NCBI GenBank assembly: GCA_001515265.1
Contig: LNDB01000010.1
Location: forward strand, 1-64,000
Direction of reading: 5' to 3'
Length of the DNA stretch: 64,000 nucleotides
Source: Candidatus Dichloromethanomonas elyunquensis
Lineage (GTDB): Bacteria > Bacillota > Desulfitobacteriia > Desulfitobacteriales > Syntrophobotulaceae
This document shows, one piece after another, positions 1-64,000 of the stretch. A model generated the notes under the pieces. That model searched no databases, had not been told where the DNA came from, and worked only from the letters and a program-made list of their open reading frames with translations. Numbering within the stretch: position 1 is the stretch's first letter; the number at the start of each line of letters is the position of its first letter. Both the position numbers and the translations under genes were made by a program.

Positions 1-37
1 GCAGTGGATCGCCGGTTTTAGAATAGGAGGGTCTACT

Positions 38-859
38 ATGCCAGAAACAATCGAGCTGCTGGTTGCTGATGACGAAGCATTGGAGCGGGCTGTAATTATC
101 AAAACGATTACCTGTGATGCAAGATGTGATGAAAATTATCAAATCCAGGTTTACCAGGCGCAGGATGGCAATGAAGCGATAAAAATATTTAGCCGCAAGC
201 ACATTTCGGCGGCGTTTTTAGATGTGCGGATGCCGGGCAAAAATGGACTGGAAGTGGCTGAACAGATCAAATTGCATTATCCGGAGGTCAAGTTCACATT
301 TATCTCAGCCTACGGTGATTATCCTATGCTGCGCAAGGCCATCAATTTAGAGGCTAAAGATTATCTTCTGAAACCAGTACGCCGGAGAGAAATTGTCAAC
401 GCTTTTTGGAAAATGGTAGACCCTCAATATTTGTTATCGGACGAAGAAGAAAAAAATAATTCCGGAGACATTAACTGCTGGAATCCTTTAGACCCAACAA
501 AGCGTATCATTAATGCGGCCAAGTCATATGTGCTGCAGAATCTTAGAAAACCGCTGACATTGAGAGAAGTAGCCGACCATGTAGGATTTAGCGTCAGTTA
601 TTTCAGTACTTTGTTCAGCAGAGAAGAAAATATGACATTTAAAGAATATGTCATTCAATCACGGATTGAACGGGCTAAAGCTTTTTTAGAGAACACAGAC
701 CTGCCGATGAAGACGATTGCCCGTGAGATTGGGTTTCAAGATCCCGATTATTTTAGCAAGGTATTCAGTCAAAAGGTTGGGACCACCCCTTCCCGTTATC
801 ACTTTCAGGAAAGAAAAGGAGACGGCTGGGAAGATTTTTTAACTAAACTAGTGAGGTAA
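38..859 (+). CDS. Response regulator, receiver plus AraC-type DNA-binding domain (YesN-like)
   Basis: Cytoplasmic two-component regulator of 273 residues. The receiver domain fills about residues 5-125, with acidic residues DD near 11-12, the probable phosphoacceptor Asp near 62 (in LDVRMPG) and the conserved Lys in LLKP near 113. A linker leads to two AraC-type helix-turn-helix motifs at about 165-265, ending in the typical FSQKVGTTPSRYH segment. A GGAGGG ribosome binding site precedes the ATG. The partner kinase is probably the gene ending in the first bases of the window. It lies 6 bp before the methyltransferase operon and is probably its local activator; that role is inferred from position. 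Confidence 0.88.
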   Translation: MPETIELLVADDEALERAVIIKTITCDARCDENYQIQVYQAQDGNEAIKIFSRKHISAAFLDVRMPGKNGLEVAEQIKLHYPEVKFTFISAYGDYPMLRKAINLEAKDYLLKPVRRREIVNAFWKMVDPQYLLSDEEEKNNSGDINCWNPLDPTKRIINAAKSYVLQNLRKPLTLREVADHVGFSVSYFSTLFSREENMTFKEYVIQSRIERAKAFLENTDLPMKTIAREIGFQDPDYFSKVFSQKVGTTPSRYHFQERKGDGWEDFLTKLVR

Positions 860-865
860 TTTATC

Positions 866-1879
866 ATGAATTCAAGAGAAAGAGTTTTTGCAACATTAGA
901 TGGAAAGATCCCTGACCGGGTGCCAGTACTTGCCCAGGTAGGAGATCATGCGGGAATTAGTCAGGGTTTAACTTATGATGTAATGTACAAGGATGCTCGG
1001 AGAGCAGCAGATGCACACTTAAAGGCATTAAAACGGTATAAGTATGATTCAGTGGCGATCCAGGTAGAACCAAGCTGGCCGGTAGTTGAAGCATGCGGCG
1101 GAACGATTTTTTATCCTCCTGACAAATACCCGTGGATCACGAAAAATCCTATTTTGACAGCAGAAGATATCAAAAAGTTTAAGATGCCGGATTTTGCCAA
1201 AGCTCCTGGTTCAAAAGTGATGGTAGAGGGGACCAAAATCTTGGCGGAAAGTACAGATGTCCCTGTAGGAGCGTATGTAACCGGACCGTTTACTTTTTCA
1301 ATGCAGCTATTTCCCTATGAAAATTTCATCAAGAGTGTTCGAAACAAAGAATTTATGCATGCCTTGATCCAAAAAAGCACAGAAGTAGTGAACGCCTATG
1401 CGCAAGCCTTAAAGGAAGCAGGGGCATCTTTCCTGGTAATATGTGAGCATGACCTGCAGATGTTCGCACCTGCAACGATGACCGAATTTTTTATCCCATA
1501 TTTAAAGCAGGCGCTCACCTACAAATACAATATTTTGCACATGTGCGGGAAAATGGATACTCATCTTGATATGAACGGGGATGCTCTGGCTGATATGGAA
1601 AAACTGCAGATGGTCAGTTTAGGGCACCATACAGACATGCTCAAGTTTAAAAAGAAATATGCCGGAAAACTAGGTTTTGCCGGAAACTTAGACCATATTG
1701 TCTTTTTGCCTCAGGCTTCTGCAGAGGAAGTAGAGAAAAAATGCGGAGAGATCATCAGTGCCGCCAAAGAGGGCGGACAGTACATGCTGTCACCGGGTTG
1801 TGAAATTACCTCTGATATACCGCCGGAAAATGTTGAGGCCATGGTTAGAGCAGCAGAAAAATTTGGGCGGTACGCGTAA
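866..1879 (+). CDS. UroD/MtaA-family corrinoid methyltransferase
   Basis: 337-residue TIM-barrel protein of the uroporphyrinogen decarboxylase-like family that includes MtaA, MtbA and the methyltransferase I components of anaerobic O-demethylases. It starts with NSRERVFATLDGKIPDRVP, typical of these methyltransferases and not of haem-pathway HemE. LHMCGKM near residue 227 and SPGCE near 311 match the His-x-Cys...Cys zinc site that activates the thiol or methyl-donor substrate. Next to an MtrH-type protein and a RACE activator, it most likely moves a methyl group between a substrate and a corrinoid protein. The substrate (phenyl methyl ether, methylamine, methanol or other) cannot be read from sequence. 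Confidence 0.85.
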   Translation: MNSRERVFATLDGKIPDRVPVLAQVGDHAGISQGLTYDVMYKDARRAADAHLKALKRYKYDSVAIQVEPSWPVVEACGGTIFYPPDKYPWITKNPILTAEDIKKFKMPDFAKAPGSKVMVEGTKILAESTDVPVGAYVTGPFTFSMQLFPYENFIKSVRNKEFMHALIQKSTEVVNAYAQALKEAGASFLVICEHDLQMFAPATMTEFFIPYLKQALTYKYNILHMCGKMDTHLDMNGDALADMEKLQMVSLGHHTDMLKFKKKYAGKLGFAGNLDHIVFLPQASAEEVEKKCGEIISAAKEGGQYMLSPGCEITSDIPPENVEAMVRAAEKFGRYA

Positions 1880-1893
1880 AGGAGGGTATTGGT

Positions 1894-2793
1894 TTGTTCA
1901 AATTCAACGCCGAACAGAAAGTCTATCAGATCGGAAATGTTACTATCGGCGGTCAACCCGGACAATATCCGACCGTGTTAATGGCAAGTATTTTTTATCA
2001 GGGCGACAAGCTGGTTATAGATGAAGAAAGCGGAACTTTCGATCAAGAAGGTGCTCTTGAGTGGATTAACAAAATTGATACGATGTGTAAAAGTGTCAAA
2101 CTTCCGCTGATGATCGATATTGTCGGATCAAGTGAAAATGCTATGCGTGCCTATGTTGAATTCATCGGACGCAAAACAGATTTGCCGTTCATCATTGACG
2201 GGACAATTGCCAAAGTAAGAATTGCCGGCGTGGAAATGGCTGCCAAGCTTGGTTTGCACGACAGGGCTGTGTTTGATTCCGTAAACGTTGAGAGTAGAGA
2301 AGATGAACTAAAAGAAGTTAAAAAGCATGGTTTGAAGGCTACTATTGTAATGCTGAACAATTCAAAGAAGCCAACAGCCCAGGGCAGAGTGGATATTGCT
2401 GAAGAACTGATTGAAAAGGCTAAGACCTATGGTTTTGAAAAACTGATGCTTGACATGGCCGTAATGGACTCAGTTGAGCCAGGACCGGCAGCTAAAGCCA
2501 TATATATGCTCAAAGACAAATATGGTTATCCTGCCGGCTGTTCACCAACCCATACGTTGATTACCGGATGGAAGAAAGCTTCTCTATATAACAAAGTAGA
2601 GGTAGCTTCCACTAAAACCAGCATTGCGACCAGCCTGCAGCTATTGGGTGCCGACTTTGTAATGTATGGAATCAAACAAACGGAAATAGTACCGTCGATG
2701 GCGGCAGTTGATGCTTTGGTTGCATACAGCTGTATGCAGCATGGGGTAAGGCCTGCCAGCCATGACCATCCTCTGTATCATATTTTTAAGTAA
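1894..2793 (+). CDS. MtrH-family methyltransferase (methylcorrinoid:tetrahydrofolate type)
   Basis: 299 residues resembling subunit H of methanogen tetrahydromethanopterin S-methyltransferase. In acetogens and Desulfitobacterium-like bacteria, members of this family (MtgA, MtvA and O-demethylase methyltransferase II) pass the methyl group from a corrinoid protein to tetrahydrofolate. The family N-terminus (IGGQPGQYPTVLMASIFY) and conserved DIVGSS and GCSPTH segments are visible. The start is TTG at 1894, 8 bp after a strong GGAGGG; no better ATG is present. It follows the UroD-type gene by 14 bp, so both are probably co-translated. With that protein and a corrinoid protein it would complete demethylation into the Wood-Ljungdahl methyl branch. 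Confidence 0.87.
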   Translation: MFKFNAEQKVYQIGNVTIGGQPGQYPTVLMASIFYQGDKLVIDEESGTFDQEGALEWINKIDTMCKSVKLPLMIDIVGSSENAMRAYVEFIGRKTDLPFIIDGTIAKVRIAGVEMAAKLGLHDRAVFDSVNVESREDELKEVKKHGLKATIVMLNNSKKPTAQGRVDIAEELIEKAKTYGFEKLMLDMAVMDSVEPGPAAKAIYMLKDKYGYPAGCSPTHTLITGWKKASLYNKVEVASTKTSIATSLQLLGADFVMYGIKQTEIVPSMAAVDALVAYSCMQHGVRPASHDHPLYHIFK

Positions 2794-2820
2794 ATTTTCA
2801 TTTTTTTGGGGGGGTAAAAA

Positions 2821-3456
2821 ATGTCTAATGTTATTGTCGCCTGCTATACTCTGAAAATTCCGTTGGAAAAAGCTATCGGAGTACTGGACGAGGACGAACA
2901 GCCGGATATTATTTACCTTCCTGCGATTATGCACCTTTATCCTGATAAGCTGGCAGCTGCTATTAAAGGGCTGCTTGCTTCTCTTAAAGGTATATATTGC
3001 GGAATAATAGTAGCTTTTGGTAATTGTGCCACAAAAATTGATGAAATAGTTAAGCAATATGGGGCAATTAGGGTTCCCGGTGAGTTATGCTATGGAATGT
3101 TTGTCGGCGAAGACAACTATCTGAAAATGATAAAAGAAGTGCCGGGAACCTTTTTTTTGACAGACGACATATGCAGAAATTTTTCGAAGCTGGTTACAGA
3201 ACCTTTAGAATGGGAAAAGCGGCCCAAGATTAAAGAAATGATGCTTCGTAATTATAAACGGGTGGTATATCTGGATGCTGCGGGAGATGGTTCCCTTGAC
3301 AGAAAAGCGAATGAAATCGCGGATTCCTTTAAGTTGCCCCTGGAAATTCAAAGGGTCGGTAATAAGCATTTTGAAACAATTATTTTGCAAACTCTAAGAG
3401 AAATTAAGCACTTTCCGAAGAACGGTGGAGGAAAGCTATGGCTGGCAGAAAAATAA
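2821..3456 (+). CDS. DUF1638-family protein
   Basis: 211-residue soluble protein whose opening (VIVACYTLKIPLEKAIG) and overall make-up resemble the DUF1638 family, whose biochemical function is not known to me. Such proteins are often encoded beside corrinoid methyltransferases in methanogens and anaerobic bacteria, as here. Cysteines in the first two thirds (in VACYT, IYCGII, GNCAT, GELCYG, DDICRN) could bind a metal or cofactor. A G-rich Shine-Dalgarno (GGGGGGG) precedes the ATG. Its last 19 bases overlap the start of the activator gene, which points to translational coupling and a shared role in the methyl-transfer system. Confidence 0.72.
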   Translation: MSNVIVACYTLKIPLEKAIGVLDEDEQPDIIYLPAIMHLYPDKLAAAIKGLLASLKGIYCGIIVAFGNCATKIDEIVKQYGAIRVPGELCYGMFVGEDNYLKMIKEVPGTFFLTDDICRNFSKLVTEPLEWEKRPKIKEMMLRNYKRVVYLDAAGDGSLDRKANEIADSFKLPLEIQRVGNKHFETIILQTLREIKHFPKNGGGKLWLAEK

Positions 3457-5264
3457 TTTTTCATCCCGAAGAGAAGACAATTTTTGCGGATGAAGCGAAT
3501 ACTGTTTTGGAGGCCTCGCAAAAAGCGGGCGTTTCTATTGAAGCGACTTGCGGCGGCAGAGGGACTTGCGGCAAATGCAGGGTGAGTATTCTACATGGGC
3601 AAAGAGAACCATTAACCAAAGTCGAGGAAAACTTCCTAAGTGCGCAGGATGTAGAAAAAGGGATAGCCTTGGCATGTCAGTGCCGGGGCTATGGTGATTT
3701 AGAAATCCTCGTTCCGGAAAAAGAAAATGGATCATCCCGGAAAGTAATATTAGAAACGAAAACTGTGCCTCTTGATACAGATGTGAAAAAAGAATATCTG
3801 GAATTGGAAAAACCTCATATCCATGATTTCAGGCCAGATGAGAAACGCCTTATAGATGCATTAAAAGGGAAACAAATTAATTCTTTGCAGCTCGATGTCT
3901 TATCTTCTATACCCTCTTTCCTGCGGGAAAACGATTTTAGGGTTACCGCCGTTCTTGCCGGGAGTGAATTATTAGCAGTAGAAGCAGGGGATACACGCAA
4001 CAAAATCTATGGCGTAGCATTTGATATTGGGACTACAACTGTTGTAGGCTATTTGTTGGATCTATGCCAGGGTCTTGTATTAGGAGCGGCATCCCGTACC
4101 AATAAGCAGAGTTCTTATGGGGCAGATGTGATATCACGGATCCAGTTTTCAGACGAACAAGTAAACGGATTGAAGTGTTTGCAGGAAAATGTGATGGATG
4201 TCGCAAATGAAATAATCCAAGAGCTGGCACAGCAGAACGGAATTGATACTGAGACGGTCTATCAGGTATCGGTTGTGGGAAACACAGTTATGTCCCATCT
4301 GTTTTTGGGCTTATCCCCTGCTGCACTGGGAAAATCACCTTTTATTCAGGTATTTTCTTCAATGAAAGTAATCCCTGCGAAGAACTTGGGACTGAAAGTC
4401 AATTATCATGCTAAGGTCATTGTATTGCCCAACATTGCGGGATACGTTGGTTCGGATACGGTCGCGGCTTTGTTGGCGGTGGGCATTGACAAGAATACCG
4501 GACCGGCAATGATGATTGATTTGGGAACCAACGGGGAGATCGCCCTGACCTGTGAAGGAAAACTGTATACCTGCTCTACAGCCGCAGGGCCCGCTTTTGA
4601 AGGGGCACATATTTATCAAGGGATGAGAGCCACTGAAGGAGCTATAGAAAAAGTACGTATTGATAAGACCGTAAATATTTCTGTTATTGGAAATGCTGTC
4701 CCAAGTGGGATTTGCGGTTCCGGTTTAATTGACGGCATTTCTGAGCTGGTAAAATCGGGGATTATTAATAAAAATGGCCGGATGCTGCCACAGAAAGACC
4801 TGGATGGGAAAATACCGGAAGAGTTATGGCACCGGTTACGTATGAGGGACTCTGGTCAGGAATTTGTCCTCCATTATAGTTCAACCAAACAGGAAGATGT
4901 CGTTATAACCCAGCGGGATGTGCGTGAATTACAGATGGCAAAGGCTGCCGTCAGGGCCGGAGCCGAAATTCTTTTAAAGGAAGCCGGTATTGAGGCCAAG
5001 GATTTAAATACGGTAAAGCTGGCTGGGGCATTTGGCAGCTTTGTCAGGAAAGAGAGTATTCTCTCAATAGGACTGCTTCCCAGAGTCGATGGGCAAATTG
5101 TATATCCGGTAGGAAATGCAGCAGGAGAAGGTGCTATTTTAGCGCTTGCTTCAGAAGAAAAGCGACAGCACGCTGAGTATCTTGCCAGGAAAGCAACGCA
5201 TGTCGAACTTTCGCTCAGACCGGATTTTCATACAGCCTTTCGAGATGCCTGTGCTTTTGTTTAA
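3438..5264 (+). CDS. RACE-like corrinoid activation protein ([2Fe-2S] plus ASKHA ATPase)
   Basis: 608 residues. The N-terminal ferredoxin-like domain has Cys38, Cys44, Cys47 and Cys80 (CGGRGTCGKC...ACQC), the CX5CX2C...C pattern of a [2Fe-2S] cluster. A linker follows, then an ASKHA-type ATPase half with phosphate-binding loops (FDIGTTTVVGYL near 195, DLGTNGEIAL near 360) and GICGSGLID near 425. Reductive activators of corrinoid proteins (RACE, RamA-like in role) use ATP to reduce accidentally oxidised Co(II) back to Co(I) on the partner corrinoid protein. Length and domain order fit that family. It overlaps the DUF1638 gene by 19 bp. Its presence implies a corrinoid protein substrate encoded elsewhere. 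Confidence 0.88.
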   Translation: MAGRKIIFHPEEKTIFADEANTVLEASQKAGVSIEATCGGRGTCGKCRVSILHGQREPLTKVEENFLSAQDVEKGIALACQCRGYGDLEILVPEKENGSSRKVILETKTVPLDTDVKKEYLELEKPHIHDFRPDEKRLIDALKGKQINSLQLDVLSSIPSFLRENDFRVTAVLAGSELLAVEAGDTRNKIYGVAFDIGTTTVVGYLLDLCQGLVLGAASRTNKQSSYGADVISRIQFSDEQVNGLKCLQENVMDVANEIIQELAQQNGIDTETVYQVSVVGNTVMSHLFLGLSPAALGKSPFIQVFSSMKVIPAKNLGLKVNYHAKVIVLPNIAGYVGSDTVAALLAVGIDKNTGPAMMIDLGTNGEIALTCEGKLYTCSTAAGPAFEGAHIYQGMRATEGAIEKVRIDKTVNISVIGNAVPSGICGSGLIDGISELVKSGIINKNGRMLPQKDLDGKIPEELWHRLRMRDSGQEFVLHYSSTKQEDVVITQRDVRELQMAKAAVRAGAEILLKEAGIEAKDLNTVKLAGAFGSFVRKESILSIGLLPRVDGQIVYPVGNAAGEGAILALASEEKRQHAEYLARKATHVELSLRPDFHTAFRDACAFV

Positions 5265-5311
5265 AAAAATTGGGATAGAAGACAAAGCTAACTTGATTGG
5301 AGGGAAGAAAA

Positions 5312-6178
5312 ATGGTGGAATTTAAATGTCCGGGACATAATACAGAACATATTCCCGAAGAAGTCTTAAAGGAAGCTAGCATAATTTTCCCGAACGCTTA
5401 CACGGATAAGAGCGGCATGGTTGCTCTTGCCAGAACGCAAAAGGAATACCGGAACGAAGTATTTGCCAAGGTGCCTTTTTGCGTTACGGTTGAAGCAGAA
5501 GCCTTTGGAGCAGATATAAAAATGGGTGATGCTGTGCACCGGCCGCGGCCAAATGGCCGTCGGTTCTCATCTCTTGAAGAACTGTCCGGTATCCAAGTGC
5601 CGGATATCTCTAAAGGCCGAATGGGAGAAGTACTGGATGCTATAGGGATCCTGGCCGAGTCGGGTGAAAAAGCAATACTTAACATCGTTGGTCCATTCAC
5701 TATTATTCATGCTCTAATAAATCATGCGAATTTTTTCAATGGATTGCGCAAGGACCCGTCAAAAATCAAGGAAATCCTGGCCGTTATTGAAAATTGTGTT
5801 ATTCAATACGGTATTGAGGGTGTCAAAAGAGGTGCCGCAATTATTTCTTATGAAGATGCAGTAGGGGTACAGGATATTGTAGGACCTGCTATTTATCGGG
5901 ACTTTAGCGGACCATCCAGCCTGAGAATTATTAATGGAATCAAAGAAATTGGGGGAAAATTTCTGATTCATCTTTGCGGCAGGACCTCTGCCTCACTTGA
6001 AAACGCCGATATGGCCCGGTCTTATGTTATTGAAACCGGAAAAGCTTCCACCTATGATCAGGCTCTGGAAGAGGTGCTGGCTAAGTCAACCGGTCCTATT
6101 GTTGTCGGTCACAAGTGTATAGCATGGGGTTCAATGAAGATGGATCAGCCCTACGTTTGGGGAATAGAATTAACATAG
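5312..6178 (+). CDS. Short UroD-family methyltransferase-like protein
   Basis: Second uroporphyrinogen decarboxylase-like protein of the operon, 288 residues from the ATG at 5312, which sits at good distance from GGAGGGAAG; an in-frame TTG at 5297 overlaps that site and is unlikely. At about 50 residues less than the first copy, it lacks the usual N-terminal segment and opens with FKCPGHNTEHIPEE. LIHLCGRTS near residue 225 and VGHKCI near 272 match the His-x-Cys and downstream Cys zinc ligands, so it may be catalytically competent. It could be an alternative methyltransferase I or II, or a thiol methyltransferase; I cannot tell which. Confidence 0.75.
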   Translation: MVEFKCPGHNTEHIPEEVLKEASIIFPNAYTDKSGMVALARTQKEYRNEVFAKVPFCVTVEAEAFGADIKMGDAVHRPRPNGRRFSSLEELSGIQVPDISKGRMGEVLDAIGILAESGEKAILNIVGPFTIIHALINHANFFNGLRKDPSKIKEILAVIENCVIQYGIEGVKRGAAIISYEDAVGVQDIVGPAIYRDFSGPSSLRIINGIKEIGGKFLIHLCGRTSASLENADMARSYVIETGKASTYDQALEEVLAKSTGPIVVGHKCIAWGSMKMDQPYVWGIELT

Positions 6179-6201
6179 ATTACAAGATCATAATGAAGAA
6201 C

Positions 6202-6230
6202 TTGACACAATGACCCGATTATGTTATACT
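6202..6230 (+). promoter_or_regulatory. Sigma-A promoter for the riboswitch-bza operon
   Basis: A perfect TTGACA (6202-6207) and TATACT (6225-6230) are separated by exactly 17 bp. They lie about 20 bp upstream of the cobalamin riboswitch, so this is the likely promoter of the cobT-bza operon. No terminator is visible between the upstream methyltransferase operon and this promoter, so read-through into the riboswitch is possible. Confidence 0.85.
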
Positions 6231-6251
6231 TAATGAAATAAAAATTTATTT

Positions 6252-6397
6252 TTACAGGTGCCAACAATCTGTTGGAGAATAGGGAACCGGGTGAAATTCC
6301 CGGACGGACCCGCCACTGTATGGGGAGCAATTGCACCACTCCTTTTTGGGGGAAGGTACAGAACTGCAATGAACCTGAGTCAGGAGACCTGCCTGTA
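6252..6397 (+). ncRNA. Cobalamin (AdoCbl-type) riboswitch
   Basis: Leader RNA with the hallmarks of the cobalamin riboswitch: the GGTGCC start of the closing stem, GGGAA and GGTGAAATTCC, the invariant B12-box-type GCCACTGTAT near 6312-6321, and the 3' conserved GAGTCAGGAGACCTGCCTGT region near 6377-6396. It precedes a terminator hairpin and cobT, so binding of adenosylcobalamin probably ends transcription before the benzimidazole genes. That logic suits a pathway making the lower ligand of B12. Confidence 0.93.
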
Positions 6398-6448
6398 AAA
6401 AACGTTGTTAGCTTCGCAAATAAGCTGGCAGTTGTGAGGATGATGGTA

Positions 6449-6490
6449 AAATCTGCACCCATTTTGGATGTGGATTTTTTTATTTTTATA
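6449..6490 (+). terminator. Riboswitch-controlled intrinsic terminator
   Basis: AATCTGCACCC (from 6450) can pair with GGATGTGGATT (to about 6477), with one mismatch and two G-T pairs, followed by a run of T. It sits between the cobalamin aptamer and cobT, as expected for the expression platform. The segment 6398-6440 (TTAGCTTCGCAAATAAGCTGG) could form a competing structure, but I could not fold it. Confidence 0.75.
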
Positions 6491-6553
6491 TGATTTTTAT
6501 CCTGGGAAGACAGACGTAATGAAATCGAATCATTTTCGGAAGGCGTGAAGAAG

Positions 6554-7645
6554 ATGCATCTATCATTGGAAGAAGTATTATCCGGCATTCGACCGGTAGA
6601 ACAGGCCTGGCGCGTAAAAGCTAGAAAGAGGCTTGATGATTTGGCTATTCCGCACCATAGTCTGGGGTATTTACTGGACTTAGCAGAGCAACTGGCTGCC
6701 ATTAAAGAAAGTATGCTACCTTCAGTAGCGAAGAAAATGCTGGTAACCATGGCCGGTGACCATGGCGTTGTCGCTGAGGGAGTCAGCGCATTTCCCCAGG
6801 AGGTCACCCGGCAGATGGTACATAATTTTGTTGCAGGGGGCGCGGGGATCAATGTCTTGGCGGAAGCAGCAGGCGCCGGTGTGACCGTGGTAGATATGGG
6901 AGTCGCAGCAGATTTAAGCGCTTTGGTAAATCAGAAAAAGATACTTTCTTATAAAGTCGCCTATGGTACGCAAAATATGGCCAGGGGTCCGGCCATGACT
7001 GAGGTGCAGGCCGTACAGGCTTTGGAAGCAGGGATAGAAGTCGCCGGTATCATGGCCCAAAGGGGTATAGAGCTTTTGGGCACAGGCGACATGGGAATCG
7101 GCAACACAACACCCAGCAGTGCTATTTTAGCGGTATTTTCCGGTCGTTCTCCAAGGCAGGTGACCGGCCGCGGAACCGGTATTCATGAGAAGGCCTTGGA
7201 CAACAAAGTGAGGGTTATCGAAAAGGCAATTGCGATTAATAAACCGGATCCGCAAAATGCTTTGGATGTACTATCCAAGGTGGGTGGCTTTGAGATTTCC
7301 GGGATTGCCGGATTGATTCTGGGTGCAGCCTACTACCGCATACCGGTGGTCGTAGACGGACTGATATCCTCTGCCGGGGCTTTGGCAGCACAAAAAATGG
7401 TACCGCATGCCGTTGACTATATGATTGCAGCCCATCAATCCATGGAACCGGGACATCAATACATGCTGGAAGCATTGGGTTTAAAACCGCTTCTGAATCT
7501 AAACTTGCGTTTGGGAGAGGGTACCGGTGCAGCTTTGGCCATGCCGATTGTGGAAGCGGCTTCTCGGATTGTCTATAAAATGCTGACCTTTACGGATGCA
7601 GGGGTTGCGGGACCGGTAAATTCGGAGGGGCTGGCTTATGCATGA
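6554..7645 (+). CDS. cobT: Nicotinate-nucleotide-dimethylbenzimidazole phosphoribosyltransferase CobT
   Basis: Transfers phosphoribose from nicotinate mononucleotide to a benzimidazole, giving the alpha-ribazole phosphate used in the B12 nucleotide loop. About 363 residues, near the usual CobT length. Family segments are visible: TMAGDHGVVAEGVSAFP, GTGDMGIGNTTPSSA and EPGHQYML; the C-terminal LRLGEGTGAALAMP carries the catalytic Glu. I place the start at ATG 6554, 10 nt after GGAAGG; GTG 6545 is almost on top of that site. First gene of a riboswitch-controlled operon, overlapping bzaC by 8 bp. It may accept 5-hydroxy- or 5-methoxybenzimidazoles as well as the dimethyl form, as CobT homologues do. 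Confidence 0.95.
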   Translation: MHLSLEEVLSGIRPVEQAWRVKARKRLDDLAIPHHSLGYLLDLAEQLAAIKESMLPSVAKKMLVTMAGDHGVVAEGVSAFPQEVTRQMVHNFVAGGAGINVLAEAAGAGVTVVDMGVAADLSALVNQKKILSYKVAYGTQNMARGPAMTEVQAVQALEAGIEVAGIMAQRGIELLGTGDMGIGNTTPSSAILAVFSGRSPRQVTGRGTGIHEKALDNKVRVIEKAIAINKPDPQNALDVLSKVGGFEISGIAGLILGAAYYRIPVVVDGLISSAGALAAQKMVPHAVDYMIAAHQSMEPGHQYMLEALGLKPLLNLNLRLGEGTGAALAMPIVEAASRIVYKMLTFTDAGVAGPVNSEGLAYA

Positions 7646-9170
7646 TCCTCAGGATATGAATCCACAATACCTGGAAGATCTGGCGATAGGATATTGGTAT
7701 TCAGAAGTGCTTTTTACAGCTGTGGAGCAAGGGCTGTTTACACGATTGGAGCCCGGCGGCAAACTTGTGGCGGAGTTGGCCAAAGAATTAAACTATGAGT
7801 CCGGATGTTTAAAACGCTATCTGCATGTGCTGTCAAACTTGGGACTGGTCTTCGAGGCTGACGGGTATTGCACCAATACCAAGCTTTCCCGAAAATACCT
7901 GATTCAGGGGGCCGAGGCATATCAGGGCGATACTATTCTTTGGCGCAAATACCTCATTGAAAATTGGCAAAGCCTGGATCAATGTTTGAATAAAGGCACC
8001 CGGGTCGTTTTACCGCCTATAGGGGAGCCGGACGAGGCTGTCAAACAGCGTTTCCGCCATTATTGCCGGGCTATGGACTGTATTGTAAAGAATAAAATTG
8101 AAGAGATATTGCCGATTTTCTCCAAGCTCAAGCTGCAAGGAGAGATCCTGGATGTAGGTTCAGGCTTAGGCGCTTTTTCTGTCGGATTTTTAAGGCAGTT
8201 TCCGGGTACAAAGGCTACGCTGCTGGATTTGCCGCAAGTCCTGGAATACGCAGAAGAAATCCATACCGGAGGCGCATATGCAGCCCGGATTCAATATTGG
8301 CCGGCCAATATGTTAGAATCATGGGAACTATCCGAAAAAAAATACAGTTTGGTGATTCTATCCAATATCATACATGCCTTTGCTGAGTCAGAATCAGGAC
8401 ATGTGATTTCCGAAGCTGCTGCACGTCTGGCTGAGGATGGACTTTTACTTGTTCACGACTTTTTTCTGGAGCACGATCCGGATAAGGCAGCTTTATCCGA
8501 TCTCAACATGTTGGTGAATACGTACAACGGCAAGGTCTATACGGCCTCCTGGGTGCAGCAGCAGTTGCGGTATGCTGGATTAACTGTGACAGAGCGGATC
8601 CCGTTAGGCTCAGATACGGCGGTTCTGCTGGCAGCAAAGCAGGCGGAAAGGCTGGAAGATTTGGGTATTAGCGTATTGCAGCAATTGTCGGTAAAGATCC
8701 AAACTTTGGGATTTCAAACCGTACAGCCGATTGATGTGAATTTGATCCACATACCGGACTGGGTTGGGCTGAAATGTGAATTTGGCTGTGACGGGTACAA
8801 TCTTTCTCATTGTCCGCCCAATAGCATCAGACCTGAAAAAACGCGGGCGATACTCAGGGATTACACCAAGTGCCTGCTGCTGCAAGGCACGCCGCCGACA
8901 CGTGATTTTCAGAGAATGGTGCTGCAAGCGGAACATACAGCCTTTAAAGCAGGCTATTATAAAGCATTTTCTTTTTGGGCCGGTCCTTGCAGCATTTGTC
9001 CGGAATGTGCCGGCAGCGGGAATTGCAATAACCATAAAAATGCACGGCCTTCGATGGAGTCCGCTGGCATTGACGTTTTTAAAACGATTCAAAGAGCTGG
9101 ACTTACCCTTAAAACACTGCCTGAAAAAGACGATTATATTAAATATTTTGCATTATTGCTATTGGAGTGA
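7638..9170 (+). CDS. bzaC: BzaC: benzimidazole O-methyltransferase fused to a DUF2284 domain
   Basis: 510-residue fusion. Residues about 15-340 form a plant-type SAM-dependent O-methyltransferase: an N-terminal winged-helix dimerisation part, then the SAM loop LDVGSGLGAFSVGFL near 172 and a catalytic region around VHDFFLEHDPDKAA near 275. In the known anaerobic pathway BzaC methylates 5-hydroxybenzimidazole to 5-methoxybenzimidazole. Residues about 365-510 match DUF2284 predicted metal-binding proteins: CEFGCDGY, HCPPNSIRPEKT, the cysteine cluster GPCSICPEC near 449, a downstream GNCNNH, and RPSMESAGIDVF. The extra domain could bind a metal cluster; its role is unknown. It overlaps cobT by 8 bp, and bzaD follows after 5 bp. 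Confidence 0.88.
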   Translation: MHDPQDMNPQYLEDLAIGYWYSEVLFTAVEQGLFTRLEPGGKLVAELAKELNYESGCLKRYLHVLSNLGLVFEADGYCTNTKLSRKYLIQGAEAYQGDTILWRKYLIENWQSLDQCLNKGTRVVLPPIGEPDEAVKQRFRHYCRAMDCIVKNKIEEILPIFSKLKLQGEILDVGSGLGAFSVGFLRQFPGTKATLLDLPQVLEYAEEIHTGGAYAARIQYWPANMLESWELSEKKYSLVILSNIIHAFAESESGHVISEAAARLAEDGLLLVHDFFLEHDPDKAALSDLNMLVNTYNGKVYTASWVQQQLRYAGLTVTERIPLGSDTAVLLAAKQAERLEDLGISVLQQLSVKIQTLGFQTVQPIDVNLIHIPDWVGLKCEFGCDGYNLSHCPPNSIRPEKTRAILRDYTKCLLLQGTPPTRDFQRMVLQAEHTAFKAGYYKAFSFWAGPCSICPECAGSGNCNNHKNARPSMESAGIDVFKTIQRAGLTLKTLPEKDDYIKYFALLLLE

Positions 9171-9175
9171 AATCG

Positions 9176-10501
9176 ATGAAAATACTTTTGGTGCAAACGC
9201 CGTCTGTGGAAAGCTTAACCGCTGAGCGCGTATATCCTATCGGCATTGTAACCTTGGGAACACATCTTATCCGTGCAGGGCACGAGGTGGTGCTGCTGGA
9301 CATGAATCTGGAAGTTGATGCCTACGGTGCCTTAAAAGAGAAGCTGCTGGCAGAGCAGCCGGACATCGTGGGGTTGTCTTTAAGAAATATCGATCCTTTA
9401 GCGAATAAAACCAGCTCTCTGATACCGCCTTTGGTCATCAGCGTACGTATGGTTCATGCGGTTTTACCAAGTACACCTATTGTAGTGGGCGGAACCGGTT
9501 TTTCATTGTTTCCTGAGCGAATTATGGAGCAATTGCCGGAAATCCGGTATGGCATAAAGGGAGAGGCCGAATACGGATTTCCAAAGCTCTTAGATCATTT
9601 TGAACAGCCAGGAAATATTTCGGGCTTATGTTACCGGGAAAACGGTCGAGTCATGGTTCGTCCGGTCGTTTCAGATTTTACTTTTGAAGATTACCTTGTT
9701 CCCGACCGGGATTTGCTGCCGCCGGAATTATATCGGGATATTAATGACTATGTGCCGGCTTTTGGTATCGAAACCAAGAGAGGTTGTCTTTTGAACTGTG
9801 CTTACTGTGTTTATCCTCAGCTTCAGGGTAAAATCATGCGCTGCCGCAAACCTGCGGAAGTCGTTGACGAGATGGAAATGCTTCAAGCTAAATATGGTCT
9901 TCGGGATTTTCATTTTAATGATCCGGTGATCAACCTGCCCATCGGTCATCTGGAGGAAATTTGTGAAGAGATCATCAAGAGGAAACTGAAGGTTACCTGG
10001 ACCGGCTTTTTCCGGGAAGACGTACTGGACCAAGAAAAGGTAAAACTCTACGAAAAATCCGGTTGCAGCTGTTTTTCTTTTTCGCCGGACGGCTATTGCC
10101 AAAACTCCCTGAACGTATTGCAGAAGAACCTTCAAGTGTCCGATATCCTCAAAGCCGCAGAGCTGACGGCACAAACCGATGTAGTCGTCATCTATCATTT
10201 CCTGACCAATGTGCCGGGAGAAAATGCCGAGACGATTGAACAAGGCAAAGCTTTAATGGATCGGCTTTATGAGATTCACACACCGAGGAGAAATCTGGGC
10301 GCCATCGTATTGAATAATATCCGGATTATGCCGGGCACACCCCTTGAAACCATAGCCAGAAGGCAGGGAGAGATTGACGGGGATACGGACCTGTTGTATC
10401 CGGTTTATTACAATCCCAAAAGGTACGCCGCAACAAGGTATTCCTTAGAGACCTATCATCTGACAAAGAATGTTTTCATGTGGCAGAAAATGAAGGTATA
10501 A
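9176..10501 (+). CDS. bzaD: BzaD: B12-binding radical SAM methylase
   Basis: About 441 residues. The N-terminal half resembles a cobalamin-binding domain (MKILLVQTP...IGIVTLGTHLIRAGHEVVLLD), and the radical SAM core carries CLLNCAYC at about residues 204-211, the CX3CX2C ligands of a [4Fe-4S] cluster. Class B radical SAM methylases use methylcobalamin to methylate unactivated carbon. In the Eubacterium limosum pathway BzaD turns 5-methoxybenzimidazole into 5-methoxy-6-methylbenzimidazole. Start chosen at ATG 9176, 8 nt after GGAG; GTG 9167 is also in frame but overlaps the bzaC stop. Step assignment rests on gene order and family, since BzaD and BzaE are both of this class. Confidence 0.87.
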   Translation: MKILLVQTPSVESLTAERVYPIGIVTLGTHLIRAGHEVVLLDMNLEVDAYGALKEKLLAEQPDIVGLSLRNIDPLANKTSSLIPPLVISVRMVHAVLPSTPIVVGGTGFSLFPERIMEQLPEIRYGIKGEAEYGFPKLLDHFEQPGNISGLCYRENGRVMVRPVVSDFTFEDYLVPDRDLLPPELYRDINDYVPAFGIETKRGCLLNCAYCVYPQLQGKIMRCRKPAEVVDEMEMLQAKYGLRDFHFNDPVINLPIGHLEEICEEIIKRKLKVTWTGFFREDVLDQEKVKLYEKSGCSCFSFSPDGYCQNSLNVLQKNLQVSDILKAAELTAQTDVVVIYHFLTNVPGENAETIEQGKALMDRLYEIHTPRRNLGAIVLNNIRIMPGTPLETIARRQGEIDGDTDLLYPVYYNPKRYAATRYSLETYHLTKNVFMWQKMKV

Positions 10502-10512
10502 GGAGGTCTGAA

Positions 10513-12033
10513 ATGAAGGTTTTTCTTCTGGAGCATCCCCGGCAGATTACGATGGACAGATGCAATGATATTGCCAATACTCCTTTGGCATCCAGTTTGA
10601 TCACAGGCTGTATCGCCGGCCTGCTGGACAGCAAGGGGCACGAAATTAAAATTGCCGAAGGATTTTTAGACAAGCTGACCTACGAGGATATTCACCGCCA
10701 GGTCATTGCCTTTGCCCCATGCGTGCTCGGTGTTCATTTAGTTTTTAACTGGGAAAACAACCGGCGATTGTATACTTTTCTCAAACAGCTAAAGGCGGAG
10801 GGTTTGGTCGGAAAGATTGTCGGATATGGTTATTATCCCACCTTTGCTTATGAGGAGATTCTTAAGTTCTGCCCGGAATTTGACGGACTGATAATCGGTG
10901 AGCCGGAGCAAACCTTTGCCGAATGGGTAGAAACAGGGATGCCTGTACCGGGTATGGCCTGGGTAAATCCGGCAGCAGAGATACAGATGCAGCGACGTGA
11001 GGTAAATTACGATCTGAATGCCTTGCCTGATCCCATCCGCACCGAAGCGATGATGCGCATAGGAGAGGTTAACATTGAAGGGAGCCGAGGCTGCTACGGG
11101 AGATGTACCTTTTGCTATATCAACCCCTATTACGGAGAAGGTTCCTGCTGGCGGGCTAAGAGCCCGGAGCGAATCATGCAGGAAATTGACCGTATCCTTG
11201 TCCAGCATGGACCCATGAAATTCTATTTTACCGACCCTAATTTCTTTGGCCCCGGCAAGCAAGGGCAGGAGCGTGCGTTGCAGTTAGCCGCTATGCTCAA
11301 AGAGAGAAAAATCCGCTTTGGTATTGAAGCTAGGGTTAACGATATTCATCAAGATACCATTGCAGCCCTTGTAGATGCCGGCTTGGAGGATTTGCTGATC
11401 GGGCTGGAAAGCGGTCGTGATGATTCGCTGAAGCGGCTCCATAAAATGACGACAGTCGAGCAGAACGAGAAAGCGTTAAGCATCCTGCGTGCTAACGGCA
11501 TTGAACCCAATGTGGGTTTTATCATGTTCGAGCCGGACTCTTCCCTAACGGATATTCGGACCAATTTCGAATTTCTCAAGCGAAATTCTCTGCTAAAAAA
11601 TGTATTTATCACAGCGAATGTCCTGTATCATCCCCAGATTATCCTGCAGGGAACCAAGGCCTACCGGGATTTGCAGCGGGAGAGACGGCTCATCCTCAAA
11701 GGAACCATTTATGAAGGTATGACCGCTTTTATCATTCCGGAAGTAGCGCGCCTGGCAGAAATAATCGGACAGATTACCAACTGCTTTTTTGTTCGCATGG
11801 ACGATCTCTGGCAGGGAAAGCTTCAGGAACCTCATAATGCTGCAAGCCTCTATGAAGCTATTAATCAACTGTTGGTGAATGGCTTTGAGGAAACCTTAAG
11901 CCGGTTGGAAACGGGAGAATCCCTGGATGAAGAGGAAGCTATAGCGCTGACAGAGGAAATCAAAATAAAAATCAAGTCTATTTTTCATCAATTTGAGGAG
12001 GGAAAACATGTCAACATTAGAAGGAGCAATTAA
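10513..12033 (+). CDS. bzaE: BzaE: B12-binding radical SAM enzyme, final dimethylbenzimidazole step
   Basis: 506 residues from ATG 10513, preceded by an excellent AAGGAGG. The N-terminal region fits a B12-binding fold (MKVFLLEHP...VLGVHLVFNWENN). The radical SAM motif CYGRCTFC is at about residues 194-201, followed by the usual core segments ending in GLESGRDDSLKRLHK. In the described pathway BzaE converts 5-methoxy-6-methylbenzimidazole to 5,6-dimethylbenzimidazole, a notable replacement of methoxy by methyl. The longer reading frame opening at 10480 overlaps bzaD and lacks a site. The last 26 bp overlap bzaA. Confidence 0.87.
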   Translation: MKVFLLEHPRQITMDRCNDIANTPLASSLITGCIAGLLDSKGHEIKIAEGFLDKLTYEDIHRQVIAFAPCVLGVHLVFNWENNRRLYTFLKQLKAEGLVGKIVGYGYYPTFAYEEILKFCPEFDGLIIGEPEQTFAEWVETGMPVPGMAWVNPAAEIQMQRREVNYDLNALPDPIRTEAMMRIGEVNIEGSRGCYGRCTFCYINPYYGEGSCWRAKSPERIMQEIDRILVQHGPMKFYFTDPNFFGPGKQGQERALQLAAMLKERKIRFGIEARVNDIHQDTIAALVDAGLEDLLIGLESGRDDSLKRLHKMTTVEQNEKALSILRANGIEPNVGFIMFEPDSSLTDIRTNFEFLKRNSLLKNVFITANVLYHPQIILQGTKAYRDLQRERRLILKGTIYEGMTAFIIPEVARLAEIIGQITNCFFVRMDDLWQGKLQEPHNAASLYEAINQLLVNGFEETLSRLETGESLDEEEAIALTEEIKIKIKSIFHQFEEGKHVNIRRSN

Positions 12034-13306
12034 AGGACTCACACTGGAGCAAAGAGAAGCTGCCGCGGTCGCTGAGGGAGTTTCCGCAGCAGTAATCGAG
12101 CAAGGAGTGGCCGCCGGTACGATCGTAGTGCCCTTTAATCCTTTGCACAAAGGATTAAAGCCCATGGGAATCGGTAAAGGGCTCAGAACAAAAGTCAGTG
12201 CCAGTATCGGGCTGAGCAGCAAAGACAGCACCGTGGCCGGTGAACTGGAAAAACTGAAGACGGCTCTGACTGCAGGAACCCATGCCGTCATGGATCTCAG
12301 CATAGCCGGAGATATGGATGACGCGCGCAGAGCCATTTTAGCAGCATCGCCGGTGCCCGTAGGTACGTTGCCTCTATATCAGACAGTCGCCGAGGCCAGT
12401 CAAAAATACGGATCAGCTTTGAAAATGACACCCGGACAAATGCTTGAGGTTATAGAACGTCAAGCTGCTGATGGTGTCGACTTTATGGCACTGCACTGTG
12501 CAACGACCTTTGAGGCCATCAAACGTGCTAAAAAAGAAGGCCGCATAGACCCTTTGGTGAGTTATGGCGGTTCGCACATTATTGGCTGGATGGTCCATCA
12601 CAATAAGGAAAATCCCCTCTATGAGAACTATGACCGCATTCTGGAGATCGCGAAGAAGTACGGGGTAACCCTTAGCCTGGCGGATGGCATGCGTCCGGGT
12701 TGTCTGGCGGATTCCTTGGACGGAGCACAGGTGCAGGAGCTTATCATACTCGGCGAGCTGGTGGATCGGGCTGCCAAAGCCGGTGTCCAGATTATGATCA
12801 AAGGGCCTGGCCATATGCCGCTGAATCATATCAAGGATACGATAACCTTGCAGAAAAGCCTTTGCAAAGGTGCGCCTTACTTTGTTTTCGGTCCCTTGCT
12901 GACTGATCTTGCTGTCGGCTACGATCAGATTAATGCAGCCATCGGCGGTGCTCTCAGCAGCTGGTATGGCGCTGAATTCCTTTGTTATGTTACTCCAGCC
13001 GAGCATATCGGTAATCCGGATGCGTCACAAGTGCGTCAAGGTGTCATTGCTGCCCGTATTGCTGCTCAAGCCGGAGATCTGGCCAAAGGCATGCCGGAGG
13101 CCATCCAGTGGGACCTAGATATGTCCAATGCCCGCCGAGACATGAAATGGGAAGAACAAATCAGACTCGCCCTTGATTCCGAACATGCGGCATATATCCG
13201 CAAGACCCGAAACAACGGTGAGATATCATCCTGTGCCATGTGCGGGAAGTTTTGTGCTATGGAAATCATCGCCAAATATATGAAAATTGATAAGCACTCC
13301 TGCTAA
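12008..13306 (+). CDS. bzaA: ThiC-paralogue BzaA (5-hydroxybenzimidazole synthase component)
   Basis: 432 residues of the ThiC family. ThiC turns aminoimidazole ribotide into the thiamine pyrimidine; the paralogues BzaA, BzaB and BzaF turn the same substrate into 5-hydroxybenzimidazole by radical SAM chemistry. Family segments include GTIVVPFNPLHKGL, MALHCATTF, GGSHIIGWMVHH, SLADGMRPGC and IKGPGHMPLNH. The C-terminal cluster cysteines are Cys409, Cys412 and Cys416 (CAMCGKFC), a CX2CX3C spacing one residue shorter than ThiC. The ATG lies inside bzaE (26 nt overlap), with GAGGAGG upstream. Two adjacent paralogues in a B12-riboswitch operon argue against thiamine synthesis. Which copy is A and which is B is by gene order. 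Confidence 0.88.
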   Translation: MSTLEGAIKGLTLEQREAAAVAEGVSAAVIEQGVAAGTIVVPFNPLHKGLKPMGIGKGLRTKVSASIGLSSKDSTVAGELEKLKTALTAGTHAVMDLSIAGDMDDARRAILAASPVPVGTLPLYQTVAEASQKYGSALKMTPGQMLEVIERQAADGVDFMALHCATTFEAIKRAKKEGRIDPLVSYGGSHIIGWMVHHNKENPLYENYDRILEIAKKYGVTLSLADGMRPGCLADSLDGAQVQELIILGELVDRAAKAGVQIMIKGPGHMPLNHIKDTITLQKSLCKGAPYFVFGPLLTDLAVGYDQINAAIGGALSSWYGAEFLCYVTPAEHIGNPDASQVRQGVIAARIAAQAGDLAKGMPEAIQWDLDMSNARRDMKWEEQIRLALDSEHAAYIRKTRNNGEISSCAMCGKFCAMEIIAKYMKIDKHSC

Positions 13307-13333
13307 TGATTTTGTAAAAGGAAGGATGACATT

Positions 13334-14617
13334 ATGACACAAGTATTAAAGGCCCGTGCCGGAAAAATAACGGAAGAAATGGAAGCCGTTGCGCGTAACG
13401 AACAGCTCGATGTGGAATTCGTAAGAAAAGGAGTAGCCGAAGGACGCATCGTTATTCCCAGAAATATTAATCGCAAGCCCTTCAAATACTGCGGGATCGG
13501 GGAAGGTATGCGGGTCAAGGTCAATGCCTTGATCGGCACCTCCAGCAACCGTGACGATATGGAAATGGAAGCCCGAAAATTGAGAGCGGCACAGGAGGCC
13601 GGTTGTGACAGCTTTATGGATTTGAGTACCGGTTCCTGCATTGATGCCATGCGCAAGCAAACCTTAGCAATGGCCGATATCGCCGTAGGCTGCACCACTA
13701 TTTACCAAGCGGGACAGGAAGCTATTGAAAAATACGGAAGCGTAGTAGAAATGCGGACGAAGGATATCCTCGATAATATCGAAAAACAAGCTGCAGATGG
13801 TATTGATTTTATGGCCATCCACAGCGCCTTCAATAATTCCGTATTGAAAGTCATGCAAAAAACAGGCCGTGTAACCTGGGTGGTCAGTCGCGGAGGTTCC
13901 TTTATCACCGGCTGGATGCTGCACAACAAAAAGGAAAATCCCCTGTTTGAGCACTATGATCAAATTCTTAAGATATTGAAAGCCTACGACGTTACATTGA
14001 GCCTCGGTGATGCCATTCGTCCCGGTGCAACGGCGGACTCCCTGGACGGAGCTCAGATGCAGGGGCTGCTGGTGCAGGGAGAACTGGTCAAACAGGCGCA
14101 GGCCGCCGGTGTCCAGGTTATGGTAGAAGGCCCGGGCCATGTACCCCTCAATCATGTGGAAGCGACCATGAAGCTGCAAAAAAGACTTTGCAACAACGCA
14201 CCTTATTTTATCTTGGGTACATTGGCGACGGATGTTGCCCCAGGCTACGACAATATTACAGGAGCTATCGGAGGAGCTTTTGCCGGCGCCTGCGGTGCAG
14301 ATTTCCTCTGCTACCTTACTCCGGCAGAGCATTTGGGGCTGCCTTTGGAGGAAGATGTCCGCACCGGGGTCATCACGACTAAAATGGCCGCGCAGATTGC
14401 TGATGTAGCAAGAGGACATAAGCAGGCCATCGCCAGAGAAAATGAAATGGCGCGTGCCCGCGTGGCTATGAATATTGACCGGCAAATCGAATTCGCTTTA
14501 GCCCCCGATAAACTCATCGCTGCTAAGGAAACGGGCTGCGGACAGCACCTCTGTACAGCCTGCGGTAAAGACTGTGCTGTTCAGGAAGCCGCCCGATATT
14601 TTGGTATCGCCCAATGA
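13334..14617 (+). CDS. bzaB: ThiC-paralogue BzaB (5-hydroxybenzimidazole synthase component)
   Basis: 427 residues, second ThiC-like protein, colinear with BzaA along its whole length (GRIVIPRNINRKPFKYCGIGEGMRVKVN, MAIHSAFN, SLGDAIRPGATADSLDGAQ, VEGPGHVPLNHVE). Cluster cysteines are Cys407, Cys410 and Cys414 (CTACGKDC), again CX2CX3C. In organisms with both BzaA and BzaB the two are needed together for 5-hydroxybenzimidazole formation; single-protein species use BzaF instead, and this copy could have BzaF-like activity. Last gene of the operon, 27 bp after bzaA with its own AAGGAAGG site, and followed by a strong hairpin. Confidence 0.88.
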   Translation: MTQVLKARAGKITEEMEAVARNEQLDVEFVRKGVAEGRIVIPRNINRKPFKYCGIGEGMRVKVNALIGTSSNRDDMEMEARKLRAAQEAGCDSFMDLSTGSCIDAMRKQTLAMADIAVGCTTIYQAGQEAIEKYGSVVEMRTKDILDNIEKQAADGIDFMAIHSAFNNSVLKVMQKTGRVTWVVSRGGSFITGWMLHNKKENPLFEHYDQILKILKAYDVTLSLGDAIRPGATADSLDGAQMQGLLVQGELVKQAQAAGVQVMVEGPGHVPLNHVEATMKLQKRLCNNAPYFILGTLATDVAPGYDNITGAIGGAFAGACGADFLCYLTPAEHLGLPLEEDVRTGVITTKMAAQIADVARGHKQAIARENEMARARVAMNIDRQIEFALAPDKLIAAKETGCGQHLCTACGKDCAVQEAARYFGIAQ

Positions 14618-14629
14618 TTTGAATACAGT

Positions 14630-14664
14630 AAATGGCCCTGGGTTCTTTGAGCCCAGGGCCATTT
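14630..14664 (+). terminator. Strong hairpin at end of bza operon
   Basis: AAATGGCCCTGGG pairs perfectly with CCCAGGGCCATTT across an 8-9 nt loop, just after bzaB. The T-tract is weak (ATTTGTGC), so it may act as a terminator or mainly protect the 3' end of the mRNA. Confidence 0.7.
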
Positions 14665-14769
14665 GTGCTATGCGGTGGAATCGGAAGGTTTTGCAGCATC
14701 TTAGAAACTTTTTCTTACCTGCTGTTATCTGTTGAATTATAATAGAAGAGGGTAAGGAGGCCTTGAAGT

Positions 14770-15885
14770 ATGTACCGAACTTTACGGGAGAAATGCTCAA
14801 TATGGGTTTTGTCTGTTTTTGTTCTAGGATTTATGTTCATCTTATCAGGACTCGTCTCCGGGCAGGTGAGTCTATTGGGGGAGAATAATAAGGGGACTCC
14901 CGGCAACAGCGAAATAAACATGGAGACTTTGGAAAAACTCTTTACGCAGGTTCAGAAAATAGAGGGAATGCAAAATGAGCAGAAACAACTTTCCGAGGAC
15001 CTGGAATCCCTGAAAAAAGAGATCGAAGTCATTCAAAAATCCATGGCAGATGAACAAATTGTATATTCCCGCAACAAAGGAAGCTTAAAACAGTTTTTGC
15101 AGACCTATCAAAAAATGGGGCCCGGGTCTTATCTTGAAATCGTTTTAGAATCAGATGATTTGGCTGATTTTCTTAGGCGGATCAGCATTTTACGAGATAT
15201 AACCGGTAATACAGGAGAACTCCTGGCTCAGCTGCAAAACAGCAGAAACAAGCAATCTGCCGAAACAGTCAGACTTTCTCAAAAGTTTAGGCAAATACAG
15301 GATAAACAGCAGGGGCTAAAGGACGCCTTAGCGAATGAGATCCGATTTAAATCGGAATTGGAAAATGACTTGGCTGTGTTGGCCGGAGAAAAAGGAAACT
15401 ATCAGGAATCATTGGCAGAAATGAAGCAAAGTTGGAATGAACTTAAACCTTTTATTACTGAAACTGTAAAGGAATTTTCCCGAATCCTGGAAGAGGGAAA
15501 CATCCCGCCCGGGACTCTGAAATTAACAGCTTCTTTTTTCAGTATGACCGGAACCATGAGCGATGAAAGTTTAAATGCTATCGTAGCCGGAGACCGCCGG
15601 CTCCCGCAAATAATATTCACCTTTCACCCGGGAGAAGCGGAAGTAAATATACCGGAAAAACATCTTGTCTTGAACGGGACATTTGTGATCCAAGAGGGTC
15701 ATATCTTGCAATATCAAGCGCAAAGGGGCAGTTATTATGGCTTACCTTTGGAAAAAAGCTCAATAGAAGAGCTGTTCAGGGAAAACGACATGAGGATTGA
15801 GTGCAGGTCCGTCTTAGGACGCTATGCCCTGAATTCCGTTGAGATCGGGGATGGGTATTTAAGATTTTCAGTTGTTCCCGGTTAA
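14770..15885 (+). CDS. Exported coiled-coil protein leading the ftsEX operon
   Basis: 371 residues. A signal peptide or N-terminal anchor (hydrophobic stretch about 12-32) is followed by long helical, coiled-coil-like sequence (about 45-220: KIEGMQNEQKQLSEDLESL..., FRQIQDKQQGLKDALANE) and a C-terminal part of about 140 residues that I do not recognise. The position directly before ftsE and ftsX and the coiled-coil architecture recall EnvC, CwlO and PcsB, extracellular partners regulated by FtsEX. No LytM, NlpC/P60 or CHAP catalytic motif is visible, so it would be a non-enzymatic adaptor. An AAGGAGG site precedes the ATG. Confidence 0.75.
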   Translation: MYRTLREKCSIWVLSVFVLGFMFILSGLVSGQVSLLGENNKGTPGNSEINMETLEKLFTQVQKIEGMQNEQKQLSEDLESLKKEIEVIQKSMADEQIVYSRNKGSLKQFLQTYQKMGPGSYLEIVLESDDLADFLRRISILRDITGNTGELLAQLQNSRNKQSAETVRLSQKFRQIQDKQQGLKDALANEIRFKSELENDLAVLAGEKGNYQESLAEMKQSWNELKPFITETVKEFSRILEEGNIPPGTLKLTASFFSMTGTMSDESLNAIVAGDRRLPQIIFTFHPGEAEVNIPEKHLVLNGTFVIQEGHILQYQAQRGSYYGLPLEKSSIEELFRENDMRIECRSVLGRYALNSVEIGDGYLRFSVVPG

Positions 15886-15914
15886 GAGGATAACATAGAC
15901 GGAGGAAAAAAATC

Positions 15915-16583
15915 GTGATAGAAGCAAAAGGCGTAGCCTTACGGTACCCGGACCAAACTTTGGCGTTAAAAAATATCGACTTGGAAATTCAGCCGGGCGA
16001 GCTGATTTTTATCACAGGCCCGAGCGGTTCTGGAAAAACCAGTCTGTTAAAACTATTCTTGGGGATGGAGTATCCTACTTCCGGTTACCTGGAAGTGATG
16101 GGGCAGTTAATGAATCCGACTCAGGCGAAAGCAATCCGGAAACTCAGAAGGAGAATTGGCCCGGTTTTTCAAGAGTTCAAATTATTTCCTGGAAGAACGG
16201 TTTTTGAAAATGTACTCTTAGGCCATCGCTTTTTACACATGCCCAAAACTGATTTAAAAGAGAACAGTATGAATGCCTTGGAAAAAGTAGGTTTAGCACA
16301 CAAGGCGTTTTCATTGGTGGAAAACCTGTCCTGGGGTGAGCATCAGCGGGTTGCCATTGCCAGGGCTGTGGCTAGGAAACCCCTCTTGATTTTAGCCGAT
16401 GAACCTACAGGGAATTTGGATAAAGAGAATGCGCTGAAGATTCTGAATTTATTAGCTTCTTTTAAGGATAATAAAACTTCTGTCATCATTACTACGCATG
16501 CGACCCATTTACTTGACTGTGAAAAATACGATAAATTAATTGCCATACATCATGGGGTTCTGCAGTTGGAAAGGATCGGGTAA
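15915..16583 (+). CDS. ftsE: FtsE-like ABC ATPase
   Basis: 222-residue cytoplasmic ATPase of the FtsE/LolD/MacB class. Walker A is GPSGSGKTS near residue 36, Walker B is LLILADEPT near 158, and the signature reads LSWGEHQR where LSGGE-QQR is usual. The GTG start has a GGAGGAAA site. With FtsX it should power a conformational signal to an extracellular cell-wall hydrolase or its activator during division or sporulation. 29 bp after the coiled-coil gene, 3 bp before ftsX. Confidence 0.88.
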   Translation: MIEAKGVALRYPDQTLALKNIDLEIQPGELIFITGPSGSGKTSLLKLFLGMEYPTSGYLEVMGQLMNPTQAKAIRKLRRRIGPVFQEFKLFPGRTVFENVLLGHRFLHMPKTDLKENSMNALEKVGLAHKAFSLVENLSWGEHQRVAIARAVARKPLLILADEPTGNLDKENALKILNLLASFKDNKTSVIITTHATHLLDCEKYDKLIAIHHGVLQLERIG

Positions 16584-16586
16584 TAT

Positions 16587-17477
16587 ATGATGAAGAATTA
16601 TAGGGCGAATGCAGCCTATTTTATAAAAGAAGCTGTGACCATCTTTCGGTTCAATTTGTTTTCCAATATTCTATCCTTGTTCAGTATCGCACTTATTTTC
16701 TTCATCTTCGCCATGATGTTTTCCGGCTGGCAGATAAGCAACCATGCTGCGGAAGCGCTTCAAGGAGAAGCAGAAATCAATGTCTATTATAATCAAAATA
16801 TCGGAACACAAGGGATATTCCAATTGTCGGAGAAAATAAAAGGCATTAATGGGATCAAGAAAGTACGTTTGGTTGATGAAAAAGAAGCGTATAGCAGAAT
16901 GGAAAAGATTCTGGGAGAAGAATCGAGTGTCCTGAAAATATTTGATGAAAATCCTTTTAACCCTTATCTGGAGATAAAGATTGATTTGGAACAAACCGAT
17001 CTGGTGCTGAACGGATTGAAGGTCCTGCCGGGAATCGAACACGTCCGGAACAACAAGGAAGTATTGGATCGTGTACACAGTATTGCCGGAACCATCAGAA
17101 TTTTTGGCAGTCTGGTTTTGTTCGCAGTGGGGTTATCTACTTTGGTGATTGTTTCGCATATGCTCAGACAAGGAATTGAACATAACAGAGAACAAATTAA
17201 TACCCTGAGATTACTGGGGGCATCGGAAGTATTTATCGGTATTCCATATTTATTGGAAGGTCTACTGTTGACTATGGGGGGAGGAATACTTTCGGGTTTG
17301 GCATCTGAATGGGTTGTCAGAAAGATGACAGTTCAATTGGCATCGGTTCTTCCTTTTATGCCTTTTCCCCAGGCAGGAGTTCTTTGCCAGCAAATATTAT
17401 TTGCGTTAAGTGCACTCAGCATTTTTTTGGGAATAGCAGGAAGTATGCTGGCGCTGTCTTCAGCGAAACCCGATTAA
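16587..17477 (+). CDS. ftsX: FtsX-like permease
   Basis: 296 residues with the FtsX plan: a short cytoplasmic start (NYRANAAYFIKEAVTIFRFN), TM1 at about 27-48, an extracellular loop (about 50-170) with the YYNQNIGTQGIFQLSEKIKGINGIKKVRLVDEKEAY pattern common to FtsX, then three TM segments at about 172-195, 220-245 and 268-290. It does not transport; it relays ATP hydrolysis by FtsE to a partner outside the membrane, here probably the coiled-coil protein two genes upstream. Confidence 0.88.
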   Translation: MMKNYRANAAYFIKEAVTIFRFNLFSNILSLFSIALIFFIFAMMFSGWQISNHAAEALQGEAEINVYYNQNIGTQGIFQLSEKIKGINGIKKVRLVDEKEAYSRMEKILGEESSVLKIFDENPFNPYLEIKIDLEQTDLVLNGLKVLPGIEHVRNNKEVLDRVHSIAGTIRIFGSLVLFAVGLSTLVIVSHMLRQGIEHNREQINTLRLLGASEVFIGIPYLLEGLLLTMGGGILSGLASEWVVRKMTVQLASVLPFMPFPQAGVLCQQILFALSALSIFLGIAGSMLALSSAKPD

Positions 17478-17503
17478 TCTCCTTTGTTAATCATTTTTTG
17501 GGG

Positions 17504-18148
17504 CTATTCTGTTTTGACTTGTTGTATTTTTTTCCGGCTTAAGAGGTAACTTGCTAACCAGAAGACAACAATAGCGATACTTCCAAGAAAGAGCCAATAC
17601 TTAGTCTGGTTGGCTATTCCCGAAAACACAAGAGCGGTTCCTATATAGTAAGGTATAATAGATACTGCAGCAGTCCAAAGGTAAGGCCATATTTTGATGG
17701 ATGGGATGACTCCGGCCGCATAATTTACAGCGAATGCCGGAATAGGCAATAGACGGGAGATAAAAAGACCCGCTGTCCCTTTTTCCTCCACCCAGTCGTT
17801 AATTGTAGAAAATCGTTCCGGCGCAATTATTTTTTTTACAAAAAAGAGCCCGTAATGCCTGGCAATGAAGAAAGTTGCCAGGCTGCTGATATTTGATCCC
17901 AGCCAGGCTAGGAGTATTCCCCAATAGATGCCGTAAATCTTTAAAAACATCAACAGAATTCCTTCCGAGGGAATAGGTGTCATGCAAACAAAAGCGATGA
18001 CCAATATTGCAATTATGGCTCCGGGCCATCCGAGACCGGATATCACCGAAGAGATTGCATTTTTTCGATCAAGGTAAAAAAATACAGCTACCAAAAGGAT
18101 AAAGACGGGAATTAAAAATGCCGCCGGCCAATTTTTATTCTTTTTCAT
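17504..18148 (-). CDS. TVP38/TMEM64 (DedA-superfamily) membrane protein
   Basis: 214 residues with about six hydrophobic segments. The TVP38/TMEM64 core is visible around CMTPIPSEGILLMFLKIYGIYWGILLAWLG and SRLLPIPAFAVNYAAGV. Members of this wider DedA superfamily are linked to lipid scrambling and membrane homeostasis; the substrate here is unknown. The gene is convergent with ftsX (26 bp apart) and lies just downstream of the glycolipid glycosyltransferase gene on the same strand, which may hint at a lipid-related pair. Confidence 0.83.
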   Translation of the reverse strand: MKKNKNWPAAFLIPVFILLVAVFFYLDRKNAISSVISGLGWPGAIIAILVIAFVCMTPIPSEGILLMFLKIYGIYWGILLAWLGSNISSLATFFIARHYGLFFVKKIIAPERFSTINDWVEEKGTAGLFISRLLPIPAFAVNYAAGVIPSIKIWPYLWTAAVSIIPYYIGTALVFSGIANQTKYWLFLGSIAIVVFWLASYLLSRKKIQQVKTE

Positions 18149-18180
18149 AAATACTCCTAATTATAAGATTATTAATCCTT

Positions 18181-19308
18181 TTAAGTATAGGCCAGATTCA
18201 AAATGGATCTGGCTGCACGTTCTGCTGAATTCCCGTTAGATGCTCTGGCTGCGGCACGGCTCATTGTGCTGAGGAGACCTTCGTTTTGAATCAGTTCAGT
18301 GACAATATCCATAAATTCCTGTTGTGTATTGGCAATTCTTCCTGCTCCAATTTTCTGGATAAAATGGGCGTTATTTTCTTCCTGGCCGGGAATCGGTTTA
18401 AAAATGATCATGGGAAGATGTTTGGTTAAGGCTTCAGAAACCGTTAAGCCGCCGGCTTTGGTAATGATAACATCAGATGCTGTCATAAGTTCATCGATAT
18501 TATTAACATAGTGGAAACGGACAATTGGATTCCGGGCTTCTTCTAAAACAGAATCTAAAGAACCGTACAATCGATTGTCTTTGCCGCAGACAAAAATCGC
18601 CTGGATATGAGCGTCAGCAGTTGCAATTAGTTCGCACATCCATTTGGCGTGCCCTAAAACGCCGTAAGCTCCCCCCATAATCAAAAAAGTAAGGCGGTCA
18701 GTCGCCAGTCCTAAACTTGTTAGTGTTTTTTTTCTGCTTAATAGGCGGTTAAACTTAGGACTCACAGGGATTCCGGTCACTTGGACAGACTGCGGGCGGA
18801 TACCCTTTTCTATTAGGCCGTCCCGTACCTGGATACAGCCGACAAGATATAAATCTACCCCGGGGTGTATCCATTGACAATGAACGGAATAATCGGTAAT
18901 CACCGTAACCAAGGGGATCCGAAGTTCGCCTACGGTCCTTGATTGAGCTAAAAGCCCTGAAATTGTCGGATAGGTACAAACAATCATATCCGGGTTCAAA
19001 CTATAAATGTAATCAATTAATCGTTTATGCCCTATATTATTCACAAGACGCTGAAAGAGGGAATCATAAGATAAATTTTGTGTCCCCTGATAGAAAGTGC
19101 CGTATAACTTAGGAACCCGTTTAATTATCTTAATGTAGGCGTTTTTAATAACTGAGTTTAAGGCTTTGTTATAGAGGCTCAAAAAATCTTCATGAATGAT
19201 TTGGGCCGTTGGTTCTGCATTCTTCAGTGCCTGGATTAGACCCTCAGCTGCTTTGACATGACCGTCTCCGAAGCTTGCTGAAAAAACCAGAATCCGTAAA
19301 GGCTTCAT
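18181..19308 (-). CDS. UgtP/MGDG-synthase-type glycosyltransferase
   Basis: 375 residues from the ATG at 19308, which has AGGAGG 9 nt upstream; the longer frame adds 15 residues without a site. The N-terminal MGDG-synthase domain begins RILVFSASFGDGHVKAAEGL, and the GT28-like C-terminal half carries the nucleotide-sugar site (ITKAGGLTVSEAL, PIPGQEENNA). Enzymes of this type add glucose or galactose to diacylglycerol, making glycolipids and lipoteichoic acid anchors at the cytoplasmic membrane face. Sugar and processivity cannot be read from sequence. Related proteins also include spore-associated and MurG-like members. Confidence 0.85.
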   Translation of the reverse strand: MKPLRILVFSASFGDGHVKAAEGLIQALKNAEPTAQIIHEDFLSLYNKALNSVIKNAYIKIIKRVPKLYGTFYQGTQNLSYDSLFQRLVNNIGHKRLIDYIYSLNPDMIVCTYPTISGLLAQSRTVGELRIPLVTVITDYSVHCQWIHPGVDLYLVGCIQVRDGLIEKGIRPQSVQVTGIPVSPKFNRLLSRKKTLTSLGLATDRLTFLIMGGAYGVLGHAKWMCELIATADAHIQAIFVCGKDNRLYGSLDSVLEEARNPIVRFHYVNNIDELMTASDVIITKAGGLTVSEALTKHLPMIIFKPIPGQEENNAHFIQKIGAGRIANTQQEFMDIVTELIQNEGLLSTMSRAAARASNGNSAERAARSILNLAYT

Positions 19309-19364
19309 GATGTCAAATCCTCCTGAAAAGAATTTAATATTAGTTTTCATCATCTTGTTAACAA

Positions 19365-19387
19365 TATACTTTTTTCAAAAAAGTATA
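19365..19387. repeat. Perfect 11-bp inverted repeat in divergent promoter region
   Basis: TATACTTTTTT and AAAAAAGTATA flank a single C, in the AT-rich 250-bp gap between the divergently transcribed glycosyltransferase and sensor kinase genes. It could be an operator, or a hairpin in a transcript. A second short inverted repeat, ATTTCTT-CTC-AAGAAAT, lies near 19448-19464, and CATTAAT occurs twice near 19500-19512. Confidence 0.5.
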
Positions 19388-19561
19388 GTTTAGAAAAGAA
19401 TCCTTTAATTTCCTTAAATAAAAATCCCGTTTATTTTATTACACGAAATTTCTTCTCAAGAAATACGATAAATTGTTTATAATTTATTTATTAATCATTA
19501 ATAAAACATTAATGTTTTTCCATTATGATTGTACATGAATGCGGAAAGCTGGTGAGCCGTT

Positions 19562-21001
19562 TTGTCGATTAAAAAGAAGCTGACGATATCCAATATAGTC
19601 ATGATTTTAATACCAGTCGTGTTCTTTCTGATTCTTTACCAAATATCTACTGCCATTCTTAATACATATAAACAGGGGCCTCCCAAAGAATTGCATAGTG
19701 TCAGCGTTTTAATGGATATGGCAGGTTCTGTGGACAAAACGGACGATGCAGTGAAACTCTGTATGAAATTAGAAGGTGAAGGGGATTCCATAAAACTAAC
19801 GAGAGATGATCAGGTAATTTTCCTTACTAAAGACTTCCAGTCAAGACAGAGTAGGTCTCAGGGTAATGATGTCAAGAACCTAGAAAACGTCAAACAAGTG
19901 ATATTTTCTGATGAAAACGGTTCGGAAATCATTTCTCAAGATGTAAGGGAAAATCATTTCATTTCGCTTCATCTTATCAGCAATAATCCAGCTGCCGCTG
20001 AATTCAGCCGAAAGGATTTCGAAGCTGAAGCCGAGTTATTTCGCACGCTGCTCATCAGCATATTCCTTTTGACCGTCATTATCATTGCAATTACCAATGG
20101 CATGCTAACAACATTTATTTCCAGGAGTATCTTAACGCCATTGGGAATTTTGCACGAAGGCACCAACCAAATCAAACAAGGAAATTTGGATCATAGGGTA
20201 ATGTACGATAGGAAAGACGAGTTTGGAACAGTATGTTCAGATTTTGAAGAGATGCGCAGGAGATTAAAAGAATCTGTCCAGGAACAGCAGAAATATGAAG
20301 AAAGCAGAAAAGAACTGATTGCAGGAATCTCACACGACTTGGGAACACCTTTGACACTCATCAAGGGGTATGTCTCAGGAATCCTGGACGGAGTAGCCAA
20401 TACTCCCGAAAAAACCGAGACATATCTAAGGACGATTAGCAATACCGCGGATAGCATGCGTAGAATGGTGGATAATTTGTTCCTGTTTTCCAAGCTGGAT
20501 ATCAATAGTATTCCCTTTTATTTTGATCAAGTGGATCTCATTGAATTTCTGAAAAATTATTGGCAGGAAGTCAGAAACGATTTACATAAAAAAGAAATGC
20601 ATTTGATTTTTACTGCCGAATGCAGGCAAGCGATGGTAATGCTGGATGTAATGCAGTTTGAGCGTGTGGTTTTTAATATTCTGGATAACAGTGTCAAATA
20701 TAAAAAGGCCGGTTTAGGCGTGATTGCAATTTCCGTCAGAGAGAAAGAGGACAGTTTTTGGATTTCTTTTCAGGATAACGGACGCGGGGTGGCGCAAGAG
20801 GACGCAGATAAAATTTTTGATATCTTTTATAGAACGGATAAAGTAAGAAGCGAAACGGGAAAAGGGAGCGGATTAGGCTTAGCCATTGTGAATCAAATTG
20901 TCAACTTTCACAAAGGGAAGGTCTGGGCCAATTCAGAACTTGGTACGGGGCTCAAAATTGTGATTTCTCTACCAAAAGCGGAGAGGATCAAAACAGTATG
21001 A
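19562..21001 (+). CDS. Sensor histidine kinase for the MacAB-type efflux operon
   Basis: 479 residues. TM1 is at about 12-32, an extracellular sensing region at about 35-160, and TM2 at about 163-185. A HAMP linker follows, then HisKA with the phospho-acceptor His in AGISHDLGTP near residue 257, and HATPase_c with the N box (NILDNSVKY), FQDNGRGV and GKGSGLGLAIV. TTG start, about 7 nt after GGTGAG. The gene overlaps its response regulator by 4 bp (ATGA), with kinase first. Probably senses an envelope stress or an antimicrobial exported by the genes downstream; inferred from position. Confidence 0.9.
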   Translation: MSIKKKLTISNIVMILIPVVFFLILYQISTAILNTYKQGPPKELHSVSVLMDMAGSVDKTDDAVKLCMKLEGEGDSIKLTRDDQVIFLTKDFQSRQSRSQGNDVKNLENVKQVIFSDENGSEIISQDVRENHFISLHLISNNPAAAEFSRKDFEAEAELFRTLLISIFLLTVIIIAITNGMLTTFISRSILTPLGILHEGTNQIKQGNLDHRVMYDRKDEFGTVCSDFEEMRRRLKESVQEQQKYEESRKELIAGISHDLGTPLTLIKGYVSGILDGVANTPEKTETYLRTISNTADSMRRMVDNLFLFSKLDINSIPFYFDQVDLIEFLKNYWQEVRNDLHKKEMHLIFTAECRQAMVMLDVMQFERVVFNILDNSVKYKKAGLGVIAISVREKEDSFWISFQDNGRGVAQEDADKIFDIFYRTDKVRSETGKGSGLGLAIVNQIVNFHKGKVWANSELGTGLKIVISLPKAERIKTV

Positions 21002-21687
21002 AAAAAATATTAATTGTAGAAGACGACAAAAAAATAGCGGAATTGGAGAGGGATTACCTTGAGGCCAATAACTACGAAGTGGATATTGCCCTTACAGGAG
21101 ATGACGGATTGAGAATGGCCTTGCAGAACGATTATAGCCTCGTTATTTTGGACATCATGCTTCCGTTTACAGATGGCTTCAAAGTGTGTCAGCAAATTAA
21201 TCTAAAGAAAGATATTCCTATCCTTCTCGTATCCGCAAAAAGTGAGAACATCGACAAAATCAAAGGACTTGGTCTCGGGGCAGCTGATTACATCGTCAAA
21301 CCGTTTGAGCCCTCGGAACTGGTAGCCAGAGTCAACGCCCATATCAAAAGGTACGACAGGCTTATTTCTAACCACATCGATAAAAAAGAGGAAATCGTTA
21401 TTGGTCAGTTACGGATTGAAAAGAATTCGCGCAGGGTTTTTCTGGATAACGGAGAAATATCTTTGCCGAATAAAGAGTTTGATGTCCTCTTATTTTTGGC
21501 AGAGAACCCGAATATTGTTTTCAGCAAGGATAAGCTTTTCTATTCTATTTGGGGATTTGACTCTTACGGGGACCATTCCACAGTGGCGGTACATATCAAT
21601 CGGATCAGGGAAAAAATTGAGAGCGACACAGCAAATCCACAGTATATTGAAACCGTATGGGGAGCAGGATACAGATTCAAAGTCTGA
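20998..21687 (+). CDS. OmpR-family response regulator
   Basis: 229 residues: receiver (EDD near 8-10, phosphoacceptor Asp near 51 in VILDIMLP, Lys in YIVKPFEP near 101) and a C-terminal winged helix (FDVLLFLAENPNIVFSKDKLF...VAVHINRIREKIE...TVWGAGYRFKV). Paired with the overlapping kinase and followed 34 bp later by the efflux adaptor, so it most likely controls that operon. Confidence 0.92.
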   Translation: MKKILIVEDDKKIAELERDYLEANNYEVDIALTGDDGLRMALQNDYSLVILDIMLPFTDGFKVCQQINLKKDIPILLVSAKSENIDKIKGLGLGAADYIVKPFEPSELVARVNAHIKRYDRLISNHIDKKEEIVIGQLRIEKNSRRVFLDNGEISLPNKEFDVLLFLAENPNIVFSKDKLFYSIWGFDSYGDHSTVAVHINRIREKIESDTANPQYIETVWGAGYRFKV

Positions 21688-21721
21688 TAAATAGTACAAT
21701 TAAGGAAGCGGAGGAATTCTA

Positions 21722-23062
21722 GTGAAAGAAAAATTAATCGTAAATCTGCCGGGGATTTTCACAGGAAAATTAGGGAAAAAACCAAGTAAAAAAAGATTGG
21801 TCATCATTGCTATCGTCATCGTTTTTTTACTCGCTGCGGGATTGGCCGTAAAACATTTTGCGTTCCCGGCAAAAAAAGCGGTTGCAACAGTCGTGGAAAC
21901 GACCAATTTGAGAAAAGGAACTTTGATTAACAGCCTTTCGTCTTCCGGTACGATTTACAGTGCCAAAGTAGAGAATGTTTCTTCCAGTGTGGATTGTCCA
22001 ATTGATAAAATCTACGTGGATGTCGGAGATAAAGTAAAAAAAGGGGATTTAATGGCTTCTTTAGATATGACTACGGTATATACCAGTTTCGACAAGTCTG
22101 AAGCAGCTCTCAATGCAGCCAAAAGGGACTTGGATGCGAAAGAAAAAGATTATAATGTCAATGTGCTTCTTTACAAAGACGGCGGAGTAACCGAAAAAGA
22201 TCTGAACGCTTCACAAACGTCCTACGAAAATGCCCAAGAAACTTACCGGAATGCAGAAACTGCTTATAATGAGTACAAAAAAGAATTAACGGAAGGAAAT
22301 CTCGCAGCACCTATCGATGGAACAGTTACGGAAAAGAACGCCGAAATCGGTCTCAAACCACCGGAGGGTGTGGCCTTTGTGGTGGAAGATGTTGACGATT
22401 TGTATGTGACTACCAGAATCAAGGAATTTAATGTCGGAAGTGTTAAGGTCGGGCAAGATGTCTTGATCAGCACCAATGTAACCGGCAATAAGACTTATAA
22501 AGGAAAGGTCTCCTGGATTGCGCCCAAGGCTGCCGGATCTGCTTCTTCCTCCTCGTCCTCATCTTCATCTTCATCTTCATCTTCGTCCTCTTCTACCAAT
22601 GTTGAATTCGAAGTCAAAGTTAAAATTGATGAGAGAGACCCCCTCATGAAAATAGGGATGAACGCTTTTCTGCAGATTATTCTCCAATCTAAGGACAATG
22701 TCTTCTCTGTACCGTTTGATTCGGTAATAACCAAAAACCGTCAGAGTTCGATCTATGTATTGGACAGCAGCAACACGGTAGTGGAAATTCCAGTAACTGT
22801 CGGAATTGAAACAGCCACGAGCATAGAAGTTTCCGGCGATAAATTACAGGAAGGCATGAAAGTAATTTCCCGGCCAAGCAAAGTGACGGCGGGTCAAGTT
22901 ATTTCCCAGGATCAACTGAGTGGTTCAGGCAATGGAGCGAGATATTCCGGATCGACTGGAACCAATAGCGGCAATGGGTCGACTGGTGGGTCCGGCACCG
23001 GCGGAACCCGGTCAGGCGGAACTGCGACAGGAGGATCTGCCAACAGACAGGGTGGTGTATAA
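21722..23062 (+). CDS. HlyD/MacA-like membrane fusion (adaptor) protein
   Basis: 446 residues, GTG start after AGCGGAGG. An N-terminal TM anchor (about 25-47) is followed by a biotinyl-lipoyl-like hairpin (IDKIYVDVGDKVKKGDLMASLD), a coiled-coil hairpin (about 120-190), and beta-barrel domains (LAAPIDGTVTEKNAEIG, FVVEDVDDLYVTTRI). Residues about 275-291 are an uninterrupted run of 17 serines, and the last 50 residues are a Gly/Ser/Thr-rich low-complexity tail. In monoderm bacteria such adaptors work with MacB-like exporters of peptides or lipids. The stop overlaps the ATPase start. Confidence 0.88.
   Translation: MKEKLIVNLPGIFTGKLGKKPSKKRLVIIAIVIVFLLAAGLAVKHFAFPAKKAVATVVETTNLRKGTLINSLSSSGTIYSAKVENVSSSVDCPIDKIYVDVGDKVKKGDLMASLDMTTVYTSFDKSEAALNAAKRDLDAKEKDYNVNVLLYKDGGVTEKDLNASQTSYENAQETYRNAETAYNEYKKELTEGNLAAPIDGTVTEKNAEIGLKPPEGVAFVVEDVDDLYVTTRIKEFNVGSVKVGQDVLISTNVTGNKTYKGKVSWIAPKAAGSASSSSSSSSSSSSSSSSSTNVEFEVKVKIDERDPLMKIGMNAFLQIILQSKDNVFSVPFDSVITKNRQSSIYVLDSSNTVVEIPVTVGIETATSIEVSGDKLQEGMKVISRPSKVTAGQVISQDQLSGSGNGARYSGSTGTNSGNGSTGGSGTGGTRSGGTATGGSANRQGGV
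22544..22594 (+). repeat. TCN triplet tract coding for 17 serines
   Basis: Seventeen consecutive serine codons, including a TCT-TCA unit repeated several times, lie within the adaptor gene. Such a tract can change length by replication slippage in steps of 3 or 6 bp without breaking the frame. Confidence 0.95.
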
Positions 23063-23766
23063 TGATTGAAATCAGCAATGTGATCAAAAAATATTATGTC
23101 GGTATGCCCAATGAACTTACTGTTTTAAAAGATATTTGCCTTAGCATACCGGAAGGTCAATTTGTATCCGTTGTTGGCGCGTCAGGCTCCGGCAAAAGCA
23201 CGCTTATGAACATCATCGGGGCCTTGGACCGCCCGACCTCGGGAACTTATGTCCTGGACGGAGTTCCCCTTCAGGAAATGACCGAAAACCAGTTATCCGA
23301 GATTCGCAACAAAAAAATTGGCTTTGTTTTTCAAACCTTCAACCTTATACCCAGAACTACTGCTTTAAATAACGTTGAGCTGCCTCTGTTCTATATGGGG
23401 GCCGGCAAAGGGGAAAGAAGAAAAAAAGCTGAGAGACTGCTCGAACTTGTGGGGATGGGAGATCGAATGACTCATATGCCTAACGAGCTTTCGGGGGGAC
23501 AGAAACAAAGGGTAGCGATTGCCAGAGCGCTGGCGAATGACCCCGCCATTATCTTGGCCGATGAGCCTACAGGTGCCTTAGATACCCAAACAGGCAAACT
23601 GGTGATGGATATCTTTTTGCAGATTAACCGGGAAGAAAGAAAAACGATCGTACTGATCACCCATAATCCCGAATTGGCGGAACAAACAGAAAGAATAGTA
23701 ACCTTAAGCGACGGAAATATTGTCAGTGACCATATGAACAAGAAGATGGAGGGGGCAAGGGTATGA
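23062..23766 (+). CDS. MacB-type ABC transporter ATPase
   Basis: 234 residues. Walker A is GASGSGKST near residue 39, signature LSGGQKQRV near 145, Walker B IILADEPTGALD near 165, and the H-loop is in LITHNPE. It belongs to the LolD/MacB/FtsE class that drives mechanotransmission-type exporters. Start and stop overlap the adaptor and the permease, indicating a tightly coupled operon. Confidence 0.93.
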   Translation: MIEISNVIKKYYVGMPNELTVLKDICLSIPEGQFVSVVGASGSGKSTLMNIIGALDRPTSGTYVLDGVPLQEMTENQLSEIRNKKIGFVFQTFNLIPRTTALNNVELPLFYMGAGKGERRKKAERLLELVGMGDRMTHMPNELSGGQKQRVAIARALANDPAIILADEPTGALDTQTGKLVMDIFLQINREERKTIVLITHNPELAEQTERIVTLSDGNIVSDHMNKKMEGARV

Positions 23767-25106
23767 TCTGGGAAAACGTGCTCCTGGCGATTGCATCTTT
23801 AAGGGCCAATAAAATGAGGGCATTGCTCACCATGCTGGGAATTATTATCGGGATTACCTCCGTCATTGCCATTGTGACCATTGGCAACGCCATGACGGCT
23901 TCCGTCAATAACAACCTGTCCTCATTCGGGACCAATAATATTACGGTATTTATCCGGGAGAAGTCTCAAAACAATTTTAATATCGCCGGAGGCATACCTT
24001 TCCTGGGAGGTGTTGCCCGTCCTGCTGGAGGCGCGGGCGGAGGAGGAAGACAACCGGTTGTCAGAGGGAGCGGCAATACATCCAGGCCGGAAGATTCCGA
24101 CTTAATTTCCGATGAGATGATCAATCAATTGAAAGCCGAATTCCCCAATAATGTTGCGGGGGTTGCTCTGACCAATTCCGTAGGCAGCGCTACCGTCAAA
24201 GACGGTGAAAAATACGCCAATATCTCTGCTTCAGGAACCAATCCCGATTACTTGCTTTCCAACAATATGAACATACTGGAAGGCCGGTATCTCAATCAAA
24301 GTGATATGGATAATTACCGAAATGTTGCCGTGGTATCCGATAAATTGGTCAACAGCATTTTTCCGAGCGGAACCGACCCTATTTCCCAGCAAATCAAGGT
24401 CTATAAGACCAATACGATCGAAATTTATACGATTGTCGGTGTCTACAAGTACGAGGCATCTTCCGCGCAAGTTAGTACAGTTTCCGAAGAAGACGCTACA
24501 ACAAATCTGTATATTCCCATTACAACTTCCAAGTTAGGGGCAACTCAGAAAAATTACTCGCAAATTACAGTTGTGGCCAAAGGGGACAGCAGCAGCGTGG
24601 TAAGTTTTACAACTCAGATGCAGGCCTATTTTGACGATGTATATAGAACCAATACGGTTTGGGGAGCCCGGGTCAACAGTTTGGAGACACAATTAAACTC
24701 CATCATGGATGTGCTGAATTCCATTAAATTAGCAATCGCATTCATCGCAGGGATTTCTTTATTGGTAGGCGGTATCGGGGTTATGAATATTATGCTGGTA
24801 TCGGTCACGGAAAGAACCAGGGAAATAGGAACAAGAAAAGCCTTGGGCGCAAAAAATTTTCATATCCAGTTTCAATTTATTACTGAAGCTGCTATTATTT
24901 CCGGTATAGGGGGAATCATCGGCATTATCTTGGGAACTACGGTGGGGGCTATTGTCTCCGTGGTGTTAAAGGCACCAGTTACAGTTTCAATCCTGGTAAC
25001 CCTGGGCAGTGTCTTGTTCTCCATGGGCATTGGCGTATTCTTCGGGTATTACCCGGCGAATAAAGCCGCAAAACTGGATCCGATTGAAGCTTTGCGATAC
25101 GAATAA
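23763..25106 (+). CDS. MacB-like ABC permease
   Basis: 447 residues. TM1 is at about 20-42 (LTMLGIIIGITSVIAIVTIGN), a large extracellular MacB-PCD domain follows (about 50-310, with a Gly-rich insert GAGGGGR near 90), then three C-terminal FtsX-type TM segments (about 320-345 with GGIGVMNIMLVSVTERTREIG, 370-395, 405-430). With the ATPase and adaptor it should export an amphipathic compound (peptide, macrolide-like drug or lipid). The substrate is not known. Confidence 0.92.
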   Translation: MIWENVLLAIASLRANKMRALLTMLGIIIGITSVIAIVTIGNAMTASVNNNLSSFGTNNITVFIREKSQNNFNIAGGIPFLGGVARPAGGAGGGGRQPVVRGSGNTSRPEDSDLISDEMINQLKAEFPNNVAGVALTNSVGSATVKDGEKYANISASGTNPDYLLSNNMNILEGRYLNQSDMDNYRNVAVVSDKLVNSIFPSGTDPISQQIKVYKTNTIEIYTIVGVYKYEASSAQVSTVSEEDATTNLYIPITTSKLGATQKNYSQITVVAKGDSSSVVSFTTQMQAYFDDVYRTNTVWGARVNSLETQLNSIMDVLNSIKLAIAFIAGISLLVGGIGVMNIMLVSVTERTREIGTRKALGAKNFHIQFQFITEAAIISGIGGIIGIILGTTVGAIVSVVLKAPVTVSILVTLGSVLFSMGIGVFFGYYPANKAAKLDPIEALRYE

Positions 25107-25125
25107 AAAAAGGGGGTAAACGAAG

Positions 25126-26082
25126 ATGAGCAGGATAATAAAAAAAGTGGCAGTTTTAGTTTTATGCGGCACGATGCTTCTCGGATTTCCGCTTCAGGCT
25201 TTTTGTGTTGAACCCGTTGGCGTTCTTTCTTATGATATGCTTGAAAAGGAAATGATGGCCAAGAATCCGGACATTTTAGACAGAAATAAATCATATGGCC
25301 GAACAGTCGACAATGCAGACAGGAATAATTCATGGAGCATCAGCATCACTTCCCAAGGGATCAGCACAGAGAAGTCCAATTACCAAACTGTTTGGACTGA
25401 GCAAAAAGCTTTTGCCAATTACAATGATTTAAAGCGAACACTTTATTTAAGCCAAGCTAAGGAAGCACAGCTTACCTATCAGTTGAAAATTACAACTTTG
25501 AAAGAAAGTGTCGGCCGCGAAACGGAAGAGAATGTAGTTAAAGCTGAGAATGCACTTTCCGACCAAAAGAAAGCTACAGTCACTGCCCAGGATAATCTGA
25601 ATAAAGCGCTGAGGGATTTTAATTTAGCCCTTGGACAGGATGTCGATACGCCTTTGACAATAGAATCTGTTCCGGAACCGGATTTGGAAAAAATAAAAGC
25701 CATTAATGCTGATGAAGACTATACTGCTGCTAAACTTAAATGCTACGAAATCCGGATAGCGGAATTGCCGGGCAACGGTTATGACGATAGACAGAAAGAA
25801 ACGGTCTACAGGGAATTCAAGGATTCTTTTTACTCAGCTTATAAAGCGTTGCAGGACGCCTTGGTTGAATACGGCTATTCCCAAAAGTTAGCGGACATTG
25901 CCCAGCATGACTACGAAATAGCCCGGAAAAAATTAGGGTATGGAATACTCAGTCAACTGGACTACGTCAATGCCGATTATACCTGGAACAATAAACTTGC
26001 CGCTACCGTTTCCGCTAAGGAAGATTTATTCCTGGCTTATCAAAAGTACGAATGGGCAAAGAGAGGATTAATATTCAGTTAA
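25126..26082 (+). CDS. TolC-like exported coiled-coil protein
   Basis: 318 residues with a signal peptide (about 1-27, ending LQAFC-VEP; not a good lipobox). The mature part is helical with TolC-family features: ALSDQKKATVTAQDNLNKALRDFNLALGQDVDTPL followed by a second similar region (KLADIAQHDYEIARKKLGYGILSQLDYVNADYTWNNKLAA). TolC proteins form outer membrane channels, but this one is about 100 residues shorter than usual and belongs to a probably single-membrane cell. It may instead be a cell-wall-spanning or periplasm-like partner of the adaptor. Last gene of the operon, followed by a terminator. Confidence 0.72.
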   Translation: MSRIIKKVAVLVLCGTMLLGFPLQAFCVEPVGVLSYDMLEKEMMAKNPDILDRNKSYGRTVDNADRNNSWSISITSQGISTEKSNYQTVWTEQKAFANYNDLKRTLYLSQAKEAQLTYQLKITTLKESVGRETEENVVKAENALSDQKKATVTAQDNLNKALRDFNLALGQDVDTPLTIESVPEPDLEKIKAINADEDYTAAKLKCYEIRIAELPGNGYDDRQKETVYREFKDSFYSAYKALQDALVEYGYSQKLADIAQHDYEIARKKLGYGILSQLDYVNADYTWNNKLAATVSAKEDLFLAYQKYEWAKRGLIFS

Positions 26083-26123
26083 AACATAGGATATTCGCAT
26101 CGAATTAAAATCGGAAATTACGG

Positions 26124-26151
26124 ACCTAGGGTTCCCTAGGTTATTTTTTTT
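26124..26151 (+). terminator. Intrinsic terminator of the efflux operon
   Basis: ACCTAGG and CCTAGGT form a perfect stem around a 4-nt loop, followed by TATTTTTTTT, 40 bp after the TolC-like gene. Confidence 0.88.
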
Positions 26152-26232
26152 ACTAAAATTTACCTTAGCTTAAACTAAAATTTAAAGGTTTTTAATACAA
26201 ACCTGATAACCTAAACGAAGGAGGTGGCAGGG

Positions 26233-26751
26233 ATGCAAAGAGTTGTAAACTGGATGCAAGGCGGAGACCGGGCTGCTTTTCAACTCCTTAACCGTTCAGC
26301 GAAAAATACGATTACCGATACGGTTATGCCCCTAATTACAAATTTAGGAGGAGCGATATGGTCTGTAGTGATTTCTCTGATTTTACTGCTGAGCAGGGAT
26401 GTTATTGTTATTAAAATGGGAGAGCGCTTAGCCTTAAGTCTTTTAATAAGCCATCTTGTGGTGCGGTTGGGCAAAAAATTTTTCCCGCGCCTCAGGCCCT
26501 ATCTGGCCCTGGATGATGTCAATGTGGGACGGAAAATGTATAAGGACCCCTCTTTCCCGTCCGGGCATTCTACAGCCGCATTTTGTACCGCTACCGTTTT
26601 TTCATCGGTATTTCCGGCCTTATCAGTTATATTTTTTACGGCAGCTGCTTTAGTCGCTTTATCCAGGGTATACTTGGGGATGCATTATCCATCGGATATA
26701 ACAATAGGAGCGGCGATAGGAATTATTGCAGCACAATTCATTGTTTTATAA
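26233..26751 (+). CDS. PAP2-superfamily phosphatase
   Basis: About 172 residues, with ATG 26233 chosen because AAGGAGG lies 8 nt upstream; the in-frame GTG 26224 is part of that site. The three PAP2 motifs are visible: K-x6-RP (KKFFPRLRP near 78), PSGH near 105 with its catalytic His, and SR-x5-H-x3-D (SRVYLGMHYPSD near 148). Several TM segments. It dephosphorylates a lipid phosphate such as undecaprenyl pyrophosphate or phosphatidate at the outer membrane face. A bacitracin-resistance-type (BcrC) role is plausible beside an efflux operon, but unproven. Confidence 0.9.
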   Translation: MQRVVNWMQGGDRAAFQLLNRSAKNTITDTVMPLITNLGGAIWSVVISLILLLSRDVIVIKMGERLALSLLISHLVVRLGKKFFPRLRPYLALDDVNVGRKMYKDPSFPSGHSTAAFCTATVFSSVFPALSVIFFTAAALVALSRVYLGMHYPSDITIGAAIGIIAAQFIVL

Positions 26752-26940
26752 GAAAGTAACAGAAAGTACCATTTGCGGACGATGCAAAAAGGCACATAAA
26801 CTTCAAGAATTTAGCTTAAGATACATTAATAGAGGGTTGAAATGTATCAAAAACAATAAAAATTTGAGTCTGAACAATCTGTTTTTTTATTTTAGATGAA
26901 GTAATCACATTAATTGCTAATTCTGAAAGGGGTAGTGCAG

Positions 26941-27414
26941 ATGTTTAGTATTACTTATGGAGAAGTATCCTTCGAAGAAATGGTTGCGCTGATCAAAGCT
27001 TATCTTTCGCAGGATATTTCTTATGAATATAAGATATCAATTGGAGCAGACAGTCAGAACTTTAATTACACAAAAGTCCCTATTACCATAGGGATCCATA
27101 AGATTGCAAACAAAATAGGTAAAGGAGGTATATTCTTTTCCGAAATTAGGAGATTCTCCAAAATCAATAATATCAGGCAAAAAATTTTCTTAGAAACAAG
27201 CTTAAGTCTCGAGTTAGCTATTCGCTTAAGAGAAAAATTTAAAGAGGAAAAAATTCCTAATGAAATCTCCGTCCACATTGATGCAGGCTTACATGGGCCC
27301 AGCTCCCAATGGGTCAGCGAAATACGAGGCTGGGTTGTCTCCTGCGGTTTCCCCTGTGTGATCAAACCGGATTCATATATGGCTTCAACTATCGCCAACA
27401 GACTTTCGAAGTAA
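26941..27414 (+). CDS. YkuK/DUF458 RNase H-like protein
   Basis: 157 residues from ATG 26941, with AAAGGGG 8 nt upstream; the longer frame begins at a TTG without a site. Similar to the DUF458 (YkuK) family, which has an RNase H-like fold: IGADSQNF near residue 31, ISVHIDAG near 113 and a C-terminal KPDSYMASTIANRLSK resemble its conserved acidic and terminal segments. YkuK-type proteins are common in spore formers; the cellular role is unknown to me. Convergent with the DedA gene. Confidence 0.8.
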   Translation: MFSITYGEVSFEEMVALIKAYLSQDISYEYKISIGADSQNFNYTKVPITIGIHKIANKIGKGGIFFSEIRRFSKINNIRQKIFLETSLSLELAIRLREKFKEEKIPNEISVHIDAGLHGPSSQWVSEIRGWVVSCGFPCVIKPDSYMASTIANRLSK

Positions 27415-27427
27415 AGAAACCAATGCT

Positions 27428-28045
27428 TTAATTTTCATCATTATTTTTCTTGCTGTTATCTTTCAATAAAAAATAAATAAGCACACCCATTACCCCAAGA
27501 ATGATAAGACATGCAAAACCATATTTCCAATAATTCGTCATAATACGCCTGATTATATACCATTGTTCGCCTAAGTTGTAACCTAAAGTGATGAAAGTGA
27601 TGCTCCACAAAAGAGCTCCCGAAAAAGCAAATCCGCCGAATTTTCGCAGACCCATATTGGCTATTCCTGCAAGGTATCCATTAATATGGCGGACACCCGG
27701 AATAAAATAGCCAGCTACAATCCAGATACTCCCGTAACGCAAGAAAAGTTCATGGGCTTTCTCAATCTTTTGTTCCGTAATATTGAATCTGGGTCCGTAT
27801 TTCTTTAAGAAGGGCAACCCTAATTTATAACCCAGCAAATAACTTGCCGATATCCCGACTGAAGCCCCAAAGAATGCACTGGCAATGGCCAAAGAGTAAA
27901 CCATGTTACCTTTAGTAACTTGATATCCGGCGAAAGTCATCAAAATTTCGTCAGGAAACGGGAAACCTACCATCCCGCCGGACAAAGCTAAAATAATACC
28001 TATGTAACCATACTGTTTGAGTAAATGGGCAAGCTGATATTCCAA
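27428..28045 (-). CDS. DedA-family membrane protein
   Basis: 205 residues with about five hydrophobic segments and DedA hallmarks: FPFPDEILMTFAGYQV near 28-43, and FIPGVRHINGYLAGIANM near 118 with the conserved Arg. DedA proteins are needed for membrane homeostasis and lipid carrier recycling. TTG start, 9 nt after GGAG; no ATG fits. A charged, Asn-rich C-terminus ends the protein. Confidence 0.87.
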   Translation of the reverse strand: MEYQLAHLLKQYGYIGIILALSGGMVGFPFPDEILMTFAGYQVTKGNMVYSLAIASAFFGASVGISASYLLGYKLGLPFLKKYGPRFNITEQKIEKAHELFLRYGSIWIVAGYFIPGVRHINGYLAGIANMGLRKFGGFAFSGALLWSITFITLGYNLGEQWYIIRRIMTNYWKYGFACLIILGVMGVLIYFLLKDNSKKNNDEN

Positions 28046-28248
28046 TTTTTATCTACTCCATCGGTTAAGAATATAAAATATTAACTTGGTCAGTATGATA
28101 CTATCACAATAAGTATGTCTAGTGGTATGCTCCTCTATTCTAACATAGAAAGCATAAAATAGAATATCAAAAAACCCGGAATTTTTTAAACAAGCCTTTT
28201 GATTTATAATAGATGATACATATGATATAATAAAAAAAACAGTGAATA

Positions 28249-28287
28249 AGACAGTTCGCAATCCATCCTGTCTTTAAACAAAACTAG
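28249..28287 (+). ncRNA. preQ1-I riboswitch
   Basis: AGACAG (28249-28254) pairs with CTGTCT (28268-28273) around a 13-nt loop opening TTCGCAATCC, followed by an A-rich tail containing AAAACTA (28280-28286). This is the compact preQ1-I layout: one stem, a loop that forms the pocket, and a 3' tail forming the pseudoknot. A terminator and queF follow. A TATAAT-like -10 lies at 28226-28231, though its -35 is poor. Confidence 0.85.
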
Positions 28288-28292
28288 GGACG

Positions 28293-28320
28293 AACTACCT
28301 CTCTCGGTAGTTTTATGTTT
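28293..28320 (+). terminator. Terminator of the preQ1 riboswitch
   Basis: AACTACC (28293-28299) pairs with GGTAGTT (28306-28312) over a TCTCTC loop, followed by TTATGTTT. It lies 6 nt after the aptamer tail, so folding of the aptamer can decide whether it forms, lowering queF transcription when preQ1 is plentiful. Confidence 0.75.
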
Positions 28321-28371
28321 TGGGAGCAGTTTGCCCTTATTTTATGAAATTACGATCGGAGGTAAAGGCAA

Positions 28372-28848
28372 ATGAAGGATACAAGAATTGAAGGGCTATC
28401 TCATTTGGGTTCGCATTCCGGGTACGTTTACGATTACAGACCCGATCTTCTGGAATGCTTTGATAACAAATATCCTGACCAAGAGTATTTTGTCAGACTA
28501 AACTGTCCTGAATTTACGAGTTTATGTCCTATGACAGGACAACCGGATTTTGCGGCAATTAATATTCACTATATTCCTGGGAAAAAGCTTGTAGAGAGCA
28601 AATCTTTGAAATTATATCTTTTCAGTTTTCGAAATCACGGCGATTTTCATGAGAATGTTGTCAATATCATTATGAAAGATTTAATCCGGCTTTTAGATCC
28701 GAAGTATATCGAAGTAATGGGAGAATTTACACCCAGAGGAGGAATTTCGATTCATCCTTTTTGCAATTATGGACGACCGGAGAGTAAATGGACTAATTTT
28801 GCAGAGAACAGGATGCTGGATTATGGTAAGTTTTTAATCGAATTTTAA
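28372..28848 (+). CDS. queF: 7-cyano-7-deazaguanine reductase QueF
   Basis: 158 residues, the unimodular (Bacillus YkvM-type) QueF. It reduces preQ0 to preQ1 with NADPH in queuosine synthesis. The catalytic Cys is in [13 protein letters not shown] near residue 51; the following acidic and substrate-binding residues ([10 protein letters not shown] with its Glu, [12 protein letters not shown]) are present. GGAGGTAAAGG precedes the ATG. It stands alone with a preQ1-I riboswitch, separate from any other queuosine gene in this window. Confidence 0.95.
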
Positions 28849-28918
28849 TCTTTGGTTAAGTAATGTCTAATGATATGGCGATAGAATAAACCCATATTCG
28901 AGAATGGAGTTGATCGCA

Positions 28919-29470
28919 ATGGGTATTACGATGGAACAAATCGATGAAATTAGGAAAAGAACAAACTGCAGTTATCAAGAAGCAAAAGAATTACTTGATC
29001 AGCATGACGGTGACCTGATTGAAGCCGTCATTGCCTTTGAGAAAAAGCATGGGCATAAATCAAAACACCATTCCTACTCCTCGGACAAAAACCACCGTTT
29101 AGGAAAAAAAGTGAAAGAGCTGCTTCAAAAAGGATTTGTAACAAGATTGATTATCGAAAAAGAAGAATCCACCGTCTTAAATGTTCCGGTAAATATCCTT
29201 CTTCTTGTAATGTTCATTACTATGCCCGTATTCTGGCTCTATATCATCCTCTCCATAACGATATACCTGATGGGTTATAAAATCAGAATCAAGAAAGAAG
29301 AGGGAGAAGAAGTAAATATTAACGATATTGTTGACGGAATCGGAAGCAAGGTAAGAACCGCAGCAGAGCAGATGCGTGAAAAACCTGGGGAGAAAGAGGG
29401 TAACAATCCTAAAAACAACAGTAAGGATACCGGCAAAAAAGACGATTACAATGAAGTGACAGTAGAATAA
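28919..29470 (+). CDS. DUF4342-type protein with UBA-like N-terminus
   Basis: 183 residues from ATG 28919 (GGAG 9 nt upstream; ATG 28904 has no site). The first 40 residues resemble a UBA/TS-N three-helix fold (IDEIRKRTNCSYQEAKELLDQHDGDLIEAVIAFEKK), followed by a DUF4342-like region (VKELLQKGFVTRLIIEKEESTVLNVPVNI) and one or two TM segments at about 97-125. The tail is highly charged. Function unknown; the family is widespread in Firmicutes. Confidence 0.75.
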   Translation: MGITMEQIDEIRKRTNCSYQEAKELLDQHDGDLIEAVIAFEKKHGHKSKHHSYSSDKNHRLGKKVKELLQKGFVTRLIIEKEESTVLNVPVNILLLVMFITMPVFWLYIILSITIYLMGYKIRIKKEEGEEVNINDIVDGIGSKVRTAAEQMREKPGEKEGNNPKNNSKDTGKKDDYNEVTVE

Positions 29471-29477
29471 CTTAGTA

Positions 29478-29508
29478 AAATGAACCTGTGTTGTCTGCAG
29501 GTTCATTT
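29478..29508 (+). terminator. Hairpin after the DUF4342 gene
   Basis: AAATGAACCTG and CAGGTTCATTT form a perfect 11-bp stem with a 9-nt loop, 8 bp after the stop codon. The T-tract is weak (GCGTTTAT). Confidence 0.7.
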
Positions 29509-29581
29509 GCGTTTATAATGAAGCTGATTATCAGCCTGTTGGGCAGGAAAACAAATTGATGATGGAATGACGGGTGGAGTC

Positions 29582-30268
29582 ATGAAGACAACAATTTTGG
29601 TGATTGAAGACGAAGTTAAAATAGCGAGGTTTTTAGAACTTGAACTGATGCACGAAGGGTATGCGGTGCAAGTCGCATATGACGGCAGACTCGGATACGA
29701 AAAAGCAATATCGGAGGATGTCGACTTAATTATTCTGGATCTTATGCTTCCCGGACTCAGCGGCATAGAAGTATGCAGAAGGGTAAGACGGGAATCCGAT
29801 GTTCCCATTATCATGCTGACGGCCAAAGATGATGTTTCGGATAAAGTCATGGGACTCGACAGCGGCGCCGATGACTATATGACCAAGTCGTTTGCCATCG
29901 AAGAATTACTTGCCAGAATCCGGGTAGTATTAAAAAGAAAAGGGAAAAACGAGACAAACAACAACCGGCTTGAATCCGGTAAATTAAGTCTCTTTAAAGA
30001 TGAATACAGGGTAACATATGACGGCAGAGAGATATTATTATCAAAGAAAGAATTTGAATTACTCAGGTATTTGATGGAAAATCAGGGCATTGTTTTATCC
30101 CGGGAAAAAATACTGGATCAGGTTTGGGGATATGATTTCTACGGTGATACCAATGTTACAGACGTTTATATCAAATATTTGCGCAATAAGATTGATCAAC
30201 CTTTTGGCATGCAATTTATTCACACCGTAAGAGGGGTTGGGTATACTTTTAAACATAATGAAGAATAA
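29582..30268 (+). CDS. OmpR-family response regulator
   Basis: 228 residues if it starts at ATG 29582, which matches the family N-terminus (MKTTILVIEDE); GGTGGAG is only 2 nt upstream, and the alternative ATG 29567 also lacks a well-placed site, so the start is uncertain. Receiver with Asp in IILDLMLPG near 51 and Lys in YMTKSF near 101, then an OmpR winged helix (KKEFELLRYLMENQGIVLSREKIL...HTVRGVGYTFK). Note TKSF where TKPF is usual. Paired with the kinase that follows. Confidence 0.88.
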   Translation: MKTTILVIEDEVKIARFLELELMHEGYAVQVAYDGRLGYEKAISEDVDLIILDLMLPGLSGIEVCRRVRRESDVPIIMLTAKDDVSDKVMGLDSGADDYMTKSFAIEELLARIRVVLKRKGKNETNNNRLESGKLSLFKDEYRVTYDGREILLSKKEFELLRYLMENQGIVLSREKILDQVWGYDFYGDTNVTDVYIKYLRNKIDQPFGMQFIHTVRGVGYTFKHNEE

Positions 30269-31709
30269 AGACGAGAAAAGCGACTCGAAAACCGTAAGAA
30301 CCAGGATTTTGAAGGTCATATTTTTCCCGGTTTCTATCATGTCTTTTGTGACCGGAGTGATCAGGAAAAAAGCTGAATTGTCGATCCGGCTGCAGTTGTC
30401 TTTAAGGCATATTTACATCCTGATCAAAGCTGTAATAGGGACAGGATTCATTGTCATTGCCATTTTTGCTTCCATCATAATACGTGATACTGTTCAGGAG
30501 GATTATTCGGGAATAGCGAATATCATCAAACAAGATCCAATAGTTTATGCCGAGATCAAAGCGTATTCTATGCAGAAGGGAATCCCTGTTGTCATCTATG
30601 ACCGGAATCAAAACGTTCTCTATTCTACGGCTACCGGCCGCGAATATGGCTACTATCCTTTGGCAGGCATAATATGGAGCAGGGAGAATTTATACCTTGC
30701 AGTTAACAGAAGTGCAGTTGTTTCCCGGGAAACCGTTCAAATCATCACTTACTCGGATGTCAGGGATAATCTTCGGGAGATTATAAAAATCTCTCAGATT
30801 ATTTTGGTTGTGCATACAGTTATTCTTCTAATTTCTGTCCCTGCTATAGCCGTGTCCGGAAGGAAAATTTTTCAGCCAATAAGGGAAATGACACAGACAG
30901 TAAAGGAAATATCGGAAAAGAACCTGAATTTGCGGATCAATGTAAGCGGATCAAAAAACGAACTGAAGGAACTTGCGCTTACCTTTAATGAAATGATGAA
31001 CAGAATTGAAGATCAGTATAATAGACAAAGGCAATTTGTATCGGATGCCTCCCATGAATTAAGAACACCGATCGCTGTAATTCAAGGATATGCCATAATG
31101 CTCGACCGCTGGGGAAAACACGATAAGGAAGTTCTCCAGGAATCTGTCGATGCCATTAAAAACGAAGCAGAAGGAATGAATGAGCTGATTGATAAATTGT
31201 TGTTCCTTGCCAGGCATGATAACAGTACTTTTGTATTCGAAAAGGAAGAATTCAGCCTTTCGGAGATGCTTCTGGAGACGATCAAAGAGACCCAGATTAT
31301 TGACACCACTCACAAAATAAATGGGAAGATTGACCAAGAAGTTTCTTTATATGCCGATAAAAGCAGGATAAAACAAGCAATTCGCATATTAATTGATAAT
31401 GCCTTAAAATACTCTCCTGTTGACGGGGAAATCACCATCAGCTTGGAAAAGGAAAATAATAGAATTGCTATCAGCCTCAAAGATACGGGAATTGGAATGT
31501 CCCAAGTGGAATTGGAACACATTTTTGACAGGTTTTATCGGACGGATAAGTCCAGAACAAAGGAGAAGGGAGGCCATGGTTTAGGGTTGGCTATTGCAAA
31601 AATAATTATTTTGGGACATAATGGGAAAATAAAGGTAAGGAGCAAGGTCGGAGAAGGGTCAGAATTTATCATATTTTTGGAAGAAGGAATTATAACAGAT
31701 TTGAAATAA
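30258..31709 (+). CDS. Sensor histidine kinase
   Basis: 483 residues from ATG 30258, overlapping the response regulator by 11 bp; the frame remains open to a TTG at 30237 that directly abuts GAGGGG. TM1 is at about 57-80 and TM2 at about 175-195 with a sensing domain between them. HAMP follows at about 195-245, HisKA has SDASHELRTP with His near 266, and HATPase_c has LIDNALKYSP, LKDTGIGM, FDRFYRTD and GGHGLGLAIAK. A charged 45-residue cytoplasmic leader precedes TM1. Signal unknown; the TSUP permease just downstream may be its target. Confidence 0.9.
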   Translation: MKNKDEKSDSKTVRTRILKVIFFPVSIMSFVTGVIRKKAELSIRLQLSLRHIYILIKAVIGTGFIVIAIFASIIIRDTVQEDYSGIANIIKQDPIVYAEIKAYSMQKGIPVVIYDRNQNVLYSTATGREYGYYPLAGIIWSRENLYLAVNRSAVVSRETVQIITYSDVRDNLREIIKISQIILVVHTVILLISVPAIAVSGRKIFQPIREMTQTVKEISEKNLNLRINVSGSKNELKELALTFNEMMNRIEDQYNRQRQFVSDASHELRTPIAVIQGYAIMLDRWGKHDKEVLQESVDAIKNEAEGMNELIDKLLFLARHDNSTFVFEKEEFSLSEMLLETIKETQIIDTTHKINGKIDQEVSLYADKSRIKQAIRILIDNALKYSPVDGEITISLEKENNRIAISLKDTGIGMSQVELEHIFDRFYRTDKSRTKEKGGHGLGLAIAKIIILGHNGKIKVRSKVGEGSEFIIFLEEGIITDLK

Positions 31710-31722
31710 CTGGAGGCAGAAA

Positions 31723-32589
31723 ATGATTACAGAATTATTATTTATTCCTGTAGGAGTTATTATTGGGGCACTGGCCGGTTTTTATGGGGTCGGCGGCGCT
31801 ATTGTGCTTGTGCCTACTCTGTTGATAGTCGGATTTAACCCGAGTGGTGTAGTACCGACAACCCTCATGTTTTCTTTTGGGATGAGTATTTCCGGAACGA
31901 TAGTCCACACCAAGATGAAAAATGTAAATTGGAAAATTGCCTTGATAATTGGGCTGGTCGGTGCTCTGTCAGCCCAAGTTTCCAAGGGAGTTGTCATATA
32001 TATATCAGGAAAATATGATTGGATATTCAGCCTTTTATTTATCGTTCTTCTATGTTACTTTGCATTCTCGTTTTATCGAAGTAAATATAAAGAAAGCACA
32101 CCTAACGAAATTCGGAATCCCTATTTTGTTTCGATAACCATCGGCCTGGTCATCGGTTTTCTATCTTCTTTACTGGGAATAGGAGGCGGTTTTATTACGA
32201 TTCCCCTCTTGATTAACTGGCTTGGGTTTGATTCCAAAAAAGCCATTGGGACGAGCCTGGCAGGAATTATTATCATTTCGCTCGGAGGGATCATTGGCTA
32301 TAGCACGAGAATTCATTTGAATTATTTATTGGGGCTTTGTCTGATAGCCGGAGCCTTTATTGGTTCACCGTTCGGAGCCAGGATGACCACAAAATACAAA
32401 AGCAGCGAAATGACGCAGCGGTTAGGCACACTGTATATTTTTGTTATCCTTTCCACAGTAATGGAGCTTATTGCTTCATTCACCCTGCCTTATTTAAAAT
32501 ATCTAAGCTTATTCATATTGATGCTGCTTTTAGTACATATGCTTTTTGACTTTTACAAACACCGCGGGGTACAAATAGAAAATACTTAA
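31723..32589 (+). CDS. TSUP (TauE/SafE) family permease
   Basis: 288 residues, about eight TM segments, with two repeats of the family motif: GALAGFYGVGGAIVLVPTLL near 14-33 and GFLSSLLGIGGGFITIPLLI near 145-164. The family exports sulfite, sulfoacetate or related organosulfur anions, or imports them. GGAGG precedes the ATG, 13 bp after the kinase stop; a terminator follows. Probably the last gene of the two-component operon. Confidence 0.87.
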   Translation: MITELLFIPVGVIIGALAGFYGVGGAIVLVPTLLIVGFNPSGVVPTTLMFSFGMSISGTIVHTKMKNVNWKIALIIGLVGALSAQVSKGVVIYISGKYDWIFSLLFIVLLCYFAFSFYRSKYKESTPNEIRNPYFVSITIGLVIGFLSSLLGIGGGFITIPLLINWLGFDSKKAIGTSLAGIIIISLGGIIGYSTRIHLNYLLGLCLIAGAFIGSPFGARMTTKYKSSEMTQRLGTLYIFVILSTVMELIASFTLPYLKYLSLFILMLLLVHMLFDFYKHRGVQIENT

Positions 32590-32626
32590 ACTTTAGATCG
32601 TGAAAATTGATCCAAACAAGTAGCTG

Positions 32627-32660
32627 ACAACCCGTTTTTCAGGAGAAAAAACGGGTTGTT
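32627..32660 (+). terminator. Intrinsic terminator after the TSUP gene
   Basis: ACAACCCGTTTTTC and GAAAAAACGGGTTGT form a long stem with an AGGA loop, followed by TTTACTTG. It could act in both directions. Confidence 0.8.
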
Positions 32661-32772
32661 TACTTGAATGGCATAATTTGTCAATTATGGCTGTTTTAAT
32701 CTTAAATGAATGGACATTCAATTTTTCATTTTAATCAATAGATGAAGAATGCCTTTTGATGGGAGGAGACAT

Positions 32773-33543
32773 ATGGTTTATCACAAAACCGAGAAAGTAT
32801 TAACTAAACATCAAAATTTAAGAAAAAAAATACTGCAGGCAGCAAAGCAAATATTCGCTGAAGAGGAAAAAGAACAAACCTCCATCAAAGCCATAGCGAA
32901 ACGTGCGGGAATTGCAACGGGTACAGTCTACTTGTATTTTACAAATAAAGAAGTCCTGATGGAAACCATTGTTAAAGAGCTATATACGGAATTACTGGAC
33001 ATCATTCAGAAAGAGAGGGCTAAATACGGCAATACATTTGATAAGCTTCAGGCATCAATGGAAATATGTGTAAAGAAGTTTATGGAGGAGAAACATCTGG
33101 CCAAGATTTTGTTGGAGCATTTCCCGGAAATTGGAGCGGCTTTTCATACAAAATTTACAGATATTGAAAATGATTTAATTCAATTTGCCAAGCAAGATAT
33201 TGATGAACTTATGCTCCAGGGGCTAATCCCTCGACAGGATACCCAAGTCAGTGCAACTGCGTTTGTCGGAACTTTCCGCCAGGTAATATTCTCCTGGATC
33301 AGTCATGGCGAGCCGGAAGAATTTGAGCAGGCCTATCAAACGCTAATTAAATATAATATGAGAGGTTTAGGAAAAGGCTTAATGACCCATAGGTTAACCC
33401 ATAAGATAACCGATGGAGAACAAAATGCAAAAAATAAGTCCCAGAAAGGCTGTGCCTGCAAGTGTGGTGTTGAGACGGACTCCTTTTTTTGTCAAGATAT
33501 CCTTGACCCGTGGGACCAACAGGGGAAGAGAAAACCAGGATAA
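32773..33543 (+). CDS. TetR/AcrR-family regulator
   Basis: 256 residues from ATG 32773, which has GGGAGGAG just upstream; a longer frame from 32749 lacks a site. The N-terminal HTH is clear (KKILQAAKQIFAEEEKEQTSIKAIAKRAGIATGTVYLYFTNKEVLMETI). The ligand domain ends near residue 205. The last 48 or so residues (from THRLTHK, with several Cys: KGCACKCG, FFCQD) are encoded antisense to menA and are probably a non-conserved extension. Target genes unknown. Confidence 0.85.
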   Translation: MVYHKTEKVLTKHQNLRKKILQAAKQIFAEEEKEQTSIKAIAKRAGIATGTVYLYFTNKEVLMETIVKELYTELLDIIQKERAKYGNTFDKLQASMEICVKKFMEEKHLAKILLEHFPEIGAAFHTKFTDIENDLIQFAKQDIDELMLQGLIPRQDTQVSATAFVGTFRQVIFSWISHGEPEEFEQAYQTLIKYNMRGLGKGLMTHRLTHKITDGEQNAKNKSQKGCACKCGVETDSFFCQDILDPWDQQGKRKPG

Positions 33544-34299
33544 GAGAACAGATAAAGGAGATATCCCCATAAACCACATCAGTAAAGGGATAAGATAAGC
33601 GCCACTGACAAGCATAAGATACTGAGCTTGGGTAAATTTTACGCCGAAACGGACCGCTAAAGTTTTTTTTCCTGCTCTCCGGTCCGTTTCAATATCTCTC
33701 AAGTTGTTGATAACCAAAATAGCGGTTACGAGCAACCCCGGAGGAATGGAAGACCACCAGGCAGCTGTAGGAATATTTCCTGCTTGGAGGTAATATGTAC
33801 CGCATACTGCAACAGGACCAAAAAAGACAAATACAAAAACATCGGCAATGCCTTTGTAACCAAGGGGATAAGGACCGGCCGTATAAGCAATTGCGCAAAC
33901 AATGGCCAGAATTCCAATAACCAGAATAGGCCAGCCCCCCACAACAATCAAATATACCCCGGCTAATGCAGAGAAGGCGAAAACGAAAATCATTCCCATA
34001 ATAACTTGTTTTGGGGATAGCAATCCGGCTTGCGTAACTCTTATAGGCCCTAATCTCTCCTGTGTATCCGTACCTTTTTTAAAATCATATACATCATTGG
34101 CAAGATTTGATCCAATCTGCAAGAGCAGGGCAGCAAGCAGGGCCGCTAATCCCGGGCCCAACCGAAAAGAACCGTTTCCCAAGGCCAGACCCAAGCCGAC
34201 AATTACAGGTCCTGCAGCAGCCGGAAGGGTTTTAGGACGGATAGCCAAATACCATATCTTAAAAATGCTTAATTCCGGTAGAGTGCTGTTTGTATGCAT
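33394..34299 (-). CDS. menA: 1,4-dihydroxy-2-naphthoate polyprenyltransferase (MenA-type UbiA)
   Basis: 301-residue integral membrane prenyltransferase that joins a polyprenyl chain to dihydroxynaphthoate in menaquinone synthesis. The first Asp-rich motif is NLANDVYDFKKGTD near residue 66, the second is NNLRDIETDRRAGKKTLAVRFG near 190. IWYLAIRPKTLPAAAGPVIVG is the family N-terminus. AAGGA lies 9 nt before the ATG. Its last 150 bp overlap the tetR gene tail to tail. No other men gene is nearby. Confidence 0.9.
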   Translation of the reverse strand: MHTNSTLPELSIFKIWYLAIRPKTLPAAAGPVIVGLGLALGNGSFRLGPGLAALLAALLLQIGSNLANDVYDFKKGTDTQERLGPIRVTQAGLLSPKQVIMGMIFVFAFSALAGVYLIVVGGWPILVIGILAIVCAIAYTAGPYPLGYKGIADVFVFVFFGPVAVCGTYYLQAGNIPTAAWWSSIPPGLLVTAILVINNLRDIETDRRAGKKTLAVRFGVKFTQAQYLMLVSGAYLIPLLMWFMGISPLSVLLSWFSLPLLVPRVKDILTKKGVRLNTTLAGTAFLGLIFCILFSIGYLMG

Positions 34300-34478
34300 C
34301 GTATTTTTCCTTCTGTCTTCCCAAGATCTAATGTGTTCTTCGTTACATATTGTAAGCGATGTTCCAGCGGTAAAGCAAGGTGAATTTTAGCCGGGAAAAT
34401 AGCCTGAATTAATAAATCTGAAATGAAATACGTAAAATTGGTTGAAGAAATACACCGGGCATATTGAACTTCCATATA

Positions 34479-34490
34479 TTTACATGTAAA
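34479..34490. promoter_or_regulatory. 12-bp palindrome upstream of the cell-wall-binding protein gene
   Basis: TTTACATGTAAA is a perfect palindrome 32 bp before the GTG start, in the divergent gap with menA. Its ACATGT core could be an operator half-site arrangement, but no regulator is identified. Confidence 0.35.
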
Positions 34491-34521
34491 ATATTTGCAA
34501 AAATATATTTAGGAGATTTTT

Positions 34522-36996
34522 GTGAGCAATGTATTAAAAATATTACTGGAAGTCATTATTTCTCTTATTATCATTAACCTGTATGCCCAACATGCCAACG
34601 CCCAAGAACCTTTCAGCTTAAGAATTTCAGGAAATAATAGATATGACACAGCTGCTGCCGTTTCCAGGGAAGGCTGGCAACAATCTTATTATGCGGTTCT
34701 GGCCAGCGGCGAAGATTTCACAGGTGCCTTATGTTCCGGACCGCTTGCCGAGAAATTCTCCTCTCCGGTACTATTAACTGAAAAAAAACGTCTTCCGGCC
34801 GAATCCATGGCGGAGTTAAAGAGGTTAGGGACAAAACACGTAATGATCATCGGGGGGCCCGAGGCAGTAGATTCTTCTTTAGACGAAGCCCTTCGTTTGG
34901 CGGGAGTCGAACGGGTTGAACGTATCTTTGGGCAGGATCGTTATGAAACAGCCGTTCAGATAGCCATGAAGCTGGATGCAAAAGGTGCTGCGGTTTTAGC
35001 TTCAGGGGAAAGCCCATGGGATGCAGCGGCTATGAGCACGATTGCGGCCTATAAAGAGCTTCCCATTTTACTTACAGGCAGAGATTTTCTGCCATCGTCT
35101 GTCGAAGCTTATTTACAGCAAAAGAATAACGCCAAAACCTATGTAATAGGAGGATTAGGGGTAATCTCTTCCTACGCGGAAGAAAAACTTTTAGGGTGCG
35201 TTAGAATAGGCGGCCGGGATAGGTTTGAGACGAATAAGCTTATCTTGGAAAACTTCTCAAACGATCTCGATTTCCATCATATCTTTGCAGTAACCGGAGG
35301 GGACGGTTCAGGATTTTCGGATGCGCTTAGTGTCAGCTCCTTAGCGGGCAGGTCCGGGTATCCCTTGGTCATGATTCAAGGAGAAATTCCCCAAGCAACT
35401 TGGGATTATCTTAAGACAAAAGCTTTTTTGGAAAGCAGGCTGGTTGCCATCGGCGGGGAACGCGCCGTACCGGAAGCTGTCTGCAGGGAATTTGACCGTT
35501 ATGTCGGAAATTTAACGGCAAACCCCATGCAGGCAGGAACTGATACACGCAGAGGCGATGCAAGCGGAAGTGAATCTGCCCCTCCTGTTTCTACCGTAAC
35601 CGCAGTTGCTTCGCCAAATCAAGATAGCGCATATAAGGAAGGAGATATTATCGAGATCAAAGTAACCTTTAGCGGGGGCGTAGAAGTAACCGGGATACCC
35701 GGTCTGAGATTGGAAACCGGTCAAAGCGACCGTGAAGCAGTGTATACAAGCGGAACCGGCACCAAAATCCTTACTTTCTGTTATACCGTCCAAGCCGGGG
35801 ATGGATCAGATGACCTTGATTACACAGGTACCGATGCCTTGAACCTCAACGGTGGAACAATAATAGACAAGATGAATCATCAAGATGCCCAATTATTGCT
35901 GCCTGCCCCGGGCGGGCCGGGGTCACTGAGCAGCATCAGTAATTTGATCATTGATACCATTCCTCCAAATACGATCACAATATCTTCCGTCAACGAGATT
36001 CCCGGGAACGGCAGTGTTATCCTGACAGTAGAAAACGGACCGCTTGCAGATGATTCCTGGACGGATATTCTGAATGAAATCAAAGCCAATGTTAGTCCAG
36101 GAGGAAATTGGATAACAGGTGTTTCTGCCGGTGACCTTTATATTACACCCAGTCCCGAAGGCGATAATGCCGTGTTGGGCAACAGAAATGTCTTATCGGC
36201 AGCAATTACGGGGGATTTCGTAATTCCTGCGGGAAAGGTCAGGGACAAAGCCGGAAATACTGCTCTCGAAAATGCTTCTGTTGATTCCTGTGTCAGGGTT
36301 AACGCCGTTGCAGTCAGTTCGCTGACGCCTGACGGGTTTTACAAAGCAGGAAGCGCAATCCCCATTACAATTACTTTTGATGGGGAAGTCAGCGTAACAG
36401 GAACGCCTGCCTTATGTTTAGAGACAGGGGCAATAGACCGTTTGGCGGAATATACAGGGGGAAGCGGGTCAACGCAGCTTAGTTTCAACTATTCGGTTCA
36501 GCAGGGGGACACGAGTCCGGATCTTGAATATATCCGAACGAACGCTTTAACGGGAATCATCAAGGTAAAAGGGAAATCAATTAATGCCAACTTGGTGCTG
36601 CCTCTTCCCGGGGGAGCCGGGTCTTTGGGACAGGCCAAAAATATTGTAATCGACACTGTAGCACCGGCAGCGATTAATATTTCTATTCAGGGCAGTATTC
36701 CCGGCCATGGGCAAGCGGTATTAACAGCAGTGGAAGGGCCTTTAAGCAATACATCCTGGACAAATATTCTTAACCGGATAAAAAGCAATACAATAAATGG
36801 AAATTGGATACGGGCCATATCTTCAACCCATTTGACAATCACCATATCTGCTGACGGGGCAACAGCCGCTTTAAACAATAACGAAGCAGTTCCTGCTGTA
36901 ATTATGAAAGATTTTGTCATTCCCGGGGCTGAGGTCGTAGACAAAGCCGGTAATTCGGCGGCAGAAGATATCACTATCCAGTCTTTCGGCAGTTAA
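34522..36996 (+). CDS. Large cell-wall-binding (CWB2) protein with duplicated beta domains
   Basis: 824 residues, GTG start with AGGAGA 5 nt upstream. A signal peptide (about 1-27, ending NAQ) is followed by three CWB2 repeats at about 32-330 (RISGNNRYDTAAAVSREGW; ERIFGQDRYETAVQIAM; RIGGRDRFETNKLIL), the module that anchors S-layer-associated proteins to wall polymers. The remainder is a duplicated two-domain unit: A1 (about 355-485, VTFSGGVEVTGIPGLRLETG), B1 (488-600), A2 (600-720, ITFDGEVSVTGTPALCLETG) and B2 (722-824, ending VVDKAGNSAAEDITIQS). The A domains resemble bacterial Ig-like repeats. Probably a surface adhesin or S-layer accessory protein. Confidence 0.85.
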   Translation: MSNVLKILLEVIISLIIINLYAQHANAQEPFSLRISGNNRYDTAAAVSREGWQQSYYAVLASGEDFTGALCSGPLAEKFSSPVLLTEKKRLPAESMAELKRLGTKHVMIIGGPEAVDSSLDEALRLAGVERVERIFGQDRYETAVQIAMKLDAKGAAVLASGESPWDAAAMSTIAAYKELPILLTGRDFLPSSVEAYLQQKNNAKTYVIGGLGVISSYAEEKLLGCVRIGGRDRFETNKLILENFSNDLDFHHIFAVTGGDGSGFSDALSVSSLAGRSGYPLVMIQGEIPQATWDYLKTKAFLESRLVAIGGERAVPEAVCREFDRYVGNLTANPMQAGTDTRRGDASGSESAPPVSTVTAVASPNQDSAYKEGDIIEIKVTFSGGVEVTGIPGLRLETGQSDREAVYTSGTGTKILTFCYTVQAGDGSDDLDYTGTDALNLNGGTIIDKMNHQDAQLLLPAPGGPGSLSSISNLIIDTIPPNTITISSVNEIPGNGSVILTVENGPLADDSWTDILNEIKANVSPGGNWITGVSAGDLYITPSPEGDNAVLGNRNVLSAAITGDFVIPAGKVRDKAGNTALENASVDSCVRVNAVAVSSLTPDGFYKAGSAIPITITFDGEVSVTGTPALCLETGAIDRLAEYTGGSGSTQLSFNYSVQQGDTSPDLEYIRTNALTGIIKVKGKSINANLVLPLPGGAGSLGQAKNIVIDTVAPAAINISIQGSIPGHGQAVLTAVEGPLSNTSWTNILNRIKSNTINGNWIRAISSTHLTITISADGATAALNNNEAVPAVIMKDFVIPGAEVVDKAGNSAAEDITIQSFGS

Positions 36997-37016
36997 CAAA
37001 ACCAAACAACAAAAAA

Positions 37017-37069
37017 TTACTGCAAAAAACGCTATGCTGTATATTGATGGATAGTGTTTTTGGCAGTAA
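37017..37069. repeat. 19-bp near-perfect inverted repeat before the PadR gene
   Basis: The arms 37017-37035 (starting TTACTGC) and 37051-37069 (ending GCAGTAA) match at 17 of 19 positions around a 15-nt loop. It lies 20 bp after the cell-wall protein gene and 46 bp before the PadR-type gene. With no T-tract it may be a weak terminator, or an operator for the PadR regulator. Confidence 0.6.
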
Positions 37070-37115
37070 ACTTATATAGGGGCAATTACAGGTATCAGCT
37101 GGGAGGTTACTATTT

Positions 37116-37466
37116 TTGAAAAAAAGCAAGAAGTATTCCCCAAGGCATTCGCCGGCCTTCGTTCTCCTCTTTCTGGCACGCGGGGCAAATTACGGCGGAG
37201 CCGTCCTAAAAATGATGCAAGAAGAGATTCCTTACTTTTTAGGGGATAGCGCAATGGTCTATCGTATGCTGCAGGACCTGGAAGAGGAAGGAGCGGTAGC
37301 TGCAAAATGGGAAATGCCCGAATCAGGCCGGCCGGTTAAATACTATGTTCTCACTGAAAAAGGATGGGAACAGTTACTGGATACCGAAATAGATATGAGA
37401 AACAGAATAGACAATCATCTGTTTTTCCTGGAGGAACTGAAAAGAGCAAAAAAATTAAGGAAGTGA
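37116..37466 (+). CDS. PadR-family transcriptional regulator
   Basis: 116 residues, TTG start after GGGAGG (about 10 nt). The PadR winged helix is recognisable: FVLLFLARGANYGGAVLKMMQEE, SAMVYRMLQDLEEEGAVAAKWEMPESGRPVKYYVLTEKGWEQL. The C-terminal helix is short. Likely a local or phenolic/stress-responsive repressor; target unknown. The inverted repeat just upstream is a candidate autoregulatory site. Confidence 0.87.
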   Translation: MKKSKKYSPRHSPAFVLLFLARGANYGGAVLKMMQEEIPYFLGDSAMVYRMLQDLEEEGAVAAKWEMPESGRPVKYYVLTEKGWEQLLDTEIDMRNRIDNHLFFLEELKRAKKLRK

Positions 37467-37519
37467 GTAATCCGGCTCAGAAGTTGTCTATGCTATCCAA
37501 TCGATGATATTAATCAAAA

Positions 37520-38734
37520 TTATTGAAATTCCAGGGCCAGTTTTTCAAAGGCGGGAATGGAGTTAACAATGGTATTCATACTTACACAGTAGGAGATCCG
37601 AAAATAGCCCGGGCAGCAAAAGCCCGTTCCGGGCACAAGAAGCAGGTTATAGGTGACAGCCCTTTTAACAAATTCAATATCATCTTCGATCAGGGCTTTG
37701 GGGAACAGATAGAATGCACCCTGAGGTTTGATACATTGGAAACCGATCCTGGTAAGATTATCGTAGAAGAAATCTCGTTTTTTCTGGTAATCTTCAACAT
37801 TGACTTTGGCTTGGAGGGTATCTCCTACTACTTTCTGAAACAGACCCGGTGCATTCACAAAGCCTAATGTTCTGTTGCAAAAACTCAGAGCATTGGCCAA
37901 TACTTCAACATCTTTGATTTTGCTGCTCAGGGCGATAAAGCCGATTCTCTCGCCGGCAAGGCCTAAAGATTTGCTGAAAGAATTGACAATAATTGCATGA
38001 TCAAAAATAGAAAGCAGGCTGGGCATCTTATGGGCATCAAAAATGATTTCCGCATAGGGCTGGTCGGAAAGTACAAAAATACAAGTCCCGAATTCCTCTT
38101 CCTTTTGCCTTAAGATACGGGCCATATCTTCCAGCGTTTCACGGCTGTACAATACTCCGGTAGGATTATTTGGCGTGTTGATCATAATTGCTTTGGTTTT
38201 TGGGGTAATCAGATCTTTTAATGCCGCTAAATTGGGTTCAAAGCTCGTTGTATCCGGAGGGACGATAACGACCTTGCCGCCGTGGTTATCTATATAAAAA
38301 TTGTATTCTACAAAATACGGCGCAAATAAAATAACCTCTTCCTGGGGATTAAGAATCGATTTTAGAACAACATTCAAACCACCCGCAGCACCCACAGTCA
38401 TCACGACATGTTCCGCAGAAAGAGGAATACCGCTTTCTTGTTGGAGGGATTCCGCAATCCTGGTTCTAACTTCAGGATAGCCTGCGTTGCTCATATACCG
38501 GTGTACCCCTTTAATATCACCGGAAATATATTTCTTTAAAGACTGTACGACTTCGTGAGGGGGTTCAGCATAGGGGTTTCCCAGACTGAAATCAAATACA
38601 TTAGCTTCTCCGTAAATCTGAGTTAGTCTGGTACCTTCTTCAAACATAGCCCGGATCCAGGAGGATCGTTGGAGATTGCTGACAACTTTTTCTGAAAACA
38701 CAAATACCTTCTCCTTTATTCCAAAATTTGTCAT
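37520..38734 (-). CDS. Class I/II PLP-dependent aminotransferase (AspB-like)
   Basis: 404 residues from the ATG at 38734, giving the usual family length; the longer open frame adds 45 residues (to 38869) with no visible site. Fold-type I features: NTPNNPTGVLYSRETL near 173, the PLP Lys in VNSFSKSLGLAGERIGF near 244, and a substrate-carboxylate Arg in the C-terminal YFRISYC. Pyridoxal-phosphate aminotransferase of aspartate or another amino acid; the specificity is not assignable. Convergent with the PadR gene. Confidence 0.87.
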   Translation of the reverse strand: MTNFGIKEKVFVFSEKVVSNLQRSSWIRAMFEEGTRLTQIYGEANVFDFSLGNPYAEPPHEVVQSLKKYISGDIKGVHRYMSNAGYPEVRTRIAESLQQESGIPLSAEHVVMTVGAAGGLNVVLKSILNPQEEVILFAPYFVEYNFYIDNHGGKVVIVPPDTTSFEPNLAALKDLITPKTKAIMINTPNNPTGVLYSRETLEDMARILRQKEEEFGTCIFVLSDQPYAEIIFDAHKMPSLLSIFDHAIIVNSFSKSLGLAGERIGFIALSSKIKDVEVLANALSFCNRTLGFVNAPGLFQKVVGDTLQAKVNVEDYQKKRDFFYDNLTRIGFQCIKPQGAFYLFPKALIEDDIEFVKRAVTYNLLLVPGTGFCCPGYFRISYCVSMNTIVNSIPAFEKLALEFQ

Positions 38735-38915
38735 GATCGTTACCTGCTCTTTTGGCAATTCTACAATGACTGCTTTTTTCCTTCTGAGATATTGCCGTAA
38801 TAAAGTATTCTTGTATTGTTTAGGAAATGTTATTTTTTTCTTTTCTCCGATAATGACAAGGGATTTCAATCTTCGTGTCGAAAAAGGATAAAAAAATGAC
38901 GAAGGATTGGCATAT

Positions 38916-40097
38916 ATGGGCCTATTGACAATGGGCGAAAAATGGATTCTTCAGACAATCATATGTTTTTCTTTTATCAATTTTGTACTCGTCTTCTTCC
39001 TGAATAAAGAAAAAACATTTTCCAAGATGTTCGGACTCAGCTTTTTGCTTCCGTTTATTTTAGGCTTAATTTGTATATTTAATTCGGATCTGGCGGTGGA
39101 CCGGGTCTTATTGCAATATGTCAATCTTATCTATTTAATAATGCTTTGTTTATTGACGCTATTATGGTCGGGGAAAAAATACTTGATTTCGTTGGTAATG
39201 CCAGTTTTTTTCCCTCTAATGGCGTTATTTTTTTTGACAAAAATGGAGCTGCCCGCATTTTTCCTATCCCCTTATTTGGGAGGAGGAGCGACCGTTTGTT
39301 TACTTGGAATAGACATTTTTTTCTTAAAAAAAACAATCGTAAAAAAAGAGAAGGAATTGTTTTGGGGAGTCTGTCTGCTCGGGACTTGTGAAACCTTATT
39401 CATTTTATACCCCGGTTCCGCGCTTTATTTGACGGCAGTCGGATTTTTAGCGGCCTATCTGTTACTGTTTATCTATGTCTTCAAAAAAAGTATGGAGCCC
39501 TATCTGGTCAGGATTAAAAAAGCGGAAGCCAAACTTTCGGACGTAAATAAAACGATAAGCGTGGAAGTCAAAAAAAGAATGCTGGAGATGGAGAAGCACA
39601 ATGAGCATTTGTTAAACATGGTCCAAAGGGACCCTTTAGTGGATGCCTATAATAAAAAAGGAATTACAAATTTCATTCAGGAATTGGTCTATGACCCGGG
39701 CAGGGACCCTTTTACGATTATTATTTTTGATATTGATAACTTCAAAACAATCAACGATACCCAAGGGCATGTTGCAGGGGATATGGTATTAAAAAAAGTG
39801 GCCGGTATTGCCAAGCAAAATATAAGAGGGTTTGATATGCTTGGCCGTTACGGGGGGGATGAATTTCTTATCATCCTGCCGGGGACAAAGGTTTCAGACG
39901 CTTTGTTTGTTGCCGAAAGGTTCCGGAAAAAGGTTTGTGCCGAGTCCGGGATTTCTGTGTCCATAGGGGTTGCGGCTTTCCCAGACGATGCAACCACCTT
40001 AACAAAGTTAATCGAAGCAGCTGATGCCGGTCTTTATGAATCCAAAAGAATCGGCAAGAATGCGGTATCATATTGTCCTCGGGAAAAAACTAGATAA
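38916..40097 (+). CDS. Membrane-bound diguanylate cyclase
   Basis: 393 residues from ATG 38916, about 9 nt after AAGGA. The first 190 residues hold about six TM segments of an unassigned sensor region. A short coiled coil (about 195-230, KKAEAKLSDVNKTISVEVKKRMLEME) leads to a GGDEF domain with the active site intact (GRYGGDEFLIILP near 309-321). It should make cyclic di-GMP from GTP. I see no RxxD inhibitory site just upstream of GGDEF. No EAL domain. Confidence 0.9.
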   Translation: MGLLTMGEKWILQTIICFSFINFVLVFFLNKEKTFSKMFGLSFLLPFILGLICIFNSDLAVDRVLLQYVNLIYLIMLCLLTLLWSGKKYLISLVMPVFFPLMALFFLTKMELPAFFLSPYLGGGATVCLLGIDIFFLKKTIVKKEKELFWGVCLLGTCETLFILYPGSALYLTAVGFLAAYLLLFIYVFKKSMEPYLVRIKKAEAKLSDVNKTISVEVKKRMLEMEKHNEHLLNMVQRDPLVDAYNKKGITNFIQELVYDPGRDPFTIIIFDIDNFKTINDTQGHVAGDMVLKKVAGIAKQNIRGFDMLGRYGGDEFLIILPGTKVSDALFVAERFRKKVCAESGISVSIGVAAFPDDATTLTKLIEAADAGLYESKRIGKNAVSYCPREKTR

Positions 40098-40181
40098 TCA
40101 CTATCCTATGCCCTCAACCTCTCAAACTATATTCCTAGAAAATAGCTTGTCAAATGGATTTTTTCGAAATTTCCTCAAAAA

Positions 40182-41141
40182 CTAAAGTGCTTTGGGCCAT
40201 TCTTGAACGCGGTCATCCGGAGATACTTCAATGCTGAGATATTTAACGAAAGGAATCCTGTCGCGAATCCTTCTTTCGACATCTTCAAGAATCCCATCCA
40301 ATTTTTCTACGGTGGTGGCAGGCGCAATTTCTATTTCCATATTGACCAACAAGTCTTGAGGGCCGACAATCATGGTTTTCAAATCCGAGATATCGGCAAC
40401 GGAGTCAACAGTCAGAGCAGCATCCCCTATGGCTTGTTCCAAACTATCAGGGGCAGACTGGCCGATGATCATTTCCTTATTCTGTTTAGCGAACAGCAAA
40501 GCCATAAATCCTAACAGGATACCGATTATAACAGATACCAAACCATCGAAAAAGAGGATGCCGGTTGCTTTGATATAAATTAAGGCGGATAATGCCAGCA
40601 GCGCTCCCAGGAAAGCGACTGTATCCTCGACAAACACAAATTTGAGGACAGGGTTGGAGACCCGGTGAAAATTACACAGCGCATACGTTAATCTCTTGAT
40701 TCCACTTCGCTCGACCCGGAGATCTTTCAGGACACTGTTTGCTGCAACATTCACAGCAAAATACTCACTGCATACACTTATAGTCAACACAATGACAGGA
40801 AAAAATAAACTATCTATTTTTTCCGGGCTGAGCATATGTTGAACTCCCGCATAAATGGAACCTGCGCTTGTTACTCCCAGCATAAAGATGGAAGCCATGA
40901 ACGACCAGAAATATACCTCTTTGCCATAACCAAAAGGATGGTCTTGATCCGGGGGGCGCAGTGCTAAAAATAAACCGATTAATAGAAAAACGCTGTTACA
41001 CATATCTGCCAGGGAGTGCAGCGATTCAGAATACATTACGGCGCTGCCGCTTATCCATGCGCCGATTGCTTTTGTTAAGAAGATAATCAAGTTGACACTT
41101 AACGCAATAAAGATAGCTCTCTTGCTACTGTCTGCGTCCAT
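40182..41141 (-). CDS. Cation diffusion facilitator (CDF) metal transporter
   Basis: 319 residues: about six TM segments and a C-terminal cytoplasmic domain (about 225-305). The metal-site helix reads SESLHSLADMCNSVFLLIGL near 38-57 with its His and Asp, and the HPFGYGKEVYF motif follows at about 72. CDF proteins export Zn, Mn, Fe, Co or Ni in exchange for protons; selectivity is unclear. Its 5' leader holds a terminator (41237-41284), suggesting control by attenuation. Confidence 0.88.
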   Translation of the reverse strand: MDADSSKRAIFIALSVNLIIFLTKAIGAWISGSAVMYSESLHSLADMCNSVFLLIGLFLALRPPDQDHPFGYGKEVYFWSFMASIFMLGVTSAGSIYAGVQHMLSPEKIDSLFFPVIVLTISVCSEYFAVNVAANSVLKDLRVERSGIKRLTYALCNFHRVSNPVLKFVFVEDTVAFLGALLALSALIYIKATGILFFDGLVSVIIGILLGFMALLFAKQNKEMIIGQSAPDSLEQAIGDAALTVDSVADISDLKTMIVGPQDLLVNMEIEIAPATTVEKLDGILEDVERRIRDRIPFVKYLSIEVSPDDRVQEWPKAL

Positions 41142-41236
41142 TCTCGGACGTCACCTCTTCCGATTTCCGTCTTTCATCTTTGTATGGGTATTATATGAAG
41201 GATCTCCATACTTCATGACTTATCAGATATCCCCTT

Positions 41237-41284
41237 GGAAATAAAAAAACAGCAAAAAACCTTTTCTCATGGAAGGAAAAGGTT
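41237..41284 (-). terminator. Intrinsic terminator in the leader of the CDF gene
   Basis: Read on the minus strand, AACCTTTTCC pairs with GAAAAGGTT (about 9 bp), then TTTTGCTGTTTTTTT follows. It lies about 95 bp upstream of the CDF start in a gap without another minus-strand gene, so it can only act on a CDF leader transcript or a small RNA. Confidence 0.65.
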
Positions 41285-41469
41285 ATTGAACCAATTCTTA
41301 GATTCTTTTTTTAGCAAATAATAAATTGCAATAATTTGTATAAGGCATTAGTGATACTAGAAATATGCTGCCAAAAATGTGAAAAAATAGTGCTCTTAAA
41401 CCGGATGATATTATAAAAAATGTTCAAAATAAACAGTGGAAAGGGCAAGTTATCATAAAGGAGGGTAAT

Positions 41470-41865
41470 ATGATTAACAGAAAAAAGTTAATTGTTGCAT
41501 TCCTAACCGCCATGTTCGTTTTGACGCTGATATTTCCTTTGATGGGAATGGCTGCCGCTGAAAGCGGTGCGCAGTCTCCTTCACGCTATGACAGGATCGT
41601 TGATCACATTGCCAAAGAAAAAGGAATCTCCACAGAGGAAGCAAAATCTCAGTTTGACGCCAAGCTATCTAAAATAGCAAAGAAAAAAGGTATTACCTTA
41701 GAGGAATTAAAGCAGCAAATAGCTGAAGGCAAGTTTCATAAGGGCCGCAAAAAACCCTTGGATGAAGCAAAGCTAAAAGAGATAGCCGAAAAGAAAGGCA
41801 TTACGGTTGAAGAGTTAAAGCAGCGGATGAACAAATATCATTGCAACGATGCCAAAACTCAATAG
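41470..41865 (+). CDS. Small secreted protein with three KKGI-type repeats
   Basis: 131 residues. A signal peptide (about 1-30, ending GMAAAES) is followed by a charged mature part with three copies of an about 30-residue helical unit: HIAKEKGISTEEAKSQ, KIAKKKGITLEELKQQ and EIAEKKGITVEELKQR. AAGGAGGG precedes the ATG. The repeats suggest a helical bundle. I do not recognise a function; metal or peptide binding is only a guess. Transcribed divergently from the CDF gene. Confidence 0.78.
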   Translation: MINRKKLIVAFLTAMFVLTLIFPLMGMAAAESGAQSPSRYDRIVDHIAKEKGISTEEAKSQFDAKLSKIAKKKGITLEELKQQIAEGKFHKGRKKPLDEAKLKEIAEKKGITVEELKQRMNKYHCNDAKTQ

Positions 41866-41972
41866 GAAAGAACCCTGCCGAAACTAGAGGGTTGAGAAGC
41901 TAACCACTAGGCTTGCCCTTTCCATCTTAAACATTAGCGGCAGCGGGACAATCAGTACGGCTGTTCTCCAAC

Positions 41973-43412
41973 TTAAGATTTTTTTGGCCCGCGTGCAGAA
42001 TATTTCGAATCGCGTTTTCGGTTGAATCCTTGATGGTCAAACCGCTCTCTTCGAAGTGGATGTTCCAATCTTTCTCTCCGAGGCTGTCGGATTCTGAGGG
42101 GAGATTCCTCTGATAGGATTACCGGTGTGGTATTTGGTTCTTTGGTGAGGAGTTTCAAAGCTGCAGAAAGCAGAACAATGGAATCGCTCGTTTCCAAAAG
42201 CTCTTCCGCCAGTTCCTTGTATTTGTGAATATCCGGGTCTTCAATTGTCCGTAAAATTTTATCCACGGTCATACGTTGTTGGCCAACGAAAGCATCTGTC
42301 AAAGTAGGTAACGGCTTGCGTATAATCCTTCTTTTAGCAACCTGTTCAATAAGCCTGAGATGACCAATTTCTCTCGGGGTAACAAGTGTAACGGCGAGTC
42401 CGCCTTTTCCGGCGCGTCCGGTTCGGCCTATACGGTGCACATAACTTTCAGGGTCCTGTGGAATATCAAAATTATAAACATGCGTTACACCGCCGATATC
42501 AAGGCCGCGGGCAGCAACATCCGTTGCAACAAGTATTTCTGTCAGGCCTTCCTTAAAATGGCGCATTACAACATCTCGTCTTGCTTGGGTTAAATCCCCA
42601 TGAATCCCTTCAGCCGAGTATCCCCTCTTGCTCAGACCTTCAAAGAGTTCATCGACCCTTCGTTTTGTTCTGCTAAAAACAATTGCCAAATCCGGAGAAT
42701 GAATATCCAACATTCTGCATAGAACATCGAATTTTTGCTTTTCTTGTACTTCTACATAATACTGTTCAATTTGCGGGACTGTCATTTCTTTTGTCTTGAT
42801 GCTAATGAAAACCGGTTCTTTCATAAATCGCTGGGCAAGGTCCTGAATTGTCCTTGCCATGGTCGCTGAGAAAAGCAGGGTTTGTCGTTCGCTGGGTACT
42901 CCTAAAAGAATGTTTTCGATATCTTCTATAAAACCCATGCTTAACATTTCATCGGCTTCATCTAGAATGACAACTTCAATCTGCTGTAAACGAATGGTTT
43001 TTCTCCGCATATGATCCATCAAGCGTCCCGGGGTCCCGACAACAATCTGCGGACGGTTTTTTAAAGCTCTGATCTGACGGTCGATATCTTGACCGCCGTA
43101 GATGGGTAAAGCACGCACTTCCTTAAATTGACCGATGCGGTTTAGTTCCTCTGCTACCTGAATAGCAAGCTCTCTCGTAGGGGTAATAACCAATCCTTTG
43201 AGGGCATCTCTTTCCGATGAAATTCTTTGGATCATTGGAATTCCAAAAGCGGCTGTTTTTCCGGTTCCGGTCTGAGCTTGTCCTATAATATCCAGACCTT
43301 TTAAGGCAAGAGGAATAGTTTCAGCCTGAATGGGGGTCGTTTCCTCAAATCCCATTTCTGTAATTGCCTTGGTCAAATGATCGCCCAGACCCAGTTCATA
43401 AAAATTAGACAT
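41973..43412 (-). CDS. DEAD-box RNA helicase (CshA/DeaD-like)
   Basis: 479 residues from ATG 43412 (AAGGAG 9 nt upstream); the longer frame to 43499 is not supported. All DEAD-box motifs are visible: Q motif ([14 protein letters not shown]), [41 protein letters not shown] and [10 protein letters not shown]. The Arg-rich C-terminal tail resembles CshA, which works in RNA decay, ribosome assembly and cold adaptation. The long leader (43413-43700) may allow cold or autogenous regulation. Confidence 0.93.
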
Positions 43413-43709
43413 TAATATAATCTCCTTGTCGTAATCGATAATCCTTTTTACTACAGATAATAAGGTTGGTCTTTGATTGATGTCAACCTTCTTGTTCATA
43501 CGTTTTGTTTATACGTTGCTAAATATATCTTTAACTAGATTATTAATATTTATAAGACACAGAACAATAAAATATGGAAAGCAACAGTAAAATGTCATTT
43601 TAGAACATTTCCTCGTTAATGTCAACAATAACCAGAATATTGATTTCTTCATATATTACAAGAAAGTGCATATATATATGATTAACGATTGTGTGCGGGA
43701 GGTGTTGCA

Positions 43710-43784
43710 ATGTTTACCAAGCATTGGATGCTGAGAGAGGTAGCCCATTGTAAAGAAGGCTGCAGTAGCAAGTCCCGGGCATGA
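43710..43784 (+). CDS. 24-codon ORF with strong ribosome binding site
   Basis: GGGAGGT sits 6 nt before the ATG and the 24-residue product is basic with two cysteines (HCKEGC near 13-18). A strong hairpin follows 18 bp after the stop, so this may be an independent small transcript or a leader peptide. I recognise no family. It lies in the 505-bp gap between the helicase and the DUF4363 gene; elsewhere in the gap I see only AT-rich sequence and a short AAATGT/ACATTT repeat near 43592-43612. Confidence 0.5.
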   Translation: MFTKHWMLREVAHCKEGCSSKSRA

Positions 43785-43801
43785 CCCTAAAAGGCCTGAT
43801 C

Positions 43802-43840
43802 AAAGGACTGTTCCGAAGGAATAGTCCTTTATTAATATTT
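43802..43840 (+). terminator. Strong hairpin after the 24-codon ORF
   Basis: AAAGGACTGTTCC pairs with GGAATAGTCCTTT (13 bp with one G-T pair, GAA loop), followed by ATTAATATTT. Confidence 0.75.
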
Positions 43841-43922
43841 GATGCATGACAAGCCAATTTTGGTTAAAAATAAACATAGGTAAGGTAATCCAAGGGATAT
43901 AATGATTTAACGGAGAATGAAA

Positions 43923-44288
43923 ATGTTTGAAGAATTTAAAACACAAAAGGTGATATTTTTAGGTTGGATTCTGCTGCTGCTGGCTTTTATCGGGGGCTTG
44001 CATTTCGCTCTCCGGTCTAACGCTAAAATTTTGGTACAAATAGATGTATTGGAACAGGATCTCAAAGCTGAAAGATGGGAAACCGCATCTCAAGATGTTC
44101 AGAATATAAAAGTGCAATGGGAAAAACAGAAAGTTACACATTATTTGGCCAATGAGACGGAAACTCTGAGGGTATTTGAGAGAAAACTGCTTGAGTTGGA
44201 ATATGTAGTGCAAAATCATGAAGATGATTCTCTGGAAATACTCCCGGAGATAAAGGAAATGATTAGAGATTTTCTGAATGTTTTTTAG
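43923..44288 (+). CDS. DUF4363-family membrane-anchored protein
   Basis: 121 residues from ATG 43923 (GGAGA 6 nt upstream; ATG 43917 is too close). One N-terminal TM (about 12-32) and an extracellular helical part (EQDLKAERWETASQDVQNIKVQWEKQK). It resembles DUF4363 proteins, which are usually encoded just before a DUF421 protein as here (12 bp). Function unknown; the pair is common in spore-forming Firmicutes. Confidence 0.78.
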   Translation: MFEEFKTQKVIFLGWILLLLAFIGGLHFALRSNAKILVQIDVLEQDLKAERWETASQDVQNIKVQWEKQKVTHYLANETETLRVFERKLLELEYVVQNHEDDSLEILPEIKEMIRDFLNVF

Positions 44289-44300
44289 GGGGAAAGTATT

Positions 44301-44978
44301 TTGGAGTTAATGGGTTATGCCCTGAGGGCGATAGTAATCTATTTGTTTACATACTTTGCGGCAAGAATCCTTCCCGGAAAAGCTATTGCTCAGATGACTG
44401 TGTATGAACTGACAGGCTTATTCCTTATCTCCACCGTTGCCGCCGAGCCATTGGTTACAAAAGTTACAGCCAAGGCGCTGGTAGGTATTGCCTTAATCCT
44501 TGGCATGATTATCCTGACTTCCCGTTTATCGCTGATTAATCGGATAACACCTTGGTTTGAACATACTCCTACAATTATAATCAATAAAGGCAAAATTGAT
44601 TATAAAGCGCTGAAGGGTTCCTTCCTTTCTCTCAATCAATTGCAGGGCCTTTTAAGACAAAAGGGATATGATAAAATATCCGACATCGAGTATGCCATAT
44701 TAGAACCGCAAGGAGAGTTATCCGTTTTTGTCAAAACCCAAAAAAGACCTGTTCAGGTTGCTGATCTGGCGATTGATGCAAAGGAAGAAGGTCTCACCTT
44801 CCCGTTAATTATGGACGGACAAATTATTCGGGGTAATCTCCGGCACCTCAATCTGAGTACCGAATGGCTAATTCAAGAATTAGCAAAGCAGGGAATTACA
44901 AATTATAAAAATCAGGTTTTCCTGGCCGAAATTGATGCCTCAAGCCGGCTGTCCGTTTTTCATAAAGAGAGATTTTAG
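44301..44978 (+). CDS. DUF421 (YetF/YrbG-like) membrane protein
   Basis: 225 residues, TTG start 4-5 nt after a G-rich site; ATG 44310 is a possible alternative. Three TM segments in the first 85 residues (including AQMTVYELTGLFLISTVAAEPL), then the cytoplasmic DUF421 domain (HTPTIIINKGKIDYKALKGSFLSLNQLQGLLRQKGYDKISDIEYAILEPQGELSVF). Paired with the DUF4363 gene. Function not established; some relatives affect spore properties. Confidence 0.85.
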   Translation: MELMGYALRAIVIYLFTYFAARILPGKAIAQMTVYELTGLFLISTVAAEPLVTKVTAKALVGIALILGMIILTSRLSLINRITPWFEHTPTIIINKGKIDYKALKGSFLSLNQLQGLLRQKGYDKISDIEYAILEPQGELSVFVKTQKRPVQVADLAIDAKEEGLTFPLIMDGQIIRGNLRHLNLSTEWLIQELAKQGITNYKNQVFLAEIDASSRLSVFHKERF

Positions 44979-44993
44979 GAACTATGGGAAAAC

Positions 44994-45686
44994 TTATTCG
45001 CTGAAATCTTTGAGAGCGTCAAAGTCTTTAATCTTGATAGCCGTGCTGTAGAAATCGATTAGTCCTTCGTCCCGCATCCTGCAGAGTTCGCGTGAGAGCG
45101 AAGGCCTGGAAACATTGATAAAATCAGCTAATTCATTGCGATTTAGATTTAGCTGAAAAGTCATATTGCCGTGCTTTTTAAATTCTTCCAAAAGAAAAGT
45201 ACTTATTTTCCCTCTCAGACTTTTGATGGAAAGGTATTCAACTTTTTTGTTCAGCATCAATGCCCGGTTCGATACTACCTTAAGCATATTCATAATCAGT
45301 CGTTGATGATTGGCACAAACCTTGTCGCAGCAACCTACAATTTTGTCGTTAGGAAAAAACATTACTGTGCTCTTGGTCTGAGCAATAACCGTAACCGGCC
45401 AAGATTTATTACCTGAATAAGCAGCCGTTTCTCCAAACATTTCACCGGGCTCCAACAAACCGATCATCACCCTGTTACCGGAAGCTGTTTCCTTGGTCAG
45501 GGCCACGGTCCCTTCTACGACCACCCCGATAAGAAAAAACGCTTCACCGGCAATTGTTAGATAATCGTTCTTCTTATACTCATGGATACTGAGATTCATA
45601 CATTGAAGGATGACAAGCATTTCATCTTTGGGGATGCCTTCAAAAAGCGCACATTCGGATAAAGGTTTAAGCCACTTTTCATACAT
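44994..45686 (-). CDS. Crp/Fnr-family transcriptional regulator
   Basis: 230 residues: cyclic nucleotide-binding-like domain (about 10-120, VVVEGTVALTKE, LLEPGEMFGETAAYSG), a dimerisation helix (about 125-150), and a C-terminal HTH (LNLNRNELADFINVSRPSLSRELCRMRDEGLI). The pattern VCANHQRLIMNMLKVVSNRALMLNKKVEYLSIKSLRGKI is common among clostridial Fnr relatives. Cysteines CCDKVC near 115 are suggestive but do not match the Fnr FeS spacing. GGAGTG precedes the ATG. Confidence 0.87.
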   Translation of the reverse strand: MYEKWLKPLSECALFEGIPKDEMLVILQCMNLSIHEYKKNDYLTIAGEAFFLIGVVVEGTVALTKETASGNRVMIGLLEPGEMFGETAAYSGNKSWPVTVIAQTKSTVMFFPNDKIVGCCDKVCANHQRLIMNMLKVVSNRALMLNKKVEYLSIKSLRGKISTFLLEEFKKHGNMTFQLNLNRNELADFINVSRPSLSRELCRMRDEGLIDFYSTAIKIKDFDALKDFSE

Positions 45687-45799
45687 TTTACCATCACTCC
45701 GCCTCTATGTAACACCGGCAGGTCATATCTTTACCATTATACTCAAGGAAAGAATTTTAGTAAACTGGAATAAAAATTCATCATGACGGTCAAAAGATA

Positions 45800-47170
45800 T
45801 TACTGAAGAAATTCTCCCCTTGGCGTGTGAATAATACGTTGAATTTTTTCTTCTGTCCCATCTGCGGCATTAATATAGATTAAAAACTCTTCATCGGCTG
45901 CTGTACCGCGGAATTCATAGCAGAATGCTTCCTGCCACCCAGGCAGAGAAATGACTGCCAGTCGGCTTTCTTTTAAAGAAAGGTCTTTACGGAGTTTGGC
46001 TGCACACTGGTCCTTTGTCAACTTCTTGCTCAAAGGGCGGGAATGATGGAACAGCCAGTAGGGGGTAGAATCATAGCCTATCATCATTCCATTATCTCTG
46101 CCTGCCGTTAAACGGATCTTGTCAGGGTATATCCTTATGCCGTTTTCCGAGCTTACAGCTTCCAACTGGATATAGCCCCCAAAATCTTCGGTAGATGTCA
46201 CAACAAAGTTATTCCATCCCAACTTCTTAAGACTATTCATAGCTTGGGATGCAGTTTCGTCCACTGTTAATTTTTGCAAACCGAGGTCCCGTTCATCGCG
46301 GTATAAGGTTACAACCCCGCCTTTTTTGCATACATCTACAGTCGCAGTATGATATTTGAAAGTGTATCCCTCGAAAGAGCCCTTGGAAGTGCCGGACATT
46401 TCCGGTGAAGCACCCGGATAGCCGTTTATGGATAAAAAATCAGAGGCAATGTCTCTGGCTTGATCTTCAGTAACAGTACTCTCCGGAAGACCAAGCGGTT
46501 CGGGGACAGAATGGGTTTCCGTCTGTCCCGAATAGGAAAAGGGCGGAAGTTTTTGCAGCGAAACATCAAGCTGTTCCAATCCGGCGCCTATGGAAGCGGG
46601 CTGGGTTGCTTTTCCCTCATTTCCCTCCGCTGCAGCGGGAGCAGCTTCGTTGGGGTTCCCCCAGAATTTCCACCAGGAGGGCTTGTTAACCCAAGCAATT
46701 TTTTCGGTGTTCAGATCCGCATAGAGTTCTTGAACATCCCTGTTAACAGTAATGAGACGTTCATGCATTTCTTTTAATGTTTTTTCCTGTTCTTTATCCG
46801 GGGGGGTACCTTTGGCTACTTGTTGCGTTAAAATTCCGGTAAAATCACCAATTTGGTTCAGAAACTGGTCTATATAGTTTAAACCGTAATTCGCAGAGGG
46901 CAAAAGTGATAAATCTTTTACAGCAGTATCACTCTGATGCAAAGATTGAGTAAGATAATAGACCTGCTGTGTAGCGGTACCGGCAGCCCGGCTTTTGGCC
47001 ATGTTTGTTTCAAGTCCGTCCAGATGGGTGACAAAATCCGAAAGTGATCTTCGGTATTGGTTTTCTGAAATAATTGTTAGGTTTTCAGCCTTTCTGTATT
47101 CGCTGATGCCCCAGGCCAACGAAACCGCAAGCAGCACCCCTAAAGCCCCAAGCCAAAACCTTCTTACCAT
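45800..47170 (-). CDS. ypeB: Germination protein YpeB
   Basis: 456 residues from ATG 47170, 5 nt after GGGGGAG; the longer frame overlaps sleB. An N-terminal TM anchor (about 8-25) and a long extracytoplasmic part end in repeated PepSY-like domains (VTEDQARDIASDFLSINGY, LTVDETASQAMNSLKKLG, LTKDQCAAKLRKDLSL). YpeB protects and localises the cortex lytic enzyme SleB in the spore; both are needed for cortex breakdown in Bacillus. 11 bp after sleB, in the conserved order. Confidence 0.93.
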   Translation of the reverse strand: MVRRFWLGALGVLLAVSLAWGISEYRKAENLTIISENQYRRSLSDFVTHLDGLETNMAKSRAAGTATQQVYYLTQSLHQSDTAVKDLSLLPSANYGLNYIDQFLNQIGDFTGILTQQVAKGTPPDKEQEKTLKEMHERLITVNRDVQELYADLNTEKIAWVNKPSWWKFWGNPNEAAPAAAEGNEGKATQPASIGAGLEQLDVSLQKLPPFSYSGQTETHSVPEPLGLPESTVTEDQARDIASDFLSINGYPGASPEMSGTSKGSFEGYTFKYHTATVDVCKKGGVVTLYRDERDLGLQKLTVDETASQAMNSLKKLGWNNFVVTSTEDFGGYIQLEAVSSENGIRIYPDKIRLTAGRDNGMMIGYDSTPYWLFHHSRPLSKKLTKDQCAAKLRKDLSLKESRLAVISLPGWQEAFCYEFRGTAADEEFLIYINAADGTEEKIQRIIHTPRGEFLQ

Positions 47171-47181
47171 AGTAACTCCCC

Positions 47182-47874
47182 CTAACGCGTAAATATATGA
47201 TGCCCGATCTGGACGATTTGCGGTCTGGACCAAACGTAGCCGTTGCTTGTTTTGGCCGGATTAAAGAAGAACAAAGCGCCATAAGCCGGATCGGTGCCTC
47301 TTAACGCTTCATTGACGGCATTGATTGCAGAGGAGACCGGCTCCTGCCAGATTTGTCCGTTATTAACAGGAGAAAAGGCCCCGGGCTGATAGATTACATC
47401 AGGAATGGTATTGGGAAAGGATGAACTTTTAATACGGTTAATTACCACAGCCGCAACGGCGATTTGACCTCTGTAAGGTTCACCCTTAGCTTCGGCACTA
47501 ACCAACCGGGCCAAAAGGTTGACATCGGAATTCTTATAACCTATGGAAGTTCCTCCGCTGTTTACACTTTGGCCGGTGAGACGCTTCAGTTCTGCAATCG
47601 TTCGGCTCCCTGCGATGCCATCGGAAGTTAAACCATGCTCTTTTTGGAATAATTTTACCCTTGCTTGGGTCCTCGTCCCATATATGCCGTCAATCGGCCC
47701 GATTACGTATCCGAGACGGGAAAGCCTCTTTTGGAGATCGGCTACTTCAGGCCCCCTGGAACCCCTGGCTAGGGTCCGGTCGCCCAAAGCGGCATTACTT
47801 ACCGATGAAGTACAAATAGATAGGACAATTGCAATAGCTGCCAACATGAAAATTTGACGGGTCCGAAGTGCCAT
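47182..47874 (-). CDS. sleB: Spore cortex-lytic enzyme SleB
   Basis: 230 residues from ATG 47874 (AGAAGGTGA upstream). A signal peptide (about 1-28) is followed by a peptidoglycan-binding domain (about 35-95, LARGSRGPEVADLQKRLSRLGY) and a Hydrolase_2 lytic transglycosylase domain (about 115-230, with the catalytic Glu in LVSAEAKGEPYRGQIAVAAVVINR). It cleaves the cortex at muramic-delta-lactam sites during germination. A possible sigma-G promoter lies upstream. Confidence 0.95.
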   Translation of the reverse strand: MALRTRQIFMLAAIAIVLSICTSSVSNAALGDRTLARGSRGPEVADLQKRLSRLGYVIGPIDGIYGTRTQARVKLFQKEHGLTSDGIAGSRTIAELKRLTGQSVNSGGTSIGYKNSDVNLLARLVSAEAKGEPYRGQIAVAAVVINRIKSSSFPNTIPDVIYQPGAFSPVNNGQIWQEPVSSAINAVNEALRGTDPAYGALFFFNPAKTSNGYVWSRPQIVQIGHHIFTR

Positions 47875-47902
47875 ACCATCACCTTCTGATCTTTTTGTCC
47901 TA

Positions 47903-47932
47903 TAGTCTGGCACAAGAACGATAAATTTATCC
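47903..47932 (-). promoter_or_regulatory. Possible sigma-G promoter of sleB-ypeB
   Basis: On the minus strand GGATA and CAGACTA are separated by 18 bp, close to the forespore sigma-G pattern (GMATR-N18-CATNHTA) with one mismatch in each box, about 30 bp upstream of the sleB start. sleB is under sigma-G in Bacillus subtilis. Confidence 0.45.
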
Positions 47933-48020
47933 AAGGAAGAGAATCGGCAAAATTTTTAATCAGACATTTGCTATAATAAAATTAATATTAATCCTGAAGT
48001 TCGGAAAGGATGGTCCGAAG

Positions 48021-48621
48021 ATGGTTCATATCCTGATCGTAGATGACGATAAAAATATTTGTGAACTCTTAGAACTTTATTTGGCGGACCAAGGATATTC
48101 CCTAACTTTTGCGCATGATGGAAGTCTGGCGCTGGACATCATCAAAAATCAAGATATTGATCTGGTAATCCTTGATATCATGTTGCCGGTGATTAACGGA
48201 TGTGGAAGATAAAGTTCAGGGGTTTGAACTGGGGGCCGATGACTACATTGTGAAACCGTTTGAACCGAGGGAAGTAGCAGCCAGGATTAAAGCGCGGTTA
48301 AAAAATAAAGAAACCAAGAACCTTTTAAAGTTGGGCAATATTGAAGTGGATATAGATCGCTATGAAACAAAACTTGAAGGAAAAAGAATTGACCTAAAAC
48401 CAAAAGAAATACAATTGTTGTATTTCTTACTGCGAAATAAGAATATTGTTTTTTCCCGTCAACAACTTTTAGAAAAAGTCTGGGATTATACGTTTGAAGG
48501 AGATACCCGTACAGTTGACGTTCACATCAACAGGCTCAGAGAAAAACTGGAAGGAGCCTGTACGGCCTGCCGTATTAAAACGGTATGGGGTGTAGGGTAC
48601 AAGCTGGAAAGCAATGGTTAA
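48021..48621 (+). pseudogene. Decayed OmpR-family response regulator (internal deletion and frameshift)
   Basis: Positions 48021-48212 encode a normal receiver N-terminus (VDDD near 8-11, phosphoacceptor Asp in LVILDIMLPVING), which then runs into a stop. The frame shifts near 48195-48202, and DVEDKVQGFELGADDYIVKPFEP plus a complete winged helix continues to 48621. Compared with intact relatives, about 20 residues (beta4-alpha4 around PIIMLTA) are missing; the frame change fits a deletion of 62 or 65 bp. A GTG at 48202 could still allow the DNA-binding part to be made. Confidence 0.85.
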
Positions 48622-49636
48622 AGTAAAAAATACAATTTTCCGGAAGCTATTATCTGCATACTTGCTGCTCATTATGACAGTTTTATCGATAATCGCTTTT
48701 CTTCTCTCCTGGGGTTACAGCAATTATGTGTTCTTGGAAAAACAAACAGATTTGCGCTCCGCCGCTGCCAAGACAGGAAAACTCATCGAAAGTTACCGTA
48801 ACGGTCAGATTGCCGCCGCAGAACTGAGCCGCTCCCTCGATATCCTGAGTTACATGACCGATTCGAAAATCTACGCGATTAAACTAACCAGGGAGTCTTT
48901 GCAAAACAAAAACCTGATGATGGATCAACATTTTGTCGATGGGTACCTGTTGGACGATTTAAATACCATCCTGGATGGACGGGAGGTCACCCGGAAAAAA
49001 CAATATTCCGATCAGTTTGGCAGCTATGTCGTTTTTGTAGGGGAACCTTTGCAGAATCAAGACGGTGTTGAAGGAGCCATTCTGCTGTTCGCTCCGATTG
49101 ACCAAATCAGTGCTCAGATTACCCGGATCAACCTGGCCATTTGGCTTTCAGCGCTAGGGGCAGCTGTTTTAAGCGGTATTGTCATTTATTCTATTTCCTT
49201 AAAAATCTCCAAGCCTTTAAGAGTTATGGAAGAAGGGGCAAGAAAAATTGCCGCGGGAGAGCAGATTGAGGATCTGGTTGTCCGGACGGGGGATGAACTG
49301 GACAAGATGGCACAGGCCTTCAATTTTATGAAGAACAGGATCTTTGCTGCTGAAGGTATGCGCAGGGAATTTGTTGCCAGTGTTTCTCATGATCTGAGGA
49401 CCCCTCTTACAACAATCAATGGTTTTGTACAGGGAATGCAGGATGGATTGGTTAAAACGGAAGAATATCCAAAGTATCTGAAGATTATCAGAGAGGAAAC
49501 GCAGAGACTGATCGGACTGACAGGGGATATTTTGGAGCTGGCAAAGCTGCAATCAGGGGGGATAACTCTTTCCAGAAAATATTTTAACAAAATGGAAATA
49601 TCACAACGAAACAGAAAATTTGTAAACCAAATGTAA
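48614..49636 (+). pseudogene. Truncated sensor histidine kinase lacking the ATPase domain
   Basis: 340 residues: TM1 (about 11-36), extracellular domain, TM2 (about 172-195), HAMP, and HisKA with SVSHDLRTPLTTING (His near 259). The frame ends soon after ELAKLQSGGITLSRKYF, so the whole HATPase_c domain (about 130 residues) is absent. Within 50 bp of the stop, another frame reads GIADLQKIL, possibly a scrap of the lost ATP-binding region. It cannot autophosphorylate. Partner of the equally damaged regulator, which it overlaps by 8 bp. Confidence 0.82.
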
Positions 49637-49698
49637 TATCTTAAATAAAGGGATTGCGGATCTGCAGAAGATTTTAGCCGTCTAACCCCGGCAGGAAG

Positions 49699-49738
49699 TA
49701 GAAAGGTGCCGCTAACCATGTTTGGCGGCACCTTTCTA
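49699..49738. terminator. Bidirectional terminator hairpin
   Basis: TAGAAAGGTGCCGC and GCGGCACCTTTCTA form a perfect 14-bp stem with a 12-nt loop, between the truncated kinase and the convergent L,D-transpeptidase gene, whose stop codon it abuts. Confidence 0.85.
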
Positions 49739-50074
49739 TTAATGTCGGATTGTGACAGCAGCACCGATTGAAATATAACCGGCAAGTTCAACCACATCAT
49801 CATTGTACATTCTGATGCATCCACTGGAGATTTCCTTTCCGATCGATGCGGTGTTATTGTTGCCATGGATTCCATATTCCGGTGCGCTTAAGCCTAACCA
49901 GTAGACTCCGAATATTCCTCCCGGACGCGGTACTTTGTTGACCACGGTATAAGTTCCGGTAGGAGTCGGAGTTTGTTTCTTTCCTATCGCAATCGGATAC
50001 TTTTTTATTACAGTACGGTCTCTTAATAAGAAAAGCTGTTTTTTGCTTAACGATATAAAGATGGAATAAGGCAT
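49739..50074 (-). CDS. Small L,D-transpeptidase (YkuD domain)
   Basis: 111 residues, essentially one YkuD domain. The active-site signature HGNNNTASIGKEISSGCIRMYNDDVVEL (His near 70, catalytic Cys near 87) is intact, as is the N-terminal ISLSKKQLFLLRDRTVIKKYPIAIGK strand. No signal peptide is visible, as in the Bacillus spore-associated YkuD. It makes or edits 3-3 cross-links in peptidoglycan. GAGGAGG precedes the ATG. Confidence 0.9.
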   Translation of the reverse strand: MPYSIFISLSKKQLFLLRDRTVIKKYPIAIGKKQTPTPTGTYTVVNKVPRPGGIFGVYWLGLSAPEYGIHGNNNTASIGKEISSGCIRMYNDDVVELAGYISIGAAVTIRH

Positions 50075-50266
50075 TCTTTTCCTCCTCTTTGAACGGGCGC
50101 CACGACAGAAAAATTTAAACCATTGCTATATAATATAGTCTTCTTCAATAAACTGTGAAGTATCGGACTTCTGTGCAAGCAAAGACAAGTTTTTTATACA
50201 TTTTTTTGGGCAAAGTTTTGAATAATAAGTCTGTAACAGAAACTTTCATGCAGGGAGGATTTCAGC

Positions 50267-53200
50267 ATGCCAAAAATAAGGGCGACTATGGACGGAAATG
50301 AAGCAGCGGCACTTGCTTCTTATGCGCTGACTGAAGTTGCCACCATCTTTCCAATAACTCCTTCATCCCCTATGGCCGAAGGCGTCGATGAGTGGTCAGC
50401 CCATGGTAAAGTCAATATCTTCGGACAACCCGTCAAAGTAGTCGAGATGGAGTCCGAAGCGGGAGCAGCCGGAGCGGTTCATGGTTCTCTTGCCTCAGGA
50501 GCATTAACGACTACATACACGGCATCCCAAGGGCTCCTTTTGATGATACCCAATATGTATAAGATTGCGGGGGAATTGCTTCCCTGTGTCTTCCATGTCA
50601 GTGCCAGGGCCTTAGCTTCCCATGCCTTGTCTATTTTTGGAGATCATCAGGACGTTATGGCTTGCCGCCAAACCGGATTTGCTATGCTTGCTTCCAGCAG
50701 TGTACAAGAAGCAATGGACCTTGGGTACGCCTCCCATCTGGCGACACTAAAATCAAGAGTTCCATTTCTGCATTTTTTCGATGGTTTCAGGACGTCCCAT
50801 GAATACCAAAAGATCGAAGTGCTAGATCAGGAGACCGTTAACCAACTGGTCGACCATCAAGCCATTCAGAATTTCAGGGATCATTCTTTAACCCCCGAAC
50901 ATCCGATTATGAGGGGATCTGCTCAAAATCCCGATGTGTACTTCCAGTACCGGGAAGTCTCCAATCCCTTTTATGAGAGGGTACCGGACATGGTCGAACA
51001 AACGATGCGGGATATCGAAAGAGTTTCGGGCAGGATATATCACCCGTTTAACTACTATGGCGACCCGAATGCGGAACATATCGTTATCGCTATGGGTTCC
51101 GTCTGCGACACTATAGAGGAAACTGTCGATTACTTACAAGGCAAAGGGGAAAAAGTAGGGGTTTTGATCGTTCACCTGTATCGGCCGTTCTCAGCGGAGT
51201 ACTTCTTTAAGGTCCTTCCTAAAACAGTCAAGAAAATTGCCGTTTTAGACCGGACCAAAGAACCCGGGTCTTTAGGGGAACCGCTTTACTTGGATATCGC
51301 GGAACTATTTAATAATAAACCGGACAAACCTTTCATCGTGGGAGGCAGGTATGGGCTGGGCTCAAAGGACACAACTCCGTCACAGATTTTAGCAGTTTTT
51401 AAAAATCTTAAAAAAGAACAGCCCAAAAACCGTTTTACGATAGGGATTGTGGATGATGTTTCCAACACTTCTTTACCTGAAGAAGAAATGATTGACACCA
51501 CTCCGGCAGGAACGATCAGCTGCAAATTTTGGGGGCTGGGTTCGGATGGTACGGTTGGAGCCAATAAATCTGCCGTGAAGATTATTGGCGATAACACAGA
51601 CCTCTATGCGCAAGCGTATTTCTCCTATGACAGCAAGAAATCCGGGGGGACGACCGTTTCTCACTTGAGATTCGGCAAAAAGCCGATTAAGTCCCGTTAT
51701 TTGGTTTTTGATGCCGATTATATTGCTTGCCACAATAAGTCGTTTCTTTACCAGTATGATCTTGTAAAAGGATTAAAAGAAAACGGTACATTTGTTTTAA
51801 ACTGTCCCTGGCAGCCGGAAGAACTGGAAGAACACCTCCCTGCCTATCTAAAGCGTTATCTGGCCGAAAAAAATATTAATTTCTATATCATTAATGCGAT
51901 TGATATTGCTCAGAAAATTGGCCTCGGCGCCAGAATCAATATGGTTATGCAGGCCGCTTTTTTCAAATTGGCCAATGTCATTCCTGTGGATGATGCTGTG
52001 AATTATCTGAAAAAATCCATCGAAAAGATTTATGGAAGAAAAGGCTCGAAAATCGTGGAAATGAACCAGGCTGCCGTGGAGCAGGGGATTGAAAAGCTGG
52101 TTAAAGTTGTAGTTCCCTCATCCTGGACCAGCGCACAGGACGAGAAAACCGCCGTGAAAAACGAGCCTGACTTTATCAAAAAGATTCATCGTCCAATTGA
52201 ACGGTATGAAGGGGATAAGCTTCCCGTAAGCACTTTTGTGGGTATGGAGGACGGGAGGGCCCCTTTGGGGACGACCGCTTACGAGAAGCGCGGAATTGCA
52301 GTGTTTATCCCGGAATGGCAGATCGATAAATGCATTCAGTGCAATCAATGTTCCTATATCTGTCCTCATGCCACAATCAGGCCTTTCCTTTTGAACGATG
52401 CGGAAAAAGCCAAAGCCCCGGATACCTTTAAAACGAAACAAGCTGTCGGCAAAGGATTGGAAGGTCTTCATTTCCGGATTCAAATCGCCCCGCTGGATTG
52501 TACAGGATGTATGAATTGCGCCGACATTTGTCCGGCACCCGGGAAGGCGTTAATCATGAAACCTGCTGTTCCGGAAATAGAGATGGAATCAGAAAATTGG
52601 GAATATGCCATGACTATCACCCCGAAGGAAGATCTTGCGGACCGGTATACCTTAAAAGGCAGCCAGTTTATCAGGCCGCTGCTGGAGTTTAACGGCGCCT
52701 GCCCGGGCTGCGGGGAGACTTCCTATGTAAAACTTCTCACCCAGCTCTTCGGAGAAAGAATGATGATAGCCAATGCTACCGGCTGTTCTTCAATCTGGGG
52801 AGGAAGTTACCCCTCCATTCCTTATACGACAAACGCTGAAGGAAAAGGACCGACCTGGGCCAATTCTCTTTTTGAAAATAACGCGGAATACGGGTATGGT
52901 ATGTATTTGGGGGCAAAGCACCTCAGGGAAAAAATCGCTAAACTGATGAAAGAGGCGCTTGATTCACAGATTGACGGTCAAGTAAAAAGCGCATTTTTAG
53001 AATGGCTGGAAGCTTTTGACGATGGAGACCGGTCCAGGTTTGCCTCGGGCAGGGTATTGCAAGTTCTTCAGGCACAATCTGAACAACATCCGATTTTCGC
53101 AGAAATTCTGAAGAGAAAGGATTATCTGGTGAAACGTTCGGTATGGGCAGTCGGAGGTGACGGGTGGGCGTATGATATCGGCTATAACGGGCTGGACCAT

Positions 53201-53794
53201 GTTCTGGCAAGCGGAGACGATATCAATCTCCTGGTTATGGATACAGAGGTCTATTCCAACACCGGCGGTCAATCCTCCAAGGCAACACAGACTGCCGCCA
53301 TAGCCAAATTCGCTGCCGGCGGGAAGAAAATTCGAAAGAAAGACTTGGGCATGATGGCGATGTCCTATGGTTATGTGTATGTAGCCCAGATTGCCATGGG
53401 GGCCAATATGCAGCAAACCATCAAAGCCATCCGGGAAGCGGAAAAGTACAAAGGACCTTCGTTGATTATCGCCTATGCTACCTGTTTTACACACGGGATC
53501 AAAAATGGGATGGGAACCAGTCTGGCCCAACAGAAAAAAGCTGTCGATGCGGGGTATTGGCACCTTTACAGGTATAATCCGGAACTGAAGAAGCAAGGTC
53601 AGAATCCCTTTGTTTTGGATTCCAAGGAACCCAAAGGGAGCTTCCGGGAGTTTATCGAAAGTGAGATCCGCTACTCTTCACTCAAGACAGTCTTTCCGGA
53701 CATTGCGGATGAAATGTTCACTGCAGCTGAGAACCATGCCATGATCCGGTATGAGACCTACCGGCGAATGGCCCGGAATGATTGTTTCCGCTAA
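50267..53794 (+). CDS. nifJ: Pyruvate:ferredoxin (flavodoxin) oxidoreductase
   Basis: 1175-residue single-chain enzyme that converts pyruvate and CoA to acetyl-CoA, CO2 and reduced ferredoxin. Domains in order: N-terminal pyrimidine-binding domain (MDGNEAAALASYALTEVATIFPITPSSPMAE), domain II, the gamma domain (about 420-600, GLGSDGTVGANK), two [4Fe-4S] ferredoxin motifs (CIQCNQCSYIC near 689 and CTGCMNCADIC near 745), and a C-terminal TPP domain (CPGCGETSY, GCSSIWGGSYPS, GDGWAYDIGYNG). Central to anaerobic acetyl-CoA and reductant supply. A GGAGG site precedes the ATG; a terminator follows. Confidence 0.97.
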   Translation: MPKIRATMDGNEAAALASYALTEVATIFPITPSSPMAEGVDEWSAHGKVNIFGQPVKVVEMESEAGAAGAVHGSLASGALTTTYTASQGLLLMIPNMYKIAGELLPCVFHVSARALASHALSIFGDHQDVMACRQTGFAMLASSSVQEAMDLGYASHLATLKSRVPFLHFFDGFRTSHEYQKIEVLDQETVNQLVDHQAIQNFRDHSLTPEHPIMRGSAQNPDVYFQYREVSNPFYERVPDMVEQTMRDIERVSGRIYHPFNYYGDPNAEHIVIAMGSVCDTIEETVDYLQGKGEKVGVLIVHLYRPFSAEYFFKVLPKTVKKIAVLDRTKEPGSLGEPLYLDIAELFNNKPDKPFIVGGRYGLGSKDTTPSQILAVFKNLKKEQPKNRFTIGIVDDVSNTSLPEEEMIDTTPAGTISCKFWGLGSDGTVGANKSAVKIIGDNTDLYAQAYFSYDSKKSGGTTVSHLRFGKKPIKSRYLVFDADYIACHNKSFLYQYDLVKGLKENGTFVLNCPWQPEELEEHLPAYLKRYLAEKNINFYIINAIDIAQKIGLGARINMVMQAAFFKLANVIPVDDAVNYLKKSIEKIYGRKGSKIVEMNQAAVEQGIEKLVKVVVPSSWTSAQDEKTAVKNEPDFIKKIHRPIERYEGDKLPVSTFVGMEDGRAPLGTTAYEKRGIAVFIPEWQIDKCIQCNQCSYICPHATIRPFLLNDAEKAKAPDTFKTKQAVGKGLEGLHFRIQIAPLDCTGCMNCADICPAPGKALIMKPAVPEIEMESENWEYAMTITPKEDLADRYTLKGSQFIRPLLEFNGACPGCGETSYVKLLTQLFGERMMIANATGCSSIWGGSYPSIPYTTNAEGKGPTWANSLFENNAEYGYGMYLGAKHLREKIAKLMKEALDSQIDGQVKSAFLEWLEAFDDGDRSRFASGRVLQVLQAQSEQHPIFAEILKRKDYLVKRSVWAVGGDGWAYDIGYNGLDHVLASGDDINLLVMDTEVYSNTGGQSSKATQTAAIAKFAAGGKKIRKKDLGMMAMSYGYVYVAQIAMGANMQQTIKAIREAEKYKGPSLIIAYATCFTHGIKNGMGTSLAQQKKAVDAGYWHLYRYNPELKKQGQNPFVLDSKEPKGSFREFIESEIRYSSLKTVFPDIADEMFTAAENHAMIRYETYRRMARNDCFR

Positions 53795-53815
53795 AAACAA
53801 AATGAAGGCAGGATA

Positions 53816-53854
53816 AAGAACGTACTGCCCCGGATTTCGGGGCAGTACGTTCTT
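53816..53854 (+). terminator. Terminator after nifJ
   Basis: AAGAACGTACTGCCCCG pairs perfectly with CGGGGCAGTACGTTCTT (17 bp), 22 bp after nifJ and 29 bp beyond the convergent small gene, so it can serve both. Confidence 0.85.
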
Positions 53855-53882
53855 AGGAAAATATAGCATATATGCAGAAATT

Positions 53883-54053
53883 CTATAACTGATTGGAATC
53901 GACCCATTCTTTGGCATTGTGGATGTCATATTCCATCGGAATAACGACCTTGGATTCAGGTTTAACTTCTTTCCAATTCCCGATCCAAGCGGCAGTCTTA
54001 TGATTCTCTATTGGCAGAGCCATAAAACTGTCTTTCCTCTTTCCGTCATTCAT
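53883..54053 (-). CDS. DUF3787-type small protein (spore-associated family)
   Basis: 56 residues, ATG with GGAGTG about 8 nt upstream. The N-terminal LPIENHKTAAWIGNWKEVKPESKVVIP and C-terminal NAKEWVDSNQL match the DUF3787 pattern of small clostridial proteins, some reported in the spore surface layer. No membrane segment or signal peptide. It lies next to other probable spore genes. Confidence 0.75.
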   Translation of the reverse strand: MNDGKRKDSFMALPIENHKTAAWIGNWKEVKPESKVVIPMEYDIHNAKEWVDSNQL

Positions 54054-54161
54054 TTTCTTTTCACTCCAGTGTACATTTTTTAATCCAGTTTCGTGAATAG
54101 TTTTTGATTCTTAAGAAAAAACATACCCTGTTTTGCTTGGAAAATCTTTGAAGAGCAGAAT

Positions 54162-54515
54162 TCAGTCATGCTTAGAACGGAGTGCATTTTTCATCTTGCT
54201 GATCGTTTCAATTAATGAATCCGCAGCCTTGATCACGATTTCATCTTTTTGTACAATTCCTTGAGAGAATTTTTCCCGGATGGTATGCTGCACTTGTAAA
54301 GCCCTCGTTTCTAATTCCCCGATTACTTCATGCATATTATCCGCAAATATTTGTTCGGTTTCCTGAAAGCTTTCCCCCATGAGAGACTTCATTACAGTGA
54401 CATTCTCCATGAGTCCGTCTTTAATAATCCGGGCTTCTTCGGTCGTTTCTTCTTTAATTAAATTGGTAAGCTCGTGAAGTTTTGCTTTGATATTTTCTAA
54501 TCCTTCCTGAGACAT
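54162..54515 (-). CDS. Unrecognised all-helical small protein
   Basis: 117 residues, almost entirely predicted helix by composition (LENIKAKLHELTNLIKEETTEEARIIKDGLMENV; QTEQIFADNMHEVIGELETRALQVQHTIREKF), no Cys, no signal peptide. AGAGAGGTG precedes the ATG. I do not recognise the family. It stands between DUF3787 and CotF-like genes on the same strand, so a spore function is possible. Confidence 0.65.
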   Translation of the reverse strand: MSQEGLENIKAKLHELTNLIKEETTEEARIIKDGLMENVTVMKSLMGESFQETEQIFADNMHEVIGELETRALQVQHTIREKFSQGIVQKDEIVIKAADSLIETISKMKNALRSKHD

Positions 54516-54685
54516 AGAAACAACACCTCTCTTTCTTACTTTATTATCATTATCATAGCATAATTAATGAATAAGTATGAGAGCAGATGTCAAAAATTAG
54601 ATGAAGTATGATAAAGGCCTTTGCGATCCGCCCTGCATCACAGAGATCTTTCCGAAGTAGTTTTCAGGGCAGCCTTTCTGCAGGA

Positions 54686-55054
54686 TTAGCTTTGCGGATA
54701 AGGGAACTGAGCTTGGTATTTTACAAACATATCCAGGGCATCATTCACCTGTTGCTGAGTAGCCGTATCCGCCTGATATTCACCAAGATTAAAGAGCTGC
54801 TCGAAAAGGTGCCGATGCAACTGTTTGATATTGCTGAGGTTGTTATTGACCAGGGTATACAGCTTTTCACACAAAATTTCTTTGGAGCCGGTCGTGTATG
54901 ACTCAATAATATATTTTTCACTGGACAGCGTATCATTTAATCTGTCCCGGACATTGTAACTGGAATCTTTTTCGGCCGGCAGAACAGGCGATTTTCCTTT
55001 GCCAATTTTTTGAACTCCGAAAGGGCTTGTTACCGTTGAAGTGTTGTCAATCAT
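54686..55054 (-). CDS. CotF-family spore coat protein
   Basis: 122 residues resembling CotF/coat-F proteins: DRLNDTLSSEKYIIESYTTGSKEILCEKLYTLVNNNLSNIKQLHRHLFEQLFNLGEYQADTATQQQVNDAL, a four-helix ferritin-like pattern. The C-terminus FPYPQS is typical. A Pro/Lys-rich N-terminus of about 30 residues precedes the domain. Its ATG overlaps the stop of the upstream gene. Confidence 0.8.
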   Translation of the reverse strand: MIDNTSTVTSPFGVQKIGKGKSPVLPAEKDSSYNVRDRLNDTLSSEKYIIESYTTGSKEILCEKLYTLVNNNLSNIKQLHRHLFEQLFNLGEYQADTATQQQVNDALDMFVKYQAQFPYPQS

Positions 55055-55260
55055 TGTACCATTCCTCCCTGTGAAGACTGCTGCTGAAGGTAAGACAAGA
55101 GGCTTCGATAATTCTGCTGATGAGTCTGACCGGCATTGTGAAATACGCCTTTAAAGTTGGGGTCAACTTCTTGATTGGCATATTCATTGCACTTTTTCGC
55201 CATGAGAAGTTCCCATGAGAGAAAATCCTTAATGTAATTCAATTCTTTGGCAGATAACAT
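55051..55260 (-). CDS. Small CotF-associated spore protein
   Basis: 69 residues from ATG 55260 (GAGGGGG 6 nt upstream); the longer frame to 55305 is unsupported. Sequence LSAKELNYIKDFLSWELLMAKKCNEYANQEVDPNFKGVFHNAGQTHQQNYRSLLSYL is a two-helix, coat-F-related pattern often found as a short partner of CotF. Overlaps the coat gene by 4 bp, so the two are translationally coupled. Confidence 0.75.
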   Translation of the reverse strand: MLSAKELNYIKDFLSWELLMAKKCNEYANQEVDPNFKGVFHNAGQTHQQNYRSLLSYLQQQSSQGGMVQ

Positions 55261-55330
55261 ATACAACCCCCTCAATAAAATTTTTTGCTTTAATATTCTT
55301 AGCAATGTTTAAACAGGTTATGTAAAAAAA

Positions 55331-55368
55331 ACAAAAAACCTTCTCTGTTTAACAGAGAAGGTTTTTGT
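55331..55368. terminator. Bidirectional terminator
   Basis: ACAAAAAACCTTCTCTGTT pairs with AACAGAGAAGGTTTTTGT, with A and T tracts at both ends, between the small coat gene and the zinc-ribbon gene (both minus strand). It ends the zinc-ribbon transcript. Confidence 0.85.
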
Positions 55369-55386
55369 ACTGCAATGCTATTTATC

Positions 55387-55683
55387 TTACCAGTTGTTTC
55401 TGGAACGGGGCTGGTAGCAATCACGGCAATAAACAGGTTTGTCACCGGTAGGCTGGAAAGGAACTGTGGTTTCTTTGCCGCAAGCCGAGCAAACTGCGGC
55501 ATACATTTCGCGCTGCGGACGGGAATAACCGCCACGGGTCTGAGCTTTTCTTGCAGCACGGCACTCAGGGCACCGGCCCGGTTCGTTGGTGAACCCTTTT
55601 TCAGCATAGAACTCCTGTTCAGATGCAGAGAAAGTAAATTCACGGCCACATTCTTTACAAGTTAGTGTCTTGTCATTATACAT
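55387..55683 (-). CDS. Zinc-ribbon protein with paired CxxC motifs
   Basis: 98 residues with two zinc ribbons: CKECG...CPEC (about 9-41) and CSACG...CRDC (about 65-89). The segment EFTFSASEQEFYAEKGFTNEPGRCPECRAARK is the typical form of a widespread clostridial family; AAVCSACGKETTVPFQPTGDKPVYCRDCY is its second module. Probably binds RNA or DNA, or acts as an assembly factor; function not established. Confidence 0.85.
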   Translation of the reverse strand: MYNDKTLTCKECGREFTFSASEQEFYAEKGFTNEPGRCPECRAARKAQTRGGYSRPQREMYAAVCSACGKETTVPFQPTGDKPVYCRDCYQPRSRNNW

Positions 55684-55948
55684 GTAATGACCTCCTAGAT
55701 TTTATTACCCGCCACATGGGAAGTACGTTCGACATCTTCCCAGAGCCTGAGGCAATCGAGAAGGTCTTCTAAATCCACATAAATCCAACGAGTTTAATAT
55801 AGTATACCCAATAATTTGCAAATTGTCAAAGATAGTTAAAAATAAAAAAACAAAAGCCCTTAAAAATTCCGCATAATTTTTCTGAAGAAGAGGATTTTAG
55901 GATTATAACTATAATTATTCTAGGAACAAAAAATTTCGGAGGTTGGAT

Positions 55949-56794
55949 ATGAAGAAATTACAGGAGTATTTCCTCATAAACCTTGGACTCCTTTTCGTAG
56001 CGGTGGGGATTGTGCTCTTCAAAATACCGAATAAGTTTGCTACCGGGGGCGTAAGCGGTGCAGCAATCATTTTAGACAAGTATTTTCCTGGAGCACCGGT
56101 GGGTTCATTAATGTTTATTATTAACATTCTCCTGGTTATTTTGGGTTTTGCCTTTCTGGGTAAGGATTTTGGTTCTAAAACCATGTATTCGAGTTTCGTT
56201 TTATCCGGAATGGTTTGGGTGTTGGAACGGATATTTATCCTGACCCAGCCCCTTACGGGAGACACGATGTTGGAACTGGTTTACGCCATTCTGCTCCCCG
56301 CAATCGGGTCAGCTATCGTCTTTAATTACAATGCCTCGACCGGAGGAACGGATATTATCGCCAAAATACTGAATAAGTATACCTCCATTAATATCGGAAA
56401 AACGCTTTTATTAGCGGACTTTGGGATAACGGTAACGGCCTTGATCGTTTTTGGAGTGAAGACCGGTATGTATTCCATACTTGGACTTATCATGAAGGCA
56501 TTTATCATAGATTTAGTGATAGAGAGTCTCAACATCAGCAAATATTTTGTAATCATCAGTCATAAATCGGATGAGGTCAAGGAGTTTATCGTCAAAGAGC
56601 TCAAGAGGGGAGCAACGATTCATAAAGCATATGGGGCTTATTCAAACGAAGAAAAAGAGGTTATCACCGCAATTATGAGCCGGAGACAGGCGGTGAAACT
56701 GCGGAAGTTTATACGGGATATTGATAAGAACGCTTTTATTTCCATCACCAGCACTTCGGAGATTATCGGGAAAGGATTTAGAAATGCAATGTAA
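55949..56794 (+). CDS. YitT-family membrane protein (DUF161 plus DUF2179)
   Basis: 281 residues from ATG 55949 (CGGAGG 6 nt upstream). About five TM segments with the DUF161 pattern (KIPNKFATGGVSGAAIILDKYFP, NYNASTGGTDIIAKILNKY) and a C-terminal cytoplasmic DUF2179 domain (VKELKRGATIHKAYGAYSNEEKEVITAIMSRRQ, FISITSTSEIIGKGF). Predicted transporter or sensor; substrate unknown. Confidence 0.88.
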   Translation: MKKLQEYFLINLGLLFVAVGIVLFKIPNKFATGGVSGAAIILDKYFPGAPVGSLMFIINILLVILGFAFLGKDFGSKTMYSSFVLSGMVWVLERIFILTQPLTGDTMLELVYAILLPAIGSAIVFNYNASTGGTDIIAKILNKYTSINIGKTLLLADFGITVTALIVFGVKTGMYSILGLIMKAFIIDLVIESLNISKYFVIISHKSDEVKEFIVKELKRGATIHKAYGAYSNEEKEVITAIMSRRQAVKLRKFIRDIDKNAFISITSTSEIIGKGFRNAM

Positions 56795-56797
56795 AAT

Positions 56798-57478
56798 TTA
56801 AAGAACCCTTTTCGCTCCAAGATATCTGGATTTCCAATATGAACTTAGGCTGGTGATCAGGACTCCTTTGGAAGAAGAGGCTTGGATAAATTGCCCGCCG
56901 CCGATGTATATTCCCACGTGATCGATAATCTTATCGCCATCCATAGAGAAAAAGACTAAGTCTGCCGGCTGCAGGCTGCTGAATGCAACGGGTTGCCCGA
57001 TGTTGTATTGATCACGGGAAATGCGGGGAAGGGTAATTCCGTTCTTGGCAAATACATATTTGGTGAAACCGGAACAGTCAAATCCGGAAGGCGTTGTCCC
57101 GCCCCAAACGTATTTTACGCCGAGATACTGCTTCGCGGTATTGACAATCACAAGTGCTTTGCTGTTTGTCTCCGTACCCGATGTGCTTATCGCAGTCGCT
57201 GTGGTTTTGGAACTTTGACTGCGAGAAGGGGAAGGCGTAGTCGTGGCTCTTTTTGTGGAAACAGAAACGACTTTTGGTGTTGCTGATTTTGTCTGGACAT
57301 CGGAAGGAGGGTTATCTTGAGTAACCTTCTCCTGTTGTGTCTCCGGATGCGCAATAACCATTTGATTCCCGGTTGTTTGTATTCCATCAATAGAATGCGG
57401 CGGGGTTAACCCCACCACCAGGGTGAGAATCAAAATAACCGGTAAAGAAATATGATAGTACCACTTAATAAGCCGCAC
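56798..57478 (-). CDS. NlpC/P60 cell-wall endopeptidase
   Basis: 226 residues. N-terminal signal-anchor (about 8-27), a Ser/Thr/Pro-rich linker (about 45-108), and a C-terminal NlpC/P60 domain with the catalytic Cys in FDCSGFTKYVF near 135, His in DHVGIYIG near 187 and a third polar residue further on. It cuts peptide stems of peptidoglycan outside the membrane. GTG start very close to AAAGGA, so the start is not certain. Convergent with the YitT gene. Confidence 0.87.
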   Translation of the reverse strand: MRLIKWYYHISLPVILILTLVVGLTPPHSIDGIQTTGNQMVIAHPETQQEKVTQDNPPSDVQTKSATPKVVSVSTKRATTTPSPSRSQSSKTTATAISTSGTETNSKALVIVNTAKQYLGVKYVWGGTTPSGFDCSGFTKYVFAKNGITLPRISRDQYNIGQPVAFSSLQPADLVFFSMDGDKIIDHVGIYIGGGQFIQASSSKGVLITSLSSYWKSRYLGAKRVL

Positions 57479-57672
57479 ATCCTTTCACTAATCTAGGACA
57501 ACCAACTGACAATCTCGTAAGTACAACGAAGATGTCTCTAGTATACGGGACATTGTACAGTTTTTCCTTAGATTAATTTTGGACATGCAGTAAAAAAGTT
57601 CCATTCGCTTAACAAACAGCAATAAAATTGATAAGATGGAACTCAAGTTCTCTTGAAAGGAGAGTGTTCATC

Positions 57673-58629
57673 TTGCTCAGGATCTTGGCAATCTCTGAAG
57701 ATTTAAAAACGCTTCCAATAAATTTGGTTGAAGAATTAGACTGTCCAGGCATTTCCTGGTATTGGCTTGATTTTTGCGACCCGGATGAAAGAGAAACCAT
57801 CGTACTTGAGGAGTATTTTCATTTCCACCATCTGTCTATTGAAGACGCTGTCTTTTCCTTAAACCGGCCCAAAATGGATTATTATGATCAATACATTTTT
57901 TTGATTATTAATGCTCTGAACCAAGAAACATTGGATCCGGAAGAGATATCACTGTTTATTGGAAAACATTATATTGTATCTTATCATAAGAAACCGCTTC
58001 CCGAGATGGAGGAAGCCTGGAATAAAGTGGTGAAAAACCAAAAAGGCTGGGAGAATGGTCCGGCCTTTGCAGCGCATCAAATCATGGATAAAGTTGTCGA
58101 CCGGTTCTTCCCTGCGGTGAGTCAAATTGAGGACTACCTCACTGACCTGGAGGACCGTTCCGAAAAACAGTTTATTCGGAAATTGATTGATGAAGTCTTT
58201 TTGGTAAGAAGAAAACTTCTCAAACTGAGAAGATTGGTAAATTCTATGCGTGATCTTCTTTACCGAATCATTAACTCAGAGAGGTTAGAAAGTTTACAAA
58301 ATCATAAGATGTATTTTTCCGATATTTATGACCACCTTTTAAAGCTTTCGGATATGATTGAATCCAGCAGGGACATGACAGCAGATATGCGGGACAGCTA
58401 TTTGTCGATTAATACCAATAGGATGAATACTCATATGGTGGTCTTAACGGTGATCACAACCATTTTTATCCCATTAACCTTTATTGTTGGGATTTATGGA
58501 ATGAATTTCAAATACATGCCTGAACTGGAGTGGAAGTACGGATATTTCATGATCCTCTCCATTATGCTGGTACTTGGCATTGGGATGTACCTGTGGTTTA
58601 AGCGCAAAGGCTGGTTTGATTCGTTTTAG
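57673..58629 (+). CDS. corA: CorA-family magnesium/cobalt transporter
   Basis: 318 residues from TTG 57673 (GAAAGGAGAG about 8 nt upstream); the longer frame to 57628 reads through that site. A large cytoplasmic domain (about 1-255, ending in the long stalk helix) precedes two C-terminal TM segments (about 258-280 and 292-312). The YGMNF selectivity loop lies between them. It forms a pentameric channel for Mg2+, and often Co2+ or Ni2+; cobalt uptake would fit the cobalamin genes but is not shown. Confidence 0.9.
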   Translation: MLRILAISEDLKTLPINLVEELDCPGISWYWLDFCDPDERETIVLEEYFHFHHLSIEDAVFSLNRPKMDYYDQYIFLIINALNQETLDPEEISLFIGKHYIVSYHKKPLPEMEEAWNKVVKNQKGWENGPAFAAHQIMDKVVDRFFPAVSQIEDYLTDLEDRSEKQFIRKLIDEVFLVRRKLLKLRRLVNSMRDLLYRIINSERLESLQNHKMYFSDIYDHLLKLSDMIESSRDMTADMRDSYLSINTNRMNTHMVVLTVITTIFIPLTFIVGIYGMNFKYMPELEWKYGYFMILSIMLVLGIGMYLWFKRKGWFDSF

Positions 58630-58639
58630 AGGGGGAAGA

Positions 58640-58816
58640 AAGAATGCATTTCAAAATTTTGACCTTTGCCGGTTATATGCAGGGGTCTTTGCTACTAACC
58701 CAGCTTCCGTCCGGGTGCTCGGAAAATCAGGTTACCTTTTCGAAGGCCGGCTAAGAAAGAGCATTACGAAATTTGGTCAAACAATAGACCAATTGTTATT
58801 TGCTAAAGTCATTTAA
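58640..58816 (+). pseudogene. C-terminal remnant of a GNAT (RimJ/RimL-type) acetyltransferase
   Basis: The frame encodes NAFQNFDLCRLYAGVFATNP, ASVRVLGKSGYLFEGRLRKS and a short tail to a stop at 58816, which corresponds closely to the last 57 or so residues of RimJ/RimL-like GNAT enzymes. The acetyl-CoA-binding N-terminal two thirds are missing, and the frame runs straight back into corA. No start with a ribosome binding site is present, so it is a broken relic. Confidence 0.8.
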
Positions 58817-58821
58817 TGAAC

Positions 58822-60288
58822 TTAAGCCTTGCCCAAACGAAAACGGAAAGGCTTCTTTTTTTCTTTCTCCATTTGGGCATTGGGGGTAACAAGCTTATCC
58901 ATGATACTGTGGTTAAATCCATAGAAGAAATACACGGCCAATCCGATAGTAATCCAAATAATGAGTCTGATCCAGGTAGCGGCAGGAAGGTTCAACATTA
59001 GATATAGACAGGAAATCATAGCCAGACCGGGCAGGATTGGAACAAAAGGAACTTTAAACGGTCTTTCCAGGTCAGGTCTGGTCCTGCGCAGGATAATTAC
59101 CCCTAGGGACACTACGGCTAAAGCGGAGAGGGTGCCGATGTTCGCCATTTCTGCAATAATTTTGACAGGGAAAAAAGCTGCAATGAGGCAAACCGCCGCC
59201 CCAACCATTAAGGTATTAACATAAGGAGTTTTATATTTTGGATGGATAGCCGCAAAAAGCGGAGGTAAAAGTCCGTCTCTTGCCATAGCAAAGAACACCC
59301 TGCTTTGAGCAAAAATTACGGCAATTAAAACGCTGGTTAATCCTGCCAGGGCGCCCACCGATATAAACGCTGAAGCCCAGCGTATTCCAGCTGCAAGTAA
59401 GGCAGAGGAAATCGGAGATGGCGTATTTAAATGGGTATATTTGAGCATACCCGTTAAAATTGCGGCTACAAGGATATAGAGTACGGTGGAAATGGAAAGA
59501 GAAGCAATGATTCCTCTTGGAAGATCTTTTTTGGGATCTTTCACTTCTTCTGCAGCGGCAGCAACTGCATCAAAACCGATATAAGCAAAAAATACAATCG
59601 CCGCTCCAGCCATAATGCCGGTGAAACCAAAAGGAGCAAAGGGAACCCAGTTGGCAGACTTCACTTGAAATAGACCCACGGCGATAAACAATAAAATTAC
59701 GGAAAGCTTAATCAATACGATAAATTTAGTTGCTTTGGCGCTTTCCCGGGTACCGCGGATAGCTATCCAAGTGATCAGAAGCGTTATAAGCACCGCCGGC
59801 AGATTAATAAATCCTCCTTCCCAAGGGGAGAGGGTTAAGGCGGCTGGCGCCGGAGTTCCGACTGACTTCAGCATATCGCTGAAATAACCGCTCCAGCCGA
59901 CTGCAACAGCAGCTGCGGCAACTAAGTACTCGAGGACCAGGTTCCAGCCGACAAGCCAGGCAATAATTTCACCCAAAGAAGAATAGGTGTAAGTATAGGC
60001 GCTCCCCGCTGCGGGTACAGAAGAAGCCAATTCTGCATAACACAGTGCGGCAAGTCCTGCTGCCAAGCCTGAGATGATAAAGGAAATGATGACTGCCGGT
60101 CCGGCAAAATTTGCTGCGGCCACACCGGTTAAAACAAAAATGCCGGTTCCGATGATTGCTCCAACACCCAAAGCGGTAAGATCTAAAGCGCCTAGTGTCC
60201 TCGCCAGATTTTTTTTGCCGCTTGTTTCAGCTTCTTTCATGGAAAGCTCAATCGGTTTGGTCCTTAACGCAGATTTCCAGGAAAACAT
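58822..60288 (-). CDS. APC-family amino acid permease
   Basis: 488 residues with about 12 TM segments and the APC family start (GALDLTALGVGAIIGTGIFVLTGVAAANFAGPAVIISF). Similar to Bacillus YfnA/YhdG-type and cationic amino acid transporters (EEVKDPKKDLPRGIIASL). Probable proton-coupled uptake of amino acids; specificity unknown. GAGGCGAG precedes the ATG. Confidence 0.9.
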   Translation of the reverse strand: MFSWKSALRTKPIELSMKEAETSGKKNLARTLGALDLTALGVGAIIGTGIFVLTGVAAANFAGPAVIISFIISGLAAGLAALCYAELASSVPAAGSAYTYTYSSLGEIIAWLVGWNLVLEYLVAAAAVAVGWSGYFSDMLKSVGTPAPAALTLSPWEGGFINLPAVLITLLITWIAIRGTRESAKATKFIVLIKLSVILLFIAVGLFQVKSANWVPFAPFGFTGIMAGAAIVFFAYIGFDAVAAAAEEVKDPKKDLPRGIIASLSISTVLYILVAAILTGMLKYTHLNTPSPISSALLAAGIRWASAFISVGALAGLTSVLIAVIFAQSRVFFAMARDGLLPPLFAAIHPKYKTPYVNTLMVGAAVCLIAAFFPVKIIAEMANIGTLSALAVVSLGVIILRRTRPDLERPFKVPFVPILPGLAMISCLYLMLNLPAATWIRLIIWITIGLAVYFFYGFNHSIMDKLVTPNAQMEKEKKKPFRFRLGKA

Positions 60289-60442
60289 GGACTCGCCTCA
60301 TTTCAATAAAATTGGATTATTATATTTTTTTCATCCATACTAAAAATAATGAGGATAAATAGTTTCCATAAAATCTAAAAAAAGCTAAAGGAATTAATCT
60401 TATATCAGATGAGGACAAAGCAGCTTTAGGATGTATGCCGGG

Positions 60443-61048
60443 TCAGCACCCTTTGTATCCGGTATTTCCCCTGTCAGATTGAAGATTTCGCAAGAGCTGG
60501 CTAAACGTATTGGGTTGGCTTGCAGCCCACCAGGAACCGGTTCCCCAGGCGTACCATGGATAACAGGGAAGAGAGGAGCAGGTGGGGCAGTCATAGATTG
60601 TACCCCGGGTCGTATTGCCGCTCCCATCGTAAACATCAACATGGACGTGCCCGCCGACACTCATGTTATTCCAATAGGAGGTTCCTGTGCGTTTTATAAC
60701 TTCAATCCGTCGAAATCCTGCGTTATAGGCGGCTTGAGCGACTTGAATAAATGTTTTTTTCGGAACTGAAATATCTGCGGCTAATCCGGACTGATGAGTT
60801 GACTCACCCCGGTAACCGCTCGTAATAATGACAGGAACACCCAGGATATACCGCATCGTTTGCAATTGGTCTACCAACTTGCGCATCACTCCGTACGGGC
60901 GTACCCCGGAAAGATGGAATTCTCTCATTCGGAAATTAGGGGAAACAAACTGATCATCCCGGTAGAAAGTGCACCTTCCGTTATATTCCCTGATTAACCC
61001 CTGACCGTAAGGAACCCGGCTAAGACATCCGGAATCTTGCACACCCAT
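60443..61048 (-). CDS. Peptidase M15-type peptidoglycan hydrolase
   Basis: 201 residues from ATG 61048 (GAGGAGG 6 nt upstream); the longer frame is not supported. The Zn-peptidase motif SGYRGESTHQSGLAADIS (H-x-x-G-x-A-x-D) and the C-terminal HVHVDV match the M15_3/Peptidase_M15A type found in phage endolysins and spore-former wall enzymes. No signal peptide. Likely cuts D-Ala-containing wall peptides; it could also be a remnant of a prophage lysin, but no phage genes surround it. Confidence 0.85.
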   Translation of the reverse strand: MGVQDSGCLSRVPYGQGLIREYNGRCTFYRDDQFVSPNFRMREFHLSGVRPYGVMRKLVDQLQTMRYILGVPVIITSGYRGESTHQSGLAADISVPKKTFIQVAQAAYNAGFRRIEVIKRTGTSYWNNMSVGGHVHVDVYDGSGNTTRGTIYDCPTCSSLPCYPWYAWGTGSWWAASQPNTFSQLLRNLQSDRGNTGYKGC

Positions 61049-61185
61049 GAATATCCTCCTCTCGTAGGTCAAACAAGTAATACAATATGCATTTTTTGTT
61101 TTATGTTCTGCTAACATGTATATGTCGGACCTCAGAGTACGGTTAAGAACTTCCTCGTAATTAAACATGCAGAAAAGGATAAAAA

Positions 61186-61210
61186 TAGGGGCTGTTGGCA
61201 AACAGCCCTT
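61186..61210 (-). terminator. Terminator of the DUF1540 gene
   Basis: On the minus strand GGGCTGTT pairs with AACAGCCCC, followed by TATTTTTATCC, about 22 bp after the DUF1540 stop. Confidence 0.8.
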
Positions 61211-61231
61211 CTTAAAAAGTTTTCTCGATCG

Positions 61232-61381
61232 TTAGCTTTTAGGTTTAAAAGTGTCACATTGCGTATCTTCTGATTCCTTGGAATGTTTTGTTTTACAGTG
61301 ATTCACCTGAATCATAGGAGCATTGCACATGATGTCCCGGTTATAATGACATTCCCGTACGGTACATTTAATATCACTCAT
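61232..61381 (-). CDS. DUF1540-domain small protein
   Basis: 49 residues, ATG with GGAGG 7 nt upstream. Cysteines at 6, 11, 19, 29 and 42 and the frame DIKCTVRECHYNRDIMCNAPMIQV...TQCDTF follow the DUF1540 pattern, small Cys-rich proteins of spore-forming Firmicutes that probably bind metal. Function unknown. Confidence 0.85.
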   Translation of the reverse strand: MSDIKCTVRECHYNRDIMCNAPMIQVNHCKTKHSKESEDTQCDTFKPKS

Positions 61382-61477
61382 TGTTTTACCTCCTTCAGGA
61401 AACAATTTTTACTCCCGGATCATATTATTTGCATTTTTCTTTTTAATATGTTTGAGTTTTATGCTAAACAGAAGAGA

Positions 61478-61498
61478 GCTGCCTTTAAACAGGCAGCC
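61478..61498. repeat. Hairpin in the gap before the ABC ATPase gene
   Basis: GCTGCCT and AGGCAGC form a 7-bp stem with a 6-nt loop. Neither flank has a good T-tract, so its role is unclear. The rest of the 61382-61659 gap shows nothing else I can support. Confidence 0.4.
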
Positions 61499-61659
61499 CG
61501 TTGTTCTTCTTAGTATAGATAATGAGTCGAAAATTGATAACCACTATTTGGTGTCATATCCAATATTATGATATGCTATTAAATAAGAAGATGGTACTAA
61601 TTGGCAATGAAAAATCAATATCCGCATAAACCTGTTTTTGGGGTGGAGGGTTTGCGAGA

Positions 61660-62400
61660 ATGAAATGTTTTATCATTGATAAATTAAATGTTCAAAGAGG
61701 GAATACGCACATCTTAAAAGACGTAAATCTTCATATTCACAATGGAGAATTAACTGCACTGATTGGACCGAACGGCGCGGGTAAAAGCACACTCTTCAAA
61801 GCGCTTATCGGAGATATTCCCTATACCGGGAGCTTTTACTATACCGATTCTCCTTATAAGAGGCTAGGCAAGCCCAAGATTGGGTATGTCCCGCAAAAGC
61901 TCGAATTTGATTACAGTTTTCCGGTAAGTGTGCTAGACCTTTTTTCAGCAAGTTTAAGCAGATTCCCAGTTTGGCTGTCACATAGGGGGAAAATGAAATC
62001 CGTTGCCACACGCTCCCTGGAGATGGTTCATGCTGAAAATTTACTGGATAAAAGGGTAGGGACTCTTTCCGGCGGAGAGTTGCAAAGGGTCTTATTGGCC
62101 CTGGCCCTCAATCCAATTCCGGACCTTCTGTTATTGGACGAGGCTTTCTCAGCAGTGGATCAAAGTGATTTAGTTCTTTTTTATAGCTTGGTAAAAAATC
62201 TGGTGGAAAAATATAATATTGCCGCTATTCTTGTTTCCCATGATCTTACTCTCGCCGCCAAATACTCCGGAAAAATGATTTTTCTCAATCACTCTGTGCG
62301 ATCGGTCGGAACACCGGAAGAAGTATTTGCCCATGAAACTTTTATTACGACTTTCCAAAGAGGAATTCAGAATGATTGTTCTGCAGCCTTGAAAACCTGA
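61660..62400 (+). CDS. ABC transporter ATPase of the zinc/manganese-uptake type
   Basis: 246 residues. Walker A is GPNGAGKSTLF near 37, the signature LSGGELQRV near 132, Walker B LLLLDEAFSAVD near 154, H-loop in LVSHDLTLAAKY near 193. The sequence resembles ZnuC/MntB-type ATPases (metal chelate family), including the TFQRGIQ C-terminal stretch. However, no matching permease or binding protein is adjacent; the next gene is a different membrane protein. GGAGGG precedes the ATG. Confidence 0.85.
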   Translation: MKCFIIDKLNVQRGNTHILKDVNLHIHNGELTALIGPNGAGKSTLFKALIGDIPYTGSFYYTDSPYKRLGKPKIGYVPQKLEFDYSFPVSVLDLFSASLSRFPVWLSHRGKMKSVATRSLEMVHAENLLDKRVGTLSGGELQRVLLALALNPIPDLLLLDEAFSAVDQSDLVLFYSLVKNLVEKYNIAAILVSHDLTLAAKYSGKMIFLNHSVRSVGTPEEVFAHETFITTFQRGIQNDCSAALKT

Positions 62401-62494
62401 TTCGGTTTGAGTAACGAGAAAGAAAGTTTATGGAAAACATTACCATAACTTGGTGCATATGATAATACGGATCAACATCAAGGGAGTTAGAGGT

Positions 62495-63103
62495 ATGCAT
62501 CATCCGAAGAATACTCCGGTTATTCAAGGGTTCGGCACATGTTCTTCCGGAATCTATGGAAGAACCGCGGTTCCTTTGATAAATGCGACTTATCAGCGCG
62601 CAAATCCTTATGGCCTGAAAGCCGCCCCCCCCAATTTGCTGCTGCTTACCCCCGCAATCTTCGGCGCAACAGGAATGTTTATTCTTGGTTTTAGTTTTTA
62701 TGGCCGCCCATTAAGTTTTGGCTATTCAAAATTTATCTTTTTCGTTTGTATCGGTGGAATCATCTGCTCTTTGGGCGCAGGCATGTACATTTATGAACTA
62801 TTGCTCATGAAGGATGTCGATTCGAGATTATATGATATCGTACTGCCTTTATTAACTGTTGCCATCTTTTTTGCCACTGCGTACAACCTTACTTACTCCC
62901 TTTATCCTTCAAGTTTCTCAGGGACAATAGGGAAGACGAGGATAACCCAGTTCCTGTCATTTTTAGCATTAAGCATAGGCAGCATTTCCGTTGGCGAGAC
63001 CTTTGATGTCTCCCCGCAGACATCGGAGGTTCAGATTCTTTTAGCTACAGAATCTTTCTGGAATTTATTTGCTCTGTCCCTGTTAATTTCGTTATTGGTC
63101 TGA
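62495..63103 (+). CDS. Unrecognised five-TM membrane protein
   Basis: 202 residues from ATG 62495 (AGGGAG and AGAGGT upstream). The first 50 residues are soluble and Gly/Pro-rich with one Cys; about five TM segments follow (roughly 50-70, 78-105, 115-135, 145-165 and 175-200). It ends at a short hydrophobic C-terminus, which suggests a compact or slightly truncated protein. I recognise no family. It lies 94 bp after the ABC ATPase and may be its partner, but lacks metal-permease signatures I can name. Confidence 0.6.
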   Translation: MHHPKNTPVIQGFGTCSSGIYGRTAVPLINATYQRANPYGLKAAPPNLLLLTPAIFGATGMFILGFSFYGRPLSFGYSKFIFFVCIGGIICSLGAGMYIYELLLMKDVDSRLYDIVLPLLTVAIFFATAYNLTYSLYPSSFSGTIGKTRITQFLSFLALSIGSISVGETFDVSPQTSEVQILLATESFWNLFALSLLISLLV

Positions 63104-63124
63104 TCATGACGTTGGATACTCTTA

Positions 63125-63478
63125 TTATCTTCTGCGCCGTCTCACCGGCAGGCAGATGACCTGGCCGACTCTGAGGTTAGACGGTTCCACCCCCGGATTT
63201 AAAGCTGTGATTGCTGCTATGGATAAACCATACCGTTGAGAAAGTTTGGAAAACGTGTCCCCCGCCTTAATAATATACCTGTTTCCGGGAGAACAGGGAA
63301 CGACACTCCTGCGAATAGGAATACAAATAGACTGTCCTACCTGAAGATTGTTGGGACTGACGCCGGGGTTGACGGAAGTAATGGCCTTTATGGTGGTATT
63401 GAATCTTTGAGCGAGAATATTAAATGTGTCACCCTGTTTTATGCGATACGGGATCGTGCCCCTTGGACATAGAGACAT
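63125..63478 (-). CDS. Two-LysM-domain protein
   Basis: 117 residues from ATG 63478 (AGGAG 8 nt upstream; GTG 63487 is too near the site). Two LysM domains: YRIKQGDTFNILAQRFNTTIKAITSVNPGV (about 10-55) and YIIKAGDTFSKLSQRYGLSIAAITALNPGV (about 67-112), each with the downstream GQ-x-ICIP/CLP turn. It ends in an Arg run. No signal peptide, as in spore-coat LysM proteins such as SafA; likely binds peptidoglycan or spore wall. Confidence 0.87.
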   Translation of the reverse strand: MSLCPRGTIPYRIKQGDTFNILAQRFNTTIKAITSVNPGVSPNNLQVGQSICIPIRRSVVPCSPGNRYIIKAGDTFSKLSQRYGLSIAAITALNPGVEPSNLRVGQVICLPVRRRRR

Positions 63479-63643
63479 CAAGCTCACTCCTGTATATTTT
63501 TTTTCTTTTTTATCTTATGAAGTCTTTCCTTGTCTGTCTGCCGCAAGGACATCCCGGAAGCATGGTTTTTATTTAGACAAAAAGAATAGCGGGAAGAAAT
63601 AATTTTAGACTTTTAGTAAGAAAAAGGAGAAAAACAGACTTAG

Positions 63644-63690
63644 TTTGATTGCTAAAATGTTTGACAACCAAATTATAGATGAGTTAATAT
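63644..63690 (+). promoter_or_regulatory. Promoter with two FabT-like boxes upstream of the MarR-type gene
   Basis: TTGACA (63661-63666) and TAATAT (63685-63690) with an 18-bp spacer form a promoter. TTTGATTGCTAAAA (from 63644) and TTTGACAACCAAA (63660-63672), starting 16 bp apart, resemble the TTTGA-spacer-TCAAA sites recognised by FabT-type regulators of fatty acid synthesis. Confidence 0.5.
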
Positions 63691-63716
63691 TTGGATGAGT
63701 ACCGGAAGGAAGTGTG

Positions 63717-64000
63717 ATGATGGAGAGGTCTTTCAGCTGTGAATTAACCGAGCTTCTGGTCAGGACCTTTAATGATATTCTGGCTGTGGAGGAATATGAA
63801 ATACAAAAAGGACCCCTCAATAACCTTACGATTACTGAAATCCATACCATTGAGGCTATTGGGATGTACCGTTCAAGGACCATGTCTCAGGTGGCGGCGG
63901 GCTTGGGAATTACAGTCGGGGCCCTGACTTCGACCATAAATCATTTGGTGGAAAAGGGTTATGTGAGCAGGGAACGAGATATTTCTGACCGCAGAATCGT
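63717..64000 (+). CDS. MarR-family regulator, FabT-like (cut by window end)
   Basis: The first 94 codons of a MarR winged-helix protein; the C-terminus is outside the window. Recognisable: N-terminal helix (ELTELLVRTFNDILAVEEYE), LTITEIHTIEAIGMY, the HTH (TMSQVAAGLGITVGALTSTINHLVEKGYV), and the wing with Asp-Arg (RERDISDRRI). AAGGA lies 6 nt before ATG 63717, 9 nt before ATG 63720. The promoter boxes and the sequence resemble FabT, the fatty acid synthesis repressor; the genes it would control must lie beyond 64000. Confidence 0.85.
   Translation, partial: MMERSFSCELTELLVRTFNDILAVEEYEIQKGPLNNLTITEIHTIEAIGMYRSRTMSQVAAGLGITVGALTSTINHLVEKGYVSRERDISDRRI

Follow-up and report, generated by a model that had tools for sequence, protein, structure and literature searches.

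The locus analysed here raises the question of why BzaC, the enzyme that supplies the methoxy intermediate in the anaerobic synthesis of the vitamin B12 base, should end in a cysteine-rich domain, DUF2284. In this pathway the 5-methoxy compound is the product of BzaC, the 6-methyl group is put on by BzaD, and BzaE finishes the base by converting the methoxy to a methyl group, the final and least understood step. We analysed a window of 64,000 nucleotides (positions 1 to 64,000 of contig LNDB01000010.1 from Candidatus Dichloromethanomonas elyunquensis, forward strand) and compared its bza genes with those of other genomes. Judged by gene content, the presence of DUF2284 follows bzaE rather than bzaC or bzaD, a point that is new to this analysis.

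The ORFs of the window and their family matches gave the tightly packed gene order cobT-bzaC-bzaD-bzaE-bzaA-bzaB:

6545..7645 (+), cobT (TIGR03160, E 8e-132)
7638..9170 (+), bzaC, O-methyltransferase fused to DUF2284, 510 aa (ORF list, Pfam)
9167..10501 (+), bzaD, B12-dependent radical SAM protein (TIGR04385, E 2e-197, above cut-off)
10480..12033 (+), bzaE, B12-binding/radical SAM protein (Radical_SAM, E 7e-17; B12-binding, E 4e-7; BzaE family alignment)
11993..13306 (+), bzaA, ThiC-like (PF01964, E 3e-172; under the BzaB cut-off)
13334..14617 (+), bzaB, ThiC-like (TIGR04386, E 3e-232, above cut-off)

The bzaC ORF shares 8 nt with cobT and 4 nt with bzaD, and it sits within a bza/cobT operon, as is expected of a BzaC. 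Immediately 5′ of cobT, the window holds a corrinoid methyltransferase-type cluster (866-6178; MtrH, DUF1638 and a RACo-like activator), in which a UroD-family ORF (5297-6178) stops short of the end of its profile.

Within bzaC the following features were located on the same strand:

7653..7901 (+), O-methyltransferase dimerisation domain, residues 6-88 (PF08100, E 2.2e-8)
8058..8579 (+), SAM methyltransferase domain, residues 141-314 (PF00891, Methyltransf_2, E 4e-14)
8151-8171 (+), SAM motif I, DVGSGLG (invariant columns)
8226-8228 (+), acidic residue D197 (invariant columns)
8373-8375 (+), catalytic-type His246 (invariant columns)
8730..9164 (+), DUF2284 domain, residues 365-509 (PF10050, E 4.1e-35; same place in the whole-genome search)
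8775..8813 (+), first cysteine group, C380, C384 and C392 (CEFGC ... HC; invariant in alignments)
8988..9026 (+), second cysteine group, C451, C454 and C457 (CxxCxxC), with C463 (nearly invariant)

The front part thus has the Methyltransf_2 and dimerisation domains, the SAM motif I and the catalytic-type His of an O-methyltransferase, and its predicted model matches class I O-methyltransferases. The sequence-only reading had placed a DUF2284 domain at the C-terminus of BzaC and had named its cysteine motifs; the profile search bore this out, since the match to residues 365-509 covers positions 3-161 of the 161 in PF10050 at 121.3 bits, against a curated cut-off of 25, and the motifs are present. 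The CxxxC, C and CxxCxxC pattern recurs throughout 58 fused homologues, with 6 of the 7 cysteines invariant, and the window protein is 42-79% identical to the 57 others in the alignment. The E-value, together with the identical placement of the domain in the whole-genome search, rules out a chance match or a mis-called domain. The same search, in a genome that is 82% complete, found no second DUF2284.

The possibility that the fusion is an oddity of the source genome was ruled out by surveys of other genomes. A search of BzaC homologues for the fusion had been proposed as a check, and in a phylum sample of 398 genomes it was found in 20 of the 21 that bear bzaD. A scan of GTDB genomes took the methyltransferase part alone as its query, so that the fusion could not bias it; of the 80 loci that it yielded, most are fused, and these come from Bacillota, from Nitrospirota and from one MAG each labelled Chloroflexota and Desulfobacteraceae. 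In Nitrospirota, each of the 16 true BzaC detected was fused; two further Nitrospirota candidates for an unfused BzaC (L195 and L196) were rejected, being distant methyltransferases that represent other enzymes. As far as these genome sequences go, the fusion is the standard BzaC architecture in Bacillota and Nitrospirota. The domain had been described as unexpected on a SAM methyltransferase, which was only partly right, since BzaC normally carries it in DMB makers and NCBIfam already has a name for methyltransferases joined to DUF2284 (ArsM_DUF2284_UU).

With the predicted metal-binding protein family DUF2284/PF10050, BzaC has in common a full-length profile match and all cysteine motifs, and BzaC-type DUF2284 domains group in a single clade (96/90) that excludes the stand-alone DUF2284 proteins tested. 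The selenoproteins ArsM_DUF2284_UU and MbdU (NCBIfam NF041536 and NF045648) join an ArsM methyltransferase or another domain to a C-terminal DUF2284 and give partial matches to BzaC, which however has a different methyltransferase and no in-frame TGA; its scores of 90.7 and 95.1 bits, against cut-offs of 575 and 600, rule it out as a member of either. Elsewhere, a single in-frame TGA interrupts the DUF2284 frames of L175 (G461), L176 (G436), L178 (G432) and G047:C26:17274-17729, which are probably selenoproteins.

We compared the state of the fusion with the presence of bzaE. Among the Desulfitobacteriaceae, all 15 genomes with a fused BzaC have bzaE (>790 bits) and all five with an unfused BzaC lack it; in the Moorellaceae, bzaE is present in all three genomes with the fusion and absent from the only one without it (G893). 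A BzaE-like protein of 207-209 bits is present in G404 and three other genomes; because three of these four have no BzaC, it was left out of the BzaE count. About half of the unfused loci lack bzaE, and the remainder belong to two lineages, the Acetobacterium group and G067.

The same comparison separated bzaE from bzaD. In Moorella G401 and G403 (L040 and L044) bzaD is absent genome-wide, and in G896 (Moorella; L216) and G613 (Nitrospirota; L218) it is absent from the operon, on an operon-level reading; all four operons keep bzaE and a bzaC fused to DUF2284. Conversely, three loci (L067, L072 and L038) keep bzaD, lack bzaE and have the DUF2284 deleted in place. Behind their truncated bzaC genes, scars of the domain gave alignment scores of 100, 99 and 182, respectively, against shuffle maxima of 56, 42 and 45, and the last 28 to 46 residues of the deleted domain are still readable. 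These in-place scars show that DUF2284 was lost, rather than missing from the outset, and that bzaD stayed while the preceding domain and the following gene went. The two dissociations, bzaE without bzaD and bzaD without bzaE, rule out a coupling of DUF2284 to bzaD.

On a tree of the methyltransferase domain with 137 rows, some species appearing twice because two collections were used, the presence of BzaC-type DUF2284 and that of bzaE agreed in 132 of the 134 rows scored. Seven supported independent pairs were available for bzaE, and the six informative ones all pointed the same way (sign test, p 0.031); in the same test the four informative pairs for bzaD likewise agreed (p 0.125). The p value for bzaE is modest because the losses are few, and the scars and the copies in trans described below weigh as much. 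Three misfits remain. In the complete chromosome of Formimonas warabiya (L034), BzaC is fused although neither bzaD nor bzaE is present. L087 is fused, but its contig ends there and it was left unscored. The third, L081, from a 2.7-Mb Acetobacterium MAG that may be incomplete, has bzaE and an unfused BzaC, with no BzaC-type DUF2284 found and a weak DUF2284-like scar (score 55, shuffle maximum 49).

The two lineages that combine bzaE with an unfused operon BzaC, the Acetobacterium group and G067 (L021), proved to keep the domain elsewhere. A second gene with DUF2284 (L146-L152) was found away from the operon in G067 and in all but one of the seven Acetobacterium-group genomes. These seven genes retain 42-45 of the 47 near-invariant DUF2284 residues and only 17-43 of the 76 of the methyltransferase, having lost the Asp of motif I, D197 and His246, and the unfused operon BzaC proteins of these lineages keep 75-76 of the 76 methyltransferase residues in Acetobacterium and 66 in L021. 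Apart from L021, unfused BzaC proteins in general keep 72-76. Pfam searches of four of the second genes detected DUF2284 and no methyltransferase domain; the dimerisation domain was matched in the three Acetobacterium paralogues tested, and DUF2284 was the sole match in L152, the paralogue of G067. In the tree, the six Acetobacterium paralogues nest among the DUF2284 domains of Acetobacterium BzaC (support 98/96). We read the second genes as products of duplication with complementary loss, which would have taken place in both lineages. Such complementary loss suggests that BzaC has two functions that can be separated, and that selection maintains the DUF2284 function in the presence of bzaE.

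By comparison of genomes, then, DUF2284 is shown to share the loss or retention of bzaE, whatever the state of bzaD, and to be movable onto a protein with a dead methyltransferase. This coupling to BzaE is well supported by the gene patterns, and DUF2284 is probably a separable and required partner of the BzaE step, which leads from 5-methoxy-6-methylbenzimidazole to DMB. We consider the best explanation, in which we have moderate confidence, to be a two-function BzaC: the front part, a SAM-dependent O-methyltransferase, would provide the 5-methoxy group, and the back part would be a cysteine-rich accessory module needed by BzaE at the last step, where a methyl group would take the place of the methoxy, yielding DMB. 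From the conservation of the cysteines and from chemical reasoning we infer a redox role, in which a putative Fe-S centre held by C380, C384, C392, C451, C454 and C457 would supply electrons to BzaE or to its cobalamin. Because methoxy-to-methyl conversion is a net reduction, unlike the C-H methylation by BzaD, such a role would explain a need at BzaE only. The earlier suggestion that the domain aids the radical SAM enzymes, by hand-over or by reduction of their clusters, is upheld as to a role outside methylation and narrowed to one of the two enzymes, BzaE, since the domain is kept without BzaD and is lost with BzaE despite BzaD.

The covariation with bzaE would equally be expected if DUF2284 were a carrier or docking module that holds the 5-methoxy(-6-methyl)benzimidazole riboside and passes it to BzaE, its metal being structural and not redox-active. 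Fusion to the very enzyme that makes the methoxy intermediate agrees with such a module, and the split-off paralogues that retain the N-terminal dimerisation domain could dock to the real BzaC. However, direct channelling from BzaC is less natural once the module is on a separate protein, and L152 shows only DUF2284 in Pfam; this explanation is possible, but we regard it as rather doubtful.

Gene order offers another route to the same pattern, in that 3′-terminal deletions of the operon would take the end of bzaC along with bzaD and bzaE. A single deletion could suffice in the bzaC-only loci (L057, L063, L069, L110 and L215), whereas L067, L072 and L038 have an intact bzaD between the DUF2284 scar and the site of the missing bzaE, so that one deletion removing everything is ruled out for these three. 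The Acetobacterium group and G067, moreover, preserve the domain in trans while bzaE stays, and a by-product of gene order is very unlikely to account for the link. The covalent attachment of DUF2284 to the methyltransferase in most genomes might instead mean that it supports or regulates its own enzyme, through stability or through redox or metal sensing. Against this, the unfused BzaC proteins retain their methyltransferase residues, the methyltransferase is dead in the split-off copies that still hold DUF2284, and BzaC is unfused in Moorella of the G893 type, M. thermoacetica being reviewed as a producer of [5-OMeBza]cobamide (PMC8123684); we judge this the least probable of the explanations weighed.

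BzaC has its operon, both domains of the methyltransferase part, the SAM motif and the catalytic-type His in common with the 5-hydroxybenzimidazole O-methyltransferase BzaC of Moorella, Eubacterium limosum and Acetobacterium. The bza genes of Moorella G893 comprise bzaA-bzaB-cobT-bzaC only, and its BzaC differs in lacking DUF2284. This fits the M. thermoacetica operon, bzaA-bzaB-cobT-bzaC, and its 5-methoxybenzimidazole product, [5-OMeBza]cobamide, as given in the review (PMC8123684). The published BzaC activity may therefore describe the unfused form, if G893 is the published strain, as its matching operon suggests.

Sequence searches found no solved relative of DUF2284 in the PDB. The domain was modelled with AlphaFold2 (mean pLDDT 84, with weaker loops round the cysteines), and the model gave as top Foldseek matches the epoxyqueuosine reductase QueG, a cobalamin and Fe-S enzyme with a nitroreductase-like domain, and nitroreductase folds, at a probability of 0.94, a TMq of ~0.48 and an E-value of 0.026, which is not significant. 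Profile-profile comparison with QueG (hhalign) gave a probability of 0.4%, again not significant, and we treat the predicted QueG-like fold as a lead. Stand-alone DUF2284 genes of the same genomes adjoin corrinoid proteins or UroD-type corrinoid methyltransferases at 13 of the 28 loci read, in about five distinct groups, an uncontrolled count that Pfam partly confirmed. Among the stand-alone genes of Acetobacterium (L141-L145), the one at L141 has as neighbour a protein that weakly resembles the QueG-type double 4Fe-4S profile PF13484, scoring below cut-off.

Under our best explanation, the four genomes that have DUF2284 and bzaE without bzaD would need a use for them other than DMB synthesis, which counts against it. 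DUF2284 might act in anaerobic DMB synthesis as a catalytic partner so far overlooked, a reductive Fe-S/corrinoid module of QueG-like type that works with BzaE to strip off the methoxy group installed by BzaC, Moorella G401, G403 and G896 and Nitrospirota G613 then making a lower ligand such as 5-methylbenzimidazole; we consider this combined proposal unlikely. If BzaE swaps methoxy for methyl, the operons L040, L044, L216 and L218 may specify a 5-methylbenzimidazole-type cobamide, although we know of no report of 5-methylbenzimidazole as a natural product of the bza pathway. No link between DUF2284 and cobamide synthesis was found in the passages on DUF2284 from the open literature searched, and within this scope the DUF2284-BzaE link appears to be unreported.

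If BzaE needs DUF2284, the domain would be a missing part for reconstituting BzaE in vitro, and a domain of unknown function that is also found beside corrinoid methyltransferases would gain a role. Cobamide prediction would be sharpened as well: an unfused BzaC would point to a 5-methoxy-type ligand, whereas BzaC-type DUF2284 accompanied by bzaD and bzaE would indicate DMB. Ready-made controls are at hand in the natural losses of these genes.

Two further operons were found in decay. In G889 (Moorellaceae), a 416-aa chimeric ORF (L217:5322-6569, minus strand) joins the first part of bzaA to a middle part of cobT and the last part of DUF2284, and is a bza operon collapsed through in-frame deletions. 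In G443, whose genome lacks bzaE, bzaC is a mere DUF2284 fragment (L219:5164-5652, minus strand) beside intact bzaA and bzaB, and this is another decaying bza operon. Finally, two BzaE proteins (L036:9695-11539 and L039:9812-11431) carry in-frame inserts of ~70 and 36 aa, respectively, at the same site past the radical SAM cysteine motif; both contain repeated GFGGQRNVPD-like stretches and look like a small translated repeat element.
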